Shown piece after piece: positions 1 to 64,000 of a stretch of DNA of 64,000 bases. Position 1 is the first letter of the stretch, and every line of letters starts with the position of its first letter. The DNA comes from Flammeovirga pectinis (GTDB taxonomy: Bacteria > Bacteroidota > Bacteroidia > Cytophagales > Flammeovirgaceae): NCBI RefSeq assembly GCF_003970675.1, contig NZ_CP034562.1:744001-808000 (forward strand), read 5' to 3'. The position numbers and the translations under genes were made by a program. The notes below the pieces were generated by a model that did not search any database, was not told where the DNA came from, and worked only from the letters and a program-made list of their open reading frames with translations.

Positions 1-426
1 TTGACCTCTCTTGCCATTTACACCAACAGCAGTAGCATAGATACCAGGAGTTTCATCAAGTTGTTTGTCTCCAACAGTTACCTGAAATGTATAGTATTTG
101 CCAAATAAATCACCTTTAATAGAACTACTCCATGTTCCCTTTTCAGATGGTTTCATTTCAGTTACCTTATAAGGCTTTCCCGTTAAACCATTTTCATATA
201 GGTTTATAACTACTTTGGTAGCTGTAGGCGACCATATTTTAAATGCAGTAGCTTGCTTAGAATATGTAACTCCTAAATCACCTGTAAAAGAAGGATAATT
301 CTCATAAGTAGATGTGTCGAAATCATTATGACCATCTGCTTTTGGAGTAGAATTACATGAAGAAAAAACAATAGAAACACCTAAAAGTAAGGAGCCTATT
401 AATTGAGTATGTTTTCTTGTTGCCAT
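1..426 (-). CDS. type I pullulanase, N-terminal part (lipoprotein, truncated by window edge)
   Basis: First 142 codons of a gene that runs off the left edge. The N-terminus is a lipoprotein signal with lipobox FSSC (Cys24), so the product is probably tethered to a membrane and faces the periplasm or surface. The following beta-rich segment contains FKIWSPTATKVVINLYENG and GIYATAVGVNGKRG, phrasing typical of the N-terminal CBM48-like domain of type I pullulanases, which hydrolyse alpha-1,6 links of pullulan and glycogen. The GH13 catalytic domain would lie outside the window and was not seen. It is divergent from the arginine operon across about 310 bases of control DNA. Family call is good; exact specificity is unknown. 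Confidence 0.8.
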   Translation of the reverse strand, partial: MATRKHTQLIGSLLLGVSIVFSSCNSTPKADGHNDFDTSTYENYPSFTGDLGVTYSKQATAFKIWSPTATKVVINLYENGLTGKPYKVTEMKPSEKGTWSSSIKGDLFGKYYTFQVTVGDKQLDETPGIYATAVGVNGKRGQ

Positions 427-737
427 ATAAACAATAGTATTAAAAATAATTTATTTCCATTAAGTTCTATACTATTCTTCTAATAAACAATAGTGTAACT
501 CATGATTAAGATTTGGAATCGGTTGCAGAATATTTTTTAAGAAAAATATCCAATTTTAATCAGTATTTGTGTTCGTTTTTATGCTAAAAATTGTTTTGCA
601 CTACTTTTAAGATTTTGTCAAAGTGTTCAAAATTTAACACACTAAAAAGCAATGTTCAAAATTTAACACAGTGTATTTAAAATATTTCACCTCATCAATT
701 TATTTTTTAAAAAAGTGCTAATAAAACGTTGGTTTAC
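427..737. other. divergent intergenic region, pullulanase / arginine operon
   Basis: AT-rich spacer with no plausible gene. It contains the duplicated 18-base element described separately (624-670). I found no convincing leftward TAnnTTTG element close to the pullulanase start. Confidence 0.5.
624..670. repeat. two direct copies of an 18-base near-palindromic element
   Basis: TGTTCAAAATTTAACACA occurs identically at 624-641 and 653-670, repeat distance 29 bases. The core TGTTCAAAATTTAACA is a near-dyad (12 of 16 positions symmetric, arms TGTT/AACA). It looks like a double operator for a dimeric regulator. It lies 68-114 bases upstream of the arginine promoter and about 200-240 bases upstream of the pullulanase start, so which unit it controls is unclear. 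Confidence 0.55.
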
Positions 738-769
738 TTGAATTTATCATAGTTATAGCCCTACATTTG
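738..769 (+). promoter_or_regulatory. promoter of the arginine operon
   Basis: TTG at 738-740, a 21-base spacer, then TACATTTG at 762-769. This matches the Bacteroidota vegetative promoter (TTG - about 17-23 - TAnnTTTG). Transcription should begin near 775-778, giving an arginine-operon leader of about 230 bases. This is the only candidate in the window where both elements sit at the expected distance with a perfect -7. Confidence 0.65.
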
Positions 770-780
770 ATTATCAATTT

Positions 781-897
781 ATGATAATGATAAACAAAAA
801 TACACATAGCGAACCACTGATTTTATCAGAATTTCCTGTTTTAAAGAGGGAATTTTTTGGTCGTATGTGTTCAATTGATAATCGTAAACGCCGATAA
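781..897 (+). CDS. candidate arginine leader peptide (38 codons)
   Basis: An ATG about 5 bases after the predicted transcript start opens a 38-codon frame that ends in Asn-Arg-Lys-Arg-Arg then TAA. ATG at 787 is an alternative start. Five codons are arginine (AGG, CGT, CGT, CGC, CGA); none is AGA, which is common in the neighbouring genes, and CGC/CGA are uncommon in this AT-rich DNA. The position (111 bases before the first arginine biosynthesis gene) and the terminal Arg cluster resemble amino-acid leader peptides that sense charged tRNA. No classical GC-rich terminator follows, so the mechanism is conjecture and the frame could be chance. Confidence 0.45.
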   Translation: MIMINKNTHSEPLILSEFPVLKREFFGRMCSIDNRKRR

Positions 898-905
898 TAT
901 TTCTC

Positions 906-964
906 ATTAAAAGTTGTTTTAATTTTTAAATAAAATAACAACGTACCTTTATTAAATAAGGCGT
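906..964 (+). promoter_or_regulatory. possible attenuator structures in the arginine leader
   Basis: ATTAAAA (906-912), loop GTTG, TTTTAAT (917-923), then a short T run: a weak A/T-only terminator-like hairpin. GTTGTT (913-918) can instead pair with AACAAC (937-942), which excludes the first fold. ACGCC inside the leader-peptide Arg codons (888-892) complements GGCGT (960-964). Stems are short; this is a hypothesis only. Confidence 0.25.
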
Positions 965-1008
965 AGAAAAAATCTCACTGATTTACTTACTCCTTAAGAG
1001 TTTTAGAA

Positions 1009-1620
1009 ATGACAGTAAAGAATTTAATTCAAGAAATGCAGCATATATCGAGTTTTTCAATTATTGAGGCAGACATTAATGAGCATAGAGAATATGCGAA
1101 GGATATCTGTTCTCAGATCGAAGAATCAGCAAAAGCCAGAGGTACTGGTATTGCAAAAAGAAGCATTGAATATATAGAAAATAAATTTGTAGAAGGTAAA
1201 GGAGTTATAGCAATTGCTGACGATGGTACTTTTGCAGGGTTTTGTTATATTGAGTCTTGGGGACATAATAAATATGTTGCTAACTCAGGTTTAATTGTGA
1301 ATCCTAAATTTAGAGGAACTGGTTTAGCAAAAGCGATTAAAAAGAAAGCTTTTCAACTTTCTAGAAAGAAATATCCTGATGCAAAATTATTTGGTTTAAC
1401 AACAAGTTTACCTGTAATGAGAATTAACAGTGAACTAGGGTATAGACCAGTTACATTTTCTGAATTGACAGATGATGAACAATTTTGGAAAGGTTGTCAG
1501 AGTTGTGTGAATTATGATATTCTACAACGTACTGAACGTAAGCATTGCTTATGTACAGGAATGATTTTCGATCCAAAAGATCCGAGATACAAATCAACAG
1601 TTGATACTGAAGTAGAGTAA
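1009..1620 (+). CDS. GNAT acyltransferase, probable N-acylglutamate synthase of the arginine operon
   Basis: 203 residues, first structural gene of the arginine operon, 35 bases before argG. A GNAT fold is indicated by the acyl-CoA loop VNPKFRGTGLA (about residues 98-108) and flanking strands. No canonical argA or argJ is in the operon, so this enzyme most likely makes the first acylated intermediate from glutamate; acetyl- or succinyl-CoA as donor is not decided by this sequence. Odd feature: a C-terminal cysteine set C163-x2-C166 and C180-x-C182, suggesting a metal or redox site absent from ordinary GNATs. Fold is confident; role is inferred from operon position. Confidence 0.75.
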   Translation: MTVKNLIQEMQHISSFSIIEADINEHREYAKDICSQIEESAKARGTGIAKRSIEYIENKFVEGKGVIAIADDGTFAGFCYIESWGHNKYVANSGLIVNPKFRGTGLAKAIKKKAFQLSRKKYPDAKLFGLTTSLPVMRINSELGYRPVTFSELTDDEQFWKGCQSCVNYDILQRTERKHCLCTGMIFDPKDPRYKSTVDTEVE

Positions 1621-1655
1621 CAACAAAGAAATTAACAATACAAACAATTAGTAAG

Positions 1656-2867
1656 ATGAGTAATAAAGTGGTTTTGGCCTTTAGTGGTGGATTAGATACA
1701 ACTTATTGTGTAAAGTATCTATCAGAAGAAAGAGGGTTAGAAGTGCATACCGCTATCGTTCAGACAGGAGGTTTCTCGGACGAAGAGTTGAAAGAAATTG
1801 AGGAAAAGGCTTATAAATTAGGCGTTGCTTCTCATATTACATTAGATCAAACAGAAACATTTTACGACCAATGTGTAAAATACTTGGTATTCGGAAATGC
1901 TTTAAGATATAACACTTATCCATTATCTGTAAGTGCAGAGCGTGTATTCCAAGCTTTGGCAATTGCAGAATATGCTAAGAAAATTGATGCAGATAGTATT
2001 GCTCATGGATCTACTGGTGCTGGTAACGACCAAATCCGTTTTGATATGGCTTTTAAAATTATCTGCCCAGAGGCTGAAATTATTACACCTATTAGAGATA
2101 ATCAATTATCACGTCAAGATGAAATTGATTACTTAATTGCTAAAGGTGTTGATGGTGATTGGTCTAAATCTATGTACTCTATTAATCAAGGTTTATGGGG
2201 TACATCTGTTGGAGGTAAAGAAACTTTAGGTTCTCGTAATACATTACCAGAAGAAGCTTTCCCAACGCAGGTAACTGAAACAATTCCAAAGAAACTTAGT
2301 TTAACATTCGAGAAAGGTGAACTAGTAGGTATCGATGGAAAGATTTTTGACAAGCCAGTTCAGGCAATTCAAGAATTAAACAAAATTGCTTCTCCATTTG
2401 GTATCGGAAGAGACATTCATGTGGGTGATACTATTATTGGTATTAAAGGTAGAGTTGGTTTTGAAGCTGCTGCACCTTTACTAACTATTAAGGCACACCA
2501 CTTGTTAGAGAAGCATACTTTGGCAAAATGGCAATTGTATTGGAAAGAGCAATTAGGTAACTACTATGGTATGTTAACGCACGAAGGACAATGGATTGAT
2601 CCTGTAATGCGTAATATCGAAAAGTTCCTAGCAGATACACAAGATCACGTAACAGGTGAAGTATTTGTAACATTACATCCTTACAGATTTGAATTAGAGG
2701 GAATCGAGTCTAAATATGATTTGATGAACAGTACATTCGGAGCTTATGGTGAAATGAACAATGCTTGGACTGGTGAAGATGCTCGTGGCTTTGCAACAAT
2801 TTTAGCAAATCAAAACATGATCTTCGGTAAAGTAAAAGAAGCTGCCGAAGAGAAGGTTTCTGAATAG
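1656..2867 (+). CDS. argG: argininosuccinate synthase
   Basis: 403 residues, normal length. Joins citrulline and aspartate with ATP to give argininosuccinate in the cytoplasm, the penultimate arginine step. The N-type ATP pyrophosphatase P-loop AFSGGLDTT (residues 8-16) is intact, and HGSTGAGNDQIRFD carries the citrulline/aspartate-binding segment. It is second in the operon and is followed by a terminator-like hairpin before argC, so it could be transcribed in excess of the downstream genes. Confidence 0.96.
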   Translation: MSNKVVLAFSGGLDTTYCVKYLSEERGLEVHTAIVQTGGFSDEELKEIEEKAYKLGVASHITLDQTETFYDQCVKYLVFGNALRYNTYPLSVSAERVFQALAIAEYAKKIDADSIAHGSTGAGNDQIRFDMAFKIICPEAEIITPIRDNQLSRQDEIDYLIAKGVDGDWSKSMYSINQGLWGTSVGGKETLGSRNTLPEEAFPTQVTETIPKKLSLTFEKGELVGIDGKIFDKPVQAIQELNKIASPFGIGRDIHVGDTIIGIKGRVGFEAAAPLLTIKAHHLLEKHTLAKWQLYWKEQLGNYYGMLTHEGQWIDPVMRNIEKFLADTQDHVTGEVFVTLHPYRFELEGIESKYDLMNSTFGAYGEMNNAWTGEDARGFATILANQNMIFGKVKEAAEEKVSE

Positions 2868-2900
2868 ATATTAAACCTGATAAATTGAATTGGTAAAACT

Positions 2901-2932
2901 AAGGGTGTAGGAAAAGTCCTACATCCTTTTTT
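2901..2932 (+). terminator. terminator-like hairpin between argG and argC
   Basis: GGGTGTAGGA (2903-2912) pairs with TCCTACATCC (2917-2926) with one G-T pair, followed by a run of T. It lies inside the operon, so it is probably a partial terminator or an RNA-processing/stability element. Confidence 0.7.
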
Positions 2933-2971
2933 ATAACAACAAACTCGCTAATTTTAAAAACAAACAAGATA

Positions 2972-3961
2972 ATGAAAGTAGGAATCATCGGTGGTGCTGG
3001 TATGACTGGCGGAGAATTATTAAGAGTATTAATTAACCACCCTGAAGTTGAAATTGCATATGTTCATAGCCGTAGTCAGGTAGGAAAGGCTGTTCACAAC
3101 TCACATAAAGATTTATTTGGTGAAACTGATTTAGTTTTTACTGGTGATATTGGACAAGCAGAAGTAGTTTTCTTGTGTTTAGGACATGGTGAATCTGTTA
3201 AGTTTTTAGAAGATAATACATTCCCTGCAGAGACTGTGATTATTGACCTTAGTCAAGATTTCAGGTTGGGCGAAGGAATTGTTCAAGATAGATCTATGAA
3301 AATCGGTGATCGTGAGTTTATTTACGGTTTACCAGAATTACAAAGAGAGGCAATTAAATCTGCTAAAAATATTGCTAACCCTGGTTGTTTTGCAACAGCT
3401 ATTCAGATTGCATTATTACCATTAGCTGCAGCCCAAAAATTAAATAGCGAAGTACACATTAGTGCAATTACAGGTTCTACAGGAGCAGGTGTTAAGTTAA
3501 TGGCTAGTACAGCTTTTACTTGGAGAACAAGTAACATTTCTCATTATAAAGCATTTAACCATCAACATCTTTTAGAAATTGGTCAGACAATGAATCAATT
3601 ACAAGATGGGTTCAATCATAAGATTAATTTTATTCCTTACAGAGGAAATTTCACAAGAGGAATTTTAGCTTCTTGTTATTTAAAATCTGATTTATCTCAA
3701 GAAGAAGCCGTAAAATTATTTAAAGATTATTACGGTGATGCTGCATTTACACATGTAATAGACGGAGCACTTGATTTAAAATTGGTTGTAAATACAAATA
3801 GAGGGTTTATCAGCATTGAAAAGCATGATGATACATTATTAGTTACATCTGCAATTGATAATCTTCTAAAAGGAGCAGTTGGACAAGCAGTTCAGAACAT
3901 GAACTTAATTTTTGGTCTTGACGAAAAGTTAGGATTAAACTTAAAGCCAATGGCATTCTAA
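2972..3961 (+). CDS. argC: N-acyl-gamma-glutamyl-phosphate reductase
   Basis: 329 residues. NADPH-dependent reduction of N-acylglutamyl phosphate to the semialdehyde. The N-terminal Rossmann motif GIIGGAGMTGGEL and the catalytic cysteine in NPGCFATA (Cys139) are present; GSTGAGVK follows in the substrate domain. Starts 40 bases after the hairpin behind argG and lies 29 bases before argD. Whether the acyl group is acetyl or succinyl depends on the pathway (see argF'). Confidence 0.95.
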   Translation: MKVGIIGGAGMTGGELLRVLINHPEVEIAYVHSRSQVGKAVHNSHKDLFGETDLVFTGDIGQAEVVFLCLGHGESVKFLEDNTFPAETVIIDLSQDFRLGEGIVQDRSMKIGDREFIYGLPELQREAIKSAKNIANPGCFATAIQIALLPLAAAQKLNSEVHISAITGSTGAGVKLMASTAFTWRTSNISHYKAFNHQHLLEIGQTMNQLQDGFNHKINFIPYRGNFTRGILASCYLKSDLSQEEAVKLFKDYYGDAAFTHVIDGALDLKLVVNTNRGFISIEKHDDTLLVTSAIDNLLKGAVGQAVQNMNLIFGLDEKLGLNLKPMAF

Positions 3962-3990
3962 ATCACTTTACAGTTTAAATTAATCAGAAG

Positions 3991-5133
3991 ATGGCAAATT
4001 TATTTGATGTATATCCTCTATTCAATATTGAACCTGTTAAAGGAGAGGATGTATGGATTTACGATAAAAATGATGAGAAATATTTAGATTTATATGGAGG
4101 TCATGCAGTGATTTCTATTGGTCATTCTCATCCTCATTATAAACAAAAATTAAGTGATCAATTAGATAACTTAGTTTTCTACTCAAACAGTATTCAAAAC
4201 CCACTTCAAAAGGAGTTGGCAGAGAAGCTAGGAGAGGCATCTTGTTATCACGATTGGAATTTATTTTTATGTAACTCAGGAGCAGAAGCAAACGAGAATG
4301 CATTTAAATTAGCATCATTCTATAACAAGAGAACAAAGATTATTTCTTTTACTAAAGGTTTTCATGGTAGAACATCATTAGCTGTAGCTACTACTGATAA
4401 CCCAAATATTGTAGCACCTGTAAATGCAGTGCACGATACTTTAATTCTTCCTTTTAATGATGTTGATGCTTTGAAAAAGGCATTTTCTGAAAGTGAAATC
4501 TGTGCCGTAATTATTGAAGGTATCCAAGGTATTGGAGGTATTTATGAGCCAACAGAAGAATTTATGCAAACAATAAGAACACTTTGTGATGAAACAAATG
4601 CTGTTTTTATTGCTGATGAAATTCAGTCAGGCTACGGAAGAAGCGGGCGTTTCTTTGCTCACCAATGGTACAATGTTACACCAGATGTTGTAACAATGGC
4701 TAAAGGTATGGGTAATGGTTTTCCAATTGGAGGTGTATTTATTTCTCCAAAGTTTGAAGCTTCTTACGGAATGTTAGGGACAACTTTTGGCGGTAATCAT
4801 TTAGCATGTGCTGCAGGTATTGCTGTTCTTGATGTTTTAGCAAAAGAGAACTTGATTGAAAAATCAGTTACTTTGGGAGAGTGGATAGTTGACCAGCTGA
4901 AGGGAAATCCAGCAATTAAAGAAATTAGAGGTAAGGGTCTAATGTTAGGTATCGAAATGAATGAAGCAGTTGCACCAATGCGTAAGCAATTGCTTTTTGA
5001 TCATAAGATTTTCACTGGTGCATCATCTAATAAAAATACAATTAGATTGCTACCCCCTTTAACATTAACACAAGAACAAGCACAACTTTTTGTAGATGCT
5101 TTTAATGCAGTTACTAAAGAATTAGCAGAATAA
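3991..5133 (+). CDS. argD: N-acylornithine aminotransferase (class III, PLP)
   Basis: 380 residues. Transfers the amino group of glutamate to the acylglutamate semialdehyde, giving N-acylornithine. Class-III aminotransferase features: CNSGAEANENA (phosphate-binding), IADEIQSGYGRSG, and the PLP lysine in TMAKGMGNGFP (Lys238). Four bases separate it from argF', so the two are probably translationally coupled. Confidence 0.94.
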   Translation: MANLFDVYPLFNIEPVKGEDVWIYDKNDEKYLDLYGGHAVISIGHSHPHYKQKLSDQLDNLVFYSNSIQNPLQKELAEKLGEASCYHDWNLFLCNSGAEANENAFKLASFYNKRTKIISFTKGFHGRTSLAVATTDNPNIVAPVNAVHDTLILPFNDVDALKKAFSESEICAVIIEGIQGIGGIYEPTEEFMQTIRTLCDETNAVFIADEIQSGYGRSGRFFAHQWYNVTPDVVTMAKGMGNGFPIGGVFISPKFEASYGMLGTTFGGNHLACAAGIAVLDVLAKENLIEKSVTLGEWIVDQLKGNPAIKEIRGKGLMLGIEMNEAVAPMRKQLLFDHKIFTGASSNKNTIRLLPPLTLTQEQAQLFVDAFNAVTKELAE

Positions 5134-5137
5134 GATC

Positions 5138-6088
5138 ATGGATAAATTTTTATCGGTAAACGATGTTCAAAATTTAGATGAACTCGTAAAAATAGCCTTA
5201 GAGATTAAAGCGAACCCTGTTGCTTTTGGTGACGTAGGGAAAAATAAAATGCTTGGTTTGATTTTTTTCAATCCTAGTTTAAGAACAAGATTAAGTACGC
5301 AACGTGCCGCACGCCATTTAGGAATGGATGTGATGGTAATGAATATTGATAAAGAAGGTTGGAAGATTGAAACACAAGATGGTGTTATAATGGATGGCGA
5401 TAAGGCAGAGCATTTAAAAGATGCAGCAGCAGTTATCAGTCAGTATTGTGATATAATTGGTGTGCGTTCGTTCCCTAACTTACAAAATAAGGAAGACGAT
5501 TATGCAGATGCAGTGATGAAAGACTTTGTGAAGTACTCTCACTCTCCAATTGTAAGTTTAGAATCTGCAACACGTCACCCGTTACAATCTTTAGCAGATT
5601 TGGTTACAATTAGAGAAAACTCTGATAAACCAAAGAAGAAAGTTGTTTTAACATGGGCACCACATCCAAGAGCATTACCTCAGGCTGTTCCAAACTCTTT
5701 TGCAGAATGGATGAATGCCGCAGATGATGTAGAATTAGTGATTACAGCACCAGAAGGGTATGATTTAGATCCTGAATTTGCAGGAGATGCAACGTTTACA
5801 AATAACCAAGACGAAGCATTGAAAGATGCAGATTTTGTATATGCTAAAAACTGGTCATCAACTACTGAATATGGTAAAGTTGTTTGCAAGGATAACTCTT
5901 GGGAAGTAACGGAAGAGAAAATGGCATTAACAAACAATGGTAAGTTTATGCACTGTCTTCCAATTCGTAGAAATGTTGTTGCTAGTGATGGAGTTTTAGA
6001 TAGCGAAAACTCATTAATTATTGCAGAAGCAAACAATAGAACATTTGCTGCAGCAGCCGTTTTAAAAACAATTTTAGAGAATAAATAA
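5138..6088 (+). CDS. argF': N-acylornithine carbamoyltransferase, predicted succinylornithine type
   Basis: 316 residues. Carbamoylates N-acyl-L-ornithine to N-acylcitrulline, replacing ornithine carbamoyltransferase. The carbamoyl-phosphate motif SLRTR (residues 47-51) and the HCLP loop are intact. The long match to the Bacteroides fragilis succinylornithine enzyme type (for example HPLQSLADLVTI and WAPHPRALPQAVPNSFAEWM) separates it from OTCase. The specificity position is Ala90 in MDGDKAEHL. In the characterised enzymes this site is Glu92 for acetylornithine and Pro90 for succinylornithine, and a small residue such as Ala at this site was reported to give succinylornithine preference. That literature is recalled, not checked here. 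Confidence 0.93.
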   Translation: MDKFLSVNDVQNLDELVKIALEIKANPVAFGDVGKNKMLGLIFFNPSLRTRLSTQRAARHLGMDVMVMNIDKEGWKIETQDGVIMDGDKAEHLKDAAAVISQYCDIIGVRSFPNLQNKEDDYADAVMKDFVKYSHSPIVSLESATRHPLQSLADLVTIRENSDKPKKKVVLTWAPHPRALPQAVPNSFAEWMNAADDVELVITAPEGYDLDPEFAGDATFTNNQDEALKDADFVYAKNWSSTTEYGKVVCKDNSWEVTEEKMALTNNGKFMHCLPIRRNVVASDGVLDSENSLIIAEANNRTFAAAAVLKTILENK

Positions 6089-6094
6089 TTTACA

Positions 6095-6127
6095 AAAGGC
6101 ATTCTTTTAAGAATGCCTTTGTGTTTT
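6095..6127 (+). terminator. hairpin between argF' and argB
   Basis: AAAGGCATTCT and AGAATGCCTTT form a perfect stem around a short loop, followed by GTGTTTT. It ends only about 6 bases before the argB start, so it can act both as a terminator and on argB translation. Confidence 0.7.
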
Positions 6128-6132
6128 AAAAT

Positions 6133-6912
6133 ATGAAAATATCAGTCATTAAAGTTGGTGGAAATGTAATAAATGATGAAGCTGCTTTAGCTTCATTTTT
6201 AGACCAATTTTCTCAGCTAGAAGGAGCAAAAGTATTAGTGCATGGCGGTGGTAAATTAGCTACTGCAATGGCACAACGTTTAGGTATCGAACCAAAAATG
6301 GTTGATGGTAGACGAGTTACTGATGCAGAGACTTTAGAAGTAGTGACCATGGTATATGGCGGATTAGTAAACAAAAGAATTATTGCTCAGTTACAAGCAA
6401 AAGGTTGTAATGCAATAGGACTTACGGGAGCTGATGCTAACATCATAGAAGCGGATAAACGTACAGGATGGGAAATTGATTATGGTTTTGTTGGTGATGT
6501 TCGTAAAGCCAATGCAGCACCAATTATCAATTTTGCTGAACAGAATATTACGCCAGTAATTGCTCCTTTAACACACGATGGTAAAGGACAGTTATTTAAT
6601 ACAAATGCAGATACAATGGCACAAGCTGTTGCTGTAGCTTTAGGTAAAGCAGGACATGAAGTTTCTCTTCGTTACTGTTTTGAAAAGGCAGGTGTACTGT
6701 TAGATGTAAATGATGACAACTCACTTGTTCCTATTCTTAATCCATCAAAATTTGCTCAATTTAAAGAAGAGGGTATTGTTGCAGATGGTATGTTGCCAAA
6801 GTTAAAAAATGCATTTGATGCAATCGACGCTTCTGTTTCAGAGGTGTGGTTAGGAAAAGTAGAAGGAGTATTAGCAAATTCTCCTGTGGGTACTAAAATC
6901 ATAGGAGCATAA
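6133..6912 (+). CDS. argB: N-acylglutamate kinase
   Basis: 259 residues of the amino-acid kinase family. Phosphorylates the gamma-carboxylate of N-acylglutamate. The N-terminal KVGGNVI, the HGGGK nucleotide/substrate loop and DGRRVTD are visible. No N-terminal helix of the arginine-sensitive hexameric type is present (the protein starts directly at the first kinase strand), so feedback inhibition by arginine cannot be assumed. It is bracketed by hairpins at 6095 and 6938. Confidence 0.94.
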   Translation: MKISVIKVGGNVINDEAALASFLDQFSQLEGAKVLVHGGGKLATAMAQRLGIEPKMVDGRRVTDAETLEVVTMVYGGLVNKRIIAQLQAKGCNAIGLTGADANIIEADKRTGWEIDYGFVGDVRKANAAPIINFAEQNITPVIAPLTHDGKGQLFNTNADTMAQAVAVALGKAGHEVSLRYCFEKAGVLLDVNDDNSLVPILNPSKFAQFKEEGIVADGMLPKLKNAFDAIDASVSEVWLGKVEGVLANSPVGTKIIGA

Positions 6913-6937
6913 CTTATCTTTAAGTTGGCAATTATAG

Positions 6938-6981
6938 AAATGCATGTTGACGGGAAACTGATAACATGCATTTTCTTTTTT
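6938..6981 (+). terminator. terminator between argB and argE
   Basis: AAATGCATGTT (6938-6948) pairs perfectly with AACATGCATTT (6963-6973) across a 14-base loop; TTTTCTTTTTT follows. This is the strongest terminator inside the operon. Confidence 0.75.
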
Positions 6982-7020
6982 ACTAAATAAGTGACTAATT
7001 TTAGGGCAAAATAAAGACGA

Positions 7021-8091
7021 ATGAAACATCAAGAACTTACAGATAAAGCGATTGCCTTATTGAAAAGCATGATTGCTACCAAATCATTAAGTAGAGAGGA
7101 AGATGAAGTTGCTGCTATTGTAAAGCAGTTTTTTATTGATAATGGTGTAGAAGTACATCAGAATAAAAGAAACTTATGGGCTAAGAATATTCATTTTGAT
7201 GAAAACAAGCCTACCTTTTTATTAAACTCACATATAGATACTGTTAAGCCAAATAAAGATTGGACAAAAGACCCTTTTAATCCTGAAGTGGAAGAAGGGA
7301 AACTATATGGTTTAGGAAGTAACGATGCTGGCGGACCTTTAGTAAGTTTAATAGCAACGTTCCTGTATTTTTATAAGCAAGAAAACTTACCTTTTAATCT
7401 TGTAGTTTGTGCTTCGGCAGAAGAAGAGGTTTCTGGAAAAGAAGGTATTGCTGATGTATGGCAACATTTACCAAAAATTGATTTTGCAATCGTTGGAGAA
7501 CCGACTTTAATGCAGTTGGCTGTAGCAGAAAAAGGATTGATGGTATTGGATTGTGTAGCACACGGAGAATCTGGACATGCTGCTAGAAATGAAGGTGTAA
7601 ATGCATTGTACAAAGCACTTGATGATATTAATTGGTTTAGATCATTTTCATTCTCAAAAGAATCAAAAACTTTGGGACCAGTAAAAATGTCTGTTACCGT
7701 TATTCAGTCGGGTACTCAACACAATGTAGTACCATCAGAATGTAAATATGTAGTAGATGTACGTACTACAGATGCCTATTCAAACCAAGAAACTTTAGAG
7801 ATTATAAAAGAACATGTGGGGTCTACGGTTACACCTAGATCAACTCGATTAAATCCTTCTGGAGCACCTTTAGATCATCCTGTTATAAAAGCAGGTTTGG
7901 CATTAAATAAAGAAGCTTATGGTTCACCAACGTTGTCAGATCAAGCATTAATGCCTGTTCCTAGTTTAAAATTAGGACCGGGTAATTCGGCTAGATCACA
8001 TACAGCGAATGAATATATTGGTTTGGATGAGATAGCAAACGGTATAAATGATTACATTCGTATATTGGAAGATGCAGCTAAATTAATGTAG
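7021..8091 (+). CDS. argE: M20-family deacylase (N-acylcitrulline/N-acylornithine deacylase)
   Basis: 356 residues. A dinuclear zinc M20 hydrolase with its metal ligands in order: His71 in NSHIDTV, Asp102 in GSNDAGG, the catalytic and ligand pair Glu134-Glu135 in SAEEEVSG, and Glu160 in GEPT. Since the operon encodes an acylornithine carbamoyltransferase, the natural substrate should be N-acylcitrulline (succinyl- if the Ala90 inference holds) rather than acetylornithine. It follows the terminator behind argB and lies 45 bases before argH. Confidence 0.88.
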   Translation: MKHQELTDKAIALLKSMIATKSLSREEDEVAAIVKQFFIDNGVEVHQNKRNLWAKNIHFDENKPTFLLNSHIDTVKPNKDWTKDPFNPEVEEGKLYGLGSNDAGGPLVSLIATFLYFYKQENLPFNLVVCASAEEEVSGKEGIADVWQHLPKIDFAIVGEPTLMQLAVAEKGLMVLDCVAHGESGHAARNEGVNALYKALDDINWFRSFSFSKESKTLGPVKMSVTVIQSGTQHNVVPSECKYVVDVRTTDAYSNQETLEIIKEHVGSTVTPRSTRLNPSGAPLDHPVIKAGLALNKEAYGSPTLSDQALMPVPSLKLGPGNSARSHTANEYIGLDEIANGINDYIRILEDAAKLM

Positions 8092-8136
8092 TGGAATCAG
8101 TCCTTTAAAAGAAGAAAATAATAATAGAATATAGAT

Positions 8137-9426
8137 ATGAAACTTTGGCAAAAATCATCGTATACAGTCAATGAAAAAGTTGATAAATTTACGGTAGGAA
8201 AAGATAGAGACTTAGATATTTTACTTGCTCCTTATGATGTAAAAGGATCAATGGCTCATGCTACAATGTTGGCAGAAGTTGGGTTATTGACTGTAGAAGA
8301 TAAGGATACTTTGCTTAAAGGTCTTCAAGAAATTTATGAAGAAATTGAGAAAGGTGAGTTTGTAATTGAAGATGGAGTGGAGGATGTTCACTCACAAGTA
8401 GAAATGCTATTAACACAACGTTATGGTGATGTTGGAAAGCGTCTACACTCAGGTCGTTCTAGAAACGATCAAGTGCTCTTAGATCTAAAATTATATTTGC
8501 GTGATGCTATAAAAAATGTAGCAGACAACACAAAATCACTTTTTGATACATTAATTGAGAAATCTGAGGAGTTTAAAGACTACTTGATGCCGGGTTATAC
8601 GCACATGCAAGTAGCCATGCCTTCTTCTTTTGGTTTATGGTTAGGTGCTTATGCAGAATCATTAGTAGATGATATGGTAATGCTCAAAGCTGCATACGAT
8701 ATTACAGATAGAAACCCTCTAGGTTCTGCTGCTGGTTATGGCTCATCTTTCCCATTAAATAGAACACGTACTACAGAGTTAATGGATTTCCAATCTATGG
8801 CTGTTAATGTTGTATATGCACAAATGGGACGTGGTAAAACAGAATATCATGTAGCCAATGCAATGGCTTCTGTAGCGGCAACAGTAGCTAAACTATCTAT
8901 GGATGGTTGTTTGTATGCTGGTGGCAACTTTGGGTTCCTTAAATTTCCTAATGAGTTTACAACTGGTTCTAGTATTATGCCACATAAAAAGAACCCTGAT
9001 GTATTGGAATTAACAAGAGCACGTTGTAACCAAATTACTTCTTTACCAACACAAATTATGTCGGTATTAAGTAATTTACCTGTAGGCTACCACAGAGATT
9101 TGCAACAAATTAAAGAGATGCTTTTACCTGCATTCGAAATGTTAAACGATTGTCTTGAAATGACAAAGTTGATGTTCGAAAAAATGGAACCAACAAAAGA
9201 GCTTTTACAAGCACCTATATATGATTACTTATTCTCTGTAGAAGAAGTAAATAAACTAGTTCTAAAAGGAGTTCCATTTAGAGAAGCTTATGTAATTGTA
9301 GGTGAAGGAATTGAAAAAGGCGATTACAATCCTGAACGGTCTGTAAATCATACCCATGAAGGGAGTGTTGGAAATTTAGGTAATGATATTATTAAAGCTA
9401 GAATGGAAGATATCTATTCTTTCTAG
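8137..9426 (+). CDS. argH: argininosuccinate lyase
   Basis: 429 residues. Splits argininosuccinate into arginine and fumarate. The superfamily signature GSSIMPHKKNPD, containing the catalytic serine loop, is intact, as are SGRSRNDQ and GYTHMQ. Length is slightly below the usual 450-470. Last gene of the operon; a strong terminator follows at 9450. Confidence 0.95.
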   Translation: MKLWQKSSYTVNEKVDKFTVGKDRDLDILLAPYDVKGSMAHATMLAEVGLLTVEDKDTLLKGLQEIYEEIEKGEFVIEDGVEDVHSQVEMLLTQRYGDVGKRLHSGRSRNDQVLLDLKLYLRDAIKNVADNTKSLFDTLIEKSEEFKDYLMPGYTHMQVAMPSSFGLWLGAYAESLVDDMVMLKAAYDITDRNPLGSAAGYGSSFPLNRTRTTELMDFQSMAVNVVYAQMGRGKTEYHVANAMASVAATVAKLSMDGCLYAGGNFGFLKFPNEFTTGSSIMPHKKNPDVLELTRARCNQITSLPTQIMSVLSNLPVGYHRDLQQIKEMLLPAFEMLNDCLEMTKLMFEKMEPTKELLQAPIYDYLFSVEEVNKLVLKGVPFREAYVIVGEGIEKGDYNPERSVNHTHEGSVGNLGNDIIKARMEDIYSF

Positions 9427-9449
9427 ATAGATTTAGACTATCTATTTAA

Positions 9450-9492
9450 AGGCAGAATAGTAATTTTAAACATACTATTCTGTCTTTTTTTT
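9450..9492 (+). terminator. terminator of the arginine operon
   Basis: AGGCAGAATAGTA pairs with TACTATTCTGTCT (one G-T pair) and is followed by an eight-base T run. Confidence 0.85.
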
Positions 9493-9556
9493 GTGTGCTT
9501 TTATAAAATTACATCATTATTTGAAGTCATTAAGATAGAAGTACATTAACTTATTT

Positions 9557-9564
9557 TAAGTTTG
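9557..9564 (+). promoter_or_regulatory. candidate -7 element of the TonB receptor gene
   Basis: TAAGTTTG matches TAnnTTTG and lies 28 bases before the start codon. No TTG sits at the expected upstream distance. No riboswitch-like structure is visible in the short leader. Confidence 0.4.
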
Positions 9565-9591
9565 TAGCTTATCTAACTTTTTAATTGTCTA

Positions 9592-11619
9592 ATGAAATTT
9601 ATTCAAATACAACTACTCACTCTTTTAGTGTTTCTATCTTCATCTGTCTATAGTCAAGAGACTAAAGAACAAAAAAGTATGTTTGATGAAGATAGCGTAA
9701 CGGCTTTAAGTGAAATCGTTATTTCATCTTCATTTTTAGCAACACAATACACACCAGTTACTTATGAAGATTTATTGGTGAGTGATATCTCTTTTAAAAA
9801 CGTAGGTCAAGAGCCATCGTTTTTATTAAGTGAAAGTCCATCCATGACAGTCTATTCTGATGCAGGAGGAATGCAAGGTTACTCTTATTTTAGATTAAGA
9901 GGAATTGATCAATCTCGTATTAATATGACATTAGATGGAGTACCATTAAATGAACCAGAAGATCAAGGTTTTTACTTTGCAAACTTTGGTGACTTTCTTA
10001 ACTCTGTAAGTGCAATTCAGATTCAGAGAGGAGTTGGTACAACCAAAAATGGTACAGCTAGTTATGCAGGTAGTTTACAATTTGCATCAGTTAATTTACA
10101 TGATCCAAAATATGCAAAAGTAGAAGCTGGGTATGGTTCATTCAACTCTTATCGAGTAGCTGCAGAGTATAATTCTGGGGTTAAAAATGATAAAGCAATC
10201 TATGCTAGAATCTCTACTCTAGGTTCTGATAATTATAAATACAATGCAGATAACCAATCTACGTCTGGTTTTGTAAGTGCAGGTTTATTTAAAGAAAACT
10301 ACGATTTAAGGTTTACTACTTTTGTAGGAAACCAACAAAATGGTTTAGCATGGGCAGGAGTAAGTCAAGAACAAATTGATATTGATCCTAGAACAAATGC
10401 CAATATCAATGAAAGGGATAATTTTACACAGTCTTTTTCTCAATTAAGCCATAAATGGTCATTAGGAGAAAGATCTACATTAAACACTAGCATATTTTAT
10501 AGCTTTGTAGATGGTAATTATGATTACAATCCAGTGTTTTATGATTCTGATCCAGATACGCTAGATAATTATGCATTACGTTCAAACTTTGGTGGTTTCT
10601 TTACAAATTATACGTATGAAACAGAGAAGTTAAAATGGACAACAGGAGTATTAGCAGATTGGTATGCTAGAGACCATAATGGAACAAACAACTATGATCC
10701 ATCTCTTTTCTATAAAAATACAGGGTATAAGAACGAAGCAAGTATTTTTACTAAAGCAATGTATAACATTGGTAAGTTCTATTTATTTGCCGATTTACAA
10801 TACAGATATGCCTCATTTGATTATGAAGGAGATGTAGCTTTTGATAAATTAGAATGGAATTTCTTCAACCCAAAAGGTGGTGTAACTTATAAAGCTTCAG
10901 ACTTTACATCTCTCTACTATACAATTGGTAGAACAGGACGAGAGCCTACAAGAACAGATATGTTTGGAGGAGTGGATAACTTATTATCCGATAGTAATGG
11001 CGCTCCTGCAATAGGAAGTACAGATCCAGAATATGTGGTTGATCAAGAATTAGGTGTTCGTTTTAATAAGAAACAGTGGAATGTAGAATTAAATGGTTTC
11101 TACATGAACTTTGAAAACGAATACATTCTACAAGGACCGTTAGGACCAAATGGATTGCCAATTACAGGTAACGTGGAAAGTAGTTTTAGAACTGGTGTAG
11201 AGTTAGATGCAAAATACTCAATTCACCCTAATTGGGATTTAAGAAATACTACATCGTACAACTATACACAAGTAGAAGATCAGGATATCAAGTTCCATCA
11301 TATATTAACGCCAGAATGGATAGTTAACCAAGATATTGTGTATCATCAAGGTAAGTTTGAAGTAGGAACTACTCTGCGTTACCAGAGTGAGTCTTACATA
11401 GACAATGCCAACGAAAATACAATTGATGGCTATTTTACTATTAATGCACGTGTATCTTATATCATTAATAAAAATATTCAGGTATCTGTTTTGGGTAATA
11501 ACTTAACAAATGCATCGTATTACAATTATGGATATGTAGATACTTGGGATAATAATACAAATAAATATTTAGTAACAGCACCTGTTAATTTCTATGGAAA
11601 TATTGCAGTGACGTTCTAA
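9592..11619 (+). CDS. TonB-dependent outer-membrane receptor
   Basis: 675 residues. Signal peptide at residues 1-21 (cut after VYSQ), a TonB-box-like stretch LSEIVISSS (about 40-48), a plug domain with FRLRGIDQSRINMTLDGVPLNE, then a 22-strand-type barrel ending in VTF. There is no STN or carboxypeptidase-like N-terminal extension, so it is of the small-solute receptor type rather than SusC type. It is convergent with nicotinamide riboside kinase and pnuC; in other Bacteroidota such receptors sit beside PnuC-type transporters for NR or thiamine, so a vitamin substrate is a reasonable guess. Iron complexes remain possible. Confidence 0.88.
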   Translation: MKFIQIQLLTLLVFLSSSVYSQETKEQKSMFDEDSVTALSEIVISSSFLATQYTPVTYEDLLVSDISFKNVGQEPSFLLSESPSMTVYSDAGGMQGYSYFRLRGIDQSRINMTLDGVPLNEPEDQGFYFANFGDFLNSVSAIQIQRGVGTTKNGTASYAGSLQFASVNLHDPKYAKVEAGYGSFNSYRVAAEYNSGVKNDKAIYARISTLGSDNYKYNADNQSTSGFVSAGLFKENYDLRFTTFVGNQQNGLAWAGVSQEQIDIDPRTNANINERDNFTQSFSQLSHKWSLGERSTLNTSIFYSFVDGNYDYNPVFYDSDPDTLDNYALRSNFGGFFTNYTYETEKLKWTTGVLADWYARDHNGTNNYDPSLFYKNTGYKNEASIFTKAMYNIGKFYLFADLQYRYASFDYEGDVAFDKLEWNFFNPKGGVTYKASDFTSLYYTIGRTGREPTRTDMFGGVDNLLSDSNGAPAIGSTDPEYVVDQELGVRFNKKQWNVELNGFYMNFENEYILQGPLGPNGLPITGNVESSFRTGVELDAKYSIHPNWDLRNTTSYNYTQVEDQDIKFHHILTPEWIVNQDIVYHQGKFEVGTTLRYQSESYIDNANENTIDGYFTINARVSYIINKNIQVSVLGNNLTNASYYNYGYVDTWDNNTNKYLVTAPVNFYGNIAVTF

Positions 11620-11640
11620 ATCAAAATGTTCTTTATAAAG

Positions 11641-11677
11641 AAAGACTGTTTGTTAGCAATAGCAAGCAGTCTTTTTT
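11641..11677. terminator. bidirectional terminator
   Basis: AAAGACTGTTTG (11641-11652) pairs with CAAGCAGTCTTT (11663-11674) with one G-T pair, followed by TTTTTT on the plus strand. It lies between the convergent receptor and kinase genes. Confidence 0.8.
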
Positions 11678-11679
11678 GT

Positions 11680-12210
11680 TTACTGGGGACAATACTTCTC
11701 AATTAACGCAATAGCTGAAAAGAACCTTTCTTCTTCATTACCTTGAATAAGATGATATCCTCCATAGATTTCTGTCAATTCTTTTTTATAGAGATTGATA
11801 AAATAGGCTCTTTGTTCTGGTTTAGGGTGTTCTCTTTGTTCATCAAATTGCCAAGGGATATCAATATCAGTAAGCAATACTAAATCAAATTTTTGATTTG
11901 TAAGATTATCTAAAATCCATTTGTCGCATTTTTGAAAACTGTTTTCAGACCAGACTTTTAATACCTCTAAACCTGTGTCACAAAACAAAAATGTATTGGC
12001 TATTAAAGTTGCTTTTTCTTGAAAATCAGATTGTTTCTGCGCTATTATTTTTAGATCACTATAGACGTATTTTCTATCTACCTGATCTAAATATTCTCTT
12101 GCATACTCTTTAATCCACTGTGTATCGTACTTATCTGCAAGTGCTTTACATAAAGTACTTTTCCCTGTAGATTCAGGCCCCGTAATTAATATTTTATAAA
12201 CTTTTTGCAT
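11680..12210 (-). CDS. nicotinamide riboside kinase-like protein (NadR C-terminal domain type)
   Basis: 176 residues from the ATG at 12210; an upstream ATG at 12252 would force a 59-base overlap with pnuC, so the shorter form (17-base overlap) is preferred. P-loop GPESTGKSTL lies near the N-terminus, followed by CDTG and the DIPWQFDEQRE loop, all typical of the ribosylnicotinamide kinase domain of NadR. It would phosphorylate nicotinamide riboside to NMN on entry, trapping it in the cell. No NMN adenylyltransferase or HTH domain is attached. Overlap with pnuC implies one transcript and coupled translation. Confidence 0.82.
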   Translation of the reverse strand: MQKVYKILITGPESTGKSTLCKALADKYDTQWIKEYAREYLDQVDRKYVYSDLKIIAQKQSDFQEKATLIANTFLFCDTGLEVLKVWSENSFQKCDKWILDNLTNQKFDLVLLTDIDIPWQFDEQREHPKPEQRAYFINLYKKELTEIYGGYHLIQGNEEERFFSAIALIEKYCPQ

Positions 12211-12760
12211 AGCTGTATTCTTTATTCCATTTAAATAATCCCCAAGCAGCAAGTAGCGTGTACACTAGGAATAACCCCGCAGTTAGTTTAAAACCTTTTG
12301 TATAATAGAGATAAATTGAAACGGCATCAATAATTATCCAATAAGCCCAATTAGAAACAATTTTTCTAGCGACCATAAAAGTTGCCATTATACTAAAGAT
12401 AGTCGTAAAAGAATCTAAGTACGGAAGTGAAGCATCTGTATTTTTTTCAAGAGAATAACCCAATATAAATACTAAAATTGAGGCTAAACCAATAGCAATT
12501 AAATGCTTATTGAAAGATAGTTCGGAAAGAGGTAACTCGTGATTATTTTTACCATACTTCCACTGCCAAAAGCCAAAAATATTCATACAGAAATAGAATA
12601 CTTGTAAGCCTGTTTCTGCATATAATTTTGCATCAATGCATAAGTACATATACAAAGACACAGATATTACAGCAGCAGCCCAACACCAAATATTTTCTTT
12701 TATTGCTAATACAGTGTACATCACACTAAAGATGACAGCAATTATCTCAATCCAACTCAT
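12194..12760 (-). CDS. pnuC: PnuC-family nicotinamide riboside transporter
   Basis: 188 residues, almost wholly hydrophobic, with about six to seven membrane segments. Family hallmarks are KENIWCWAAAVIS, KLYAETGLQVFYF and FGFWQWKYG near the middle, and WAYWIIIDAVSIYLY. PnuC proteins let nicotinamide riboside (or, in the PnuT branch, thiamine) diffuse into the cell, with phosphorylation inside as the driving step. The partner kinase gene overlaps its 3' end, which favours nicotinamide riboside over thiamine. Confidence 0.9.
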   Translation of the reverse strand: MSWIEIIAVIFSVMYTVLAIKENIWCWAAAVISVSLYMYLCIDAKLYAETGLQVFYFCMNIFGFWQWKYGKNNHELPLSELSFNKHLIAIGLASILVFILGYSLEKNTDASLPYLDSFTTIFSIMATFMVARKIVSNWAYWIIIDAVSIYLYYTKGFKLTAGLFLVYTLLAAWGLFKWNKEYSYAKSL

Positions 12761-12779
12761 ACTATAAAAGTAATTATTA

Positions 12780-13946
12780 TTATACCCATTGTTGTAAGAA
12801 ACTCTTTAAATCAACTTCATCGTTTAATGAATGTAATATTTTAGTGTAATTTTCTTGTTTACTCTTTTCTTGAGCAGCCAAATGACGTCCTTCTCTATCA
12901 ATACCACTTCCAGATTTACCTGTAAAAAGAGTATAAATATATTGTTCCATGGGGCCTCCAATTAGTTCGTCTTTTTCTATATCTAGTTCTTCTAATTGCT
13001 TTTCTAGCATTGTTTTTAATTTTTCAGATTCATCTTCTTTAAAACTGATAGCAGAATCATCAAAATTTTGACCATAGATTTCTAGTAACGTAAAGATATC
13101 TTTTTTCTCTTTTGCCGTTGTTACTTCACTCATTAATGCTGTACGGTGTATTTTTTCTTCTTCGTTTTGGGTTAAATCTGGATGAAGTTTTTTAGCCAAT
13201 TGTTTGTATAAGCTATTTACTGAAGTACCACTAATGGAAGTAGAAGAAGCATTTTTATCATGTCCTTTTTCTTTCGCTTCGTGTTCATCAAAAGCTTGTT
13301 TCTGATAGTGTTCTTGTTGTTTTAATAGCACTATTGGACTAATTACCTTATCATATAAAGCATCAACTTTGGCAGGGTTGTCAATCATCTGATTCCATTC
13401 TTCTGCCGAGAAGTAATTTTCTATATCAGTAAGTTTAGATTTAAACTTTAGCTGTTCAATTATTTCAAGTTTACGTTCTTCTCTTTGTTTTTTTCGACTC
13501 TTCTTCTTTGTTTTTTTCTCTTGAGCCATTGTATAATTTGGTATCAAATCTCTAAATCCGAGTGTATCTAAAAAAGGAGATTGAACACCTTCTACCATAA
13601 AATGATTTAATATTAATTGGTAGACTTCATGTTGCTTGGTAGTCATCTTGGCACCTTTGCCAAGAAAGATTAAGCGTTCTAATAATGCATATAATTCTTT
13701 AAAACGAGAGAGTTGAGGTGCTTCTAAGTACTTTCCATAAGCAACTTTCATCCTCTTTAATTCTTCTATAATTCTTTTATTCCTATTCTTTTTTTTATGA
13801 ACGGCAGCCCATAATGAAGTAAGGTGATCTTGAATGTTTTTTGGATTCTTTTTAGGTTTCCCTTTCTGAATTTTCTGGAATAAAATTACTTTCTCGTCTT
13901 TCATCAAATTGTTATTTATATTTGCAATAGTAAGAATTATTCCCAT
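12780..13946 (-). CDS. J-domain protein with C-terminal HPD motif
   Basis: 388 residues from ATG 13946; the ATG at 13904 (374 residues, MKDEKVILF) is an equally good start. The protein is very rich in Lys and Glu with probable coiled coil at 145-165. Near residue 245-260 it has LYKQLAKKLHPDLTQ, the helix II and HPD tripeptide of a DnaJ J-domain; helix I is hardly recognisable. HPD is required for stimulating DnaK ATPase, so this is probably a specialised, cytosolic co-chaperone. No Gly/Phe or zinc-finger regions of DnaJ are present. Divergent from the AraC regulator, 39 bases apart or 81 with the shorter start. Client unknown. Confidence 0.65.
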   Translation of the reverse strand: MGIILTIANINNNLMKDEKVILFQKIQKGKPKKNPKNIQDHLTSLWAAVHKKKNRNKRIIEELKRMKVAYGKYLEAPQLSRFKELYALLERLIFLGKGAKMTTKQHEVYQLILNHFMVEGVQSPFLDTLGFRDLIPNYTMAQEKKTKKKSRKKQREERKLEIIEQLKFKSKLTDIENYFSAEEWNQMIDNPAKVDALYDKVISPIVLLKQQEHYQKQAFDEHEAKEKGHDKNASSTSISGTSVNSLYKQLAKKLHPDLTQNEEEKIHRTALMSEVTTAKEKKDIFTLLEIYGQNFDDSAISFKEDESEKLKTMLEKQLEELDIEKDELIGGPMEQYIYTLFTGKSGSGIDREGRHLAAQEKSKQENYTKILHSLNDEVDLKSFLQQWV

Positions 13947-13985
13947 GTTTTTTATACATCTGTTTTAAGTACTACTAAATATTTT

Positions 13986-14990
13986 ATGAAATTAGACGAA
14001 GAAAAAATTGTAAATGTTGACCATACATTAAATATACCTTTCCCAAAACAATTAGCAGAATTTTTAAAAGTAGATTACGATGGTAATAGATTGTTTGGTA
14101 ATTCTGAATATGGTGTCGTAGACTATACATTTTATACCCAGTTTGAAGGACTTAAAATTATAATACACGACTGTGAAGTTAAAAAAGAGCTAGGTGTAAG
14201 ACATTTACCCCGTGAGGATAGCGATTTTATTTATGTAATGATGCTCCGAGAGGGAGATATTACTCATATTTATGAGTCGGATGAGAACATACAATTATTT
14301 GGACCTGGTAGAAAAAGAGGTATTATTATTTCTAACCTTAAAAGACCAATAATTAATTATGGTATGGACAAAATGAACTCTCAATGGGTTACATTTTTAA
14401 TTAAAAAGTCTTTGCTATTTAGTCTTTTAGAAGATCAATATTCTGATTTAAAGGCTCTTTTTGACAATGAAGATCCTTGGGTATTTTTTGAGCCCTTTAA
14501 TTATTCAATTATTACGGCTTTAGATAAAATGTTCTCCATTCCTTCTACTGCAGTCTCTAAAAAATCAGTTATTTATGGACAGACAATGTCTATTTTGGGT
14601 GATATTTTTGAACTTTTTGCACATAGAAGAGTAGAAGATGTAAAGATGCTAAGTCTCTTAGATACTGAGAGAATGTTTGCGGTAAAATCATTTATCACAA
14701 AAGACTTATCTATTACACCAAGTTTAGAAGAAATCTGTAAAGAATTTGGTATTAGTAGATCTAAATTAATAAGAGATTTTAAAGCAGAATTCGGTAAGCC
14801 AGTCTATCAATTTTTTAATAATATCCGTATGGATGAAGCAAGGAATATGCTTGTAAATAAGAACATGTCTGTTACAGAAGTATCTCAGGAGTTGGGTTTT
14901 AAAGGCCTTTCAAAATTCTCAGATGCCTTTAAAAAGCATTATGGCATGTCACCTAAAGTAATGATTGCAGCAAGTAAGAAAGTAGATTAA
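13986..14990 (+). CDS. AraC-family transcriptional regulator
   Basis: 334 residues. The C-terminal ~95 residues form the two-helix-turn-helix AraC domain: SLEEICKEFGISRSKLIRDF, then NIRMDEARNMLVNKNMSVTEVSQ in two parts, and GLSKFSDAFKKHYGMSPKVM. The N-terminal ~220 residues resemble the ligand-binding part of the PchR-like AraC group. It lies two bases upstream of the SDR gene and probably regulates it or is co-transcribed with it. Ligand unknown. Confidence 0.88.
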   Translation: MKLDEEKIVNVDHTLNIPFPKQLAEFLKVDYDGNRLFGNSEYGVVDYTFYTQFEGLKIIIHDCEVKKELGVRHLPREDSDFIYVMMLREGDITHIYESDENIQLFGPGRKRGIIISNLKRPIINYGMDKMNSQWVTFLIKKSLLFSLLEDQYSDLKALFDNEDPWVFFEPFNYSIITALDKMFSIPSTAVSKKSVIYGQTMSILGDIFELFAHRRVEDVKMLSLLDTERMFAVKSFITKDLSITPSLEEICKEFGISRSKLIRDFKAEFGKPVYQFFNNIRMDEARNMLVNKNMSVTEVSQELGFKGLSKFSDAFKKHYGMSPKVMIAASKKVD

Positions 14991-14992
14991 TT

Positions 14993-15955
14993 ATGATTGC
15001 ACTAACAGGTGCCACTGGGCATGTTGGCTATGTTCTCCATAAATTTTTATTAAAAGAGAATATGCCGCATAAAGTATTAGTGCGCAAACAAACAGATAGA
15101 CTACAGAAGGTAGATCAGATAGTAGGAGATTTAGGGAATATAAAAGCATTGCAAGACGTAGTACATTCAGCAACTACGGTTATTCATAGTGCTGGAATTG
15201 TTTATCCTAGATATGGACAGAATAAGGATGTTTTAAAAGTGAATTATCATCAATCAAAATTATTATTTGATGAAGCGAAAAAAGCAGGGGTAAAGCATTT
15301 TATTTTTATTAGTTCAATCCATAGTATGGAAGTTCCTAATCAGTCCAGTATTTTTGATGAAACAGCAAAATTAGTAGTTGATGAAAACAAAAGCTACGAT
15401 TTTTCTAAGGCTGAAATGGAACGCTATCTGTCTGAACAAAAAGATATTAAAATTACGATTCTAAATCCTACGTCTATTATTGGTGGAGGAGATTTGTACT
15501 TCAACGGTTTTAATCAACTTTTTAAACTTTTACATTCCTATAGACTTCCAATGTTAACATCTGGAGGGTTTGATATTATTGACGTAAAAGATATCGCAAA
15601 ATGTTGTATCATTGCAGCCCGTAAAGAGGTAGAAGGTAAATTTATATTGGGTAATACTTATTATTCTATTCCAGAGATTGCCAAACTATACGGTACAATA
15701 GCACATAAAATGGTGTCGCCTATAAAGTTACCAACATTCGGGATGAGTATGTTAGCTAAAGCGACAGATATTGTGGATAACTTTCTGAAAAATCCACTCC
15801 CAACAAATAGTTATGCAATGGATACTCTTTTAGAGTCCGAAAATCCAATTTCTCATCAAAAAGCTGTTGATAAACTAGAGTACTTACCAACACCAATTCA
15901 AGAAAGTTTACAAGATGTGTACAATTGGATTGAAAATGGAGAATTTGAATTATAA
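14993..15955 (+). CDS. NAD-dependent epimerase/dehydratase (extended/atypical SDR)
   Basis: 320 residues. The N-terminal nucleotide-binding motif GATGHVGYVL (about 6-15), the strand HFIFISSIHS and the YxxxK pair in SYDFSKAEMERYL mark an SDR of the epimerase group. ILNPTSIIGGGD is the usual substrate-loop segment. The substrate cannot be read from sequence; sterol/flavonoid-reductase-like and sugar-nucleotide enzymes both share this pattern. Starts two bases after the AraC gene stop, so the two form one operon. Confidence 0.82.
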   Translation: MIALTGATGHVGYVLHKFLLKENMPHKVLVRKQTDRLQKVDQIVGDLGNIKALQDVVHSATTVIHSAGIVYPRYGQNKDVLKVNYHQSKLLFDEAKKAGVKHFIFISSIHSMEVPNQSSIFDETAKLVVDENKSYDFSKAEMERYLSEQKDIKITILNPTSIIGGGDLYFNGFNQLFKLLHSYRLPMLTSGGFDIIDVKDIAKCCIIAARKEVEGKFILGNTYYSIPEIAKLYGTIAHKMVSPIKLPTFGMSMLAKATDIVDNFLKNPLPTNSYAMDTLLESENPISHQKAVDKLEYLPTPIQESLQDVYNWIENGEFEL

Positions 15956-15988
15956 AAAAAGCTATCACCATTTTATTGATAATAGCTT
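15953..15988 (-). terminator. terminator for the head-GIN lipoprotein gene
   Basis: AAGCTAT (15959-15965) pairs with ATAGCTT (15982-15988) plus an inner TCA/TGA pair; on the minus strand a seven-base T run follows. The stem overlaps the end of the convergent SDR gene. Confidence 0.5.
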
Positions 15989-16047
15989 ATTAAAAACTTA
16001 ATTAGTAGACTTTTATAAGTGTGCTGATCAAGTCGATTACCTTTTTT

Positions 16048-16818
16048 CTAATTGGCAGATTCTACTCTACCAGAACCAGAGATAGAGGTATTAATTTCTG
16101 GAGTTCCTTTATAAAAAACACTTCCACTTCCAGCAATGCCAACATCAAGTTTTGTAATACAAGTAATCGATGTATTTCCAGATCCTGATATTGTAACATT
16201 AGCATTTTCAGTTGTTAAATTAAAGCCTTCAAGATTACCCGACCCAGATTTTTGATCGATTATACTAACTGTAGATCCTGATAATTCAATACTTCCTGAT
16301 CCCGATAGCATTGTTGTAATTGAACTTGTTTGTATTTCTGATAACACAATTTTACCAGAACCACTTGTAGCAATATTAATTACACGTGATACAGTTTCTA
16401 AATCTTTCCCTTCAATATTTCCACTTCCAGACAAAGCAATTGATAAGTTTTCCGATTTTGGATTTTCAAATTTAATAGTTCCAGACCCAGATACATTTGC
16501 TACATTTAAAAGAGGGGTTGTAATGTATACATTAAGAGTATAGTTACTCATACTTTTTGATAAATCAATTTCCATTACATTATTTCTAACATTTGTAGTT
16601 AAGTTATCAAGCACATTTTGTTGTGCTTCTACTCGAACAGATTGTTGTTCTCCATAGACAATTTCAACATTACCAGCTACTTTTAATTCTACACCTTCAA
16701 ATGAATCTGTTGTAATTTCTTGTCCTTCAATCGGTCCTTTTGCTTCTTCGCTACAACCAAAGAATAACATACTTAGTACAAATAATAGAAGTGTTTTAAT
16801 TTGTAGTTTAATAATCAT
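16048..16818 (-). CDS. DUF2807 head-GIN-domain lipoprotein
   Basis: 256 residues. Lipoprotein signal with lipobox LFFGC (Cys22). The mature part is a right-handed beta-helix-like array with repeated GSGS/GSGN turns (SGSGTIKF, SGSGNIEG, SGSGKIVL, SGSGSIEL, SGSGNLEG and more), diagnostic of the head-GIN domain, formerly called putative autotransporter adhesin. Function in this family is not established; it is probably periplasmic or surface exposed. Stands alone, with its own terminator. Confidence 0.88.
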   Translation of the reverse strand: MIIKLQIKTLLLFVLSMLFFGCSEEAKGPIEGQEITTDSFEGVELKVAGNVEIVYGEQQSVRVEAQQNVLDNLTTNVRNNVMEIDLSKSMSNYTLNVYITTPLLNVANVSGSGTIKFENPKSENLSIALSGSGNIEGKDLETVSRVINIATSGSGKIVLSEIQTSSITTMLSGSGSIELSGSTVSIIDQKSGSGNLEGFNLTTENANVTISGSGNTSITCITKLDVGIAGSGSVFYKGTPEINTSISGSGRVESAN

Positions 16819-16894
16819 GATTAATAAAAATTTAGTTTGATTTCTGTATCTTCAACAGATTAGTTTAGATAACTTCAAAGTTTAAGTTTTTTTA

Positions 16895-16938
16895 TAAAAA
16901 AACACCTTTTCCGAAAATTTTTTTTTCTAAAAAGGTGA
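16895..16938 (-). terminator. terminator behind the 45-codon ORF
   Basis: CACCTTTT (16903-16910) pairs with AAAAGGTG (16930-16937); on the minus strand the stem is followed by TTTTTTT. It lies 33 bases downstream of the small ORF at 16971-17108. Confidence 0.65.
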
Positions 16939-16970
16939 TTTATTACTTACTGTATTAGATTTAAATTATT

Positions 16971-17108
16971 TTAAACCTTCTTCATTCGCTTTTTTAGCGA
17001 GTTGTAGTTTTTCTTAAACTCCTCTTTTTCAAATTGGAGTGCATTTTTTACTGCAACATCAAAACATTTTTGATAGTTATTATCTTTTTGTAAATGTACT
17101 GAACCCAT
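16971..17108 (-). CDS. small basic protein, 45 residues
   Basis: ATG at 17108 to TAA at 16971. The peptide begins MGSVHLQKDNN, contains one Cys, and ends in a Lys/Arg-rich helix (FKKNYNSLKKRMKKV); net charge is strongly positive. It is followed by a well-formed terminator in the same direction, which argues that the frame is transcribed as its own short unit. It lies between the head-GIN lipoprotein and the STN-repeat protein, both also leftward. No family is recognised; nucleic-acid binding or membrane interaction would fit the charge, but is a guess. Confidence 0.5.
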   Translation of the reverse strand: MGSVHLQKDNNYQKCFDVAVKNALQFEKEEFKKNYNSLKKRMKKV

Positions 17109-17277
17109 AATTATTAAGTTGTTTATTGTTTGATACGCAAATGAAAAAAAAAGGATAACAGATTTAGTGTTTTTTATAATGTTATATCCATTGGTTACCT
17201 ACCAAATTAGTTTATTATCTGCCTATATATACATAGACACATAAATGTAATTAAACCCCTACTTAAAATTTAAATTT

Positions 17278-19182
17278 TCACCAATTATAACGAATTCCAA
17301 TACTTCCAGAGATCCAATACATACTATTATCATTTAATTTTTGATGATAAAATGATGGAGGAGGGGTAAACTCATTAGGTATTTTTGAATAACTTACATT
17401 AAACGAAGGCCCAACTGTTACAGATAACCTTTTAAAAACGGGTTGTACATAGAGTGTTTTTATTTGAATAAACTGAGTATTAATATCTTCTATTTTAATA
17501 TCATACACGTTTTCTAGACCAACTTCTAATACGAATCTTTTAAATAGAAAAGAACCGAAACCAATACCAAAATTGTAATTTTTATCTATTTGAGCTCCAA
17601 TTCTATAATAGTTATATAATTTTTTTGTACCCGAGTAAAACGTACCATTCAAAAAGCCATTTTCGTTAATAGAATAAGAGACAGCATGATAACCATTTTT
17701 ATAATAAGTGAACAGACCAATAGCAATACCATTCTCTACTTCTTTTGCAGTATTAATTAACCCTATTTGAACACCCTTTTGCGTTCTTGCATAATTATAA
17801 ATACCCGACAGCTGTACACCTTTATTAGATGCACTAATTGTGCTAGTAATACCAGAAATTTGCCACCCCTTTAAATCTTTTGTATAACTATTTATTCCTG
17901 CTAATTGTAATCCATTTACTGTTTTTTGAGTGGTATTTAAGATACCTCCAACCTGAACCCCATATATATTTTTACTATAATTATAGATGCCACCAATTTG
18001 TACTCCTTTTAAAGCTGTTCTCGTTGTATTAATAATTCCTCCAATTTGTAATCCTCTTACATTCTCTCTAACGTTATTATTTATACCTCCAATTTGAACA
18101 CCAACTAAAGAATCTTCTACAACATTAATAATTCCTCCAACTTGTAATCCGTCTACACTCGCCATATCATAATTGATAATTCCTCCAACCTGAGCTCCAT
18201 TTACATCTTTTCCAACAATATTACTAATGCCAGCAATTTGGGCACCTTTCATATTGTTTCTATTTATATTTACAAAGCCGCCAACTTCTAATCCATTATC
18301 AACCCCTGCAGAATATCCTAAAAAGACATTAAGAGAAAACTTATTGGTATAACTACCTCCTAAGAAATTATTGTTACTAATAAACGGGATGAGCGTAAAT
18401 TGGAATCCTCTAGTAGCTGTATATTCAATATTATTAGAAATAATATTGGCTTCTTCCGGAATGAAATTTTGTATAAATTTAAGTTGATGAATCTTTTCTT
18501 TCTGAATCGCCAAATCAGTTGTTATTGGCTGTGTGTTGTTATTGTTAGGTGTAAGTACCACATCAAATCGAGTTGTCTTATTTCCTATTTTAGGTGATAG
18601 CTGAACCATTGTATCATAATAGCCTAGCCCTCTAAAAAACACACCTTTTTGTAGTCTTTCTACTGATGTTTTTAATGAGTAATAGCCTAAACTATCTGTA
18701 AGTGATAGTACTTTTTCACTTTCATCATAAACAACAATATATTCAATTCCTTTACCTGTTTTCTGATCTATAACCCGACCCTGTATTTCATAATCACTTT
18801 TTAAGTGCTCTAACTCTGTTTTAGAATGCCTTTTTTTCTGTTCTATAGGTTTAATTGTAAGCGTTAATGCCTCTCTAATTATTACATGAGAATTTCCTAT
18901 TTGTTTAAACTCATAGTGGCTACCTAATAATTCAATTAATAGATTATTTACAGTAACATTTTGTTTCTTGATACTTATTTTTTTGCCTAAATCGAGTATT
19001 GAAGAATTATAAGAAAACGAGAACCCACTTTCTTTCCCAATAAGTTGTAAAGTGGTGTCAAGCCTCTTATTCTTTACATTAACAGTTATAATCCGACTTA
19101 ATAAATCGTTACTATTATTAGCAAATAAAAAGGTACTCGATAGAATTACTATCAATAAGATAGTAGAAACAGGCTTAATCAT
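17278..19182 (-). CDS. STN-domain outer-surface protein with 16-residue GG-I-N repeats
   Basis: 634 residues. Signal peptide 1-21; an STN domain (about 31-105), the module TonB receptors use to contact FecR anti-sigma proteins; a carboxypeptidase-like beta-sandwich (about 131-210, QGRVIDQKTGKGIEY); then about 13 tandem repeats of 15-16 residues at 298-495 with consensus (L/V)Q(I/V)GGI-N-x8-G, resembling the LA_2272-type surface repeat and likely a beta-solenoid; a C-terminal ~130-residue beta region ending in an aromatic residue. There is no plug or receptor barrel. Its start codon directly abuts the fecR stop, so it is the likely surface component of this sigma/anti-sigma system. Confidence 0.75.
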   Translation of the reverse strand: MIKPVSTILLIVILSSTFLFANNSNDLLSRIITVNVKNKRLDTTLQLIGKESGFSFSYNSSILDLGKKISIKKQNVTVNNLLIELLGSHYEFKQIGNSHVIIREALTLTIKPIEQKKRHSKTELEHLKSDYEIQGRVIDQKTGKGIEYIVVYDESEKVLSLTDSLGYYSLKTSVERLQKGVFFRGLGYYDTMVQLSPKIGNKTTRFDVVLTPNNNNTQPITTDLAIQKEKIHQLKFIQNFIPEEANIISNNIEYTATRGFQFTLIPFISNNNFLGGSYTNKFSLNVFLGYSAGVDNGLEVGGFVNINRNNMKGAQIAGISNIVGKDVNGAQVGGIINYDMASVDGLQVGGIINVVEDSLVGVQIGGINNNVRENVRGLQIGGIINTTRTALKGVQIGGIYNYSKNIYGVQVGGILNTTQKTVNGLQLAGINSYTKDLKGWQISGITSTISASNKGVQLSGIYNYARTQKGVQIGLINTAKEVENGIAIGLFTYYKNGYHAVSYSINENGFLNGTFYSGTKKLYNYYRIGAQIDKNYNFGIGFGSFLFKRFVLEVGLENVYDIKIEDINTQFIQIKTLYVQPVFKRLSVTVGPSFNVSYSKIPNEFTPPPSFYHQKLNDNSMYWISGSIGIRYNW

Positions 19183-20166
19183 TTACTCAATAGAATATGT
19201 TTTGTCTCCTATTTTCTGCACTTTTAAATCAAGCGTAGCTTCCAAGACTTGTAAAATGTCTGTAATAGAATCGTTCTCAAAAGAGGTAGTTACTTTTTTA
19301 TGATTTAGCTTTTCATTATTGATGGTAATTTTCACTCCATAATTATCTTCTACAGTTTTAATTAAGGCCGTTAATTCAACATCTTTAAATGATAATTTAT
19401 TATCTACCCAGAATAAACTATTCACATCAGTATTCTCTTCTTTTACAGGAGAAGAAGTTGTTATTTCTCCTTTTGTATTTGCTTTCAATAAAACAAAATC
19501 GTCTTTATTGGTTAACGAGGCTAATTTTACTAAGCCTTCAGTTACCGTAACTTCTAATTTACCATCAGCTTCTTTTACATTAAATTTTGTCCCTAATACA
19601 GTAATATCACCTTTTTGAGTATGTACAATAAATGGTTTGTCTTCATTATGCGCTACTTCAAAATAGGCTTCTCCTTTAAGTGTCATCTCTCTAGAAGTAT
19701 CAAAATTTTGTAGAGAAAGCGAAGAATTTTTATTTATAGTAACTTTAGAGCCATCTATCAGCTTTTCTACTTTTGGTACATCTACTGTTACATACTTTTG
19801 GACAATCTCATTAGAGTTACTTTGTTGATTTGTATAAAATCGGATACCAAAAACAATAAAAATAAGTGCGGCAACTGCTGCTGTATATTTATAGAAAGGG
19901 TGAAACTGAATTAATTTGTTATCGTTAGATGATGCGTCAATTCGCCTAGACATTTTATCCCATGCAGCGTCAACATCAATATTAACAGGTTTTGGATGCA
20001 CAGTACCAGAAAGAGCCCACGCCTTTTTAAAGGAATCGAAATCTTCTTGATTTTTCTCTGATTGTGCTAACCATCTATTTACTTCTTGATTTTCTTCTTC
20101 TGATGTTTCTTTCAATAAAAATCGAGAAAGTAAATTATCGTCTATATGTTTATTCTTATCCATCAT
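19183..20166 (-). CDS. FecR-family anti-sigma factor
   Basis: 327 residues from ATG 20166 (a second ATG at 20163 is equally likely). N-terminal ~80 cytoplasmic residues with the sigma-binding pattern (LLSRFLLKETSEEE, VNRWLAQSE), one membrane segment at about 93-111, then a periplasmic FecR domain (about 125-215) and a C-terminal DUF4974/STN-like domain (about 255-325, LTALIKTVEDNYGVKI). It holds the sigma factor inactive until a signal arrives from the outer-membrane partner. Zero spacing to the downstream STN-repeat gene and 43 bases from the sigma gene: a three-gene operon. Confidence 0.93.
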   Translation of the reverse strand: MMDKNKHIDDNLLSRFLLKETSEEENQEVNRWLAQSEKNQEDFDSFKKAWALSGTVHPKPVNIDVDAAWDKMSRRIDASSNDNKLIQFHPFYKYTAAVAALIFIVFGIRFYTNQQSNSNEIVQKYVTVDVPKVEKLIDGSKVTINKNSSLSLQNFDTSREMTLKGEAYFEVAHNEDKPFIVHTQKGDITVLGTKFNVKEADGKLEVTVTEGLVKLASLTNKDDFVLLKANTKGEITTSSPVKEENTDVNSLFWVDNKLSFKDVELTALIKTVEDNYGVKITINNEKLNHKKVTTSFENDSITDILQVLEATLDLKVQKIGDKTYSIE

Positions 20167-20209
20167 TATTTAAAGGACACTTAGAAATGAATTAACCCCT
20201 ATGGAATGA

Positions 20210-20758
20210 CTAAAAATTTTTAATAAAAAAAATAATCAGTAACGTAAGAAAACCTGTCAGCTCTTTTCTTAAATATTTAAGAGCGCTTGACATCTGATTT
20301 TCAACAGTTTTAATACTGATATCTAATTGTTTAGAGATCTCAGCATATTTTAAACCATCAAACCTACTCAATAGAAATATTTCTTTTCTTTTAGTAGGCA
20401 TTGTATCTATGCTTTTACGAATTTTTTGATCTAATTCCTTAGCTTCCAATAGCAAGAGTTCATTAGAAGAGGCCTCATTAATTAATTCTTCATTGTAGTT
20501 TTTATACTGATCTTTTACTTCAGTATGTCTTATTACATTTAGCGCTTTATTTTTTACTGATCTAGTAAGGTATGCTTCTACAGAAGTTGTAATTTCTAGT
20601 GAATTACGTGATTCCCAAAGCTTAAATAAAAGATCTTGAACAATATCTTCACTTGCTTGAATATCATTTAATATGCTATTGGCATATGCACAGAGTTTTG
20701 GATATTGAACTTTAAAAAGCGTCTCAAATTGCTCTTTTGTTTTTATTTCAGGTACCAA
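20210..20758 (-). CDS. ECF RNA polymerase sigma factor (Bacteroides RpoE-like)
   Basis: 182 residues. Region 2 (YPKLCAYANSILNDIQASEDIVQDLLFKLWE) in its expected place and region 4 with YAEISKQLDISIKTVENQMSSAL. The only good start is TTG at 20758; no ATG precedes it in frame before a stop, and none follows soon. The last ~15 residues are strongly hydrophobic (TLLIIFF), a tail seen in some Bacteroidota ECF factors that may keep the protein near the membrane. First gene of the fecR/STN-repeat operon. Confidence 0.9.
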   Translation of the reverse strand: MVPEIKTKEQFETLFKVQYPKLCAYANSILNDIQASEDIVQDLLFKLWESRNSLEITTSVEAYLTRSVKNKALNVIRHTEVKDQYKNYNEELINEASSNELLLLEAKELDQKIRKSIDTMPTKRKEIFLLSRFDGLKYAEISKQLDISIKTVENQMSSALKYLRKELTGFLTLLIIFFIKNF

Positions 20759-20838
20759 AGCGACAATTGTATATTTAATTGTAAAAGGGAGTGGTAATTG
20801 TGCAAGATAGTGATATTCATTAGAATTAATAAACTTCG

Positions 20839-20872
20839 TTTTGTTCCTTTACATGAACAATAATTATCTTTA
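20839..20872 (+). promoter_or_regulatory. candidate promoter of the steroid-reductase-like gene
   Basis: TTTTG (20839-20843), 21-base spacer, TATCTTTA (20865-20872), differing from TAnnTTTG only in the last base. It lies 10 bases from the ATG, which implies a nearly leaderless message. Confidence 0.35.
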
Positions 20873-20882
20873 ATAGTACTTT

Positions 20883-21644
20883 ATGACACAGCAAGACACA
20901 TTTGAAAATATTGGATGGGTGTGGATTTTAATAGCAATAATAACTTTCTGTTCTTTGTTTTTTGGAAAAGTTACAGCTCCATTCGGAAGGCACACAAGGT
21001 CTGATTGGGGGCCGATGATTGCAAATTCTTGGGGGTGGTTCTGGATGGAAATAATATCGCCAATAGGGTTGTGGATTGGATTTTATATAGCAAATGATGG
21101 TGTGTTTACGGTGTCTATACAAGCATTAATTGGTATGATAGCTTGGACTGTTCATTATATAAATAGGACTTTTATTTTTCCATTTCGAATGCCCAATAAA
21201 AAGAAAAAGATGCCCGTGATTATTATGGGATCGGCTATATTTTTTAATTCAATTAACGGCACATTGAATGGTTATTTTTTAGGTCACGATTGGGTGTTTC
21301 AATCAGATTATTTGATGTATTTCGGTATTTTACTTTTCAGTATTGGGATGTTTATCAATATAAAATCTGATAATATACTTTTGGGTTTACGGAAGCCAGG
21401 AGAAACACATTATGTAGTGCCTAATAAATACCTCTTTAAGAAGATATGTTCTCCTAATTTATTTGGTGAAATAATAGAATGGGTAGGCTTTTTATGTATT
21501 GCTCCAAGTGTAGCTAGTCTAAGTTTTTTAATTTGGACATTGGCAAATCTAATGCCTAGAGCTAGAGATCATTACAATTGGTATATCAAAACATTTAGAG
21601 ATTATCCTAAAGATAGATATGTGTTATTTCCGTTTATTTGGTAG
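20883..21644 (+). CDS. steroid 5-alpha-reductase-family membrane protein
   Basis: 253 residues with about six membrane segments. The C-terminal half carries the family signature: GLRKPGETHYVVPN, the NLFGEIIEWVGF segment, and the end HYNWYIKTFRDYPKDRYVLFPFIW in its conserved order (Y-x4-F-x2-YP-x2-R). Eukaryotic members reduce the C4-C5 double bond of 3-oxosteroids with NADPH; bacterial members act on unknown lipids. Length and termini match SRD5A1-type proteins. It is monocistronic, divergent from the ECF sigma gene. Confidence 0.82.
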   Translation: MTQQDTFENIGWVWILIAIITFCSLFFGKVTAPFGRHTRSDWGPMIANSWGWFWMEIISPIGLWIGFYIANDGVFTVSIQALIGMIAWTVHYINRTFIFPFRMPNKKKKMPVIIMGSAIFFNSINGTLNGYFLGHDWVFQSDYLMYFGILLFSIGMFINIKSDNILLGLRKPGETHYVVPNKYLFKKICSPNLFGEIIEWVGFLCIAPSVASLSFLIWTLANLMPRARDHYNWYIKTFRDYPKDRYVLFPFIW

Positions 21645-21746
21645 TAAAATAACATGCTGTAAGTGGGAATTCTTTTAATATTCGTAAATCAAGATGTAAA
21701 AGTGGCTTATTTTGAACAAAAGATTTCTTTATCAAGTTATTATGGC

Positions 21747-21754
21747 TACATTTG
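21747..21754 (+). promoter_or_regulatory. -7 element of rplS
   Basis: TACATTTG, a perfect TAnnTTTG, 36 bases before the rplS start. The upstream element is weak (TTTC rather than TTG). Confidence 0.5.
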
Positions 21755-21790
21755 CAAATCTAAAATTTTGTACGATAAATTTATCACACA

Positions 21791-22144
21791 ATGGATTTAA
21801 TCAAAAAAGTTGAAAAGGATTTTTCATCCCACATGGAGAAACATCCCGCTTTCGGCGCAGGAGATACTATCGAAGTATACGTAAAAATTATCGAAGGTAG
21901 CAAGGAGCGTATTCAAAAGTTCCAAGGTACTGTAATCCAACGCCGTAATAAAGGTAGCTTGGGAGAAACTTTTACTGTACGTAAGATCTCTAACGGAATT
22001 GGCGTTGAGCGTATATTCCCATTAAACTCACCAAGCGTCGACAAGATCGAAGTATTGAGAAGAGGTAAAGTAAGAAGAGCAAGATTATTCTACTTACGTG
22101 GCCGCTACGGTAAGGCTGCGAAAGTTAGAGAAAGAAGATACTAA
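21791..22144 (+). CDS. rplS: 50S ribosomal protein L19
   Basis: 117 residues, normal length. L19 sits at the 30S/50S interface. Diagnostic stretches are [42 protein letters not shown] and the C-terminal [20 protein letters not shown] in order. Codon use is richer in CGT/CGC than neighbours, as expected of a highly expressed gene. Single-gene unit with its own promoter and terminator. Confidence 0.98.
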
Positions 22145-22177
22145 TCTTTTTATCTTGGCTTCGCCAAAAAATACAAG

Positions 22178-22211
22178 ACCGACATTCTATTGCAGATTGT
22201 CGGTTTTTTTA
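22178..22211 (+). terminator. terminator of rplS
   Basis: ACCGACATTCT pairs with AGATTGTCGGT (one mismatch) around a five-base loop, followed by a run of seven T. Confidence 0.85.
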
Positions 22212-22287
22212 TTTTTAAAATATTACTTTTGTAGTCCACAATTTATAGATGCCTACTTCATTATAAAGAGTAATCGTTAAATATCAT

Positions 22288-23031
22288 ATGTCTAAAAAAA
22301 TTTACTTTGCATCAGATTTTCATTTCGGAACACCTTCTTATGAAGAAAGTTTAAAAAGAGAAAAGAAAGTTTGTCGTTGGTTAGATATGGCTGCAGAAGA
22401 TGCAGAACATATCTATTTATTGGGTGATATTTTTGACTTTTGGTTTGAGTACCGCTTTGCTATCCCTAAAGGGTTTCTTCGTTTTCAAGGAAAACTAGCG
22501 GAATTAGTTGATAGGGGTATTAAGATTAGCCTTTTTACGGGTAATCATGATATGTGGATGTTTGATTACTTTGAAAAAGAGTTGGGTGTTCCGATTATCA
22601 GAGAGCCTATAGATATTGAACTAAGTGGTAAAAAGTTCCATATAGGGCATGGTGATGGTTTAGGTCCTGGAGATTATACGTATAAATTTTTAAAGAAGGT
22701 TTTTGCTAATAAAGCTTGTCAGTGGTTATTTGGTTTTTTACATCCTACAATAGGAATGGGAATTGCCCAAAATTGGTCTAAGCATAGCCGTGCAGCAGGA
22801 GCAGAGAAGGAACACGAGTTTCATGGTAAAGAAAATGAGTGGTTATGGCAATATTGTCAGGAAAAACAGGCAGAAGAATACAGAGATTATTATATCTTTG
22901 GACATAGACACTTGCCTCTAGAACTCGATCTTGACAATGGAGGAAAGTACATTAACACAGGAGAATGGCTTTCTTATGATACATACGCTACTTTTGATGG
23001 AGAAAAATTGGAACTTCTTACTTTTAAGTAA
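22288..23031 (+). CDS. lpxH: UDP-2,3-diacylglucosamine diphosphatase
   Basis: 247 residues. Calcineurin-type metallophosphoesterase that hydrolyses UDP-diacylglucosamine to lipid X in lipid A synthesis, at the inner face of the membrane. Metal-binding motifs in order: SDFHFG, LLGDIFDFW, TGNHDMW, GHGDG and FGHRH. The distance between GNHD and GHGD and the terminal YINTGEW are of LpxH type. The next gene starts within its last 35 bases, so the two are translated together. Confidence 0.93.
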   Translation: MSKKIYFASDFHFGTPSYEESLKREKKVCRWLDMAAEDAEHIYLLGDIFDFWFEYRFAIPKGFLRFQGKLAELVDRGIKISLFTGNHDMWMFDYFEKELGVPIIREPIDIELSGKKFHIGHGDGLGPGDYTYKFLKKVFANKACQWLFGFLHPTIGMGIAQNWSKHSRAAGAEKEHEFHGKENEWLWQYCQEKQAEEYRDYYIFGHRHLPLELDLDNGGKYINTGEWLSYDTYATFDGEKLELLTFK

Positions 23032-23803
23032 TCTATTTTTAGTATTGCCCTTTTTATTAACTGCCCAAACGTTAGAGTTTGAGGTGGAAGTAGGAGAGAT
23101 TGCTACGGTAGATATAGACCGGAATGGAAAAGTGTATGTTGTAGATCATCAAGGTAATGTTGCTCAATGGGTAAATACTACAAAAGAAAGATGGTACTCT
23201 CCTCAAGCTGCCGCAGAAGTACAAATAGATGCATGGGCAATGCTAAATACTATTTTATTCTCTCCAGATTGGCAGGCAATCAGAATATTAGGACAACAAT
23301 TAACCGTCCAATCAGAATATATCTTTTCTCCAGAACTAGTTGAGTATGCCTCTGTGGCAACAAATGCTACAGATGGAGGTATTTGGTTATATGACCAATC
23401 AGCATTTCGTATGAAGAAATATTACCCAAGTACGGAGTCTCTATCTATTAACGTAGAATTAGAACGTTTAATAAATGGAAATGATTGGAATCCAATTTGG
23501 ATGAAAGAGTTTCAAAACAATTTATATGTTCTTGATGAATTAAACGGCGTATATACGTTTGATCTATTAGGGAATATTCTCTCTATGCCTTACAATGTAA
23601 AAGGAGCAACTTTAATAGGCTTAACAGCAAAAGAAATGTATTGGCTTGAGAAAGGAAAAGAAATACATTTTAAAGAGTTATATGGTGTGAAAACAAGAGT
23701 TTTAGAACTCCCATTAACTAAGGTAGAAGCAATTCTATTTAACGATTCTCAAAACAGGATTTACTGTTTTAAAAACAAAAAAATGTACGCATACCAATTA
23801 TAA
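22997..23803 (+). CDS. secreted protein of unknown function
   Basis: 268 residues from ATG 22997, chosen because it places a clean signal peptide (NFLLLSNLFLVLPFLLTAQT) at the N-terminus; earlier in-frame codons lie deep inside lpxH. The mature protein shows repeated beta-strand units with D-x-N-G-x-V-Y-V-V-D and GGIWLYDQ, suggesting a propeller-like fold of the kind used by secreted binding proteins. It overlaps lpxH and is 3 bases before the YkgJ gene. Function unknown; co-transcription with lpxH hints at envelope work but does not prove it. Confidence 0.7.
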   Translation: MEKNWNFLLLSNLFLVLPFLLTAQTLEFEVEVGEIATVDIDRNGKVYVVDHQGNVAQWVNTTKERWYSPQAAAEVQIDAWAMLNTILFSPDWQAIRILGQQLTVQSEYIFSPELVEYASVATNATDGGIWLYDQSAFRMKKYYPSTESLSINVELERLINGNDWNPIWMKEFQNNLYVLDELNGVYTFDLLGNILSMPYNVKGATLIGLTAKEMYWLEKGKEIHFKELYGVKTRVLELPLTKVEAILFNDSQNRIYCFKNKKMYAYQL

Positions 23804-23806
23804 TAA

Positions 23807-24301
23807 ATGATGGATATCTACGAAGATTGGCAATTAAATGCCAAATTAAAATTGAAAGAGACAGAGACTTTCCTGAAACGTTTAAAGAAAACAAAGAAAG
23901 GAAAATTGATTGATCAAATTGTTAATGATGCAGATGAAAAGGTATTTGAAAAATTTGATTGTCTATCGTGTGCGAACTGTTGTAAGACAATTAGCCCTGT
24001 AGTTACAGCTACGGATGTACGAAGAATTGCAAAACATCTACGTATCAAAGAGACAGAAGTATTATCAGAATATATGCGTGTTGATAGTGATGGTGATTAT
24101 GTAATGAACCGTCAGCCATGTCCATTTTTAGAAGATGATAATGAATGCTCTATTTACGATGTAAGGCCAAAAGCATGTAAAGAATATCCATTAACTCAAA
24201 ATAAAGGATTTAACCAACGCCCTGCACTGCATACATTAAATACAATTACATGCCCAGCAGTATTTCATGTTGTAGAAAGATTAAAAGAAAAAATTAAATA
24301 G
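23807..24301 (+). CDS. YkgJ-family cysteine-cluster protein
   Basis: 164 residues (a second ATG lies one codon in). The cluster C52-x2-C55-x2-C58-C59, then PCPFL, ECSIYDVRPKAC with two further Cys, is the UPF0153/YkgJ zinc- or iron-binding pattern (formerly putative Fe-S oxidoreductase). The conserved RPxxCxxYP is present as RPKACKEYP. Biochemical function of the family is unclear. It begins with double ATG three bases after the secreted-protein stop. Confidence 0.87.
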   Translation: MMDIYEDWQLNAKLKLKETETFLKRLKKTKKGKLIDQIVNDADEKVFEKFDCLSCANCCKTISPVVTATDVRRIAKHLRIKETEVLSEYMRVDSDGDYVMNRQPCPFLEDDNECSIYDVRPKACKEYPLTQNKGFNQRPALHTLNTITCPAVFHVVERLKEKIK

Positions 24302-24312
24302 CAATATGTTAA

Positions 24313-24330
24313 TGTGAATTAATATTCACA
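24313..24330. promoter_or_regulatory. 18-base perfect palindrome
   Basis: TGTGAATTAATATTCACA is fully self-complementary. It lies 11 bases after the YkgJ gene and 148 bases before the next start. No T run follows directly, so it reads better as a protein-binding site than as a terminator. Confidence 0.4.
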
Positions 24331-24477
24331 GATGATAACAGGTTTTTTGGAACTAAATATATTAAGCTATAGTAGGTTGCATTTAAATAAATAAGCAAGA
24401 AAAATTAGGTGTTTGTTTACCCATTTGCACTTAATAGTATAAACTTAATAATATCTTTACCTAACAACCTTTATATC

Positions 24478-24897
24478 ATGAAAACTGTAGCTAGTTTAAT
24501 TACTGTAGCTTTGCTTTTCGCTTACTTTAATATGGCTTATGCTGTAGAAGTAGAGAAAATTGCAGCAACTCACCTAAACGAATTAAAAGGAAATGTATTT
24601 TCTGGAAAAGGAGCAGAAAATCTTTTAGAAGATTACGTAGGACTCTTTAGAGACAATAAAAGTACTTTTATTTTTCATACCGAGTCAGAAGATCTTGTAG
24701 CACAATTTAAATCAGGAATTAGAACTGTAGAATTGTGTGAAACGATTATTACAAACCAAATGACCAATGTTTATTTTAAGATAAACGGAGATGTTTTAGT
24801 TCATGTCTCTTATCTAAATAAATCGGGAGAGATGTACAAATGTAGGTTAAGACAAGAAAAGCAATTAGTTGCTGACCTTGCTAAAGCAAGTAAATAA
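24478..24897 (+). CDS. small secreted protein of unknown function
   Basis: 139 residues from the ATG at 24478, which begins an ideal signal peptide (MKTVASLITVALLFAYFNMA, cut after AYA). A longer frame from 24409 lacks this placement. The mature part is about 118 residues with two Cys (in VELCETI and YKCRL) that could form a disulfide. No family is recognised. It stands alone between the palindrome at 24313 and the terminator at 24991. Confidence 0.65.
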   Translation: MKTVASLITVALLFAYFNMAYAVEVEKIAATHLNELKGNVFSGKGAENLLEDYVGLFRDNKSTFIFHTESEDLVAQFKSGIRTVELCETIITNQMTNVYFKINGDVLVHVSYLNKSGEMYKCRLRQEKQLVADLAKASK

Positions 24898-24990
24898 GTA
24901 GAAAGTTCTATAAGTAATAGACTTAATTTAACGAACAAAAACCAAGTTAAAAATACTACTATTTATAGATTACTACATTGGAGTAAATAC

Positions 24991-25028
24991 AAAAAAGGAT
25001 TGATTTATATATAAATCAATCCTTTTTT
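24991..25028. terminator. bidirectional terminator
   Basis: A perfect 38-base palindrome: AAAAAAGGATTGATTTAT and its complement, giving A-run/T-run flanks on both strands. It serves the secreted protein (plus) and the outer-membrane gene at 25106 (minus). Confidence 0.85.
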
Positions 25029-25105
25029 GTATCAAAAATATTTTCAATATGCTCTTATAATTTATACTACTAACGTACTCTGCTTTAGTCATTTTTTATA
25101 GAATA

Positions 25106-25762
25106 CTAAAACCCAAAAACAACGTCTACAGTTGCTCCAAATGTAGGTTCTCCAGATTGTACATCAATACCTGGAGACAATGTGAAACCTGTACTCCAAT
25201 GGCTATTTAATGAGTAAGCTATACCTGTTTGAACAATAATTGAACCTCCCCATTCTCTGTGAGATTGATCCATATCAGAAGTACTATAATCATCTGGGTG
25301 AGGAACCTCTTCAGGTTCTAAATCTAGATATTCATCTGTAGGAACCTCATGATCATGAAAACCAAAAGTTCCACCAACCCCTACAAAAGTACCCCATCTT
25401 GAATGACCAATTGGAATTTCTCTAACAATAACACTTGCAAAGTGCTTACCTGTAAATTCTACTGTACCTTGGAATTTTGTAAGGTGGGCAAAATATACAG
25501 ATCCGGTAAACTCGTAATGACCGCTATTGTTATAAGAGATCTCTAGTTCATATTTATGATGGTGCTCTTCTTCTTTATGAATGTCTGCATGCTCAATTTC
25601 TGAATTTACTTCTGCACTAATTTCAGTATGAGTTTGCTCACTCTTAGTAAAATCTTTATCTCCTTCTACATAAACGTGTGCATCTTCTTGTGCAAACAAT
25701 ACAGAGGATAACCCTACTAAACATAAAGTTAATAAGAAACGTGTACTTAAATTATATAACAT
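25106..25762 (-). CDS. His-rich outer-membrane protein, copy A
   Basis: 218 residues from ATG 25762, which gives a proper signal peptide (STRFLLTLCLVGLSSVLFAQ). A His/Glu-rich stretch follows (HADIHKEEEHHHKYE), then alternating beta strands ending in VDVVFGF, whose final Phe is typical of outer-membrane barrels. It is closely related to the next gene: SVYFAHLTKFQGTVEFTG and HWSTGFTLSPG are identical in both. An acidic insertion around residues 140-165 is present only in this copy. The His-rich segment could bind metal. No named family recognised. Confidence 0.72.
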   Translation of the reverse strand: MLYNLSTRFLLTLCLVGLSSVLFAQEDAHVYVEGDKDFTKSEQTHTEISAEVNSEIEHADIHKEEEHHHKYELEISYNNSGHYEFTGSVYFAHLTKFQGTVEFTGKHFASVIVREIPIGHSRWGTFVGVGGTFGFHDHEVPTDEYLDLEPEEVPHPDDYSTSDMDQSHREWGGSIIVQTGIAYSLNSHWSTGFTLSPGIDVQSGEPTFGATVDVVFGF

Positions 25763-25896
25763 AATTGATACTGTGAGTGATTGTAGATTTTGATTAAATA
25801 GCATTTCATATTGTATAATCTACTAATACGTAAGTATATTTATTATGTTTGACTTTAAACTAAATTATTAAAAGTCATTAAGTTTTTTATGATTTA

Positions 25897-26445
25897 TTAA
25901 AATCCGAAAACTAAATCAAGTGTCATCCCAAAATTAGGTTGATGTGTTTCTATATCAACTCCTGGAGAGAGTGTAAAACCTGTACTCCAATGCTTGTTTA
26001 CAGAATAAGCCATACCAGATTGGAAAATTATACTTCCTTCCCAGTCTTTCGCATTCTTGTTGGTATCTTCAACGTGCGTGTTAGAAGAAGATGTAGCGTG
26101 TTCCCCTTCTTTTTCGAAGCCAAAAGTAGAACCTAATCCTACAAATGTTCCAAATTTAGAGTGACCTAATGGAATTTCTCTCACAAAGCATCCGGCAAAA
26201 TGATGTCCAGTAAATTCTACTGTACCCTGAAATTTTGTTAGGTGTGCAAAGTATACAGAACTTGTAAATTCGAAATGTGCGGCACTATTATAAGAGACTT
26301 CTACTTCGAAATGATTCTCATGATGTTCCCCTTCGATAACGCTTTTGTCATGCCCTTTTTTCTTGTCATCTCTTTCGGTTGCTAGTGCATCAAAAGAAAA
26401 AAAGCAAAGGATAGATAAAAATGGATAAAAATATTTAGTTAACAC
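25897..26445 (-). CDS. His-rich outer-membrane protein, copy B
   Basis: 182 residues. The start is GTG at 26445; no in-frame ATG offers a signal peptide. Signal peptide to about residue 22, a charged His-containing linker (KKKGHDKS, EGEHHENHFE), then the same beta-barrel core as copy A ending in LDLVFGF. Spacing to copy A's start is 134 bases, with no terminator seen between them, so the two may share a transcript. Tandem duplication is the simplest origin; divergence sits in the linker and in the loop near residues 115-135. Confidence 0.7.
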   Translation of the reverse strand: MLTKYFYPFLSILCFFSFDALATERDDKKKGHDKSVIEGEHHENHFEVEVSYNSAAHFEFTSSVYFAHLTKFQGTVEFTGHHFAGCFVREIPLGHSKFGTFVGLGSTFGFEKEGEHATSSSNTHVEDTNKNAKDWEGSIIFQSGMAYSVNKHWSTGFTLSPGVDIETHQPNFGMTLDLVFGF

Positions 26446-26840
26446 TTTGTTGAATAAGTTAATTTATTGTAGTTCACTTGTTTTGAAAAAGCAACTTATG
26501 AAAAAAAACTTATAAATAAAGTGACAGAACACTCTATTAACAGTTGTTTATTTAAAATAAATACCTGTATTTTTTACGTTTAAATAGTATGCGTTTGCAT
26601 ATTGTTATGTGGTAATCTGTTTTGATAATTATAGTGTGAATTTTATCTGAGAGGAAAATACTGTAGTAACTATAAATTATCAATTAGTTTAATATTTCAC
26701 AAAATAGATGATTTAAGTAAGTTGAAAATATTGAGGTGAAAGATTTGAAAAAATATTAGAGAGAAGTACCATTTAAAAGAGTATTTCTAATACCTTACTA
26801 TCAAAGAATTGGTTTTACATAAAAAGATAAAGAAAGAAAT
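26446..26840. other. intergenic region, 395 bases
   Basis: AT-rich spacer between divergent genes. I see no RNA gene, convincing hairpin or perfect TAnnTTTG element in it. Confidence 0.4.
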
Positions 26841-27215
26841 ATGTTGAGAAGTATCCACCCTAAATTACCAATGCGTGATAAAAATATCACTAAATCATTC
26901 TATCTAAATAAATTAGGGTTTTCTGAAGTTGGTACTATTGATTATGATGGGTATTTAATGATAAAGAAAGATCAAATTGAGATTCACTTTTTTGAGTTTA
27001 AAGAACTAGAACCAAAAGATAATTACGGACAGGTGTATATTAGAGTTGATGACATTGACCGTTTATATCAATCATTAGTAGATCAAAATACAACTATCCA
27101 CCCGAATGGGCCATTAGAAGTAAAACCTTGGGGGCAAAAAGAATTTGCTGTTTTAGATCCTGATAATAACCTTTTGACTTTTGGTGAATGTATAGAAGTC
27201 ATAAAAAAAAGCTAA
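26841..27215 (+). CDS. VOC-family protein (bleomycin-resistance/glyoxalase fold)
   Basis: 124 residues. A paired beta-alpha-beta-beta-beta fold with SFYLNKLGFSEVG, the IHFFEFKELEP strand and the terminal AVLDPDNNLLTFGE, which follow the bleomycin-resistance protein pattern closely. Such proteins either bind glycopeptide antibiotics or are small metal enzymes; metal ligands are not complete by eye, so a binding role is more likely. Monocistronic; the stop codon lies within the shared terminator. Confidence 0.8.
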   Translation: MLRSIHPKLPMRDKNITKSFYLNKLGFSEVGTIDYDGYLMIKKDQIEIHFFEFKELEPKDNYGQVYIRVDDIDRLYQSLVDQNTTIHPNGPLEVKPWGQKEFAVLDPDNNLLTFGECIEVIKKS

Positions 27216-27245
27216 CAACACTGCATAAAAAGAGTTGTTAGCTTT
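27203..27245. terminator. terminator between convergent genes
   Basis: AAAGCTAACAAC (27208-27219) pairs perfectly with GTTGTTAGCTTT (27234-27245). On the minus strand eight T follow, so it is strongest for the leftward lipoprotein gene; the left arm overlaps the VOC stop codon. Confidence 0.75.
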
Positions 27246-27266
27246 GTACATTTTTCTAGAATATTC

Positions 27267-27659
27267 TTAATTATTAGGATTGTAAGTATCCCATAATTGA
27301 GGGTAAGAGGTTGAATTACTACTGACAGTAAATGTTTGTTTTACACTAGAATACGGAAATGTTTCCGGATTTTTATAGGGTTCTATTGTACAAGTACCTC
27401 TATATGTAAATTCAATTTTACTTACCATTACAGTATCACTTGCTCTTGTAAACAATTTGGTAGCCCCATATATAGGTGGTTCCATAGCGTACCTATCAAG
27501 TACAGTTACTTTTGCCGTTAATGTTTTACACCCCTCCCAATTAAATTCCATATATCCAGTTTTTAAAGGATACGATTCTATTGGTTGGCAAGCGTTAAAA
27601 ATTAATGCTAGAGATAGTAATAAAATAGGTGGTAGTAAAAATTGTAAAATCTTTTTCAT
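27267..27659 (-). CDS. small lipoprotein of unknown function
   Basis: 130 residues from ATG 27659. Signal with lipobox IFNAC, mature sequence of beta character containing CKTL and TCTIEPYKN (two Cys). The start lies one base after the stop of the thioredoxin gene, so it is translationally coupled to it. It may be a substrate or partner of that thioredoxin. No family recognised. Confidence 0.68.
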   Translation of the reverse strand: MKKILQFLLPPILLLSLALIFNACQPIESYPLKTGYMEFNWEGCKTLTAKVTVLDRYAMEPPIYGATKLFTRASDTVMVSKIEFTYRGTCTIEPYKNPETFPYSSVKQTFTVSSNSTSYPQLWDTYNPNN

Positions 27660-27660
27660 A

Positions 27661-28146
27661 CTATTTATAGGTGGCAGGGTTGATTGCAGTAGGTGTCCAG
27701 CCATTAATAAATTGCATTACTTTATTTTTATCGTATCCTTTTCCACTTTCTAGATTACCAGAGTTTTGGATATGTATCACTTTCCCACTACCGTTTAATA
27801 TAACAAAAACAGGAAAGCCGAAACGTTGAGGATTACCTAATAACTCCATCGTTTCTTCGTTTTTATTTTCTTTACTCCAGTTTACAAGAACGGTAACGTA
27901 ATTATCGTTCATCACTTTCATAATTTCTTCGTCCTGATGTGTAAATTTTGCATACAGTTTACACCACCCACACCAATTACCACCTACTTTTACAAATACA
28001 TGTTTATTCGATTTTTTTGCCAAAGAAACAGCCTCTTTAATATCTGCTTTTGCGTCTGCACTCGGATCGTAGACTTCGGTTTGTGAATATGCATTAATTG
28101 ATATGAAAATACCGATAATTGAGATTAATAATTTTAAGTTTTTCAT
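27661..28146 (-). CDS. periplasmic thioredoxin-like protein
   Basis: 161 residues. Signal peptide 1-21, then a thioredoxin fold with active site NWCGWCK (Cys59, Cys62) and cis-Pro loop FGFPVFVIL. This is the thioredoxin_7/DUF255-like group common in Bacteroidota, which usually serves in periplasmic disulfide reduction. It is co-transcribed with the lipoprotein immediately downstream. Confidence 0.87.
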   Translation of the reverse strand: MKNLKLLISIIGIFISINAYSQTEVYDPSADAKADIKEAVSLAKKSNKHVFVKVGGNWCGWCKLYAKFTHQDEEIMKVMNDNYVTVLVNWSKENKNEETMELLGNPQRFGFPVFVILNGSGKVIHIQNSGNLESGKGYDKNKVMQFINGWTPTAINPATYK

Positions 28147-28186
28147 GTTTGTTATCTAAATTATAACGCGAACTAAATATAAAAAA

Positions 28187-28414
28187 ATGGAAATGAATAC
28201 TGAATATATAGGGTATCTAGCATCTATCCTTTTAATGATATCATTCTCACTTAAGAATGTAAATAAATTACGTTTAATAAATACCTTAGGCTGTTTTACC
28301 TTTGTATTGTATGGATATTTATTAGATGCATGGCCAGTGGTTATATCAAATGGTTTTATTGCAACTGTAAATATCTTTTACCTTCTTAAAGATAAGAAAA
28401 ACCCTAGTAAATAG
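28187..28414 (+). CDS. YgjV-like small inner-membrane protein
   Basis: 75 residues with three membrane segments (YIGYLASILLMISF, LGCFTFVLYGYLL, NGFIATVNIFYLL) and a short basic tail. The S-F-x-L-K-N-x-x-K-L-R-x-I-N pattern is that of the YgjV family. Function unknown. Its 3' end overlaps the convergent deiminase gene by 11 bases. Confidence 0.7.
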   Translation: MEMNTEYIGYLASILLMISFSLKNVNKLRLINTLGCFTFVLYGYLLDAWPVVISNGFIATVNIFYLLKDKKNPSK

Positions 28415-29852
28415 GATCTCTCTTAATAGGCATACTCATACAATGTGATCCTCCTCTTGCTCTAGATAATTCAGCAGAAGGGAGTAGAATCAATGTGTCT
28501 TTGATGTCTGCAGGTTTCTTTTCTTCATTTTTAAAAGCTTTAAGAAGGTCTTCCGCTTTTATAATATCAATACCTTGCTTTTTAAAGCCCTCAGCAGTTT
28601 TATCATTTCTGTCGTAACCAATTACTACCCCTTCTTTTAATGCAAGAACATTACAAGAGTCTGTCCATTGTTCTCTTCTACCAAAAGGAAATTGATTATC
28701 ACCAGAATAGATAAATCGAGTAGGAGTTGTAGAATGAAGATCATTTAGACTGATATCATTCAACAGATCTTCTAAATAATCAAATTTAATAGGCTTATTG
28801 TAATCTTGACCTTTTACATATTGTAAAATTTCTAATTCATTTTCACTTTTCTGTCCTCCTAAAGAAGAAATGAAATCACCCTTTTCTTTTTTTAAACCCT
28901 CTTTAGAGAAAGAACCAAACAATACCCATAAATTTCTTTTTACCTGAGTAAAGGTAGTGTCAATGTGCATATAGGCCCTTTTTGCAGGGATTTTTACAAC
29001 AGTAACTTTATCTACAATACCTCTTCTATGCATTTCGTGCACAACTTTACTAGCAGCGTGTATAGAAGTTCTCTCACTTACACCTACTAATAAGTGGTTT
29101 GGAGCTACAGTCATAACATCTCCACCCTCTAAAGTGACAATTTTTTTATTCTGTTCCTCTTCATCTAATAAGAAGAAATCTTCGGGGTCAGTTATCTCTA
29201 TAATCTTATCTGTGTATTCTTGAAACATAGGGTGATTAAAGAAAATGTATTTCATTAAAATCGACTCCCTTGTTCTTGCTTTTTTCTTTGGCTTATTTAA
29301 TAGAATATGATCGTTAACTGTTATACCAATGTCTCTAGTAAATATAAGATTTGGTATAGGAGGGAAGATCATTCTTTTGTCTGGTAGTATTCCAGAAATC
29401 ATAGTTCGAGCCAATACAGACGATTCTAGCTCCATTAATTCGTCTTGTAATAGGTAGGATGTCCCTTCATGTGCACAAACAGAAGCAATCATTCTTAATC
29501 TTAGATTAGGATTCTCTAAAATTGAAGCAAGTAGTGCTTGGGGTTCTATTACTTTATCAGAATTGAAATAATCTTTTTTATCTGGTTTGTAAAAATGTCT
29601 TTCAGATTCAGGTAAGTCTATTTGATGAATTTGAGAATGTATTTTTTCATAGTCTAGAAAATAGAGTAAGATCTTTAAGTATAAATCATATTCTTTTTTA
29701 CGCATGGTTTCTAAATGGATAATATCTTCAAAAAGCCATTCTTGCGCTTTAGTTGGTATTACTTTTCCAATGCCTTCATCTGGGCTATGGATAATTAACC
29801 TTCTAAGTGTACCTACTTCAGAACTTACGTTTATATCTAGATTACTATGCAT
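28404..29852 (-). CDS. arginine-deiminase-like amidinohydrolase
   Basis: 482 residues, longer than the usual ~410 of arginine deiminase. Guanidine-modifying superfamily features: N-terminal EVGTLRRLIIHSP, FTRD (Asp174), EGGD (242-245), the catalytic His in MHIDTTF (His296) and the catalytic Cys in GGSHCMSMP (Cys471). It would convert arginine to citrulline and ammonia, or act on a related guanidine. No ornithine carbamoyltransferase or carbamate kinase follows, so it is not a full fermentation operon. The extra ~70 residues lie before the FTRD motif (50-130) and around 320-390. Confidence 0.82.
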   Translation of the reverse strand: MHSNLDINVSSEVGTLRRLIIHSPDEGIGKVIPTKAQEWLFEDIIHLETMRKKEYDLYLKILLYFLDYEKIHSQIHQIDLPESERHFYKPDKKDYFNSDKVIEPQALLASILENPNLRLRMIASVCAHEGTSYLLQDELMELESSVLARTMISGILPDKRMIFPPIPNLIFTRDIGITVNDHILLNKPKKKARTRESILMKYIFFNHPMFQEYTDKIIEITDPEDFFLLDEEEQNKKIVTLEGGDVMTVAPNHLLVGVSERTSIHAASKVVHEMHRRGIVDKVTVVKIPAKRAYMHIDTTFTQVKRNLWVLFGSFSKEGLKKEKGDFISSLGGQKSENELEILQYVKGQDYNKPIKFDYLEDLLNDISLNDLHSTTPTRFIYSGDNQFPFGRREQWTDSCNVLALKEGVVIGYDRNDKTAEGFKKQGIDIIKAEDLLKAFKNEEKKPADIKDTLILLPSAELSRARGGSHCMSMPIKRDPIY

Positions 29853-30213
29853 TATATATATATGTTGATATACCTTTTTTATTATTTCAACTTAAATATC
29901 CATTATTTAAGGCATTCATTTAAATTTTTAAGAGAAATTATCTACATCTGTCACTATTAAATCAAAATCACCTCTTAATAATGATATTTATTATTTAATA
30001 AGATTAAAAATTGACTTTTTTGAAGAGTATTGATTATTTTTCTATTTTTTCTTTTGTATTTATAAACGTAGTTTTTACATTTGAATATCAATTCAAATTT
30101 TATAGTTAAATATTCAGTTAAATTATAGTCGTAAATAAAAAATCTCAGTAATTATTATTAATCAAATAAAAGTTAACTATTTGTTATTCAATGTTTTAAT
30201 GTCCGAGCATTTA

Positions 30214-30264
30214 AAGTCATTGACTTATGGTGATATAGTTTTTAAAACTTGTTGACAAAAGTCA
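30214..30264. promoter_or_regulatory. candidate operators: AAGTCA-T-TGACTT and TGAC-N4-GTCA
   Basis: A perfect inverted repeat AAGTCATTGACTT at 30214-30226 and a second dyad TGACAAAAGTCA at 30253-30264 share the same GTCA/TGAC half-site. They lie 100-150 bases upstream of the pckA -7 element. Regulator unknown. Confidence 0.35.
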
Positions 30265-30362
30265 TTTAGACACTTTTAAAATACACGTACTATTGTAACG
30301 TAATCAATGGCCAACAACACAACCAATAAACGGACATTAATTACTATTGAATTACTATAGAG

Positions 30363-30370
30363 TACATTTG
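30363..30370 (+). promoter_or_regulatory. -7 element of pckA
   Basis: TACATTTG, a perfect TAnnTTTG, giving an untranslated leader of about 50 bases. No TTG at the ideal upstream distance. Confidence 0.5.
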
Positions 30371-30426
30371 TATTTTATTGTATTATTCCAATAAGCACAT
30401 AATGTAAAAGCAATTAAAACAACACA

Positions 30427-32040
30427 ATGATGACAGAAACACACAAATTAGCGGGTAAACTTTTATCACAATCAAAAAGAGTAAACAAAGATTTATCAGT
30501 TGCTGAGCTAGTAGCAGAAGCAATTAACAACGGCGAAGGCGTATTAAACTCGACAGGAGCTATCATGTGCGACACAGGTAAGTTCACTGGTCGTTCTCCT
30601 CAAGACCGTTTTATCGTAAAAGACGATTACACTACCGACAGAGTATGGTGGGGTAACATTAACAAACCATTTCCACAAGACAAATTCAATGGTTTAGCTA
30701 ATAAGATGGTAGATTACTTATTAGATAACCAAAAATTATATGTAAATAATGTATACGCTGGGGCAGATCCTGCCTACCGTATTAAAGTAAGAGTTGTAAC
30801 ACCTTTAGCATCTGTATCGCACTTTGTGAACAACATGTTTATTGTTCCAACTGCAGAAGAGTTAGCAGCATTCGGAGAGCCTGATTACGTAGTATTACAA
30901 GCTCCAGAATATAATGCAAACCCAGAAATTGATGGCACTCGCCAAGGTAACTTCTCTATCTTAAACTTTGGAGAAAAAGCTGCTTTAGTAGGTGGTTCTC
31001 GTTATACTGGAGAAATTAAAAAAGGTATTTTCTCTGTTTTGAATGCGTTATTAGTAGATCAAAATGTTCTGCCAATGCACTGTTCTGCTAACGAAGGAGT
31101 AGATGGAGATTCTGCTGTATTCTTTGGCTTATCAGGTACTGGTAAAACAACTTTATCTGCAGACCCTAAGAGAAATCTAATTGGTGATGACGAGCATGGT
31201 TGGTCTGACAATGGTATTTACAACTTCGAAGGTGGTTGTTATGCTAAAACAATTGACTTATCTAGAGAAAATGAGCCAGAAATTTGGGATGCTATAAAGT
31301 TTGGTGCAACATTAGAAAACACTCGTTTCTTCCCAGGAACTACAGTTGTTGACTATGCAAATGTGTCTATAACAGAAAACACACGAGTATCTTACCCAAT
31401 CGATCATATCGAAAATGCTAAGATACCATCTGTATCAGAAACTCATCCTCGTAATATTTTCTTCTTAACTTGTGATGCATACGGTGTGTTACCAGCAATT
31501 TCTAAGTTAACTAAGGAACAAGCAATGTACCACTTTATGTCTGGTTACACAGCAAAAGTTGCAGGTACTGAGGCAGGTATTACGGAGCCAACGCCTACAT
31601 TCTCTGCGTGTTTTGGAGCTCCTTTCATGCCACTTCACCCATCGGTTTATGCAATGAAACTAGGTGAAAAAATGACAGAGCATAATACGAATATTTGGTT
31701 AATCAATACAGGTTGGTCTAATGGTCCTTCTGATAAAGTTGGTAGAACTAAATTAAAGTACACTAGAGCAATGATTACAGCAGCTTTAGAAGGTAAACTA
31801 GATAATATTGAGTTTGTTGAGCACCCAGTATTTGGAGTTCAAGTTCCTACTCAAGTAGAAGGTGTACCAACTGAAGCATTAGATGCTAAAGCATCATGGG
31901 CACTTGGAGGATTTGAAGGTTACGAAGAAACTGCTGCTAAATTAGCGAACAAGTTTGTTGATAACTTCAAGAAATTTGAAGAAGGTTTAGAAGATAAAGC
32001 GATTCTAGAAGGTGCTCCTAAGGTAGGTGTAAAAGCTTAA
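30427..32040 (+). CDS. pckA: phosphoenolpyruvate carboxykinase (ATP)
   Basis: 537 residues, full length. Converts oxaloacetate and ATP to phosphoenolpyruvate, CO2 and ADP, the entry to gluconeogenesis. The kinase loop GLSGTGKTT (about 234-242), IGDDEHGW metal-binding segment, FEGGCYAK and the adenine-binding NTGWSNGP region are intact. Starts with two consecutive ATG codons. Codon use (many optimal codons) suggests high expression. Monocistronic with a long upstream control region. Confidence 0.98.
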   Translation: MMTETHKLAGKLLSQSKRVNKDLSVAELVAEAINNGEGVLNSTGAIMCDTGKFTGRSPQDRFIVKDDYTTDRVWWGNINKPFPQDKFNGLANKMVDYLLDNQKLYVNNVYAGADPAYRIKVRVVTPLASVSHFVNNMFIVPTAEELAAFGEPDYVVLQAPEYNANPEIDGTRQGNFSILNFGEKAALVGGSRYTGEIKKGIFSVLNALLVDQNVLPMHCSANEGVDGDSAVFFGLSGTGKTTLSADPKRNLIGDDEHGWSDNGIYNFEGGCYAKTIDLSRENEPEIWDAIKFGATLENTRFFPGTTVVDYANVSITENTRVSYPIDHIENAKIPSVSETHPRNIFFLTCDAYGVLPAISKLTKEQAMYHFMSGYTAKVAGTEAGITEPTPTFSACFGAPFMPLHPSVYAMKLGEKMTEHNTNIWLINTGWSNGPSDKVGRTKLKYTRAMITAALEGKLDNIEFVEHPVFGVQVPTQVEGVPTEALDAKASWALGGFEGYEETAAKLANKFVDNFKKFEEGLEDKAILEGAPKVGVKA

Positions 32041-32080
32041 TTATAGTAGTTTTCTAGTACGAATATATAGACATCAGGTG

Positions 32081-32117
32081 GAGGCTATCATTTTTAAAAT
32101 GGTAGCCTCTTTTTTTG
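32081..32117 (+). terminator. terminator of pckA
   Basis: GAGGCTATCATTTT pairs with AAAATGGTAGCCTC (one G-T pair), followed by seven T. Confidence 0.88.
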
Positions 32118-32606
32118 TTTTATACTGTAATCAGTTCTTTTGCTAATGGTGAGTTTATAATTTATTCATCTTAAGATTTTTATATTTCTTTAATGTTTCG
32201 TGATTTTAGGTATTATTTCAGTTTCATCTATTTATTCATTGTAAGTTTACATTTAAAGCTCTTTTTGCTCTTTAGTTTTAATCAAATGTTAATTTTATAT
32301 TGTGAGAATATAAACAGAGTTGTTTGTTATTTTTTTATATGTAATTCAAAAATCATATTAAATTGTATTTTATACCTTTTATTTTGATTTTGAGATGTTT
32401 TAAAAATCACAATTTATTATTTTTCATTCTTGGAGAATAGAATATTAAATCTTAGAGTAACATTAAGCGATGTTTTTAACTTTAATATGAATGTAGTTTA
32501 TATGTAATATTAACTCTATGTTAACTTATTATTTTAATGAAACATTTTTTTGATAAAACCTCTAACATTGCAAACATATTATCATATACGACTATATTTA
32601 ATTACA
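32118..32606. other. AT-rich spacer upstream of the porin gene
   Basis: About 490 bases of very low G+C. A 64-codon frame at 32193 is almost entirely Phe, Leu, Ile and Tyr and looks like composition noise. No RNA gene or clear promoter pair found. Confidence 0.4.
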
Positions 32607-33893
32607 ATGGAACGCACAGTTAAACTGTCAATTAGACTATTACTACTAGTAACACTTTTAGCTACTGTAAGTGTGAATGCACAAGATAGTTTTGAAGAGA
32701 TTAAAATAGATTCACTTGGTTTTAAACCAGAGCAAGATGGAGAGGGTTTAATTCAAAAATCTTTACCTAAAAGTTGGACCGATAGAATTAAAGTAAGTGG
32801 TTATATTCAAGCGAGGTATAATGGCTTATTTGAAACCAACCCAGATTTAGAAGTTCCGCAAATGGATAAAAACTGGGGTGCAGATAAAGGTATTTCACTT
32901 CGTAGGGTACGTTTAAAAGTAAGTGGATGGTTATTAGATAATGTGTATGTATATATGCAAGCAGATTTTGCTGGTTCACCTACTTTAAGAGATGCTTACA
33001 TGGATTTATATTTTGATCATCATAAATCTACTTGGTTAAGGGTTGGGCAAAGTAAAGTCCCTTTTGGCTTCGAAAATATGCAATCTTCTCAGTTCCGTAT
33101 CCCTTTAGATCGTTCAGATGCTATCAACTCTGCTTTACCTAACGAACGTGATTTAATGGCAGTAATGTATCATACTCCTCAAAAAGCGAGAAAGGTATAC
33201 GAGTATATGAAAAAGAATAACTTAAAGCATAGTGGTAATTACGGTACGTTTGCTTTAGGAGCTTATAACGGTCAGGGTATTAATACATCAGACTTAAACG
33301 AAAACCTACACGTTGTTGCAAGAGCCTCTTGGCCATTCCAGTTTGCGAACGAACAAATAATGGAGCTTTCAATTCATGGGTATACTGGGCAATATGTTTT
33401 GCCAAATACATCTGAAGGGCTAGAAGCAGAGGTAACAAACTCTAATGGAGAAAAAGAAATTGTATATGCAGCAGGTCAGAATTTTGATGATGCTAGGTTA
33501 GGAGCAACATTTGTTTGGTATCCTCAGCCAATTGGTTTTCAGGCAGAATATAACTATGGTAAAGGCCCTGAATATGATGTGCCAACTAATATGGTGAAAA
33601 CGAAAAATTTACACGGTGCATATGCAATGATTTATGCAAAAATAGATTATACACATCACCAGTTCTTTCCTTTTGTTAGATATATCTATTATGATGGAGG
33701 TAAGAAGTTTGAGTTAGATGCAAGAAGTTATAGTGTAAATGATGTAGAAATTGGTGTAGAATGGCAACCTAATAGAGCCTTTGAATTTGTAGCAATGTAT
33801 ACAATGGCAAACAGAACTTACGTTGATTCTCAAAACCCTTATAATGATCAAGCAGGTAATTTATTAAGATTACAAATGCAAGTAAACTTCTAG
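32607..33893 (+). CDS. phosphate-selective porin O/P-type outer-membrane porin
   Basis: 428 residues from ATG 32607, which starts the signal peptide MERTVKLSIRLLLLVTLLA (cut after VNAQ); a longer frame from 32550 would bury it. The mature part has the porin O/P pattern: IKVSGYIQARYNGLF, RRVRLKVSGWLLDNVYVYMQ in two strands, RVGQSKVPFGFE, and a barrel ending in LRLQMQVNF. Family members pass phosphate or polyphosphate, but the substrate varies. Single-gene unit. Confidence 0.87.
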   Translation: MERTVKLSIRLLLLVTLLATVSVNAQDSFEEIKIDSLGFKPEQDGEGLIQKSLPKSWTDRIKVSGYIQARYNGLFETNPDLEVPQMDKNWGADKGISLRRVRLKVSGWLLDNVYVYMQADFAGSPTLRDAYMDLYFDHHKSTWLRVGQSKVPFGFENMQSSQFRIPLDRSDAINSALPNERDLMAVMYHTPQKARKVYEYMKKNNLKHSGNYGTFALGAYNGQGINTSDLNENLHVVARASWPFQFANEQIMELSIHGYTGQYVLPNTSEGLEAEVTNSNGEKEIVYAAGQNFDDARLGATFVWYPQPIGFQAEYNYGKGPEYDVPTNMVKTKNLHGAYAMIYAKIDYTHHQFFPFVRYIYYDGGKKFELDARSYSVNDVEIGVEWQPNRAFEFVAMYTMANRTYVDSQNPYNDQAGNLLRLQMQVNF

Positions 33894-33917
33894 ATTAAAG
33901 CAAATAAGAAATGATAT

Positions 33918-33956
33918 AAAAAAGGTGATCAATTTATTAAAATTGATCACCTTTTT
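33918..33956. terminator. bidirectional terminator
   Basis: AAAAAAGGTGATCAATTT and its perfect complement around a short loop, with A and T runs on either side; shared by the convergent porin and outer-membrane genes. Confidence 0.87.
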
Positions 33957-33980
33957 TATATAAAAGTGGTACATTAAAAA

Positions 33981-34550
33981 TTAGAATCTTTTACCAATAC
34001 CAATACCTAAATTAAAGGCATCATAGACTCCGTGACCATTACTTGTTTTAACTTCATAACTAAACATAGGTGTAACATCCCAGCCTACTCCAGCAATTGG
34101 AAATTCTCTTTCAATATTAATTTTTGCGACAAAGAAGTTCTGATTTTTTTCAATTTCGACACCAGGGCCTACAGCAACTACCCATAAAGGAGCTACTTCA
34201 AAAATACCCATTATAGCACCTACGTAACTGTATTCTCTTTCTAATTCTTCGCCTTCATGGTTTTCTATAACATAATTAGTTAATTCAATATCATTAGAAA
34301 GACCAATAGCAAATTTATGAGAAAACCAATATTCATAATCTAAGCCAATTACAGGTATTATTACTGTTTGGTCTTTGTTGTCTATTGCTTTTGGTACATA
34401 GCCATGAGCCCAAATTAGGGCGATTCTATGATGCTTTAATTTACCATGAGCTTCTTCTCTACCATGCATTTTTTTGGTAGAATGTTCTTCTTCTTGACCA
34501 AAGCAGGTTACAGATGAAAATAAGAATATAAATAGAGCTAATAATTTCAT
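33981..34550 (-). CDS. outer-membrane beta-barrel protein
   Basis: 189 residues. Signal peptide 1-18, a short His/Lys-rich linker (STKKMHGREEAHGKLKHHR), then beta strands ending in GIGIGKRF with a C-terminal Phe. The pattern HKFAIGLSNDIELTNY and VVAVGPGVEIE is that of small Bacteroidota outer-membrane proteins of unknown function. In plan (His-rich linker plus small barrel) it resembles the tandem pair at 25106-26445, though direct similarity is low. Confidence 0.68.
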   Translation of the reverse strand: MKLLALFIFLFSSVTCFGQEEEHSTKKMHGREEAHGKLKHHRIALIWAHGYVPKAIDNKDQTVIIPVIGLDYEYWFSHKFAIGLSNDIELTNYVIENHEGEELEREYSYVGAIMGIFEVAPLWVVAVGPGVEIEKNQNFFVAKINIEREFPIAGVGWDVTPMFSYEVKTSNGHGVYDAFNLGIGIGKRF

Positions 34551-34574
34551 AAATGATTGTATAAATAATTAAAA

Positions 34575-34610
34575 ATGAGTGTTCCTTCAAAAATAGAAGA
34601 AAACACTCAT
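34575..34610 (-). terminator. terminator of the ABC/M1 operon
   Basis: TGAGTGTT pairs with AACACTCA with an inner CTTC/GAAG stem; on the minus strand TTTTT follows. It lies about 60 bases past the M1 gene stop. Confidence 0.65.
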
Positions 34611-34668
34611 TTATTTTATTTTATATAAATTACTTCTTAGATAATATCAATTATTCCTTTTTAATATA

Positions 34669-37600
34669 CTATTGATCAATTTTTTTGATGTTATCATCAT
34701 ATACTCGTTCAATAAGTAAGCGCTTAGGGTCTATACCTGCTTTAATAGGAAGTTTATCTAAAATAAATTCATAAGTAGAATTTTCTTTATCAACTTTTAC
34801 TCGTTCAGTATAGAATAAATCCTCTTCATCGTCGTCTCCAAAGAAACCAATATCCACCCATTCATTTAAAGCAACGGTTGTTTCGTTACCAATAGAATCA
34901 GATTTAATTTTCTTGGAATCGATTGTTACAGTCACCTTGTATGTACTGTCTCCAAGTTCGTCTAAAGTAGACGATTTCAACCTGTAATCATACAAGGTAA
35001 TTTCCTTAAACCAATCATCAATTAAATAGTTAAGAGAATCTGGAACTCTAGGTTCTAAATGTCTAAGGAAATCATTTGAAGTAGGGTAAGGAGGTTCTTT
35101 GTATCTAAACTCGTCTAAGAAACTAGATAGCGCAGCATTAACACTGTCTTCTCCAATATATTCTTGTAAAGCATATAAAATAACACTGCCTTTACCGTAG
35201 TGAATGTATTGCTGATTTTCTACTTTATACAATGGTAATTCTTTTTCTCTTTCACCACCACGTCCTCCTAAATAACGGTTTAAATCATATTTAAGGAAAT
35301 CTTTCATTTTGATAGGAGAGGTAGTTTGTTTCATCACCATTAAGGAAGCATATTCAGAAAAGCTTTCCGTTAACATTGTGCCACCTTGTACATTAGCTCC
35401 AACTTCTTGATGAGCCCACCATTGATGTGCCATTTCGTGAGCAATAACAGCATCAATTACATTATTGCCTTCTTCATCTTCTAGGTCTACAATAAACCCA
35501 AAAGCTTCTGAGTAGGGCATAGTACCAGGAAATGCCTGTGCAAAAGTGGCATATCTCGGAAACTCAATAATACGGGCTTGATTATGAAAATAAGGGCCAA
35601 AATTAGTAGTATAATAGTCTAATGATTTTTCTACTGCAGTAATCATTTTATCTACGTTTACAGCATGTTGCTTGTCATAGTAAATTTCAATGTCTATACC
35701 ATTCCAAATTTTTCTTTTCACCTCGTACCTTGCAGATATAAAGGACATAAAAGCTTGAGAAGCATGATCTACCCTATACGTAAAACAGTTTCTATTATCT
35801 TTTTTCCATTCTTTAATTAGAGAGCCTGGAGCAATAGCAATTTGGTCTGATGATGTTGAGATATGTGTTTCAATATTTACCCAATCAGAGATGCCGTTTG
35901 TTAGATAATTACTATCACATTCAGGACCACAATGTTCGTTTAATGCAGGAACTCTTTCTTTTGGAGCTAAGTCATATTCTTTTCTTTTGTACTTATCGCT
36001 AAGTTCAAAACCGCTTTGGTATCCAAAACTAGGAAGTATATCGCTGTTGTTTAAGAATGTTCCATTTTCAACTATAGAGGTATTTCCTCTGTTATTTTCA
36101 AATCCTTCACTAATGTAATTAGATTTGATTGTATACTTTAATACTTCGTTGGGCTGCAAACTTTTTGCTAAAGCTATTTTTTTGAAACCTGTTTTTTCAT
36201 CATAAAAAACCTCTTTCCCATTAGGTAGTACAAACTCTGTGTCCCAATCAGAATTTAATGTAAAAAATAGAGTATCAATTGCTACATCGGTCTGGTTTTT
36301 AAACGTAAGGTCTGTAACAGAATAGACATTCCTTTCTTTTGGAAAGATATTAATATTAAAAAGTACATCTGTTAACTTTGGCTGAGGTGCATTTTCATAT
36401 TGTTTAAACTCTTTTTCGTAGTATGCTCTATTTTCTTCAATTTCATCAGAAGTCTCATAATCATTAATTACTTGGGTGTTATAGAAAATTACCCCAGCTA
36501 AGATTATCCATATTAATGAGAAAAAAGAAAGTGCTCCAATATAATTTATATCTAAATTTCTAGTGATATTTTTTACTCTTTTCAAGATAGATAACTCAGT
36601 ACCTCTATTGTATAGAAGTCCTGCAATTAATAATAGGATAATACTAAAAATAATCCAATAGGCATCAAACCAAATTGCACCTACAAGGCCAGGTCCAAAG
36701 CTGTTCATATCAGAATACTGAATAGATAATGTACTTCCTAAATCAAACATTTTAGACGAAACATCTAAAACGCTTAATAGTATACCTAGACTAAATATTA
36801 GTACTAAAGAAGCTGCATAACCAATATATTTATTATTAATAATTACATGGATGAGTAACATTAAACAAGAAGTAGCAAACAAGCTTGGAAGAATAGATAG
36901 TGCAAAGTTTACAAAATAAACAAACAATTTTATATCTGTAAATCCATTAATTAACTGGTAGCTAATCCCGATAATTACAAGAATAAAGTACATTATTGTT
37001 ATCGAATAACTGATAGACAATACTTTTGCTAGAAGCGATGAAAATGTAGTGTGAGGAGAAGAATCAACCACTTCATTAAGGTGTACTTCTCTATCTTGCC
37101 AAATCAATTCTCCACTATAGAACACAATTATTATAATAAAAAATATTTGTGATGCATTAGAGATTGAATCATAGACTTTGTAAGTAACTGGGTAAGATTG
37201 TAAACCGAAGTATTCATACCCTTGAAAAAGATCCACAATTAGTAATAGAAGACTAAAAATAATTAATGTCTTATAGGTAGTACTCCTTAGAATGGTTTTA
37301 CTATAAATTGAAAAGAAGCTCTTAAATTGTACCCAATCGGTATGCTGAGTGAATTTAGAGAGAGAGGCTGGTTTTATAAAAACCTTTGTAGTCTTCTTTT
37401 CTACTTTCTCTTTTTTTGTTTTTCCTTTTGAATCAGAAAATGAGAAATTTACGTAAGATAGTGCTGTAATTATAATACCTAAAGTTAACCATATCAATCT
37501 ATTTAAGCCTAAAAGACTAAAGACTTCGGGTAGTAAAGTATTCTTTTCAAAGGCAGTGTAGTATTTAGTTTGAATACCATATGCGTTAACACCAAAAATA

Positions 37601-38238
37601 TCTACTAAAGCACCTATATTTTCATTCTCAATATCACTTGTTAAGGTTATGGATATGATATATCCAATAATAATAACCATTGCCCCAACAAACGAAATAG
37701 TTGTGTTTTTAAACTTCGTGGCTAAGAAAAATATTATTGATCCAGCAAAAAACATATTTGGTAAAATGACCAAAAAGTAACTAGCTAAAAAGGCATTTAC
37801 AGGTAAGGTTCCCATTCTTTCTTGGTCTATCCAATCCAAAGGAGGAGCTATAAAAGTACCGATAGTAATACCTAGATAAATACCAACAAATGGAAGAGTA
37901 GAAAGTAATAAAGCTCCAAGAAAACGCCCAAAAAAGTAATCTTTTTTCTTAATAGGTGTACTAAAAAGAATCTCATTAAATTGATTATCATAATCTCTTA
38001 ATGCAGCATTATTAAAAAATGCGGCGGCAATTAATAGACCAAATATTGAGAGTATAAAAGAAAATTTAAATACAATATCTGGGGAATTGGTGTTGATATT
38101 ACCAATAGCACCCCCAATCATTACTTTATCACTTGATACAGCTCCGAAGGCTAATAACCCTAACAAGAGCATAAATATATAAACCATAGGCTGCTTTAAA
38201 GCAGTCTTGACTTCTCGAGAGAAAAATTCTTTAAACAT
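34669..38238 (-). CDS. ABC-2 permease fused to M1-family aminopeptidase
   Basis: 1189 residues. The N-terminal ~590 residues carry two ABC-2-type permease units with about 12-14 membrane helices (LLGLLAFGAVSSDKVM, FLATKFKNTTISFVGAMVII in parts, and a second set from ~310). The C-terminal ~600 residues are a gluzincin domain: HEMAH (934-938) followed by ESFSEY with zinc ligand Glu958, and QAFPGTMPYSEAFGF before it. Such fusions are frequent in Bacteroidota. The ATPase partner gene lies 13 bases upstream. Likely a membrane machine whose peptidase domain is extracytoplasmic; substrate unknown. Confidence 0.9.
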   Translation of the reverse strand: MFKEFFSREVKTALKQPMVYIFMLLLGLLAFGAVSSDKVMIGGAIGNINTNSPDIVFKFSFILSIFGLLIAAAFFNNAALRDYDNQFNEILFSTPIKKKDYFFGRFLGALLLSTLPFVGIYLGITIGTFIAPPLDWIDQERMGTLPVNAFLASYFLVILPNMFFAGSIIFFLATKFKNTTISFVGAMVIIIGYIISITLTSDIENENIGALVDIFGVNAYGIQTKYYTAFEKNTLLPEVFSLLGLNRLIWLTLGIIITALSYVNFSFSDSKGKTKKEKVEKKTTKVFIKPASLSKFTQHTDWVQFKSFFSIYSKTILRSTTYKTLIIFSLLLLIVDLFQGYEYFGLQSYPVTYKVYDSISNASQIFFIIIIVFYSGELIWQDREVHLNEVVDSSPHTTFSSLLAKVLSISYSITIMYFILVIIGISYQLINGFTDIKLFVYFVNFALSILPSLFATSCLMLLIHVIINNKYIGYAASLVLIFSLGILLSVLDVSSKMFDLGSTLSIQYSDMNSFGPGLVGAIWFDAYWIIFSIILLLIAGLLYNRGTELSILKRVKNITRNLDINYIGALSFFSLIWIILAGVIFYNTQVINDYETSDEIEENRAYYEKEFKQYENAPQPKLTDVLFNINIFPKERNVYSVTDLTFKNQTDVAIDTLFFTLNSDWDTEFVLPNGKEVFYDEKTGFKKIALAKSLQPNEVLKYTIKSNYISEGFENNRGNTSIVENGTFLNNSDILPSFGYQSGFELSDKYKRKEYDLAPKERVPALNEHCGPECDSNYLTNGISDWVNIETHISTSSDQIAIAPGSLIKEWKKDNRNCFTYRVDHASQAFMSFISARYEVKRKIWNGIDIEIYYDKQHAVNVDKMITAVEKSLDYYTTNFGPYFHNQARIIEFPRYATFAQAFPGTMPYSEAFGFIVDLEDEEGNNVIDAVIAHEMAHQWWAHQEVGANVQGGTMLTESFSEYASLMVMKQTTSPIKMKDFLKYDLNRYLGGRGGEREKELPLYKVENQQYIHYGKGSVILYALQEYIGEDSVNAALSSFLDEFRYKEPPYPTSNDFLRHLEPRVPDSLNYLIDDWFKEITLYDYRLKSSTLDELGDSTYKVTVTIDSKKIKSDSIGNETTVALNEWVDIGFFGDDDEEDLFYTERVKVDKENSTYEFILDKLPIKAGIDPKRLLIERVYDDNIKKIDQ

Positions 38239-38251
38239 GATAAGCTAGTTT

Positions 38252-39136
38252 TTATTCAGAAAGGAAATTTGCAGAAGTTTTAGCGAAAAATACATCTTCC
38301 AAATCAGGTTCAACTTGTGTAAAACCTTCTGCAGGAGAGCTTGTACTTAAAACATGGATTACAGTTTTACCACTCACCATTTTATTAGAAATCACCTTAA
38401 AGTTCTTTACATACTCATCAATGTCTTTTCTTGCAATTGTTTTTTGCCATACTAGTCCATCAAGTTCACTAAGTACATTATCAGGAGAACCTTTGTACAT
38501 AATTTTGCCTTCGTTCATAATTGCCATATCAGTACATAGTTCACGAACGTCTTCCACAATATGTGTTGATAAAATGACAATCACATTTTCTCCAACATCA
38601 GCAAGTAAATTATGGAAACGGTTTCTTTCTCCTGGGTCTAACCCGGCTGTAGGTTCATCAACAATTATTAGTTTGGGATCTCCAATTAAAGCTTGTGCAA
38701 TGCCTATACGTTGTTTCATACCACCAGAAAAACTTTTAACAGCCTTCTTTCTTTTTTCGTATAAGTTTACTTTCTGAAGTAAGTAGTTTACAGTTTCAGT
38801 TCTCTCTTTTTTATTGGTTATTCCTTTTAGAATAGCCATATGATCTAATAAATCTTCTGCAGTAATTTTTGGGTACACACCAAATTCTTGCGGTAAATAA
38901 CCTAGTACTCTTCTTAATTGCTCAGATTCATTAATAATATCTGTTCCATTTAAAGTAATAGAACCACTATCTGGAATTTGCAATGTTGCAAGTGTACGCA
39001 TTAGCGATGATTTACCTGCACCATTTGGACCTAAAAGACCAAACATTCCACTATTAATTTCTAGTGAGAGGTTATCTAGAGCTTTAACACCGTTAGGATA
39101 GGTTTTAGTTAGATTTTTGATGATTAAATTGGACAT
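38252..39136 (-). CDS. ABC transporter ATP-binding protein
   Basis: 294 residues. Walker A GPNGAGKSS (36-44), signature SFSGGMKQR, Walker B LIIVDEPTAGLD and the H-loop LSTHIVED are intact. The C-terminal ~70 residues are the extension common in ABC-2 exporters. Lies directly upstream of the permease/M1 fusion and must energise it. Confidence 0.93.
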   Translation of the reverse strand: MSNLIIKNLTKTYPNGVKALDNLSLEINSGMFGLLGPNGAGKSSLMRTLATLQIPDSGSITLNGTDIINESEQLRRVLGYLPQEFGVYPKITAEDLLDHMAILKGITNKKERTETVNYLLQKVNLYEKRKKAVKSFSGGMKQRIGIAQALIGDPKLIIVDEPTAGLDPGERNRFHNLLADVGENVIVILSTHIVEDVRELCTDMAIMNEGKIMYKGSPDNVLSELDGLVWQKTIARKDIDEYVKNFKVISNKMVSGKTVIHVLSTSSPAEGFTQVEPDLEDVFFAKTSANFLSE

Positions 39137-39347
39137 AGAGTTGTATATATTTAGTACTAAAGTTTGTTGATAGATTTTTTAGAGAGAAGTAAATATAAAA
39201 AGTTTTTTGAATTACTGACAATCAATTAGTTATTTATTGGATCTAAATTAAGATTATTTAAATCTCAGAAATTAATCTTCAAGACTGTTTTTTTAACGGA
39301 TGTATAATTGTATATTCATAGAATAGCCACACGTAAAACTATTAATC

Positions 39348-40304
39348 ATGAGCAGCAAATCTTTAAAATTAAATAACGGTAAAGAAATACCTAGTATTGG
39401 TCTCGGAACTTGGAAATCTCAGCCAGGTGAAGTGTACGAAGCCGTAAAAAAAGCGATTCAATTAGGATATAGACATATTGATTGTGCCTCTATTTACGGG
39501 AATGAACCCGAAGTAGGCAATGCAATTAAGGAATGTATTGATGAAGGAATAGTAAAAAGAGAAGATTTATTTATTACTTCTAAATTATGGAACGATGCAC
39601 ATTTAGCTGCTGATGTTCCAAAAGCATTAAACAAAACGTTGGAAGATTTAAAGTTAAAATATTTAGATCTTTACTTAATTCATTGGCCAGTTGCTTATAA
39701 ACCTGGGGTTACTTTTACACAAAAAAGAGAAGAATTTCTTACCGTAGAAGAAGCTCCAATTTTAGAAACGTGGGGAGCTATGGAAAAACTAGTTGATGAG
39801 GGCAAAGTGTTATCAATAGGTGTATCTAATTTTAGTATAAGAAATTTAGAAACAATTCTTACTAATGCTAGAATTCAGCCTGTAATTAACCAAATAGAAA
39901 TGCACCCATTAAATCAGCAAAGAACAATGATGGAATATGCTGATGTTCATAATATAATACTAACGGCCTATTCTCCTTTAGGTACTAAAGATAGTTTAGC
40001 GGTAAAAGATGGAGTTCATCCTCCGATATTATTAGAAAACGAATTACTTATTGAAATTGCAGAAAAACATAATGCTACTCCAGCACAAATAATGTTAGCT
40101 TGGGCAAACCGTAGAGAGACTGTTGCAATTCCTAAGTCTGTTCACGAGAAAAGGTTAAAAGAGAATTTAGCTTCTTTAAATATAGCTTTAACTCCTTGGG
40201 ACTTAAGAGAAATTTCTAGATTAAACGAAAAATACCGTTTCTCTGATGGAGAACCTTTTACATCTGGAGGAAGCCCTTATACGAAAGAATATCTTTGGGA
40301 TTAA
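39348..40304 (+). CDS. aldo/keto reductase
   Basis: 318 residues. NADPH-dependent reductase of aldehydes or ketones. The catalytic tetrad is visible: Asp and Tyr in HIDCASIYGNE, Lys in TSKLWN, His in LIHWP; the coenzyme segment AIPKSVHEKRLKEN is of NADPH type. Full length for the family. The nearest neighbours give no pathway hint. Confidence 0.92.
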   Translation: MSSKSLKLNNGKEIPSIGLGTWKSQPGEVYEAVKKAIQLGYRHIDCASIYGNEPEVGNAIKECIDEGIVKREDLFITSKLWNDAHLAADVPKALNKTLEDLKLKYLDLYLIHWPVAYKPGVTFTQKREEFLTVEEAPILETWGAMEKLVDEGKVLSIGVSNFSIRNLETILTNARIQPVINQIEMHPLNQQRTMMEYADVHNIILTAYSPLGTKDSLAVKDGVHPPILLENELLIEIAEKHNATPAQIMLAWANRRETVAIPKSVHEKRLKENLASLNIALTPWDLREISRLNEKYRFSDGEPFTSGGSPYTKEYLWD

Positions 40305-40327
40305 CTTTTAAAAGAAAAAGAATATTT

Positions 40328-40361
40328 AAACCATAACTGTAAAAAGTTATGGTTTTTTTTG
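40328..40361 (+). terminator. terminator of the aldo/keto reductase gene
   Basis: AAACCATAACT pairs with AGTTATGGTTT, followed by eight T. Confidence 0.85.
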
Positions 40362-40476
40362 TTTTTAATGTGTTGAAAATGAGTCTCTTGTTGTTTTTTT
40401 AGATTTTATTTTCTCTTTTTTGTAAGAAAATCTTCATTTTGTCTATTAACTAATCAAACAGTTTAAAGAAAAGTAT

Positions 40477-40486
40477 TTGACGTCAA
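40477..40486. promoter_or_regulatory. TTGACGTCAA palindrome
   Basis: A perfect ten-base palindrome in the 236-base gap upstream of the four-gene sigma locus. Could be an operator; short enough to be chance. Confidence 0.25.
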
Positions 40487-40597
40487 CTTACTCTTCAGTT
40501 TTTAAATTACTTGATCTAACTATTATGAATATCTTACAAAATATCTCATCGGCATTTATTTACAATTCAAAAAAGTCTGTAAATAGTTAATTCATCA

Positions 40598-40921
40598 TTG
40601 GATGTATTAGAGTTTAGAGACTTAGTGAATACCATTTCTAAAAAGTATGGGTTACTTATTTACTCAAATGGTTTAACTTCTTATCGCTTACTCTTTACAG
40701 GTTCTTCTTTTATTTTTTCATCAAAATATGAGAAAATGTTAGCAGCAAATACTTTTATTGATATTGAGCTATCGTATAACGGTCAGGTTAAAATTATATC
40801 TCAAGAGAAACTGATTTCTCCGTTGACATCAGAAAGAAAGAATTTTGACCGTGTTATAGAAACTAGGTTAATTATTTTTATGTCATTTTTAAATACAGAA
40901 CTAAAATCTCAAACTAACTAA
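40598..40921 (+). CDS. unknown small protein starting at TTG
   Basis: 107 residues if TTG at 40598 is the start; the frame opens only five codons further up (at 40583) and has no ATG before residue 46, so a TTG start is needed for a protein of this size. Soluble, mixed alpha/beta, with a hydrophobic strand RLIIFMSFL near the C-terminus. No family recognised. It lies four bases upstream of the next small gene, and both precede an ECF sigma gene, so all are probably one transcript. Confidence 0.5.
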   Translation: MDVLEFRDLVNTISKKYGLLIYSNGLTSYRLLFTGSSFIFSSKYEKMLAANTFIDIELSYNGQVKIISQEKLISPLTSERKNFDRVIETRLIIFMSFLNTELKSQTN

Positions 40922-40925
40922 TACT

Positions 40926-41174
40926 ATGAAAAGTGAATGGACAATAACATATCAAACCTCAGAAATTAAGGTTGTTAATACTTGGTTTAATGGAGAATTT
41001 CTGTTTGTGAATGATGAATTACAAGATCGTACATTCGGACTTTATCAGTCAGCTTTAGCAGGACATTTAATCAATAGTAAAGGAGAAAGAGAAATGATTA
41101 AAATACGTCTTGGAGGAGCTTTCAAAATCAAATGCTATATTTTTATTGATGACAAATTTATATCGATGAAATAA
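40926..41174 (+). CDS. unknown small protein upstream of an ECF sigma gene
   Basis: 82 residues, beta-rich (WTITYQTSEIKVV, GEFLFVND, IKIRLGGAFKIKCYIFID), Ile/Lys-rich, no signal peptide. The compact all-beta pattern could be a small ligand-binding or protein-binding module. No known family recognised. Lies 36 bases before the sigma gene and 4 bases after the TTG-start gene. Confidence 0.6.
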   Translation: MKSEWTITYQTSEIKVVNTWFNGEFLFVNDELQDRTFGLYQSALAGHLINSKGEREMIKIRLGGAFKIKCYIFIDDKFISMK

Positions 41175-41210
41175 GTAATTCAATTAGCATTATTCTAAAA
41201 CCAATAATTT

Positions 41211-41705
41211 ATGTCGATAGAATTTTACGAAGAATATATCGAAAGTAATAAAGCGATTATCTATAAAATTTGTCGAGCTTATACTCATTCAAAATTAGAA
41301 TTTGATGATTATTTTCAAGAGGTGTGTTTACAACTTTGGAAATCAAAAGAAGCCTATAATCATCAATCTAAATTATCTACATGGGTATATAGAGTGACAT
41401 TAAATACTTGTCTTTCGATTATAAAATCAGAAAAAAGAGAAGTAGATACTGTAGAAATCAATGAAAGTTTTGATCATCATTCTGATTTAGAAGATACAGA
41501 AGCCCAAGAAAGGTTAAATACCTTATATATGGGAATTAGACAATTGAAAAAAGCAGATCGTGCCATAATCGTCTTGTATTTAGAAGATAAAAGTTACCAA
41601 GAAATAGCAGAAATTATAGGTATTTCTATGAGTAATGTTGGTGTTAAAATCAACAGAATAAAACAACAATTAAAAGATAGTATAGTATGGAAGAGTTTGA
41701 TTTAA
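41211..41705 (+). CDS. ECF RNA polymerase sigma factor
   Basis: 164 residues. Region 2 with FDDYFQEVCLQLWKS, the LSTWVYRVTLNTCLS segment, and region 4 with LEDKSYQEIAEIIGISMSNVGVKI. It belongs to a different ECF subgroup from the one at 20210 (no STN/FecR partner). Its last 19 bases overlap the next gene, a membrane protein and candidate anti-sigma factor. Confidence 0.9.
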   Translation: MSIEFYEEYIESNKAIIYKICRAYTHSKLEFDDYFQEVCLQLWKSKEAYNHQSKLSTWVYRVTLNTCLSIIKSEKREVDTVEINESFDHHSDLEDTEAQERLNTLYMGIRQLKKADRAIIVLYLEDKSYQEIAEIIGISMSNVGVKINRIKQQLKDSIVWKSLI

Positions 41706-42301
41706 AAGATGTTTGGAGTACAGGGCATCAATCTACTCCAAACTTGAAATCTGTGGATGAAGCGGCAAAAGAGAACCGTAAAAAATCGTTGAATATTGTT
41801 AATAATTTAGTTCGAAAAAGTAAGATTGAATGGATCTCTGTTTTTGTTCTTTTACCATTTATATTTTTAATTGTTGATCAAACAATACGTTTCATTATTA
41901 TCTTAAATATTCCTGTTATTATTGTGCTTTTTGTTTATTATATCAAAGCTATTAAAAAGGTATCAAACTTTAAGAAATTAGATACATTAGAATATTTAAA
42001 ATCTATAGATCATTATTTAGACAGTAGTATACAGAAGCAAATTAAGATAGCAGCGTATGGGGGGTATTATGGTTTACTTACTGGGATTCTTTCCAAAATT
42101 ATCCTAGAAATTATTAATGATGAAATAGTACTTGATAATTTATTTGTAGCGATAGGAATTGGTTTTTTTGCTTTTATAATTGGTTTTATTCCAACTCATT
42201 ATTTAACAAAAGGGTGGTGTAAAAAATGGATTAAGATGGTTTACGGAAAACAGTTGAAAGAAATCAAAGAAATGATTTCAACTTTAGAAGAAGAGGTATA
42301 G
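41687..42301 (+). CDS. four-helix membrane protein, candidate anti-sigma factor
   Basis: 204 residues. A ~45-residue charged N-terminal cytoplasmic segment (EEFDLKDVW, NRKKSLNIVNN), then membrane helices at about 48-64, 66-86, 122-141 and 150-169, and a basic/acidic tail ending in EEEV. Genes overlapping the 3' end of ECF sigma genes commonly encode the cognate anti-sigma factor. No zinc-finger motif is present. Role is inferred from overlap and topology only. Confidence 0.65.
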   Translation: MEEFDLKDVWSTGHQSTPNLKSVDEAAKENRKKSLNIVNNLVRKSKIEWISVFVLLPFIFLIVDQTIRFIIILNIPVIIVLFVYYIKAIKKVSNFKKLDTLEYLKSIDHYLDSSIQKQIKIAAYGGYYGLLTGILSKIILEIINDEIVLDNLFVAIGIGFFAFIIGFIPTHYLTKGWCKKWIKMVYGKQLKEIKEMISTLEEEV

Positions 42302-42307
42302 TAAATC

Positions 42308-42343
42308 AAAAAAGGTCTTAGAAATTACTCTAAGACCTTTTTT
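42308..42343. terminator. bidirectional terminator
   Basis: AAAAAAGGTCTTAGA pairs perfectly with TCTAAGACCTTTTTT around a six-base loop; shared by convergent genes. Confidence 0.9.
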
Positions 42344-42348
42344 GTTAT

Positions 42349-43692
42349 TTATTTCTTACGGAACTTTCGTTTTAAACGACCTCTGTTTACAGGTTTCGTT
42401 TTCTTAGGTCCACGATCAACTTTTGTAGTATGGTTGATTGGATTATTAATTCCAACCTTAACATGAAATGCACCGCCACCTTCACCTGTATTTACCTTTT
42501 TAGTTTGAAGGTAGTTTTTATCAGATAATTTTGGTTTTTCCTCTTCAGAGAAGATATTAGAAATAGGTACTTCCTCTGGCATAGGTTCTAGAGGAATTGG
42601 CTTTTTCATCAATTCTTCAATCATCATTTGGTATTCTTGCTCTGCCTCATTTATAAAAGTGATAGCAATACCTTTTTCGTCTGCTCTACCTGTTCTACCA
42701 ATACGGTGAATGTATTCTTCAGGAACTTCAGGAGTATCGAAGTTGATAATATGTGTAATTCCTTTAATGTCTAAACCACGAGCAATAATATCTGTGGCAA
42801 CAAGAATACTAGTAGTCCCTTCTTCGAAATCGTCAATTGCTCTAAATCTAAAATTTTGAGATTTATTAGAGTGAATAATTCCTGTTTTTTCAGGATATAT
42901 TTTTGCAATTGTTTCGTGTAATCTATCTGCTAGTTTTTTATTTCTAACAAAGATCAAAACTTTTTCCATATCGGGTTCATTTGCTAGAAGGTGTTCTAAC
43001 ATATTAACCTTAGTAAAAAAGTTAGGTACATGATAAGCACGTTGTATTACTTTTTCTGCAGGAGTACCTGTTCTTGCTATTTCTACTTTTTCTGGTTTAG
43101 TAAAGAAAGTAGTAATAATCTCTTCAACATCTTTAGTAAGTGTTGCAGAAAACATGATATTTTGCCGGCGTGGAGGAAGCAAATCCATCATTCTTGTTAG
43201 CTGAGGCCTAAAGCCTAAATCTAACATTTCATCTACCTCATCAATTACAAACTTTTGGATTGTTTTAAATTTTAGTACACGAGAAAGTGCTAAGTCATAG
43301 ACCCTACCAGGTGTACCAACTACGATATCAACACCTTCATGAATTTTTTGTTTTTGTGTACTAATATTAGTACCACCATATACACCTACTGTTCTAACAG
43401 AGAGATATTTTGTTAAAAAATTCACCTCTTCTACAACTTGTGCAACTAACTCTCTAGTAGGTACCACGATTAAAACTCGAGGATCATCCTGATTAGAAAA
43501 TTTTAAATTTTGAAGTATTGGCAATAGATAGGCCATAGTTTTACCTGTACCTGTCTGCGCAATACCAATCATATCTTTACCTGAAGCAACAACCGGGAAT
43601 GCATGTTCTTGAATTGGAGTTACATTAACGTACTCAATATCACGAATTGCATTTTGTAAGAAGTTACTCAGTTTTAATTCTTCAAACGTCAC
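42349..43692 (-). CDS. DEAD-box-family RNA helicase (DEVD variant)
   Basis: 447 residues from a GTG start at 43692. Motifs in order: Q motif (NVTPIQEHAFP), AQTGTGKT, PTRELVAQ, TPGRV, motif II DEVD in place of DEAD, SAT, ARGLDIKG and HRIGRTGR. The C-terminal ~80 residues form a basic tail (KTKPVNRGRLKRKFRKK) suited to RNA binding. Likely in ribosome assembly or RNA turnover. Confidence 0.92.
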   Translation of the reverse strand: MTFEELKLSNFLQNAIRDIEYVNVTPIQEHAFPVVASGKDMIGIAQTGTGKTMAYLLPILQNLKFSNQDDPRVLIVVPTRELVAQVVEEVNFLTKYLSVRTVGVYGGTNISTQKQKIHEGVDIVVGTPGRVYDLALSRVLKFKTIQKFVIDEVDEMLDLGFRPQLTRMMDLLPPRRQNIMFSATLTKDVEEIITTFFTKPEKVEIARTGTPAEKVIQRAYHVPNFFTKVNMLEHLLANEPDMEKVLIFVRNKKLADRLHETIAKIYPEKTGIIHSNKSQNFRFRAIDDFEEGTTSILVATDIIARGLDIKGITHIINFDTPEVPEEYIHRIGRTGRADEKGIAITFINEAEQEYQMMIEELMKKPIPLEPMPEEVPISNIFSEEEKPKLSDKNYLQTKKVNTGEGGGAFHVKVGINNPINHTTKVDRGPKKTKPVNRGRLKRKFRKK

Positions 43693-43898
43693 TGTATTTT
43701 TATTTAAGTGTTCTTTGCAAAGGTAACCGGAAGTTCAAAAAAAGAAGCAAAAAAGTAGAGATATATAACACACATTGACAGACTTATCAGAATTATTGTA
43801 AATTACAGGTAATTATATGTATTTAATATAGAGCAAATTACTACAACACCAATTGCAGATTAAGAAAATTCTTTGATGCAATTCTATACTCTCGATCT

Positions 43899-45095
43899 AT
43901 GACCAAGCAAAGTATTCTACTATCATGTATCCTATTAATAGGAAATTCTATCTATGGACAAGGAATTGTTTTTTCTGATATCAACTGGAATAAAGCAATC
44001 GAAAACGCAAAATTATCAGATAAGAATATTTATGTAAATATTGTATCTGAATGGTGTACATCTTGTGGAGAACTTAAAGAAAGTGTTTTTAAAGACGACC
44101 ACGTAAGTGAGTTTTATAATGGGCATTTTATCAATTTAACTGTAGATGCGAATAGTAATTTAGGCCGTCAGTTTATTCAAGATTATGGTATTCGGTCTTT
44201 TCCTGCACATGTATATTTTTATTCTGATGGGCGTGCTGTTCACATGGCTTATGGCAAGGTTCCTCCTAATGTTTTTAATGAAATAGGAGAGGCAGCATTA
44301 AACCCTGCAAAGCAATTATTTGTTTTAGAAAATAAGTTTAAATCTGGGAGAGATTTATCTGTAGATGAATACCTCAATTATTGTCTAGCAACAATTAATA
44401 TTAGAAAGCCGGATTATTATGCCTGCGAAAAGTTTGTAGCTTTATTAAATAAAGATGCACTATCTAACCAAGATGTAATTACAGTAATTAGCCAAACATT
44501 GTATCATTCTTCTGTAGCCTCTAATTCATTTAAATTTTTCATTGAAAACCAACTTGAAATTTCATCGAGGATAGATCCAAATGAGTTGATTAAAATTTAT
44601 AATCAGATAGCAAAAAATACATTGTCTTTAGCCATAAAAAATAAGGGACAGGCAAATTATGAAGAATACTTAACTACCATTGCTAAGTACTTTCCAAAGG
44701 AGTTAGCCCTTCAGAATGATTTTATTTACGCACCCCGGTACTACCTATCTATTGGTGAAATTGACAAAGCTTTTATGATGGTGGATAGGAGCTTTTCTCA
44801 TGTAAAATTGATAAAAAATAGTAATATTATTCAAAAATGTAATGATTGGGCATGGTATTTCTATGAAAACTATAATAATGCGTCTCAATTGAGTGCTGCC
44901 TTAAAATGGGTTGATTATGGTATCTCTATAAATACCTCTTATGACTTTATTGACACTAAAGCTCATTTATATTATAAACTAGGTAGGATGGACGAAGCCG
45001 AAGAGTTAGCAACGCAAGTGCTTCAATATTACAAATCAATTGACAAAGACACTACTAACATTACTGCACTTTTGGCGAAAGTCAAAATTAATTAA
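43899..45095 (+). CDS. secreted thioredoxin-fold protein with TPR-like C-terminus
   Basis: 398 residues. Signal peptide 1-20 (cut near IYGQ), thioredoxin domain with active site EWCTSCGE (Cys53, Cys56) and cis-Pro loop RSFPAHVYF, then ~250 helical residues resembling tetratricopeptide repeats (YYLSIGEIDKAFMMV, AHLYYKLGRMDEAEELA). Probably a periplasmic reductase or foldase whose TPR region docks a partner. It heads a tight three-gene run with the BstA-like and GNAT genes. Confidence 0.83.
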   Translation: MTKQSILLSCILLIGNSIYGQGIVFSDINWNKAIENAKLSDKNIYVNIVSEWCTSCGELKESVFKDDHVSEFYNGHFINLTVDANSNLGRQFIQDYGIRSFPAHVYFYSDGRAVHMAYGKVPPNVFNEIGEAALNPAKQLFVLENKFKSGRDLSVDEYLNYCLATINIRKPDYYACEKFVALLNKDALSNQDVITVISQTLYHSSVASNSFKFFIENQLEISSRIDPNELIKIYNQIAKNTLSLAIKNKGQANYEEYLTTIAKYFPKELALQNDFIYAPRYYLSIGEIDKAFMMVDRSFSHVKLIKNSNIIQKCNDWAWYFYENYNNASQLSAALKWVDYGISINTSYDFIDTKAHLYYKLGRMDEAEELATQVLQYYKSIDKDTTNITALLAKVKIN

Positions 45096-45110
45096 TTTAT
45101 CAGTTCAACA

Positions 45111-45662
45111 ATGGAAAAACTAGTATTAACAGAACAGGAATTAAAGTTTCCTATCGGAGAATTTCAACTACCTTCAAATATTTCAGATAACCAACTCCAA
45201 CTTTGGATTCACGAGATTAAGATATTTCCCCAACGTCTTATAAAAGCAGTGAATGGGTTAACTGAACAAGAATTAAATTACAAGTATAGACCAAACGGAT
45301 GGACTATAAAACAAGTAGTACACCATTGTGCAGATAGCCATATGAATAGCTACATGCGTTTTAAATTAGCACTCACAGAAGATACTCCAGCTATACGTCC
45401 TTATTTTGAAGATCGTTGGGCTGAATTACACGATAGTAATGACGAGGATGTATCAGACTCTCTCAACTTACTTACGTATTTACATAAAAAGTGGATTAGC
45501 CTGTTAGAGGGGTTATCACCAGAGGATTTAAATAAAGCCTTCTTTCACCCAGAGTCGGAACAACAGACTTCTTTAAAAGAAAATATTGGAATTTATGCAT
45601 GGCATGGTTGTCATCATATTGCTCATATTAAGAAGGCAATTGAATACAAAGGTCAATTTTAA
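45111..45662 (+). CDS. DinB/YfiT-family thiol transferase (BstA-like)
   Basis: 183 residues. Four-helix DinB fold with three metal-binding histidine sites: VVHHCADSHMN and HGCHHIAHIKKA. PNGWTIKQVVHHCADSH is a close match to YfiT/BstA, which in bacillithiol-making bacteria conjugates bacillithiol to electrophiles; several Bacteroidota make bacillithiol. It lies 15 bases after the secreted thioredoxin and 6 bases before a GNAT gene. Confidence 0.85.
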   Translation: MEKLVLTEQELKFPIGEFQLPSNISDNQLQLWIHEIKIFPQRLIKAVNGLTEQELNYKYRPNGWTIKQVVHHCADSHMNSYMRFKLALTEDTPAIRPYFEDRWAELHDSNDEDVSDSLNLLTYLHKKWISLLEGLSPEDLNKAFFHPESEQQTSLKENIGIYAWHGCHHIAHIKKAIEYKGQF

Positions 45663-45668
45663 ATTGAT

Positions 45669-46121
45669 ATGCAAAGCAGAAAAGCATCTTCGGTAGATTA
45701 TAAAAAAATTGCTCTTCTTTTTGATCAATATAGAATTTTCTATAATCAAAAAAGTGATTTAAAAGGAGCAGAGGAGTTTATTAAAAATCGATTAGATAAT
45801 AATGAATCAATAATTTTTGTAGTAGAAGATACCAGCCATACTATGGTTGGTTTTGTACAATTATATCCTATTTTTTCTTCTACAAGGTTAAAAAGACTAT
45901 GGTTGCTGAATGATCTATATGTAGATGAAGCAGAGAGAGGAAAGGGCTGTTCTATTTTATTACTTGATGAAGCTAAAAAACATGCTGTTTCTACAAACTC
46001 AGCAGGTTTAATATTAGAGACAGAAAAAGTAAATAAAATAGGTAATAACCTTTACCCTAGAACGGGTTTTCAGCTTGACAATGACCATAATTATTATGCT
46101 TGGGAACCAACAAAAGTTTAA
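45669..46121 (+). CDS. GNAT-family N-acetyltransferase
   Basis: 150 residues. Acyl-CoA loop pattern LWLLNDLYVDEAERGKG (R/Q-x-x-G-x-G variant as ERGKGCS), then TEKVNKIGNNLYPRTGF. The first ~20 residues look disordered. Substrate unknown. Last gene of the run begun at 43899. Confidence 0.85.
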   Translation: MQSRKASSVDYKKIALLFDQYRIFYNQKSDLKGAEEFIKNRLDNNESIIFVVEDTSHTMVGFVQLYPIFSSTRLKRLWLLNDLYVDEAERGKGCSILLLDEAKKHAVSTNSAGLILETEKVNKIGNNLYPRTGFQLDNDHNYYAWEPTKV

Positions 46122-46216
46122 CTTAGAACTATATTAGTTGCACGTTTACATAATGTTATTTATTTTGCTCTATCTATTTTAAATAACGACTAATTAAATA
46201 AATATTATTGCTACTA

Positions 46217-46990
46217 ATGACTAACATTGATAACTGGGATACCTCATTGTATGAAAGCAAACATGCATTTGTTTTCGATTATGGAGAAGATGTGGTTCGT
46301 TTACTTCAGCCCAAAGAAGAAGAAAGAATTTTAGATTTAGGATGCGGATCTGGTCAGCTTACCAACATGATCAGTAAATCTGTAAAAGAAGTAATTGGTA
46401 TAGATTCTTCTGCTGAAATGATACAGCAGGCAAAAGAAAACTACCCTTCAATTAATTTTTATCAAAAAGACGCTACAGCCTTTAAATTCTACCAAAAGTT
46501 TGATGCAATTTTCTCGAATGCCACATTACATTGGATTAAAGATTATCATTTCTGTATTCAATCTATGTACTCCAATTTAAAAGAAGGAGGCAGAATTGTA
46601 GTAGAATTTGGAGGAAAAGGGAACATAGAAAAGATAGAAAAAGCACTTAAAAAAGTATTGTTGAAATATGGTTATATAGACCAATCTGAATTTGAACAAT
46701 GGTTTTTTCCTTCAATTGGAGAATACAGTTTAGCCCTAGAAAAAGTAGGTTTTAAAGTAACTTTTGCAGAACATTTTGATAGACCCACAAAGCTAGAAGA
46801 TACGGAGAACGGGATAAAAGATTTACTGAAGATGTTTGGTAAAAACTTTCTTGTTGGAGTATTAGAATCTGAAGTAGATTTAATATTAAATGAGGTGCAA
46901 GAGTCTTTAAGAAAAGATTTGTTTGTTGATAATGAGTGGTTTGCTGATTATAAAAGAATAAGAATTGTAGCCACAAAAGAAGTAATATAA
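46217..46990 (+). CDS. SAM-dependent methyltransferase
   Basis: 257 residues from ATG 46217 (a TTG nine bases earlier is less likely). Class I methyltransferase: motif I ILDLGCGSGQL (38-48), acidic residue in VIGIDSS, and FDAIFSNATLHWI, which is the trans-aconitate/malonyl-ACP methyltransferase-like subgroup. Substrate undetermined; no biotin genes are nearby to support BioC. Confidence 0.85.
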   Translation: MTNIDNWDTSLYESKHAFVFDYGEDVVRLLQPKEEERILDLGCGSGQLTNMISKSVKEVIGIDSSAEMIQQAKENYPSINFYQKDATAFKFYQKFDAIFSNATLHWIKDYHFCIQSMYSNLKEGGRIVVEFGGKGNIEKIEKALKKVLLKYGYIDQSEFEQWFFPSIGEYSLALEKVGFKVTFAEHFDRPTKLEDTENGIKDLLKMFGKNFLVGVLESEVDLILNEVQESLRKDLFVDNEWFADYKRIRIVATKEVI

Positions 46991-47128
46991 ATTCAATTAG
47001 ATAGTAAATTTCCACACATAGAATAGTTGTTTTTTTATAAAATTGATAGTAATTTCTAAAATCAGCACCTTTAAAAGGTCATTTGATTTACATTATTATT
47101 TTTCATAAAAACTCTGTTAAACTGTTTT

Positions 47129-47980
47129 ATGTTTTTTATACGATTTATCTCAAGGCTCCCCTTTCCTTTAGTATATCTTTTATCAAATTGCATTGCTTTT
47201 GTAATGGGTTCTTTTATGCGTTATAGAAGAAGTGTAATAATGGAAAATTTAAGTATTTGTTTTCCTGAAAAAACACTATTAGAAAAATATGTCATACAGA
47301 AAAAATTCTATAGAAATTTATCAGATGTCGGTTTAGAGACAATCAAAAGCATGACAATGTCTGTTGAAGACATGAAAAAAAGAGTACGAATTAAAAACTT
47401 AGAATTACTCAAAAATTATATTGATAAAAAACAACCCTTAATATTATTGACAGGTCATATTTGTAATTGGGAATGGCAATTAGCAGGAATAGCATCTCAT
47501 TTAAATATTCCAATTGGTGCTGTTTATAAACCTTTAGCAAGTGATTTTTCTGAAAAAATGATGTTAGAGATTCGAGCAAGGTTTGGAGGATATCCTGTTC
47601 CTATGGCAAATACAATGAGAGAAATTTTGATTCGCAAAAAGAAAGGTGATATGTTTTTCTTTGGATTAGTAGCAGATCAATCCCCTCCAGGCTATGATAA
47701 AAAGAAAGAATGGGTAAATTTTTTTGGTAAGGAAAGTGCATTCTTTGCAGGCCCAGAAAAAATAACCGAATATATGAATTTCCCTGTGGTTTATTCAAAA
47801 ATTACAAGAAGAAAAAGAGGGTATTATGATATAGAAATACTACCTGTTTATGATGGGAAAGAATATCAAAAAGGAACACATCAGATACTAAATAAGTTTA
47901 CTTCTCTTTTAGAGGAAAACATTAAATTAGCACCATCAAATTGGTTATGGTCGCATAAAAGATGGAAGTATTCCAAGTAG
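47129..47980 (+). CDS. lysophospholipid/lipid A acyltransferase family protein
   Basis: 283 residues. An N-terminal membrane anchor (LPFPLVYLLSNCIAFVMGSF) and the LpxL/HtrB-type motif H-x4-E in LTGHICNWEWQ, followed by ADQSPPG and NWLWSHKRWK at the end, which are the family's conserved blocks. Transfers an acyl chain to a lipid A precursor or, in Bacteroidota, possibly an aminolipid. Monocistronic. Confidence 0.88.
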   Translation: MFFIRFISRLPFPLVYLLSNCIAFVMGSFMRYRRSVIMENLSICFPEKTLLEKYVIQKKFYRNLSDVGLETIKSMTMSVEDMKKRVRIKNLELLKNYIDKKQPLILLTGHICNWEWQLAGIASHLNIPIGAVYKPLASDFSEKMMLEIRARFGGYPVPMANTMREILIRKKKGDMFFFGLVADQSPPGYDKKKEWVNFFGKESAFFAGPEKITEYMNFPVVYSKITRRKRGYYDIEILPVYDGKEYQKGTHQILNKFTSLLEENIKLAPSNWLWSHKRWKYSK

Positions 47981-48001
47981 TAAATTAACCTTGTAAAAAT
48001 T

Positions 48002-48037
48002 GAGCTCAGCCAAAATGAATTAGCTGAGCTTTTTTTG
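48002..48037 (+). terminator. terminator of the acyltransferase gene
   Basis: AGCTCAGC pairs with GCTGAGCT around a 12-base loop, then seven T. Confidence 0.82.
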
Positions 48038-48081
48038 TAAGTTAAGTTTATCAAGTATTAAAATGAATTAGTATAAATATC

Positions 48082-49446
48082 TTAAAATAGAATATTGGCA
48101 TTTCTAATAGAATCACCAATTACTATTAATTTATCTTTTGCTGTTGTTTGCTCTGTTGTCATGGTTCTTCTTATATAATTTATACTTTCGTAAGGGTCTT
48201 CAGAAAGATCAAAGAACTTCTCATTTCCCTGTTCAGTAAGCATGTATTTATACGTACCGTTGTAAACAGTGTATCCATTGGTTGTTTCAGAATAATTAAA
48301 ACTTCTATCCGAAGGGGTGTCATCTACAAGGTTTTGATAGAACGATTGACTATCATGAATTGATGTAGTAGAAACACCAGCTATGTTTCCGATTGTAGTA
48401 AAAAGATCTGTCACATTATGCATACCATTGTCTGTGCCAATTCTTATAGAAGGTCCAGAAATGAAAAATGGTGTATTAATTCCGCCTTCATGTAAACTGC
48501 CTTTTACTTGTCCTTGTTCGTAAGGAGTTTGTGCAACTTGAGCGTCTACACCATTGTCTCCTAAAATAATTATAACTGTATTTTCTAAATCTGGAATAGT
48601 AGACAATAGTCTAGAAAGTTCTGTATCTAAAGCCTCTATACTTGCTAAATAATAAGGGAGAGGGTTAGCATCTATAGTACTTTGATTATCCGTTAATGTA
48701 CCTTGATAATGTAAATTAGATGGGGGAGCATGAAAGGGAGTATGAGGAGCCGTATAGGCAAGCCATAAAAACCAAGGTTGTTCTTGTTCATCAATCCAAT
48801 CAATTGCTAAATCTGTAAATTTAGTAGTAATATAAGTATCTTCAATAGCAGTTGTATTTTCACCATCAGATAATTCCCAATCGTAATAACTACTCGTGCC
48901 ACCTTCCATTGTACCCATATAATAATCAACACCATAGTTTAAAGGACTATCCATATTTCTTAAACCAGATAAATGCCACTTTCCAATTAAAGCAGTACTA
49001 TAAGTATCGTTTGTATTGTCTCTTATGTATTTATGAAGAGTAGTTTCTGAAGAAGACAATACTTCACTAACAGCTAAAACACCATTATTAGAAGGGTATT
49101 TACCAGTAATTAATGAGGCTCTAGTAGGAGAACAAGCAGGGTTTACCCACATATTATTAAATAATAAACCAGAATTAGCAATAGAGTCTAAAGTAGGAGT
49201 ATTTGCGTAAGTTACTCCTTCAGAATAAGTGCTTAAGGCATCTTTCCCAATGTCATCAATTAGTACTAATAATATATTTGGATTGGAGTGAATAACAATA
49301 TCTTCTTCGATGTTATCAGCTATAGAATCTTCTACAACAATTTCATCTTCCACTTCTTCAATAATTTCAGAAAGATCATCTTCAGCTTTTTGAGTACAAG
49401 CTGTAAAAAGTAACGAAAGGATAAAAAGTAATCTTATACTAGCCAT
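48082..49446 (-). CDS. lipoprotein sulfatase
   Basis: 454 residues from ATG 49446 so that the signal and lipobox LFTAC (Cys17) are N-terminal. A very acidic linker (about 22-50) leads to NILLVLIDDIGKD, and the formylglycine site NPACSPTRAS (Cys105) is of the standard C-x-P-x-R type, needing a maturase encoded elsewhere. GKWHLSG and GDNGVDAQ provide further metal and sulfate ligands. It should be membrane tethered and act on sulfated glycans such as algal polysaccharides. No carbohydrate-active neighbours are in view. Confidence 0.92.
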   Translation of the reverse strand: MASIRLLFILSLLFTACTQKAEDDLSEIIEEVEDEIVVEDSIADNIEEDIVIHSNPNILLVLIDDIGKDALSTYSEGVTYANTPTLDSIANSGLLFNNMWVNPACSPTRASLITGKYPSNNGVLAVSEVLSSSETTLHKYIRDNTNDTYSTALIGKWHLSGLRNMDSPLNYGVDYYMGTMEGGTSSYYDWELSDGENTTAIEDTYITTKFTDLAIDWIDEQEQPWFLWLAYTAPHTPFHAPPSNLHYQGTLTDNQSTIDANPLPYYLASIEALDTELSRLLSTIPDLENTVIIILGDNGVDAQVAQTPYEQGQVKGSLHEGGINTPFFISGPSIRIGTDNGMHNVTDLFTTIGNIAGVSTTSIHDSQSFYQNLVDDTPSDRSFNYSETTNGYTVYNGTYKYMLTEQGNEKFFDLSEDPYESINYIRRTMTTEQTTAKDKLIVIGDSIRNANILF

Positions 49447-49752
49447 AGTCTGTAAGTAAAAATAGAATGTGTTTGTAATAGTAAAGGCTTGATATTGTTG
49501 TTTGTAATCAATTTCTAGCAAAAAAATAGAGGAAAACTCTTTTTAAGAATGAAAATTACCTAAAAGTAGGTAAGATTAGGAAGTAAACAAATGGTTATAT
49601 TTGTCTATCAATCAAAGAAATTAATTCCTTACCCACCCAAGAACAAGTGATGCACATAAAGAGTATCACTTTTTCTTTTGTATAATCTCAAGAATCTTCA
49701 CAATAAACGTTTCTCAATTTCATTTTCAGTACGTTAACAGTTTTATTCTGTG

Positions 49753-49760
49753 TACATTTG
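49753..49760 (+). promoter_or_regulatory. -7 element of the first FKBP gene
   Basis: TACATTTG, 18 bases before the start codon at 49779; same octamer as at 762, 21747 and 30363. Confidence 0.5.
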
Positions 49761-49778
49761 TAAAAAATTATAAAGATA

Positions 49779-50300
49779 ATGAAAGCAACAAAAGATAAAG
49801 TAGTCTCTTTAGTTTATAAATTGACGAGCGAAAATGCGGAAGGCGAACTTTTACAAAGCGTAGAAAAAGAAGAAGCATTTGACTTTTTATTCGGACATAT
49901 GGATGTTCTTCCTGATTTCGAAGCACAATTAGAAGGTAAAGAAGCAGGATATAAATTCTCATTTGGAATCTCTAAAGATGATGCTTACGGAGATATTCAA
50001 GAACAAGCAGTAATTAAGATTCCTAAAGAAGTCTTTAATATTGAAGATAAGGTTGAACAAGACGAATTATTACAAGTTGGTAATGTTTTACCAATGGTAG
50101 GTCCTGATGAAATGCCAATGGAAGGTGAAGTGAAAGAAGTACATGAAGACCATGTAGTTATGGACTTTAACCACCCATTATCTGGTATTAACTTATACTT
50201 TACAGGAGAAATTCTTGATGTAAGAGATGCTACGAAAGAAGAGCTTGAAGAAGCAGTTAATGTAGAAAATGTAGATGGTGTTGAAGGTTTAGACTTATAA
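49779..50300 (+). CDS. SlyD-like FKBP-type peptidyl-prolyl isomerase
   Basis: 173 residues. FKBP domain split by an insert-in-flap: VSLVYKLTSE at the start, FDFLFGHMDVLPDFEAQLEGKEAG, the inserted chaperone part, and MDFNHPLSGINLYFTGEIL then an acidic tail (EEAVNVENVDGVEG). Cytoplasmic prolyl isomerase with chaperone activity. No His-rich metal tail of E. coli SlyD. A paralogue follows at 50427. Confidence 0.9.
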   Translation: MKATKDKVVSLVYKLTSENAEGELLQSVEKEEAFDFLFGHMDVLPDFEAQLEGKEAGYKFSFGISKDDAYGDIQEQAVIKIPKEVFNIEDKVEQDELLQVGNVLPMVGPDEMPMEGEVKEVHEDHVVMDFNHPLSGINLYFTGEILDVRDATKEELEEAVNVENVDGVEGLDL

Positions 50301-50330
50301 TACGTCAACAACATTAAAAATATATAATAA

Positions 50331-50375
50331 CAAAGCTTTCTACCGATGAATTTATCGGAGGGAAGCTTTGTTTTT
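50331..50375 (+). terminator. terminator between the two FKBP genes
   Basis: CAAAGCTTTC pairs with GGAAGCTTTG with an inner CCGAT/ATCGG stem; TTTTTC follows. The two paralogues are therefore probably separate units. Confidence 0.65.
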
Positions 50376-50426
50376 CTTATGAATCTATTTGTTAGAAATT
50401 ACTTTTCTAACTGAAAGTTGAATAAC

Positions 50427-50948
50427 ATGGGAGAATTAAAAATTACAGATGGGCTTGTTGTTTCTATGACGTACAAATTGTACGAGAACGATGCAAACGG
50501 TAAGTTTATAGAAGAGGCACCTAAAGAAGATCCTTTCTTGTTCTTTGTAGGAGCAGGTGGTGTATTACCAAAGTTTGAGGCTGCTCTACTTGGTAAAAAG
50601 GAAGGTGAGAAATTTCAATTATCACTCAAAGCAAATGATGCTTATGGACAGATAGTTGAAGATTACAGAAATGTAAAAGTAGATAAAAATGCTTTTGGAT
50701 TTGCTGATAAGGAAGAAGAAGAAGCAATGTTACAGATGGGACATATTCTTTCTGTTGCAGATCAAGATGGAGATGTATATGATGGCTTAATTACTAGTAT
50801 TGGTAAAAAAGATGTTACTATGGATCTAAATCATGATTTAGCAGGTAAAGATCTGTTTTTTGATGGAGAAATTATCGAAGTTCGCGAACCAACAAAAGAA
50901 GAAGAAGATTTTGATGGTGAGGGAGTAGAAATTATGCCTTCAAAATAA
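50427..50948 (+). CDS. SlyD-like FKBP-type peptidyl-prolyl isomerase, second copy
   Basis: 173 residues from ATG 50427 (an in-frame TTG nine bases earlier is less likely). Same plan as the preceding gene: VVSMTYKLYE, FFVGAGGVLPKFEAALLGKKEGEKF in parts, and MDLNHDLAGKDLFFDGEI. The tail is shorter. It is two bases from the YwbE gene and probably co-transcribed with it and the helicase. Confidence 0.9.
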   Translation: MGELKITDGLVVSMTYKLYENDANGKFIEEAPKEDPFLFFVGAGGVLPKFEAALLGKKEGEKFQLSLKANDAYGQIVEDYRNVKVDKNAFGFADKEEEEAMLQMGHILSVADQDGDVYDGLITSIGKKDVTMDLNHDLAGKDLFFDGEIIEVREPTKEEEDFDGEGVEIMPSK

Positions 50949-50950
50949 TT

Positions 50951-51157
50951 ATGGACGGAAAGAAAAGAAGTAACATCAAAATAGGCGGTCATGTAAATAT
51001 CGTCTTAAAAGAAGATCAACGTACAGGAGATCTTACAGAAGGTTTTGTAGACAAAATACTTACAAAATCTCCTAATCACCCTCATGGTATCAAGGTTCGT
51101 TTAGAAACTGGAGAAGTTGGCAGGGTAAAACAAATTTTGGAAGACGGAGAATTTTAA
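50951..51157 (+). CDS. YwbE-family protein
   Basis: 68 residues, complete for the family. RSNIKIGGHVNIVLKEDQRTG and LTKSPNHPHGIKVRLETGEVGRV (given in part) are the conserved blocks. Small SH3-like protein of unknown function. Two bases after the FKBP stop and 27 bases before a DEAD-box helicase, which suggests an RNA- or ribosome-linked task. Confidence 0.87.
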   Translation: MDGKKRSNIKIGGHVNIVLKEDQRTGDLTEGFVDKILTKSPNHPHGIKVRLETGEVGRVKQILEDGEF

Positions 51158-51184
51158 TTTTGTCTCCAAAGAGTCGAAAGAACT

Positions 51185-52462
51185 ATGAAGTTTGAAAAGT
51201 ATAATATCTCTGCAAGTTTAAAGAAAAGCTTAGCAGAAAAAGGGTTTAAAAAACCTACAGATATTCAGTTTAAATCTATTCCTCCTATTTTAAAAGGAGA
51301 GGATGTTTTGGCTATTGCGCAAACAGGTACTGGTAAAACAGCGGCGTTTGCTATTCCGATAATGGAAACGTTGTTGAATAAACCTTATAAAGGCAAGAAT
51401 AAAAGACATATTCGTTGCTTAGTAATGGCACCTACCCGTGAGTTGGCTATTCAAATAACAGAGGTGTTTGAATCTTTGGGGCAATATACAAAGCTAAATA
51501 TTCTATGTATCTACGGTGGTGTAGAACAAGAATCTCAGATTAAGCGATTGAATGAAGGCGTAGATATATTGATAGCTACACCGGGTAGAATGTTCGATTT
51601 AAATTATCAGGGTCATGTTGATTTAAGTAAAACAGAAATTCTAGTTTTAGATGAGGCTGACCATATGTTGGAAAAAGGATTCTTGAAAGACATCCAAGAT
51701 GTAATTCGTCTCCTTCCAAAATACCGTCAAACCTTGTTTTTCTCTGCAACAATTGATGAGGCAATTAAAAAATTAGCTTATTCATTGGTTAGAAATGCAA
51801 TTCGTATCCAAATTTCACCAAAAGATCCCGTCTCTAAAAATGTTAGACACGGTGTTGGTTTTGTGGATATGGACGATAAACGTTTCTTTTTAGAGAAGAT
51901 TGCTAAAGAACATCCTGATGAAAAAATATTAGTATTTGTTCGTACTCAAGTACGTGCAGAACGTGTATTTAAAGCTATGGAGAGGGTTGACTTGAAAACA
52001 GTTACTATCCATGGTGGTAAAGATCAGAAAGAGCGTGCAGAGGCAATGCGTTTGTATAAAACTGGAGAAATAAAGATACTGATTGCTACAGATGTTTCTG
52101 CTAGAGGTATTGATATTCCAAATGTACAATATGTAATTAATTACGATATGCCAGATGTTCCTGAAAACTATGTACACCGTGTTGGTCGTACAGGTAGAGG
52201 GGTAGAGAAAGGTGACGCAATATCATTCTGTTCTGATGGTGAAAAAGAACTCCTTCAAGAAATTGAAGAGTTTATGGATAAAAAGATTGCTGTTGTAGAA
52301 ATAGCTAGAGGAGATTATGCAAATATTGTTGGCTTCTCTGAACAAAAATCTACGGATTGGAAAACAGTAATGAAAGAGATTGCCCACGACAAAGAGGAGT
52401 ATAAGAAAATCAAGAGTAAGGCAGTCAGAAAGAAGGCAAAGAAAAAAGCTAAGAAAAAATAA
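51185..52462 (+). CDS. DEAD-box RNA helicase
   Basis: 425 residues. Complete motif set: AQTGTGKTAAF, PTRELAIQ, TPGRMFD, DEADHM, SAT, ARGIDIPN and HRVGRTGR. Ends in a Lys-rich tail (KKAKKKAKKK). Closest in style to RhlE/RhlB-like helicases. Last gene of the YwbE run, followed by a strong terminator. Confidence 0.94.
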   Translation: MKFEKYNISASLKKSLAEKGFKKPTDIQFKSIPPILKGEDVLAIAQTGTGKTAAFAIPIMETLLNKPYKGKNKRHIRCLVMAPTRELAIQITEVFESLGQYTKLNILCIYGGVEQESQIKRLNEGVDILIATPGRMFDLNYQGHVDLSKTEILVLDEADHMLEKGFLKDIQDVIRLLPKYRQTLFFSATIDEAIKKLAYSLVRNAIRIQISPKDPVSKNVRHGVGFVDMDDKRFFLEKIAKEHPDEKILVFVRTQVRAERVFKAMERVDLKTVTIHGGKDQKERAEAMRLYKTGEIKILIATDVSARGIDIPNVQYVINYDMPDVPENYVHRVGRTGRGVEKGDAISFCSDGEKELLQEIEEFMDKKIAVVEIARGDYANIVGFSEQKSTDWKTVMKEIAHDKEEYKKIKSKAVRKKAKKKAKKK

Positions 52463-52484
52463 TATTTAGTTTTTAAAAAAATAG

Positions 52485-52520
52485 AAAAGGGATATTCATT
52501 GTTGTGAATATCCCTTTTTG
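52485..52520. terminator. bidirectional terminator
   Basis: AAAAGGGATATTCA pairs perfectly with TGAATATCCCTTTT around TTGTTG; serves the helicase (plus) and the small membrane gene (minus). Confidence 0.87.
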
Positions 52521-52525
52521 TATAC

Positions 52526-52759
52526 TTATAAACTACTCTTTATACTTTTATATAAGTAGTAAACGATTGCAAAATTTAAGAGGACTTTCATATTTTCACC
52601 AAACATTTTACCAAATTCTATACCCTGTTCATAGGGAGGAAGATAAATAATAGAATTACTTGTAAGGCATACTTCTATAACTGACGCAACTAATAGTACG
52701 AGTAGTAATAAGGCTATTTGTTGTTTTGGTAATTTTTGAACATTAATTTTTAAATTCAT
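52526..52759 (-). CDS. small membrane protein of unknown function
   Basis: 77 residues with two membrane segments (IALLLLVLLVASVIEVCL and VLLNFAIVYYLYKSI) around a short polar loop with YLPPYEQG. No family recognised. Stands alone, and a terminator follows directly, which supports it as a real unit. Confidence 0.55.
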   Translation of the reverse strand: MNLKINVQKLPKQQIALLLLVLLVASVIEVCLTSNSIIYLPPYEQGIEFGKMFGENMKVLLNFAIVYYLYKSIKSSL

Positions 52760-52855
52760 AAGGCAATTAGTTTAGCTTTTAAAAGAGAGTAGTTTTTTGC
52801 TTTTCAAAAATATAAATAAAACAGACAAAGTGCAAGTTGTTGATAATTAACGCAT

Positions 52856-52893
52856 TAAAAAAAGGCTACCTCATGTTATCATGAAATAGCCTT
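52856..52893 (-). terminator. terminator of hpt
   Basis: AAGGCTA and TAGCCTT outer stem with inner TCATG/CATGA; on the minus strand a T run follows. Confidence 0.7.
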
Positions 52894-52917
52894 CTAAATA
52901 TAATAAGATCTAATTGC

Positions 52918-53463
52918 TTAGATATCTTTTAAAACTAAAATTTCTGGAATATTACGACCAAATCCATCGTAATCTAATCCGTAACCTACAACAAATTTTG
53001 GATCAATTTCAAATCCAACATAATCAATTGTCATAGGTATTTTTAAAGCTTCAGGTTTAAATAATAAAGAAACTACTTTTACAGAAGCAGGTTCCATTAC
53101 CTCAAGATCTTTTATTAAAGCTTGCATTGTACGTCCCGTATCAACAATATCTTCAATAATTACAATATGTTTTCCTTTAACAGCTTGTGCATTAAAGCCA
53201 ATCAATTGTTTTACTTTTCCAGTACTTTCAGTACCCTCGTAAGAAGCATATTTTACAAAAGATAGATCCATAGGAAGATCAATTTCTTTTACTAAGTCTG
53301 ATGCGAACATGAAAGAACCATTCAAAACGCTAATCATAAGAACATCTTTACCTTGATATTCTTTAGTAATTTCAGCTCCTAATTGACGATTACGTTCTGC
53401 TATTTGCTCTTTACCAATAAAAGGAACAAATTCTTTATCTAATACTTTAGTGACTTTAGCCAT
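52918..53463 (-). CDS. hpt: hypoxanthine phosphoribosyltransferase
   Basis: 181 residues. Purine salvage: hypoxanthine (or guanine) plus PRPP to the nucleotide. PRPP-binding motif IVIIEDIVDTGRTM, N-terminal MISVLNGSFMFASDLV, and the C-terminal VGYGLDYDGFGRNIPEI base-binding loop are complete. Single-gene unit with its own terminator. Confidence 0.95.
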   Translation of the reverse strand: MAKVTKVLDKEFVPFIGKEQIAERNRQLGAEITKEYQGKDVLMISVLNGSFMFASDLVKEIDLPMDLSFVKYASYEGTESTGKVKQLIGFNAQAVKGKHIVIIEDIVDTGRTMQALIKDLEVMEPASVKVVSLLFKPEALKIPMTIDYVGFEIDPKFVVGYGLDYDGFGRNIPEILVLKDI

Positions 53464-53669
53464 GAGTGTATCTATGAGACAATATTTTTATCCTTACTCA
53501 ACTTGAGTATGAAATTTAAAGAACAAATATAATACACCAATTTTGATTTTAATTGTGAGTATTTCCTAAATAACTAGATTATTAGAAGTCTTTTGGAAAA
53601 TTCAATGTTTTAAGGCAATTTTATATATACATTTTATTAAAAACAATATCAACCCCTTAATAACTCATT

Positions 53670-54269
53670 ATGTCTGATCAAGATAAAACAGGTTTCTTCG
53701 CAAATTTTGTGAACAATATTGAGGATTATATCAATAATCTAGTTACACTAGAAATAAAAACTGTAGTTGGTGACTTTAAATTAGAAGGAGACGATAACAA
53801 AGTTGTTCCAAAAGGAAAGTCAGATTTTAAAATAATGAATAGTGAGATCCATCTTCTAAAAGGAGATATCACTTCTTATGTCAGTAATGATTTAATTCAA
53901 GATCGTTACGCATGGGTTAGAGACTATCATGCTCAAAAAGAGGCACACGGACATAAAATTATTGGAGATAATATAAAAGCCGTCTATAGTTTATTTGAGC
54001 TATACAACCAAACAAAGTCTGTTGAAGTACCAGAAAATAGTAACTTCTCTACAGCGGCAGTAGGTACAACTTCTGCTCAACCTGTACTAAATTCTCCAGA
54101 ATCTTTTGACCCAACTGTTGTTGCAGGAGAAACTTCTACTGCAGAAACGTTTGAGAATACAGCTTTCGATCCTTCGGCAACTGCTGCTAAGGTAGATACA
54201 GAAGCTCCTGCAATAGATTTTGATTCACCTGCAGACGGTTCTGATAAAAAAGAAGAGCCAAGTTCATAA
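53670..54269 (+). CDS. unknown protein 1 of the GDITSY cluster
   Basis: 199 residues, no signal peptide. N-terminal helical ~25 residues, TLEIKTVVGD (27-35), the motif LLKGDITSYVS (62-72), a His-containing helix, then from about 120 a disordered acidic Ser/Thr/Ala-rich tail with FDP, FDP and FDSP repeats ending in KKEEPSS. TLEIKTVV echoes TLEVNTIL at the start of protein 2, and GDITSY recurs in protein 2. First of three genes in one run; the next starts 46 bases on. No known family recognised. Confidence 0.65.
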   Translation: MSDQDKTGFFANFVNNIEDYINNLVTLEIKTVVGDFKLEGDDNKVVPKGKSDFKIMNSEIHLLKGDITSYVSNDLIQDRYAWVRDYHAQKEAHGHKIIGDNIKAVYSLFELYNQTKSVEVPENSNFSTAAVGTTSAQPVLNSPESFDPTVVAGETSTAETFENTAFDPSATAAKVDTEAPAIDFDSPADGSDKKEEPSS

Positions 54270-54315
54270 TACGAACGGAATTATCATTTTATCTCAACTA
54301 ACCTAGACACAACTT

Positions 54316-55176
54316 ATGGAGCAATCCTTAAAATCATTAGCGAGTGAATTATTAACGCTAGAAGTCAATACTATATTAAAAGAGAATACGACAGGAGCAA
54401 AGATGCCTGTAAATAAACGTATGGCTCTAAGAGATATTATTGAAAGATACAAACAAACATTAGTGGAGTATGGAGTTTGCGAAATAGCAAAAGGCAATCC
54501 TCCAGCTAAAGATGGCGCAGGTAAACCAAAGTTTTTATTGCGCTTTAAAGGTGCAGGAGAATACTCATTTTATGAGGTGAAAAGAGCGGCACATCAAGGT
54601 AAACAGTATTACGAAAGTTTATTACCTAAAATGCAGACCGAAGAACAGTTAGAACAGCTAAAAGAACGTATTCAACTACTTTATAGAATAGAACGTCAGA
54701 GCTCAAATTTCATTGGTATGTTCAAATTAGAAAGAACAAAGATGAAAATTGATGAACATCAAGGTTTAGCAGGGTATGACAACGAGTTTAAAGCACCTAA
54801 AGACATTGGAGAATATGCTCCTTATCCTTCTCAGATGGGGTCTATTAAATGGAATAATGATATTTTCTTGCATGAGATGAATACGGTTAAACCTTTGGAT
54901 TTTGATTCTGAACAAATTACACAAATTCGTAAAGCTTGGGAGTTAGGAACGCAACAAGTTTTGTTGCAAACTGTAGTACAAATAGATGGAGATATAACTT
55001 CTTATCTTACGCCTAAGTTTGTGAAATTACCTGATGGTTTGAGAGATATGGTAATGAATTTTCATCAATCTTCTACCAACGAAGCTACTGCACATTGGAG
55101 TTCTTTCTTTAAGGTAATTGCAGACTTAACAGGTAAAGCATTTTCTTCTGTTTTTGGAGGAAATAAAGACGCTTAA
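54316..55176 (+). CDS. unknown protein 2 of the GDITSY cluster
   Basis: 286 residues, cytoplasmic by appearance. N-terminal LLTLEVNTILKEN (12-24), a basic alpha/beta middle (FLLRFKGAGEYSFYEVKRAA), a coiled-coil stretch (108-130), and TVVQIDGDITSYLTP (219-233), followed by an amphipathic C-terminal region. The motif matches protein 3 almost position by position (TVIQLDADIINYIP). No family recognised. Three bases separate it from gene 3, so translation is coupled. Confidence 0.68.
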   Translation: MEQSLKSLASELLTLEVNTILKENTTGAKMPVNKRMALRDIIERYKQTLVEYGVCEIAKGNPPAKDGAGKPKFLLRFKGAGEYSFYEVKRAAHQGKQYYESLLPKMQTEEQLEQLKERIQLLYRIERQSSNFIGMFKLERTKMKIDEHQGLAGYDNEFKAPKDIGEYAPYPSQMGSIKWNNDIFLHEMNTVKPLDFDSEQITQIRKAWELGTQQVLLQTVVQIDGDITSYLTPKFVKLPDGLRDMVMNFHQSSTNEATAHWSSFFKVIADLTGKAFSSVFGGNKDA

Positions 55177-55179
55177 AGT

Positions 55180-55743
55180 ATGATTAACGAAGCATCCTTT
55201 AAAGCTAAACTGAAAGAGCTTTATACCGCTAAAACTTCTGCAGAACTATTAATAAAAACGTTTAGAGATGGAGGGATAGAAGTTATTACACCATTAGTTT
55301 TAGAAGATGGTACAGAGCATGAACTAAAAACAGTGATTCAGCTCGATGCTGATATTATAAACTACATCCCAAATCTTTCAGATACAGTATTAGTACTAAA
55401 TGCTAGTAAGCTAAAAAGAGCATTAAGAAGGCATTGGTACGAAGTTGAGTTTTGCTTTTTTCAGTTACAAACAAATCAAACATTTTGGAACGCACTTTCA
55501 GATGGATTGGTCGTATTTATTAATGCTTGTGTTTTAATTTATGCTATTGATATAGAAGACCTAGTACAATCAATTATTTCGTTAGGCTTTGCAAGTATTT
55601 CAGTTTCTTTACGAAGAAAAATACAAGAATACTTATCTCCTTATTTAATTAGATTAGGCTTTAAATTTTATAAGCTAGGCCAGAAATTTTCATCAAAATG
55701 GATAAATACAAAGAAAAATGAGATGATGGATAAATTAGCTTAA
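55180..55743 (+). CDS. unknown protein 3 of the GDITSY cluster, probably membrane associated
   Basis: 187 residues. ELKTVIQLDADIINYIPN (48-65) is the cluster motif; a basic helix (KLKRALRRHW) follows, then two hydrophobic stretches at about 107-125 and 130-145 and a Lys-rich end. The motif-plus-membrane plan suggests that proteins 1 and 2 meet protein 3 at the membrane. No family recognised. Confidence 0.65.
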   Translation: MINEASFKAKLKELYTAKTSAELLIKTFRDGGIEVITPLVLEDGTEHELKTVIQLDADIINYIPNLSDTVLVLNASKLKRALRRHWYEVEFCFFQLQTNQTFWNALSDGLVVFINACVLIYAIDIEDLVQSIISLGFASISVSLRRKIQEYLSPYLIRLGFKFYKLGQKFSSKWINTKKNEMMDKLA

Positions 55744-55797
55744 GTATACCTAATTATTAGACTTGAAGCATTGTACTTACAAAAGAAGAAATTAATA

Positions 55798-56655
55798 TTA
55801 GAGCAAAGAGTCCTTTACTACTAGAATATCAGAGTCTTCAACACTTTCTAAAGAAAAGAATCCGTAAGAAAGGTCTCCAGCACTACTAATGAAATTTGAT
55901 GGAGGATTCTCAACGGTATTGTTTGTTCCAGATACATCAATGATATTATTAAGAGTAACATAGTATTCATAGGTTTCATTTTGAATTGATTTAAAATGAA
56001 CCTGAAGTGTATCAGTAGGTAAAAATGAAGTTTGTGTGTATTCTATATGTACAGATTTTCCGTCTACACCAACATCACTAAATAACGGTACTTTAGAAGT
56101 ATTTAGCTCTTCAAAATTACCATTTCTTTTTCTGCTCACCCTCCAACTGTAAAAGTTTCTAATGTTCTTTATATCAGTAAAATAGATACGTAGTAAATAA
56201 CTATTAAAAGAATTATCATCTTCAACAAAACGAATAGAATCAATTAAAACTTTACTAGGTACCGTCATTTCAGCTTGGTATATAGTATCTTCTTCAGCAA
56301 GATTACCTGGTAAGTAAACGAAGAAATCGTAAGAATCTCCATTTATTAATTTCATATCTGTAGGTGCAATGTAGACAGCTCCAGTAGGGTTTGAAACTTG
56401 CAAAGAGAAATTAAAACTTTCCGAAGAATTTTTCTTATCAAGAACTACTGTTGCATTTTCTATAGCAGGAAAACCGCCAACTGTATTAAATGATAAACTT
56501 TTTGAAAGGATAACCCTAGATATAAACTGACTCGACGATACATTAGCATCTATAGTTGTTCTTGGATGTCCTTCTGGTAAATCTAATACAATTGGTTCTT
56601 CGCAAGAATAAAACGAAATAAGGAATAACAGGAAAAAAATGGAATACTTGTTCAT
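55798..56655 (-). CDS. DUF4249 lipoprotein
   Basis: 285 residues. Lipobox LISFYSC (Cys18), then CEEPIVLDLPEGHPRTTIDANV and an Ig-like beta sandwich typical of DUF4249, the usual partner of a TonB receptor with an STN-type N-terminus. It would sit on the outer membrane and work with the receptor four bases upstream. Substrate unknown. Confidence 0.88.
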   Translation of the reverse strand: MNKYSIFFLLFLISFYSCEEPIVLDLPEGHPRTTIDANVSSSQFISRVILSKSLSFNTVGGFPAIENATVVLDKKNSSESFNFSLQVSNPTGAVYIAPTDMKLINGDSYDFFVYLPGNLAEEDTIYQAEMTVPSKVLIDSIRFVEDDNSFNSYLLRIYFTDIKNIRNFYSWRVSRKRNGNFEELNTSKVPLFSDVGVDGKSVHIEYTQTSFLPTDTLQVHFKSIQNETYEYYVTLNNIIDVSGTNNTVENPPSNFISSAGDLSYGFFSLESVEDSDILVVKDSLL

Positions 56656-56659
56656 TTCC

Positions 56660-59308
56660 TTAAAATTTGAAATTATAACTAAACGAAGGTAAGATACTAA
56701 ATAAATAGACTTTTACAGCTTCTAATTCTTCTGGGTTAGATTGGCTAGATCGAAAAATATAAGAATAGGTGTTTTTTCTAGCGTAGATGTTATAAATAGA
56801 AAAATTGAAACTACTTTCGTTTTTCTTTCCTTTCGTCATCATACGGTAAAAAGTTAATGAGATATCTAAATGGTGTGTACTAGGAAGTCTAGAACTATTC
56901 TTATCGCCGTAAAGAGGAATTAAGAACCCATCTTTATAATATTTACCTATTGGTGCTGTATAAGGTCTTCCAGAAGCATAATTCCAAACAGCAGAAAATT
57001 GTAATTGAGGAGTGATCTGAAATGAGGTAAGAAGATTAAAAACATGTCTTTGATCCTGATTAGTAGGATGCCAAGAAGCATTATTAATCTCCTTGAAATT
57101 ATTTAGAGAAAAACTATAGGTATAACTTAAAGACCCTGTCAGCTTTCCTTTTCTTTTTCTAACTATTGATTCAATACCATAACTTCTTCCATCTCCAGAA
57201 ATGACATCAGTTTCTATCTGATCTGTAATTACATATCTACCATTTGGCTTAAATTCCAATACATTTTGAGAGGTCTTGTAGTAAGAATCTATAGAGAAAT
57301 CGTACTTCTGATCTTTAAAATCAATTAAATACCCCATAGAAATCTGGTTGTTGATTAATGGAGCTATATACTTGTCAGAAGGAATCCAAACCCCAGAATT
57401 ACTTGGTAAATTAGAAAGAGATAACTCTTGAGAATACTGTGTCATTCGGTCAAAAGAGACACGGAACGACTGGTTTTTTGCAATAGCTACACTAAGAGAT
57501 AACCTTGGATCTAATGTTTGGTAATTATGATCAAATTTTATGGAGTTGTTGTATACAGTATCAATTACCTGACTTGATATAGATTTGGCCTCACTTTCAT
57601 AAGGATCAACATCATAAATATATTCTCTTTCATTTTCAATATTATCAAAACGGGAATACCTAAGCCCTAAACCAATTTTTAATTTGTTATTAATATTCCA
57701 CTCATAATCCATATAAGCAGAAGATTCTAGCGCTCTAATTTTTTGAGGTTCTGTAGGGTTAATAATCGACACATCCTCATAAGGTGTAATGCTTCCTTGA
57801 TTGTAAACGTGGGCAACAGTTTCAATACCTGCTTTTAACGTTATAAATGGAGAGAAATATTGTTCTATTCCATACTTTAAACCATAATCATTTAGTTGAT
57901 AAGTAGTTCTATAACTTGTTTCTGGTACAGAGTTAACAATGTTAGAAACATCATAAATAGTATACCATAATGTTAAATCGCTATATGTTTTTGGCGAGAG
58001 GAGTGAAGACCAAGAAATGTTTCCAGTGTTATTTCCCCATTCACTAGAAGATATATTCTGAAAAGAAAGACGGTCTCTACTAAAATAACTTGAAGCTGTT
58101 AAAGTGTTATTCTTATTAATTTGATATTTAAACTTTGAGCTTACATCATAAAAAAGAATAGTATTGACATCATTGTCCTGACCTATTTGTAGTAAGTCTG
58201 TATAGGGTCTTCTACCAGAAATAATAAACGATGCTTTATCCTTTTTAATAGGTCCTTCTAAAGTTAGATTGGCAGATATAGTACCAATACCTCCAGACAC
58301 TCTAAAACGCTGATTATTTCCTTCCTTTAAATGTACATCTACAACAGAAGAAGCTCGACCACCATATTGAGCAGGAATACCACCCTTGTATGTGTTTACG
58401 TTTTTAATACTTGATGTATTAAAGATCGAATAAAAGCCTAAACTGTGCGTAGCATTATATATGGGCACATTATCTATCAAGAATAAGTTCTGATCTGTGC
58501 CTCCTCCTCTAACAGATAATTCGCTACTCCCTTCGTTAGGGCTTTTAAAACCAGGCATTAATTGCAATGATTTGATAATATCACTTTGCCCTAAAACCAT
58601 AGGAAGCTCATTTGTTACTTCAGGACTTACTGCGGTTATGTTACTTAGTTTTAAGTTACCCTCATAAAGTTCTGAGTTACTAGATAGGATTACAACCTCT
58701 CTAAGTTTAGTATTTAGAACATCTAAAGATACAGAAAGGTTAGTGGCATTATTTACATTAATAAGTGTATCTAACTCTTGAAAACCTAGTGACTTTATTT
58801 TGATGGCATACTTTCCCATTGGAACGGAAATAGAGTAGAAACCATCAAAATTACTTACTGTACCAATTTCTAAATCTTCTAGGTAAATAGTAGCACCAAT
58901 AACGGTTTCGTTCGATGTGATATCTCTAATAAAACCATTAATAGGATATCTTGGAAGTAATCGACCTTCTTTAGAATCAAGAGGTATTCTTTTGACTACG
59001 ATAATCACATCACTTCCAATGATTTTATAGTCAAGAAATTTCCCTTTAAACATCGTTTTTAAGACATCGTCAACGGTAGCATCTTCACTTTCGAAGTTTA
59101 CTTTTTTGACAATAGGGAGGTTATCATCACTATAAATAAAATTCAAACTACACTTCTCAGAAATTAATGCAATAGCATCATGATAAGAAGTGTTCTTGAA
59201 ATTAAATGCATAATGATCTGGTTTTTCTTCTTGTGTATATCCAAGCAATGATATACAGAAAAAAAACAGAGAAAGTATTAATTTTTTATTTAGGTAATTG
59301 TAAGTCAA
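56660..59308 (-). CDS. TonB-dependent receptor with STN and carboxypeptidase-like N-terminal domains
   Basis: 882 residues. Signal peptide (LILSLFFFCISLLGYTQ), STN-type domain (about 35-105, YHDAIALISEKCSLNF), carboxypeptidase-regulatory beta-sandwich (about 120-210), plug (LPMVLGQSDIIKSLQLMPG, LSVRGGGTDQNLFLIDNVP in parts) and a barrel ending in SFSYNFKF. The only start is TTG at 59308. Unlike many such receptors it has no adjacent sigma/FecR pair. It is co-transcribed with the DUF4249 gene, four bases on. Confidence 0.92.
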   Translation of the reverse strand: MTYNYLNKKLILSLFFFCISLLGYTQEEKPDHYAFNFKNTSYHDAIALISEKCSLNFIYSDDNLPIVKKVNFESEDATVDDVLKTMFKGKFLDYKIIGSDVIIVVKRIPLDSKEGRLLPRYPINGFIRDITSNETVIGATIYLEDLEIGTVSNFDGFYSISVPMGKYAIKIKSLGFQELDTLINVNNATNLSVSLDVLNTKLREVVILSSNSELYEGNLKLSNITAVSPEVTNELPMVLGQSDIIKSLQLMPGFKSPNEGSSELSVRGGGTDQNLFLIDNVPIYNATHSLGFYSIFNTSSIKNVNTYKGGIPAQYGGRASSVVDVHLKEGNNQRFRVSGGIGTISANLTLEGPIKKDKASFIISGRRPYTDLLQIGQDNDVNTILFYDVSSKFKYQINKNNTLTASSYFSRDRLSFQNISSSEWGNNTGNISWSSLLSPKTYSDLTLWYTIYDVSNIVNSVPETSYRTTYQLNDYGLKYGIEQYFSPFITLKAGIETVAHVYNQGSITPYEDVSIINPTEPQKIRALESSAYMDYEWNINNKLKIGLGLRYSRFDNIENEREYIYDVDPYESEAKSISSQVIDTVYNNSIKFDHNYQTLDPRLSLSVAIAKNQSFRVSFDRMTQYSQELSLSNLPSNSGVWIPSDKYIAPLINNQISMGYLIDFKDQKYDFSIDSYYKTSQNVLEFKPNGRYVITDQIETDVISGDGRSYGIESIVRKRKGKLTGSLSYTYSFSLNNFKEINNASWHPTNQDQRHVFNLLTSFQITPQLQFSAVWNYASGRPYTAPIGKYYKDGFLIPLYGDKNSSRLPSTHHLDISLTFYRMMTKGKKNESSFNFSIYNIYARKNTYSYIFRSSQSNPEELEAVKVYLFSILPSFSYNFKF

Positions 59309-59341
59309 ATGTTCACTTTAATCTGAAAAATAAAAGTTTTT

Positions 59342-60847
59342 CTAAGATACAACACCTTTTCCTAAAAGAGACTCTAAAGCAACCATTCTTTCTTTCTCTT
59401 TTTGTTCTTTTTGTAAAACTACTGCTTCAGAAGCTCTAACAGAACAGTCTGTAGAAGGGCATCTTTCACATGTTTCGTTTACAAATTCCATACGAACTTT
59501 TTCAGATTGCCATAATTTAGATTTCTGCTTAAAGTTGTCGTCCATCAAGAAACCAATAGTTATACTTGTATCAATTGTTTCTTCAACTAATGGTAGTGCA
59601 CGTGCTACGCTAATGCAGAAATACTCTTTTCCGGAGGTGATATATTTAGAAACTTGGGCATCGCATAAATATTTATTTGTAGATCCTTCTTTTCTAGTTT
59701 TTACTAAATCTTCAAATATTTTGAGTGATATCCATCTACGGCAATAGTGTTCACTTAAAACAGTACCGTGAGGGCTATGTAAACCATCTAAATGTAATTC
59801 TTTTGTTAAAGAATATCTGTTTTCTCCAGGTTTATGATCAAGACGTAAGAAGAAGATCTTATTTAAGCCAAAATGCTTAGGTAAGATACTCATCATTCTA
59901 TACATAAAAGTTTCTGGAGATGTATTGTGCTTTAAAATTAAATCAATAAAATGCTCACTAGAGAAGCTGTTACTATTGATAATTGCATCTATATCTTGAA
60001 TTAATGCTTCTTCTGGAACAAGAACAGCACCTGCAAAATAAGTAGCCATGTAATCGTTAAATAACATGTCGAACGATTTTACTTGCATCCAAGAGTAAGT
60101 GTTTGAACGTTCAGAAAGTTTTAGCACTTGGAAAGCCGCTTCTCTTGCATAAATGAAGGTACGTCTTCTTTCATTTAATTTTTTATTAATAAGAAGGGTC
60201 GGGTTTCCATCTGCACCAATTCTTAAAATTGAACGGAACGTATCTAAAGCTTGGTGTTCAGATAATTCTTCTTCGTCAATTGTATAATTACAAGTTCCCT
60301 TAAGAAAACGTTCTAATTGTACTTCTAAAGACTCATCTGTTGTAAGAACATTTGTTCTAAATTCTTTGGCAGCTATTTCGATTTCTTCAAAATAGTTATC
60401 ATGAATTTCTTGGTAAGATCTTAAAACAGAGAAGTAGAAGTTTTCTACAGTTAAATTATAGTTTCTAGAAATTTCTACAATTGTATTAATAAATGCAGAG
60501 AGTTTTGAAGGAGCGTCTGACATTAGCTCTAACAAGTTTCTAGGTTCCAAACCAAAAACATCCAAAGGAAGTTCTTGAAGTATATTGGAGTTTAATAGTT
60601 TTGATATTGCACCTAATTTTTTTGAAATCTTTAATGAAACAAGTTCATCGTAAGTAACATTTAATGCAGAAGCAAGAGCTGTAATTTTATTACGTTTAGG
60701 ATATTTCTTCCCTTTCTCTATCTCATTAATATAAGACACAGACATTTCAGCTTTTTTTGCTAACTCAGACAAAGATAATTCCTTTTCTTGTCTGTGCATT
60801 CTGACTTTTAATCCAAAAATGAGGCGAATATTTTCTTCTAATATCAC
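59342..60847 (-). CDS. RamB-like XRE regulator with degenerate IrrE-type domain
   Basis: 501 residues from GTG 60847. HTH_3 at about 10-65 (LSLSELAKKAEMSVSYINEIE), then a long domain arranged as in RamB/short-chain-acyl regulators. The IrrE peptidase signature H-E-x-x-H is not there: the matching stretch reads YAREAAFQVL, so it is not a peptidase. Near the C-terminus Cys460, Cys463 and Cys468 in CERCPSTDCS form a cluster seen in the DUF2083 end of this family, possibly for metal or an Fe-S cluster. RamB-type factors control acetate or glyoxylate genes; target here unknown. Confidence 0.82.
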   Translation of the reverse strand: MILEENIRLIFGLKVRMHRQEKELSLSELAKKAEMSVSYINEIEKGKKYPKRNKITALASALNVTYDELVSLKISKKLGAISKLLNSNILQELPLDVFGLEPRNLLELMSDAPSKLSAFINTIVEISRNYNLTVENFYFSVLRSYQEIHDNYFEEIEIAAKEFRTNVLTTDESLEVQLERFLKGTCNYTIDEEELSEHQALDTFRSILRIGADGNPTLLINKKLNERRRTFIYAREAAFQVLKLSERSNTYSWMQVKSFDMLFNDYMATYFAGAVLVPEEALIQDIDAIINSNSFSSEHFIDLILKHNTSPETFMYRMMSILPKHFGLNKIFFLRLDHKPGENRYSLTKELHLDGLHSPHGTVLSEHYCRRWISLKIFEDLVKTRKEGSTNKYLCDAQVSKYITSGKEYFCISVARALPLVEETIDTSITIGFLMDDNFKQKSKLWQSEKVRMEFVNETCERCPSTDCSVRASEAVVLQKEQKEKERMVALESLLGKGVVS

Positions 60848-61142
60848 TGGTATATATACTTTGGCGGACTTGGTTACTTAATTTCTGTTTGTGTGTATCT
60901 AAAGATACTGCTTCCAAGTTACAAGTTCAAAACTGACTCGTAAACTTGAAATAAGGTAATAATTGCAAAAGTAGGACACTTTTTGTGAAATACTGTGCTT
61001 TTTGCGAATTTTCGCTTTTAAATTATATTTCGTTTGCTTAGCTTTGTAGCATCAACATTAAGATACTGATTTGTTGAGCTATCAATTTCTACTTCAAGAA
61101 AGACATTACGCTAATAATCAGATATATAATTTTTCGTTTTCG
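60848..61142. other. control region upstream of the RamB-like gene
   Basis: About 295 bases without a gene. Contains a leftward TACTTTTG element at 60966-60973 and a short dyad GCGAATTTTCGC at 61004-61015. Confidence 0.4.
60966..60973 (-). promoter_or_regulatory. candidate -7 element of the RamB-like gene
   Basis: On the minus strand TACTTTTG, a perfect TAnnTTTG, gives a leader of about 110 bases. No TTG at the ideal distance. Confidence 0.4.
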
Positions 61143-61179
61143 AAAAAAGGCTACCTTTTCAGAGGGTAGCCTTTTTTGT
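61143..61179 (-). terminator. terminator of the anti-sigma-like gene
   Basis: AAAAAAGGCTACC pairs with GGGTAGCCTTTTTT; A and T runs on both sides. Lies 17 bases past the leftward gene stop. Confidence 0.85.
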
Positions 61180-61195
61180 TGATGTATTACTTTTA

Positions 61196-61546
61196 CTAAG
61201 AAGCAAAGAATACAAACAAGCCACTAACAAAAACTAATAGACCTGCGGCTGCAATTGTTGCTGTACCATAGGCAACCAAATCTTTGGCAATATTACCTTT
61301 TGTAGGATTAATCATAGTCCCGTAATGGCGAGTTGAGAACGCTAAACGAACTCTTCTTTTTTTATCTAAAGACCATTTCACCATATCAGTACTCACCTCC
61401 AATACTAAATCAAAGTCTTGCCTTAGTTCTTCGTCTAAAGTAAGATTACGTAAAAAACGCTGATTGTCGAGATGAGAAAGTTTACCTTCTAGATAATCTT
61501 CTATCATCACGATATTTTGGAATGATAATGATTCTAAGGTTTTCAT
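61196..61546 (-). CDS. single-pass membrane protein with anti-sigma-like N-terminus
   Basis: 116 residues. The N-terminal part (IEDYLEGKLSHLDNQRFLRNL, LDEELRQDFDL) matches the zinc-free anti-sigma pattern of Bacteroidota; one C-terminal membrane segment (TATIAAAGLLVFVSGLFVFF). No sigma gene is adjacent, so any partner is elsewhere. Monocistronic with promoter region and terminator. Confidence 0.6.
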   Translation of the reverse strand: MKTLESLSFQNIVMIEDYLEGKLSHLDNQRFLRNLTLDEELRQDFDLVLEVSTDMVKWSLDKKRRVRLAFSTRHYGTMINPTKGNIAKDLVAYGTATIAAAGLLVFVSGLFVFFAS

Positions 61547-61668
61547 GATGGTTACTGGGTAGGTATAAATGTTTTCTATGTATTAAGTTAATCGGTATCA
61601 GAGGTAATTGTTTTAGAAATTATTACTTGATAGAATTAATATAAAGAAAAACAAGCATACTTTATAAT

Positions 61669-61953
61669 TTACTTGTGACGTTCTTCTAAAATTTTAGTCA
61701 CATCTTCTAAACTGTAACCTTTTGCACGTAATAGTACAATATAATGGTAAAGTAAATCAGCAGCTTCGTTTAAGAACAACTCTTCGTTATCATCTTTAGC
61801 TTCAATAACTACCTCAACGGCTTCTTCTCCTACCTTTTGAGCAACTTTATTAATGCCCTTAGCAAACAAACTACTTGTATAAGAAGAGTCAGATGGATTA
61901 TCGTGTCTATCTTTAATTGTTTGTTCTAACGATTCGAGAAATTTTAGTGACAT
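61669..61953 (-). CDS. hisE: phosphoribosyl-ATP pyrophosphatase
   Basis: 94 residues, a free-standing HisE. The MazG-like metal motif KVGEEAVEVVIEA with downstream EAADLLYHY is intact; histidine step 2. It is not fused to hisI and no other his gene is nearby, so it is an outlier from any histidine operon. Confidence 0.92.
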   Translation of the reverse strand: MSLKFLESLEQTIKDRHDNPSDSSYTSSLFAKGINKVAQKVGEEAVEVVIEAKDDNEELFLNEAADLLYHYIVLLRAKGYSLEDVTKILEERHK

Positions 61954-61974
61954 ATCGTATTTTTTAGAAATTTG

Positions 61975-62020
61975 TTACTTACTGATTGATAAAGGTACAA
62001 TTTTATCAATCAGTAAGTAA
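61975..62020. repeat. perfect 19-base inverted repeat upstream of hisE
   Basis: The arms at 61975-61993 and 62002-62020 are perfect complements around an 8-base loop. It is A/T rich, lacks a T tract on either side, and lies about 20 bases before hisE and 18 bases after the preceding gene. It may be an mRNA stability element, an operator or a weak terminator. Confidence 0.55.
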
Positions 62021-62037
62021 TTAATTTCACAGATTAA

Positions 62038-62277
62038 TTATGAAATTGATCCTCTAACCATAGAAGTATATGCTCTTAGAGCAACTTTAAACTTTTCTCC
62101 AGCTTCAACTTTTTCTTTTATCCAAACAGCAGCAAACGCATGTGTTAGTTGTTCACCTTCGTCATCGCCTCCAATTTCAATTGTAGGAGTTTGCTCTTCA
62201 GATAATGCTTCTTCTGCAGCTTGTAATTCTTGTAGAGAGTAATTTTCTACGAGTTTTTTTATAATAGGTATTTTCAT
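62038..62277 (-). CDS. small protein, DUF6952-like
   Basis: 79 residues. Pattern IPIIKKLVENYSLQELQAAEEAL then acidic IEIGGDDEGEQLTHAFAAVWIKEKVEAG (in part) recalls the small DUF6952 protein often found next to thioredoxin in Bacteroidota. Function unknown. Its ATG overlaps the thioredoxin stop by one base. Confidence 0.75.
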   Translation of the reverse strand: MKIPIIKKLVENYSLQELQAAEEALSEEQTPTIEIGGDDEGEQLTHAFAAVWIKEKVEAGEKFKVALRAYTSMVRGSIS

Positions 62278-62594
62278 TATTTCAATTTTTCTATTAATTC
62301 AACAACTGCGTCTTCTTTAGACATAGGCCCACCTTCTACTAGTTTGCCATCTTTAAAAATAGCAAAGAAGGGTAAATTGTTTACACCTGCTAAAGCTCTT
62401 GCATTTGGGCTTTCTTCTGCATCAATATCTAAAAAAGCGATTCCTTCAAAACGCTCATCGTTAGCCAATCGCTTGTATTTGGGTTTGAACAAACGACAAC
62501 TTCCACACCATCCCGCAAAATATTTTACAACAACTTTATCGTTTGTTTTTAATAGTTTTTCGAAGTTGATATCATTTGCATCAATTACTGCCAT
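62277..62594 (-). CDS. cytoplasmic thioredoxin-family protein
   Basis: 105 residues, no signal peptide. Active site AGWCGSCRLF (Cys30, Cys33) and cis-Pro loop NNLPFFAIF. Shorter than classical thioredoxin and with CGSC instead of CGPC, which shifts its redox potential. Translationally coupled to the DUF6952-like gene. Confidence 0.88.
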   Translation of the reverse strand: MAVIDANDINFEKLLKTNDKVVVKYFAGWCGSCRLFKPKYKRLANDERFEGIAFLDIDAEESPNARALAGVNNLPFFAIFKDGKLVEGGPMSKEDAVVELIEKLK

Positions 62595-62882
62595 GTGTTT
62601 TTAATTTTGAGTGTGTAAAATAAAATTTAAGTCTAATCTACTCCTAAGAAAGTAACCTGATTGTATGAATAACAAAAGGTTTGAAATCTTTATCAGAATT
62701 TATAGAAAATACCATTAATAACCCTCTAAAAATAGGGATTTTTCACTTTTGTAAAGATACATTGTGTAACTACACTTGACAAACTACTTTTTATCTTTTT
62801 GGTTTCAATCTATTTTGCAACCTTTGTAGAAGAAAAGTAATTATTGAAACAAAAGAGGGCTTCCCTCAAGAATAAAAATAAG

Positions 62883-63485
62883 ATGGCACTAAAAACTCGT
62901 GTATTCGTATCTGATGTTGATAATTTAGGAGATGGAAGATATTGTGCAGGAATGGGCGTAGAAATGATTGGCTTCCCAATAGAAGCGTCTCATAAACGTT
63001 ATGTTTCTCCTGATAAGTTTAAGGAAATAGCTGGATGGTTAGCGGGAATTAAATTTGTTGGAGAGGTATATGAATCTGCTGAAATTAATTTTGATGATTA
63101 CGAAGCTATCGACGTAGTAGTTACAGATAATGCAGCATTAATCAACGATTTATCAAAAAGTACTAAACCACTTATTTATAAAATTGCAGTTTCTGATTTT
63201 GATGAAGCAGAGCAGCAGATGTCTCTTTTAGATCATCAGGTAGATTATTTCTTGTTAGAGTTTTCAGAAGAATTATCGGAAGAGTCAATGAAGAAGATTC
63301 ATGCTTTGACGGAAGAATATAAAGTATTTATTGCAGGAGGTTTTAATGAAGACTCAGTAAATACATTATTAGAAACAGCAAAACCAGAAGGGATTGCCTT
63401 AAAAGGTGGTTCTGAAGTAGCTGTTGGCATAAATACATTTGATGGATTAGTAGAAGTGATCGAAGCCATTGAGGATTGGTCATAA
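62883..63485 (+). CDS. TrpF-like protein without catalytic residues
   Basis: 200 residues from ATG 62883 (an in-frame TTG at 62844 is less likely). A phosphoribosylanthranilate-isomerase-like barrel: MGVEMIGFPIE, FKEIAGWLAGIKFVGE, IAGGFNEDSVNTLLE and GIALKGGSEVAVG correspond to TrpF blocks. The N-terminal KICG with the catalytic Cys is replaced by KTRVFVSD, and the general acid Asp in LLD is Glu (LLEF). It is therefore unlikely to act as TrpF; no trp genes are nearby. Confidence 0.75.
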   Translation: MALKTRVFVSDVDNLGDGRYCAGMGVEMIGFPIEASHKRYVSPDKFKEIAGWLAGIKFVGEVYESAEINFDDYEAIDVVVTDNAALINDLSKSTKPLIYKIAVSDFDEAEQQMSLLDHQVDYFLLEFSEELSEESMKKIHALTEEYKVFIAGGFNEDSVNTLLETAKPEGIALKGGSEVAVGINTFDGLVEVIEAIEDWS

Positions 63486-63505
63486 TTATTAATTATCATA
63501 TTTAG

Positions 63506-63548
63506 AAAAAACATCGATTTTTATTTAAAGTCGATGTTTTTTCTTTTT
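63506..63548 (+). terminator. terminator of the TrpF-like gene
   Basis: AAAACATCGA pairs with TCGATGTTTT, followed by TTCTTTTT. It lies 19 bases before the next start codon. Confidence 0.7.
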
Positions 63549-63566
63549 CATAGCGTAAATTTCAGT

Positions 63567-63875
63567 ATGTATTTAGAAGCATGGAATAGATTAAAGGATC
63601 GTTTTGAGATAGAAGAAACGTATAAACCCCAAACGTTTGGAGATGCCGCAGATAAGTTATCTGAGTATTTTGAACATTTGCTGCGTAACGATACATCTAA
63701 ATTAATGAACGGGTTATACCGCATTGATATAAAAGAAGATTTAGTAAAAGAAGCTTTTGCAGAAGGAAACATGGCTGATATTGCAGATGCTTTGGCTCGT
63801 TTAGCGCTCCGAAGAGAATGGGAAAAACAAAAAATGAGAGAACGTTGGTCTAAAATGGGAGGTAGCGATTTATGA
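63567..63875 (+). CDS. small cytoplasmic protein upstream of xerD
   Basis: 102 residues from ATG 63567. Helical and charged (MYLEAWNRLKDRFEIEE, DIADALARLALRREWEKQKMRE in part). No family recognised. Its stop overlaps the xerD start as ATGA, so the two are co-translated. Confidence 0.72.
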   Translation: MYLEAWNRLKDRFEIEETYKPQTFGDAADKLSEYFEHLLRNDTSKLMNGLYRIDIKEDLVKEAFAEGNMADIADALARLALRREWEKQKMRERWSKMGGSDL

Positions 63876-64000
63876 ATTGGAAAATAACCATTAAGGATTA
63901 CGCAATGTACCTTAGGCTAGAAAGAGGTATGTCTAAGAATACAATAGAAGCCTATATTCGAGATGTAAATAAATTGCTAGAATACCTTGAGCTTTTAGAA
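63872..64000 (+). CDS. xerD: tyrosine recombinase XerD, N-terminal part (truncated by window edge)
   Basis: First 43 codons: the SAM-like core-binding domain with YLRLERGMSKNTIEAYIRDV, typical of XerD. The catalytic domain is outside the window. It resolves chromosome dimers at dif. Confidence 0.85.
   Translation, partial: MNWKITIKDYAMYLRLERGMSKNTIEAYIRDVNKLLEYLELLE

Follow-up and report, generated by a model that had tools for sequence, protein, structure and literature searches.

How arginine biosynthesis is controlled where no arginine repressor is detected is the question raised by the left end of the window, i.e., the whole 64,000-nt stretch of Flammeovirga pectinis DNA analysed here. 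ArgR is the usual arginine repressor and answers the same metabolic signal. A search for the ArgR C-terminal domain (PF02863) found nothing in the own genome or the 192 genomes of its order, and the control for this search returned PF02863 matches in 8 of 14 control genomes. The initial annotation had proposed that a leader peptide controls the first arginine gene. Our analysis revealed that this finding is real and wider than the annotation had thought, and that the region appears to work like a ribosome-mediated attenuator. Judged from its sequence, the region is very probably the leader of the arginine cluster, in which ribosome-mediated attenuation would sense Arg codons.

A putative leader ORF with terminal Arg codons precedes the arginine cluster

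The left end of the window holds an eight-gene arginine cluster, all on one strand, within a 6.68-Mb genome. The eight genes are assumed to form one transcript. The features of the locus are given below, with the basis of each assignment in brackets.

738..740, + strand: TTG, upstream promoter element, with a spacer of 21 nt to the −7 box (sequence)
762..769, + strand: TACATTTG, −7 box of the TAnnTTTG type (sequence match to consensus)
781..897, + strand: leader ORF, ATG start, 38 codons, MIMINKNTHSEPLILSEFPVLKREFFGRMCSIDNRKRR-stop (sequence; counterparts in relatives)
883..894, + strand: putative regulatory Arg block CGT AAA CGC CGA, adjoining the stop codon (sequence; Arg enrichment; rare-codon use)
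1009..1620, + strand: GNAT acyltransferase, first gene of the arg cluster (Pfam Acetyltransf_1, E 2.7e-07; same gene 3′ of leaders in relatives)
1656..2867, + strand: argG, argininosuccinate synthase (best family; slightly below curated cut-offs)
2972..3961, + strand: argC (family match; passes curated cut-off)
3991..5133, + strand: argD-type aminotransferase (best family; below curated cut-off)
5138..6088, + strand: N-acetylornithine carbamoyltransferase-like gene (NF003384, above cut-off)
6133..6912, + strand: argB (family match; passes curated cut-off)
7021..8091, + strand: ArgE/DapE-type deacylase (best family; below curated cut-off)
8137..9426, + strand: argH (family match; passes curated cut-off)

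Direct checks of the sequence bore out the initial annotation on the promoter (TTG-N21-TACATTTG, 738-769), on the 38-codon frame ending Asn-Arg-Lys-Arg-Arg (781-897), and on its five Arg codons, which are AGG, CGT, CGT, CGC and CGA with zero AGA. The family matches likewise agreed that the next gene is the first of the arginine cluster, with GNAT followed by argG, argC and the remaining genes; an NCBIfam search of the GNAT gene (1009-1620) gave no match. Between positions 480 and 1009, TACATTTG is the only TAnnTTTG sequence. This motif is the sigma-A −7 consensus of Flavobacterium psychrophilum according to an excerpt of PMC9723704, and it was found upstream in 37 of 103 Arg-rich leader frames, compared with 9.2 expected from mononucleotide shuffles. 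As in an attenuator, the leader ORF sits between a promoter, assigned by consensus only, and the cognate biosynthesis genes; it ends in NRKRR, 111 nt 5′ of the arginine cluster.

The Flammeovirga leaders favour rare Arg codons. AGA makes up 267 of the 474 Arg codons (56%) in the window genes, as counted in 37 ATG frames of at least 200 amino acids, and given this usage the presence of five Arg codons without AGA in the window leader has p = 0.016. In the last 12 codons of nine Flammeovirga leaders, CGA accounts for 15 of 27 Arg codons, compared with 29/474 (6%) in window genes, and AGA for 2 of 27, so that these tails are written mostly with CGA, CGT and CGC. Across the order, with one leader per genus, the Arg-tail codons were AGG (67), CGA (31), CGC (30), CGT (22), CGG (13) and AGA (11). 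Theoretical work by Elf and co-workers is said to predict that certain codons react more sharply to starvation.

The Arg tail is kept in Flammeovirga

In all nine Flammeovirga-group genomes tabulated, GNAT is preceded by a short frame in which two or more Arg stand at the end or close to it. The leaders end in NRKRR (two genomes), FFRR (four), FYRRLRR (one), FYRRS (one) and FYRRRKRCSLW (one), the last having further residues after the Arg run, and the remainder of the peptide varies among the nine. Between L001 and L002, the closest pair, the ORF carries six base differences and zero indels, and five of the differences alter an amino acid. The closest GNAT relatives among the matches listed were the Flammeovirga loci L031-L035, at 92-95% identity. 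Comparison with the closest relative also indicated a stem inside the leader ORF:

802..870, + strand: stem within the leader ORF, 802-808 with 864-870 (comparison with closest relative)

There, a compensatory change at 803/869 (C to T at 803 and G to A at 869, turning C-G into T-A) keeps the stem and alters both codons.

These comparisons bear on the possibility of nascent-peptide arrest. In the fungal arginine attenuator peptide, an upstream frame controls an arginine gene, and the peptide sequence arrests the ribosome when arginine is present. A leader of this type would sense arginine itself instead of Arg-codon starvation, and it resembles the present leaders as an upstream frame linked with arginine genes. 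However, the peptide body varies freely among close relatives with only the terminal Arg cluster kept, which differs from a conserved arrest sequence, and the Flammeovirga Arg cluster is rich in rare codons. We therefore consider arrest by the peptide very unlikely and prefer attenuation at the Arg codons.

Arg enrichment extends through the order and the class

A match to the GNAT protein was found in 138 of 192 genomes of the order, and 144 upstream loci were tabulated, with statistics based on one locus per genus (63 genera); upstream-frame statistics exclude paralogues (three loci) and loci under 200 nt. As Arg score we took the highest number of Arg residues that any upstream frame of a locus has among its 12 final codons, and dinucleotide shuffles and the opposite strand served as controls. 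The results showed a mean score of 3.0 over the 63 genera, compared with 1.33-1.36 in shuffles (z 17.8 in the first run and 18.4 in the repeat). At least three Arg were present in 42/63 genera, compared with 8-10% in shuffles and 9/63 genera on the opposite strand; 21/63 fall short, and genera of the order without a clear leader include f9 g42 and f22 g31. The next residue after Arg was Pro (z 4.8-5.5), with every other residue below 2. Examples of leader tails in the order are VRRFRRP, ILPVRRP, FRFRSVRT, SPLRRNRFTFRV, IRRRRRFIFRV and RRRPRRPRA. In G040, G055 and G141, a second, more distant GNAT copy (L217, L219 and L220) was seen without an evident leader of the Arg type.

In the class, 109 of 296 genomes gave a GNAT match. 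Outside the order, 80 of 96 GNAT genomes were analysed, leaving out nine with an adjacent argR as well as G220, G239, G373, G381, G406, G462 and G468. The 51 genera of these other orders had a mean Arg score of 3.04, compared with 1.46 in shuffles (z 15.9), and at least three Arg were present in 37/51, compared with 12% expected and 12/51 on the opposite strand. The remaining 14/51 fall short, and genera without a clear leader include f36 g109 and f72 g149. Examples of tails are PPSRRRVFIPRV, AFRPRRPRR, SRRRPMFRSRI and LRRRRPMRRR. A comparison set of 44 GNAT loci, mostly Bacteroidales by title, showed no Arg signal (11/44, z −2.5); this set comprised L041-L110 with an ATG start, minus presumed Cytophagales (by title) and L046, and was not sorted by ArgR.

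The conservation of an Arg-ending leader ORF before the same GNAT gene, strongly Arg-specific, is thus supported in both the order and the class, and the conserved short frame predicted by the initial annotation was found well past the genus. A/T-rich DNA has many short frames, among which a chance ORF without function could occur, but z values of about 18 and 16 in two separate genus sets leave this explanation a practically negligible probability. Once relatives are compared, the leader frame itself is far beyond chance.

The Arg leader and ArgR in the class

ArgR control resembles the present case in acting on the same arg gene cluster, and differs from it in that ArgR has no match in the own genome or the 192 genomes of the order. 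The ArgR domain was present in 14 of 296 class genomes, ten of which also have GNAT. In nine of these ten (G227, G264, G293, G322, G347, G370, G410, G460 and G476), argR lies directly 5′ of GNAT on the same strand, the ArgR match preceding that of GNAT by 53-167 nt, so that a leader would hardly fit between them. In the remaining genome, G296, the ArgR match is weak, contains a stop and lies elsewhere. In L066, L094 and L099, the frame before GNAT reads like ArgR and may encode it. This distribution would be consistent with an exchange of repressor for leader on the same genes, with argR in one part of the class and the Arg leader in much of the rest. The presence of an Arg-ending frame before the arginine genes of this marine bacterium and of most relatives tested suggests that, where ArgR is not found, arginine is sensed through the speed of the ribosome over the terminal run of Arg codons.

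RNA structures downstream of the leader in Flammeovirga

The following elements were located between the Arg codons and the GNAT gene.

888..892, + strand: ACGCC in the Arg codons, complement of GGCGT at 960-964 (sequence; pairing not significant alone)
906..923, + strand: A/T hairpin ATTAAAA-GTTG-TTTTAAT (sequence; outermost pair lost in L002 by T923A)
913..942, + strand: alternative hairpin GTTGTTTTA...TAACAAC (sequence; kept in L002 with T936A)
960..964, + strand: GGCGT, possible partner of the Arg codons (sequence)
990..1000, + strand: small hairpin CTCCTTAAGAG just 5′ of the GNAT gene (counterparts CCCTTGATAGGG, CCCTTTTAGGG and CCCCGATTTCGGG in L007-L009, by eye)

The initial annotation had drawn a switch from two mutually exclusive hairpins and a pairing of ACGCC with GGCGT. 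Both hairpins are present, and they are mutually exclusive because the 5′ arm of 913-942 is common to both, but the first ends at 923 and not at 927. The complementarity of 888-892 and 960-964 is also there on direct inspection. The stems had been called weak, and in the window they are indeed unremarkable as judged from one sequence, since 28 of 200 shuffles paired the Arg segment with downstream sequence equally well. Similarly weak results were obtained for L002 (23/200) and L008 (21/200). A long pairing of the Arg segment was seen in two near relatives, with 1/200 shuffles as good in L007 and 0/200 in L009, and in L019 (0/200), which belongs to another genus of the same family. The pairing partner in these three loci is a site 59-78 nt before the gene; in L009, the Arg segment was placed by hand on the RRRKR codons, 5′ of its stop. 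For L003-L006, 171, 184, 50 and 18 of 200 shuffles were as good, L003 and L004 thus pairing worse than most shuffles. A duplex of Arg segment and downstream sequence was rejected as a general switch, being strong in just 3 of the 13 loci tested. A motif like ACATATCRCCC was seen by eye inside the leader in L007, L008 and L010, and after the leader in L015, L292 and L357.

A second hairpin follows the leader in other genera

In many genera, a hairpin begins at the last Arg codon, AGG, with the stop codon lying inside the hairpin or 3′ of it; forms seen by eye include AGGTCC-GNRA-GGACC, AGGG-TTTGA-CCCT, AGGCG...CGCCT and AGGCC-NTA-GGCC. A second hairpin, with the loop C-YAYGY-G, follows the leader. 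Its pairing was tested independently on 25 rows chosen on the loop motif alone, one per genus, for which 42 of 95 candidate loci were dropped (no motif or leader; 16 of these from genus f13 g20). At least five of seven pairs formed in 21 of the 25 motif-bearing genera, and 143 of 175 positions paired (82%), compared with 58-82 (33-47%) when the partner was slid. For L117, L187 and L205, the motif search had picked up something other than the C-YAYGY-G hairpin. The distance from the stop codon to the downstream loop is 1-36 nt, 9-24 nt in clear cases, and in many genera the hairpin keeps a nearly fixed distance 3′ of the Arg codons. In 39 hairpin rows, changes on both sides were found at all five variable pairs, and the covariation score was 0.637, compared with 0.211 in shuffles; these counts are circular for pairing as such, because the rows had been picked for at least five pairs.

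A model built from the 39 rows (R1) gave 13 matches with E below 1e-4 over 98 genomes, one per genome and each directly before GNAT. All 13 matched genomes had contributed rows to the model, so R1 shows only that strict filters turned up no second strong site there. No C-YAYGY-G hairpin turned up in Flammeovirga, and R1 gave no match in the own genome. Over 50 genera, the leader stretch folded more stably than its shuffles did (mean z −1.54). No Rfam family reached its gathering score in the window or the leader loci of eight relatives, the sole match of this type being an animal miRNA family below the gathering score. A further conserved hairpin between leader and gene, CGGAT-AACNACGTC-TCCG, was seen by eye in one family, in L178, L181, L187, L190, L191 and L193, with CGGG/CCCG in L181.

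As AGG forms the 5′ arm of a hairpin in many relatives, the Arg signal is partly common to the stem, and the frame might be untranslated, a DNA operator or RNA structure that spells Arg by accident. However, the Arg tails of the order use six codons and not AGG alone, the Flammeovirga tails consist mostly of CGA, CGT and CGC and lack the C-YAYGY-G element, and ArgR was not found. Compared with a translated leader, this explanation appears extremely unlikely.

Proposed mechanism and output step

In the mechanism that we propose for the translated leader, transcription would start near 776, and a ribosome would translate the 38 codons of the leader. A shortage of charged Arg-tRNA would make this ribosome stall on the Arg codons just 5′ of the stop codon, most of them rare in the genus. 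The stalled ribosome would then cover the Arg segment, which may otherwise pair downstream, and the resulting change in the fold of the downstream RNA would allow the genes to be expressed. When arginine is sufficient, the ribosome would clear the leader, and expression would presumably be low.

The attenuation reading of the initial annotation is supported in part by the conserved, Arg-specific leader without an ArgR match, and is weakened by the lack of an intrinsic terminator in the window, where the best candidate reached −1.0 kcal/mol, compared with −1.8 in shuffles. As no intrinsic terminator is visible, the window leader is filed as a variant of an attenuator and not as a classic member. 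Across 55 arg leaders, intrinsic terminators were not clearly enriched (mean −4.1, compared with −3.3 in shuffles). In other orders, terminator candidates of −10 kcal/mol or lower were seen in 6 of 53 leaders, some of them a long way 3′. A canonical intrinsic terminator soon after the leader, GGCTTGCC-loop-GGCAGGCC followed by a T run, was found in L324 and L337, two related loci of another family. By eye, GGCAGGC at the leader end of these two loci could pair with the terminator 5′ arm.

Since just two loci, both from one different family, have a canonical terminator directly after the leader, Rho-dependent termination or translational control is likelier in Flammeovirga. We would rank Rho-dependent termination first, translational control second and hidden intrinsic termination third. 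Rho might act in the stretch 3′ of the leader, where C exceeds G modestly in 50 genera (0.25/0.17 at 0-40 nt and 0.22/0.13 at 40-80 nt after the stop); the stretch 5′ of the leader is also richer in C than in G (0.18/0.14), and Rho-dependent output is a plausible candidate that falls short of being probable. In a translational output, the stalled or released ribosome would alter the accessibility of the GNAT start, without premature termination. Small hairpins with exchanged stems (CTC/GAG, CCCT/AGGG and CCCGA/TCGGG) just before the start codon in Flammeovirga point in this direction, as does the fruitless terminator search in the window, but these are short hairpins compared by eye alone, and the canonical terminators of the two loci mentioned above argue against it; we regard it as rather unlikely. 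More broadly, and tentatively, much of the class Bacteroidia might control arginine without ArgR by a leader attenuator lacking a terminator, with the C-YAYGY-G hairpin as a new output element for Rho, the ribosome or an RNA-binding protein.

Relation to known systems

The trp, his, leu and ilv attenuators resemble the present locus in having a short leader ORF with clustered codons for their own amino acid and adjoining hairpins, placed before biosynthesis genes. They differ from it in that the case here concerns arginine and Bacteroidota, with no intrinsic terminator in the window, no enrichment of terminators in relatives, and a conserved C-YAYGY-G hairpin in many relatives. Naville and Gautheret (2010; PMC2965389), leaving ermC aside, knew of no leader peptide system shown beyond Proteobacteria and Actinobacteria until their own case in Firmicutes. 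The initial annotation had called leader-peptide attenuation of arg operons unfamiliar in this phylum. Among the open-access matches listed, we found no arginine case there. A single sentence in the excerpt of PMC9723704 mentions 'strong clues' for leader peptides before amino-acid biosynthesis operons in F. psychrophilum. These leaders share the phylum and the kind of operon with the present ones; the passage names no amino acid, so arginine may be among them. In B. thetaiotaomicron, short ORFs resembling leader peptides are reported in long 5′ UTRs, and the main text of that report never mentions arginine. The Bacteroid-trp RNA (RF01692), listed in the excerpt of PMC2864571 as a cis-regulatory candidate in Bacteroidetes, differs in that the window and the eight relatives' loci match no Rfam family at the gathering score.

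Among the open-access matches listed, no arginine leader peptide in Bacteroidota is described; an earlier description elsewhere is possible. The leader is a candidate answer to how arginine is sensed in Bacteroidota without detected ArgR, and it would widen the range of leader-peptide attenuation by arginine and by a phylum for which the open-access literature searched holds only hints. Where no terminator is evident in the leader, the conserved hairpin also provides a lead on how attenuation may end in Bacteroidota.

Frames with five His in twelve codons were seen upstream of hisG in L242, L244, L245, L251 and L253 of the same order (e.g., HHHHSH and NNHHHHH). The hisG leaders of L242 and L251 have strong terminators, and the presence of such frames with strong terminators in two genomes makes leader attenuation plausible in the order. 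The nine Flammeovirga hisG loci contain at most two His in twelve codons. Elsewhere in the own genome, outside the window, three tandem acetolactate-synthase-like genes lie at C1:4892031-4898100.
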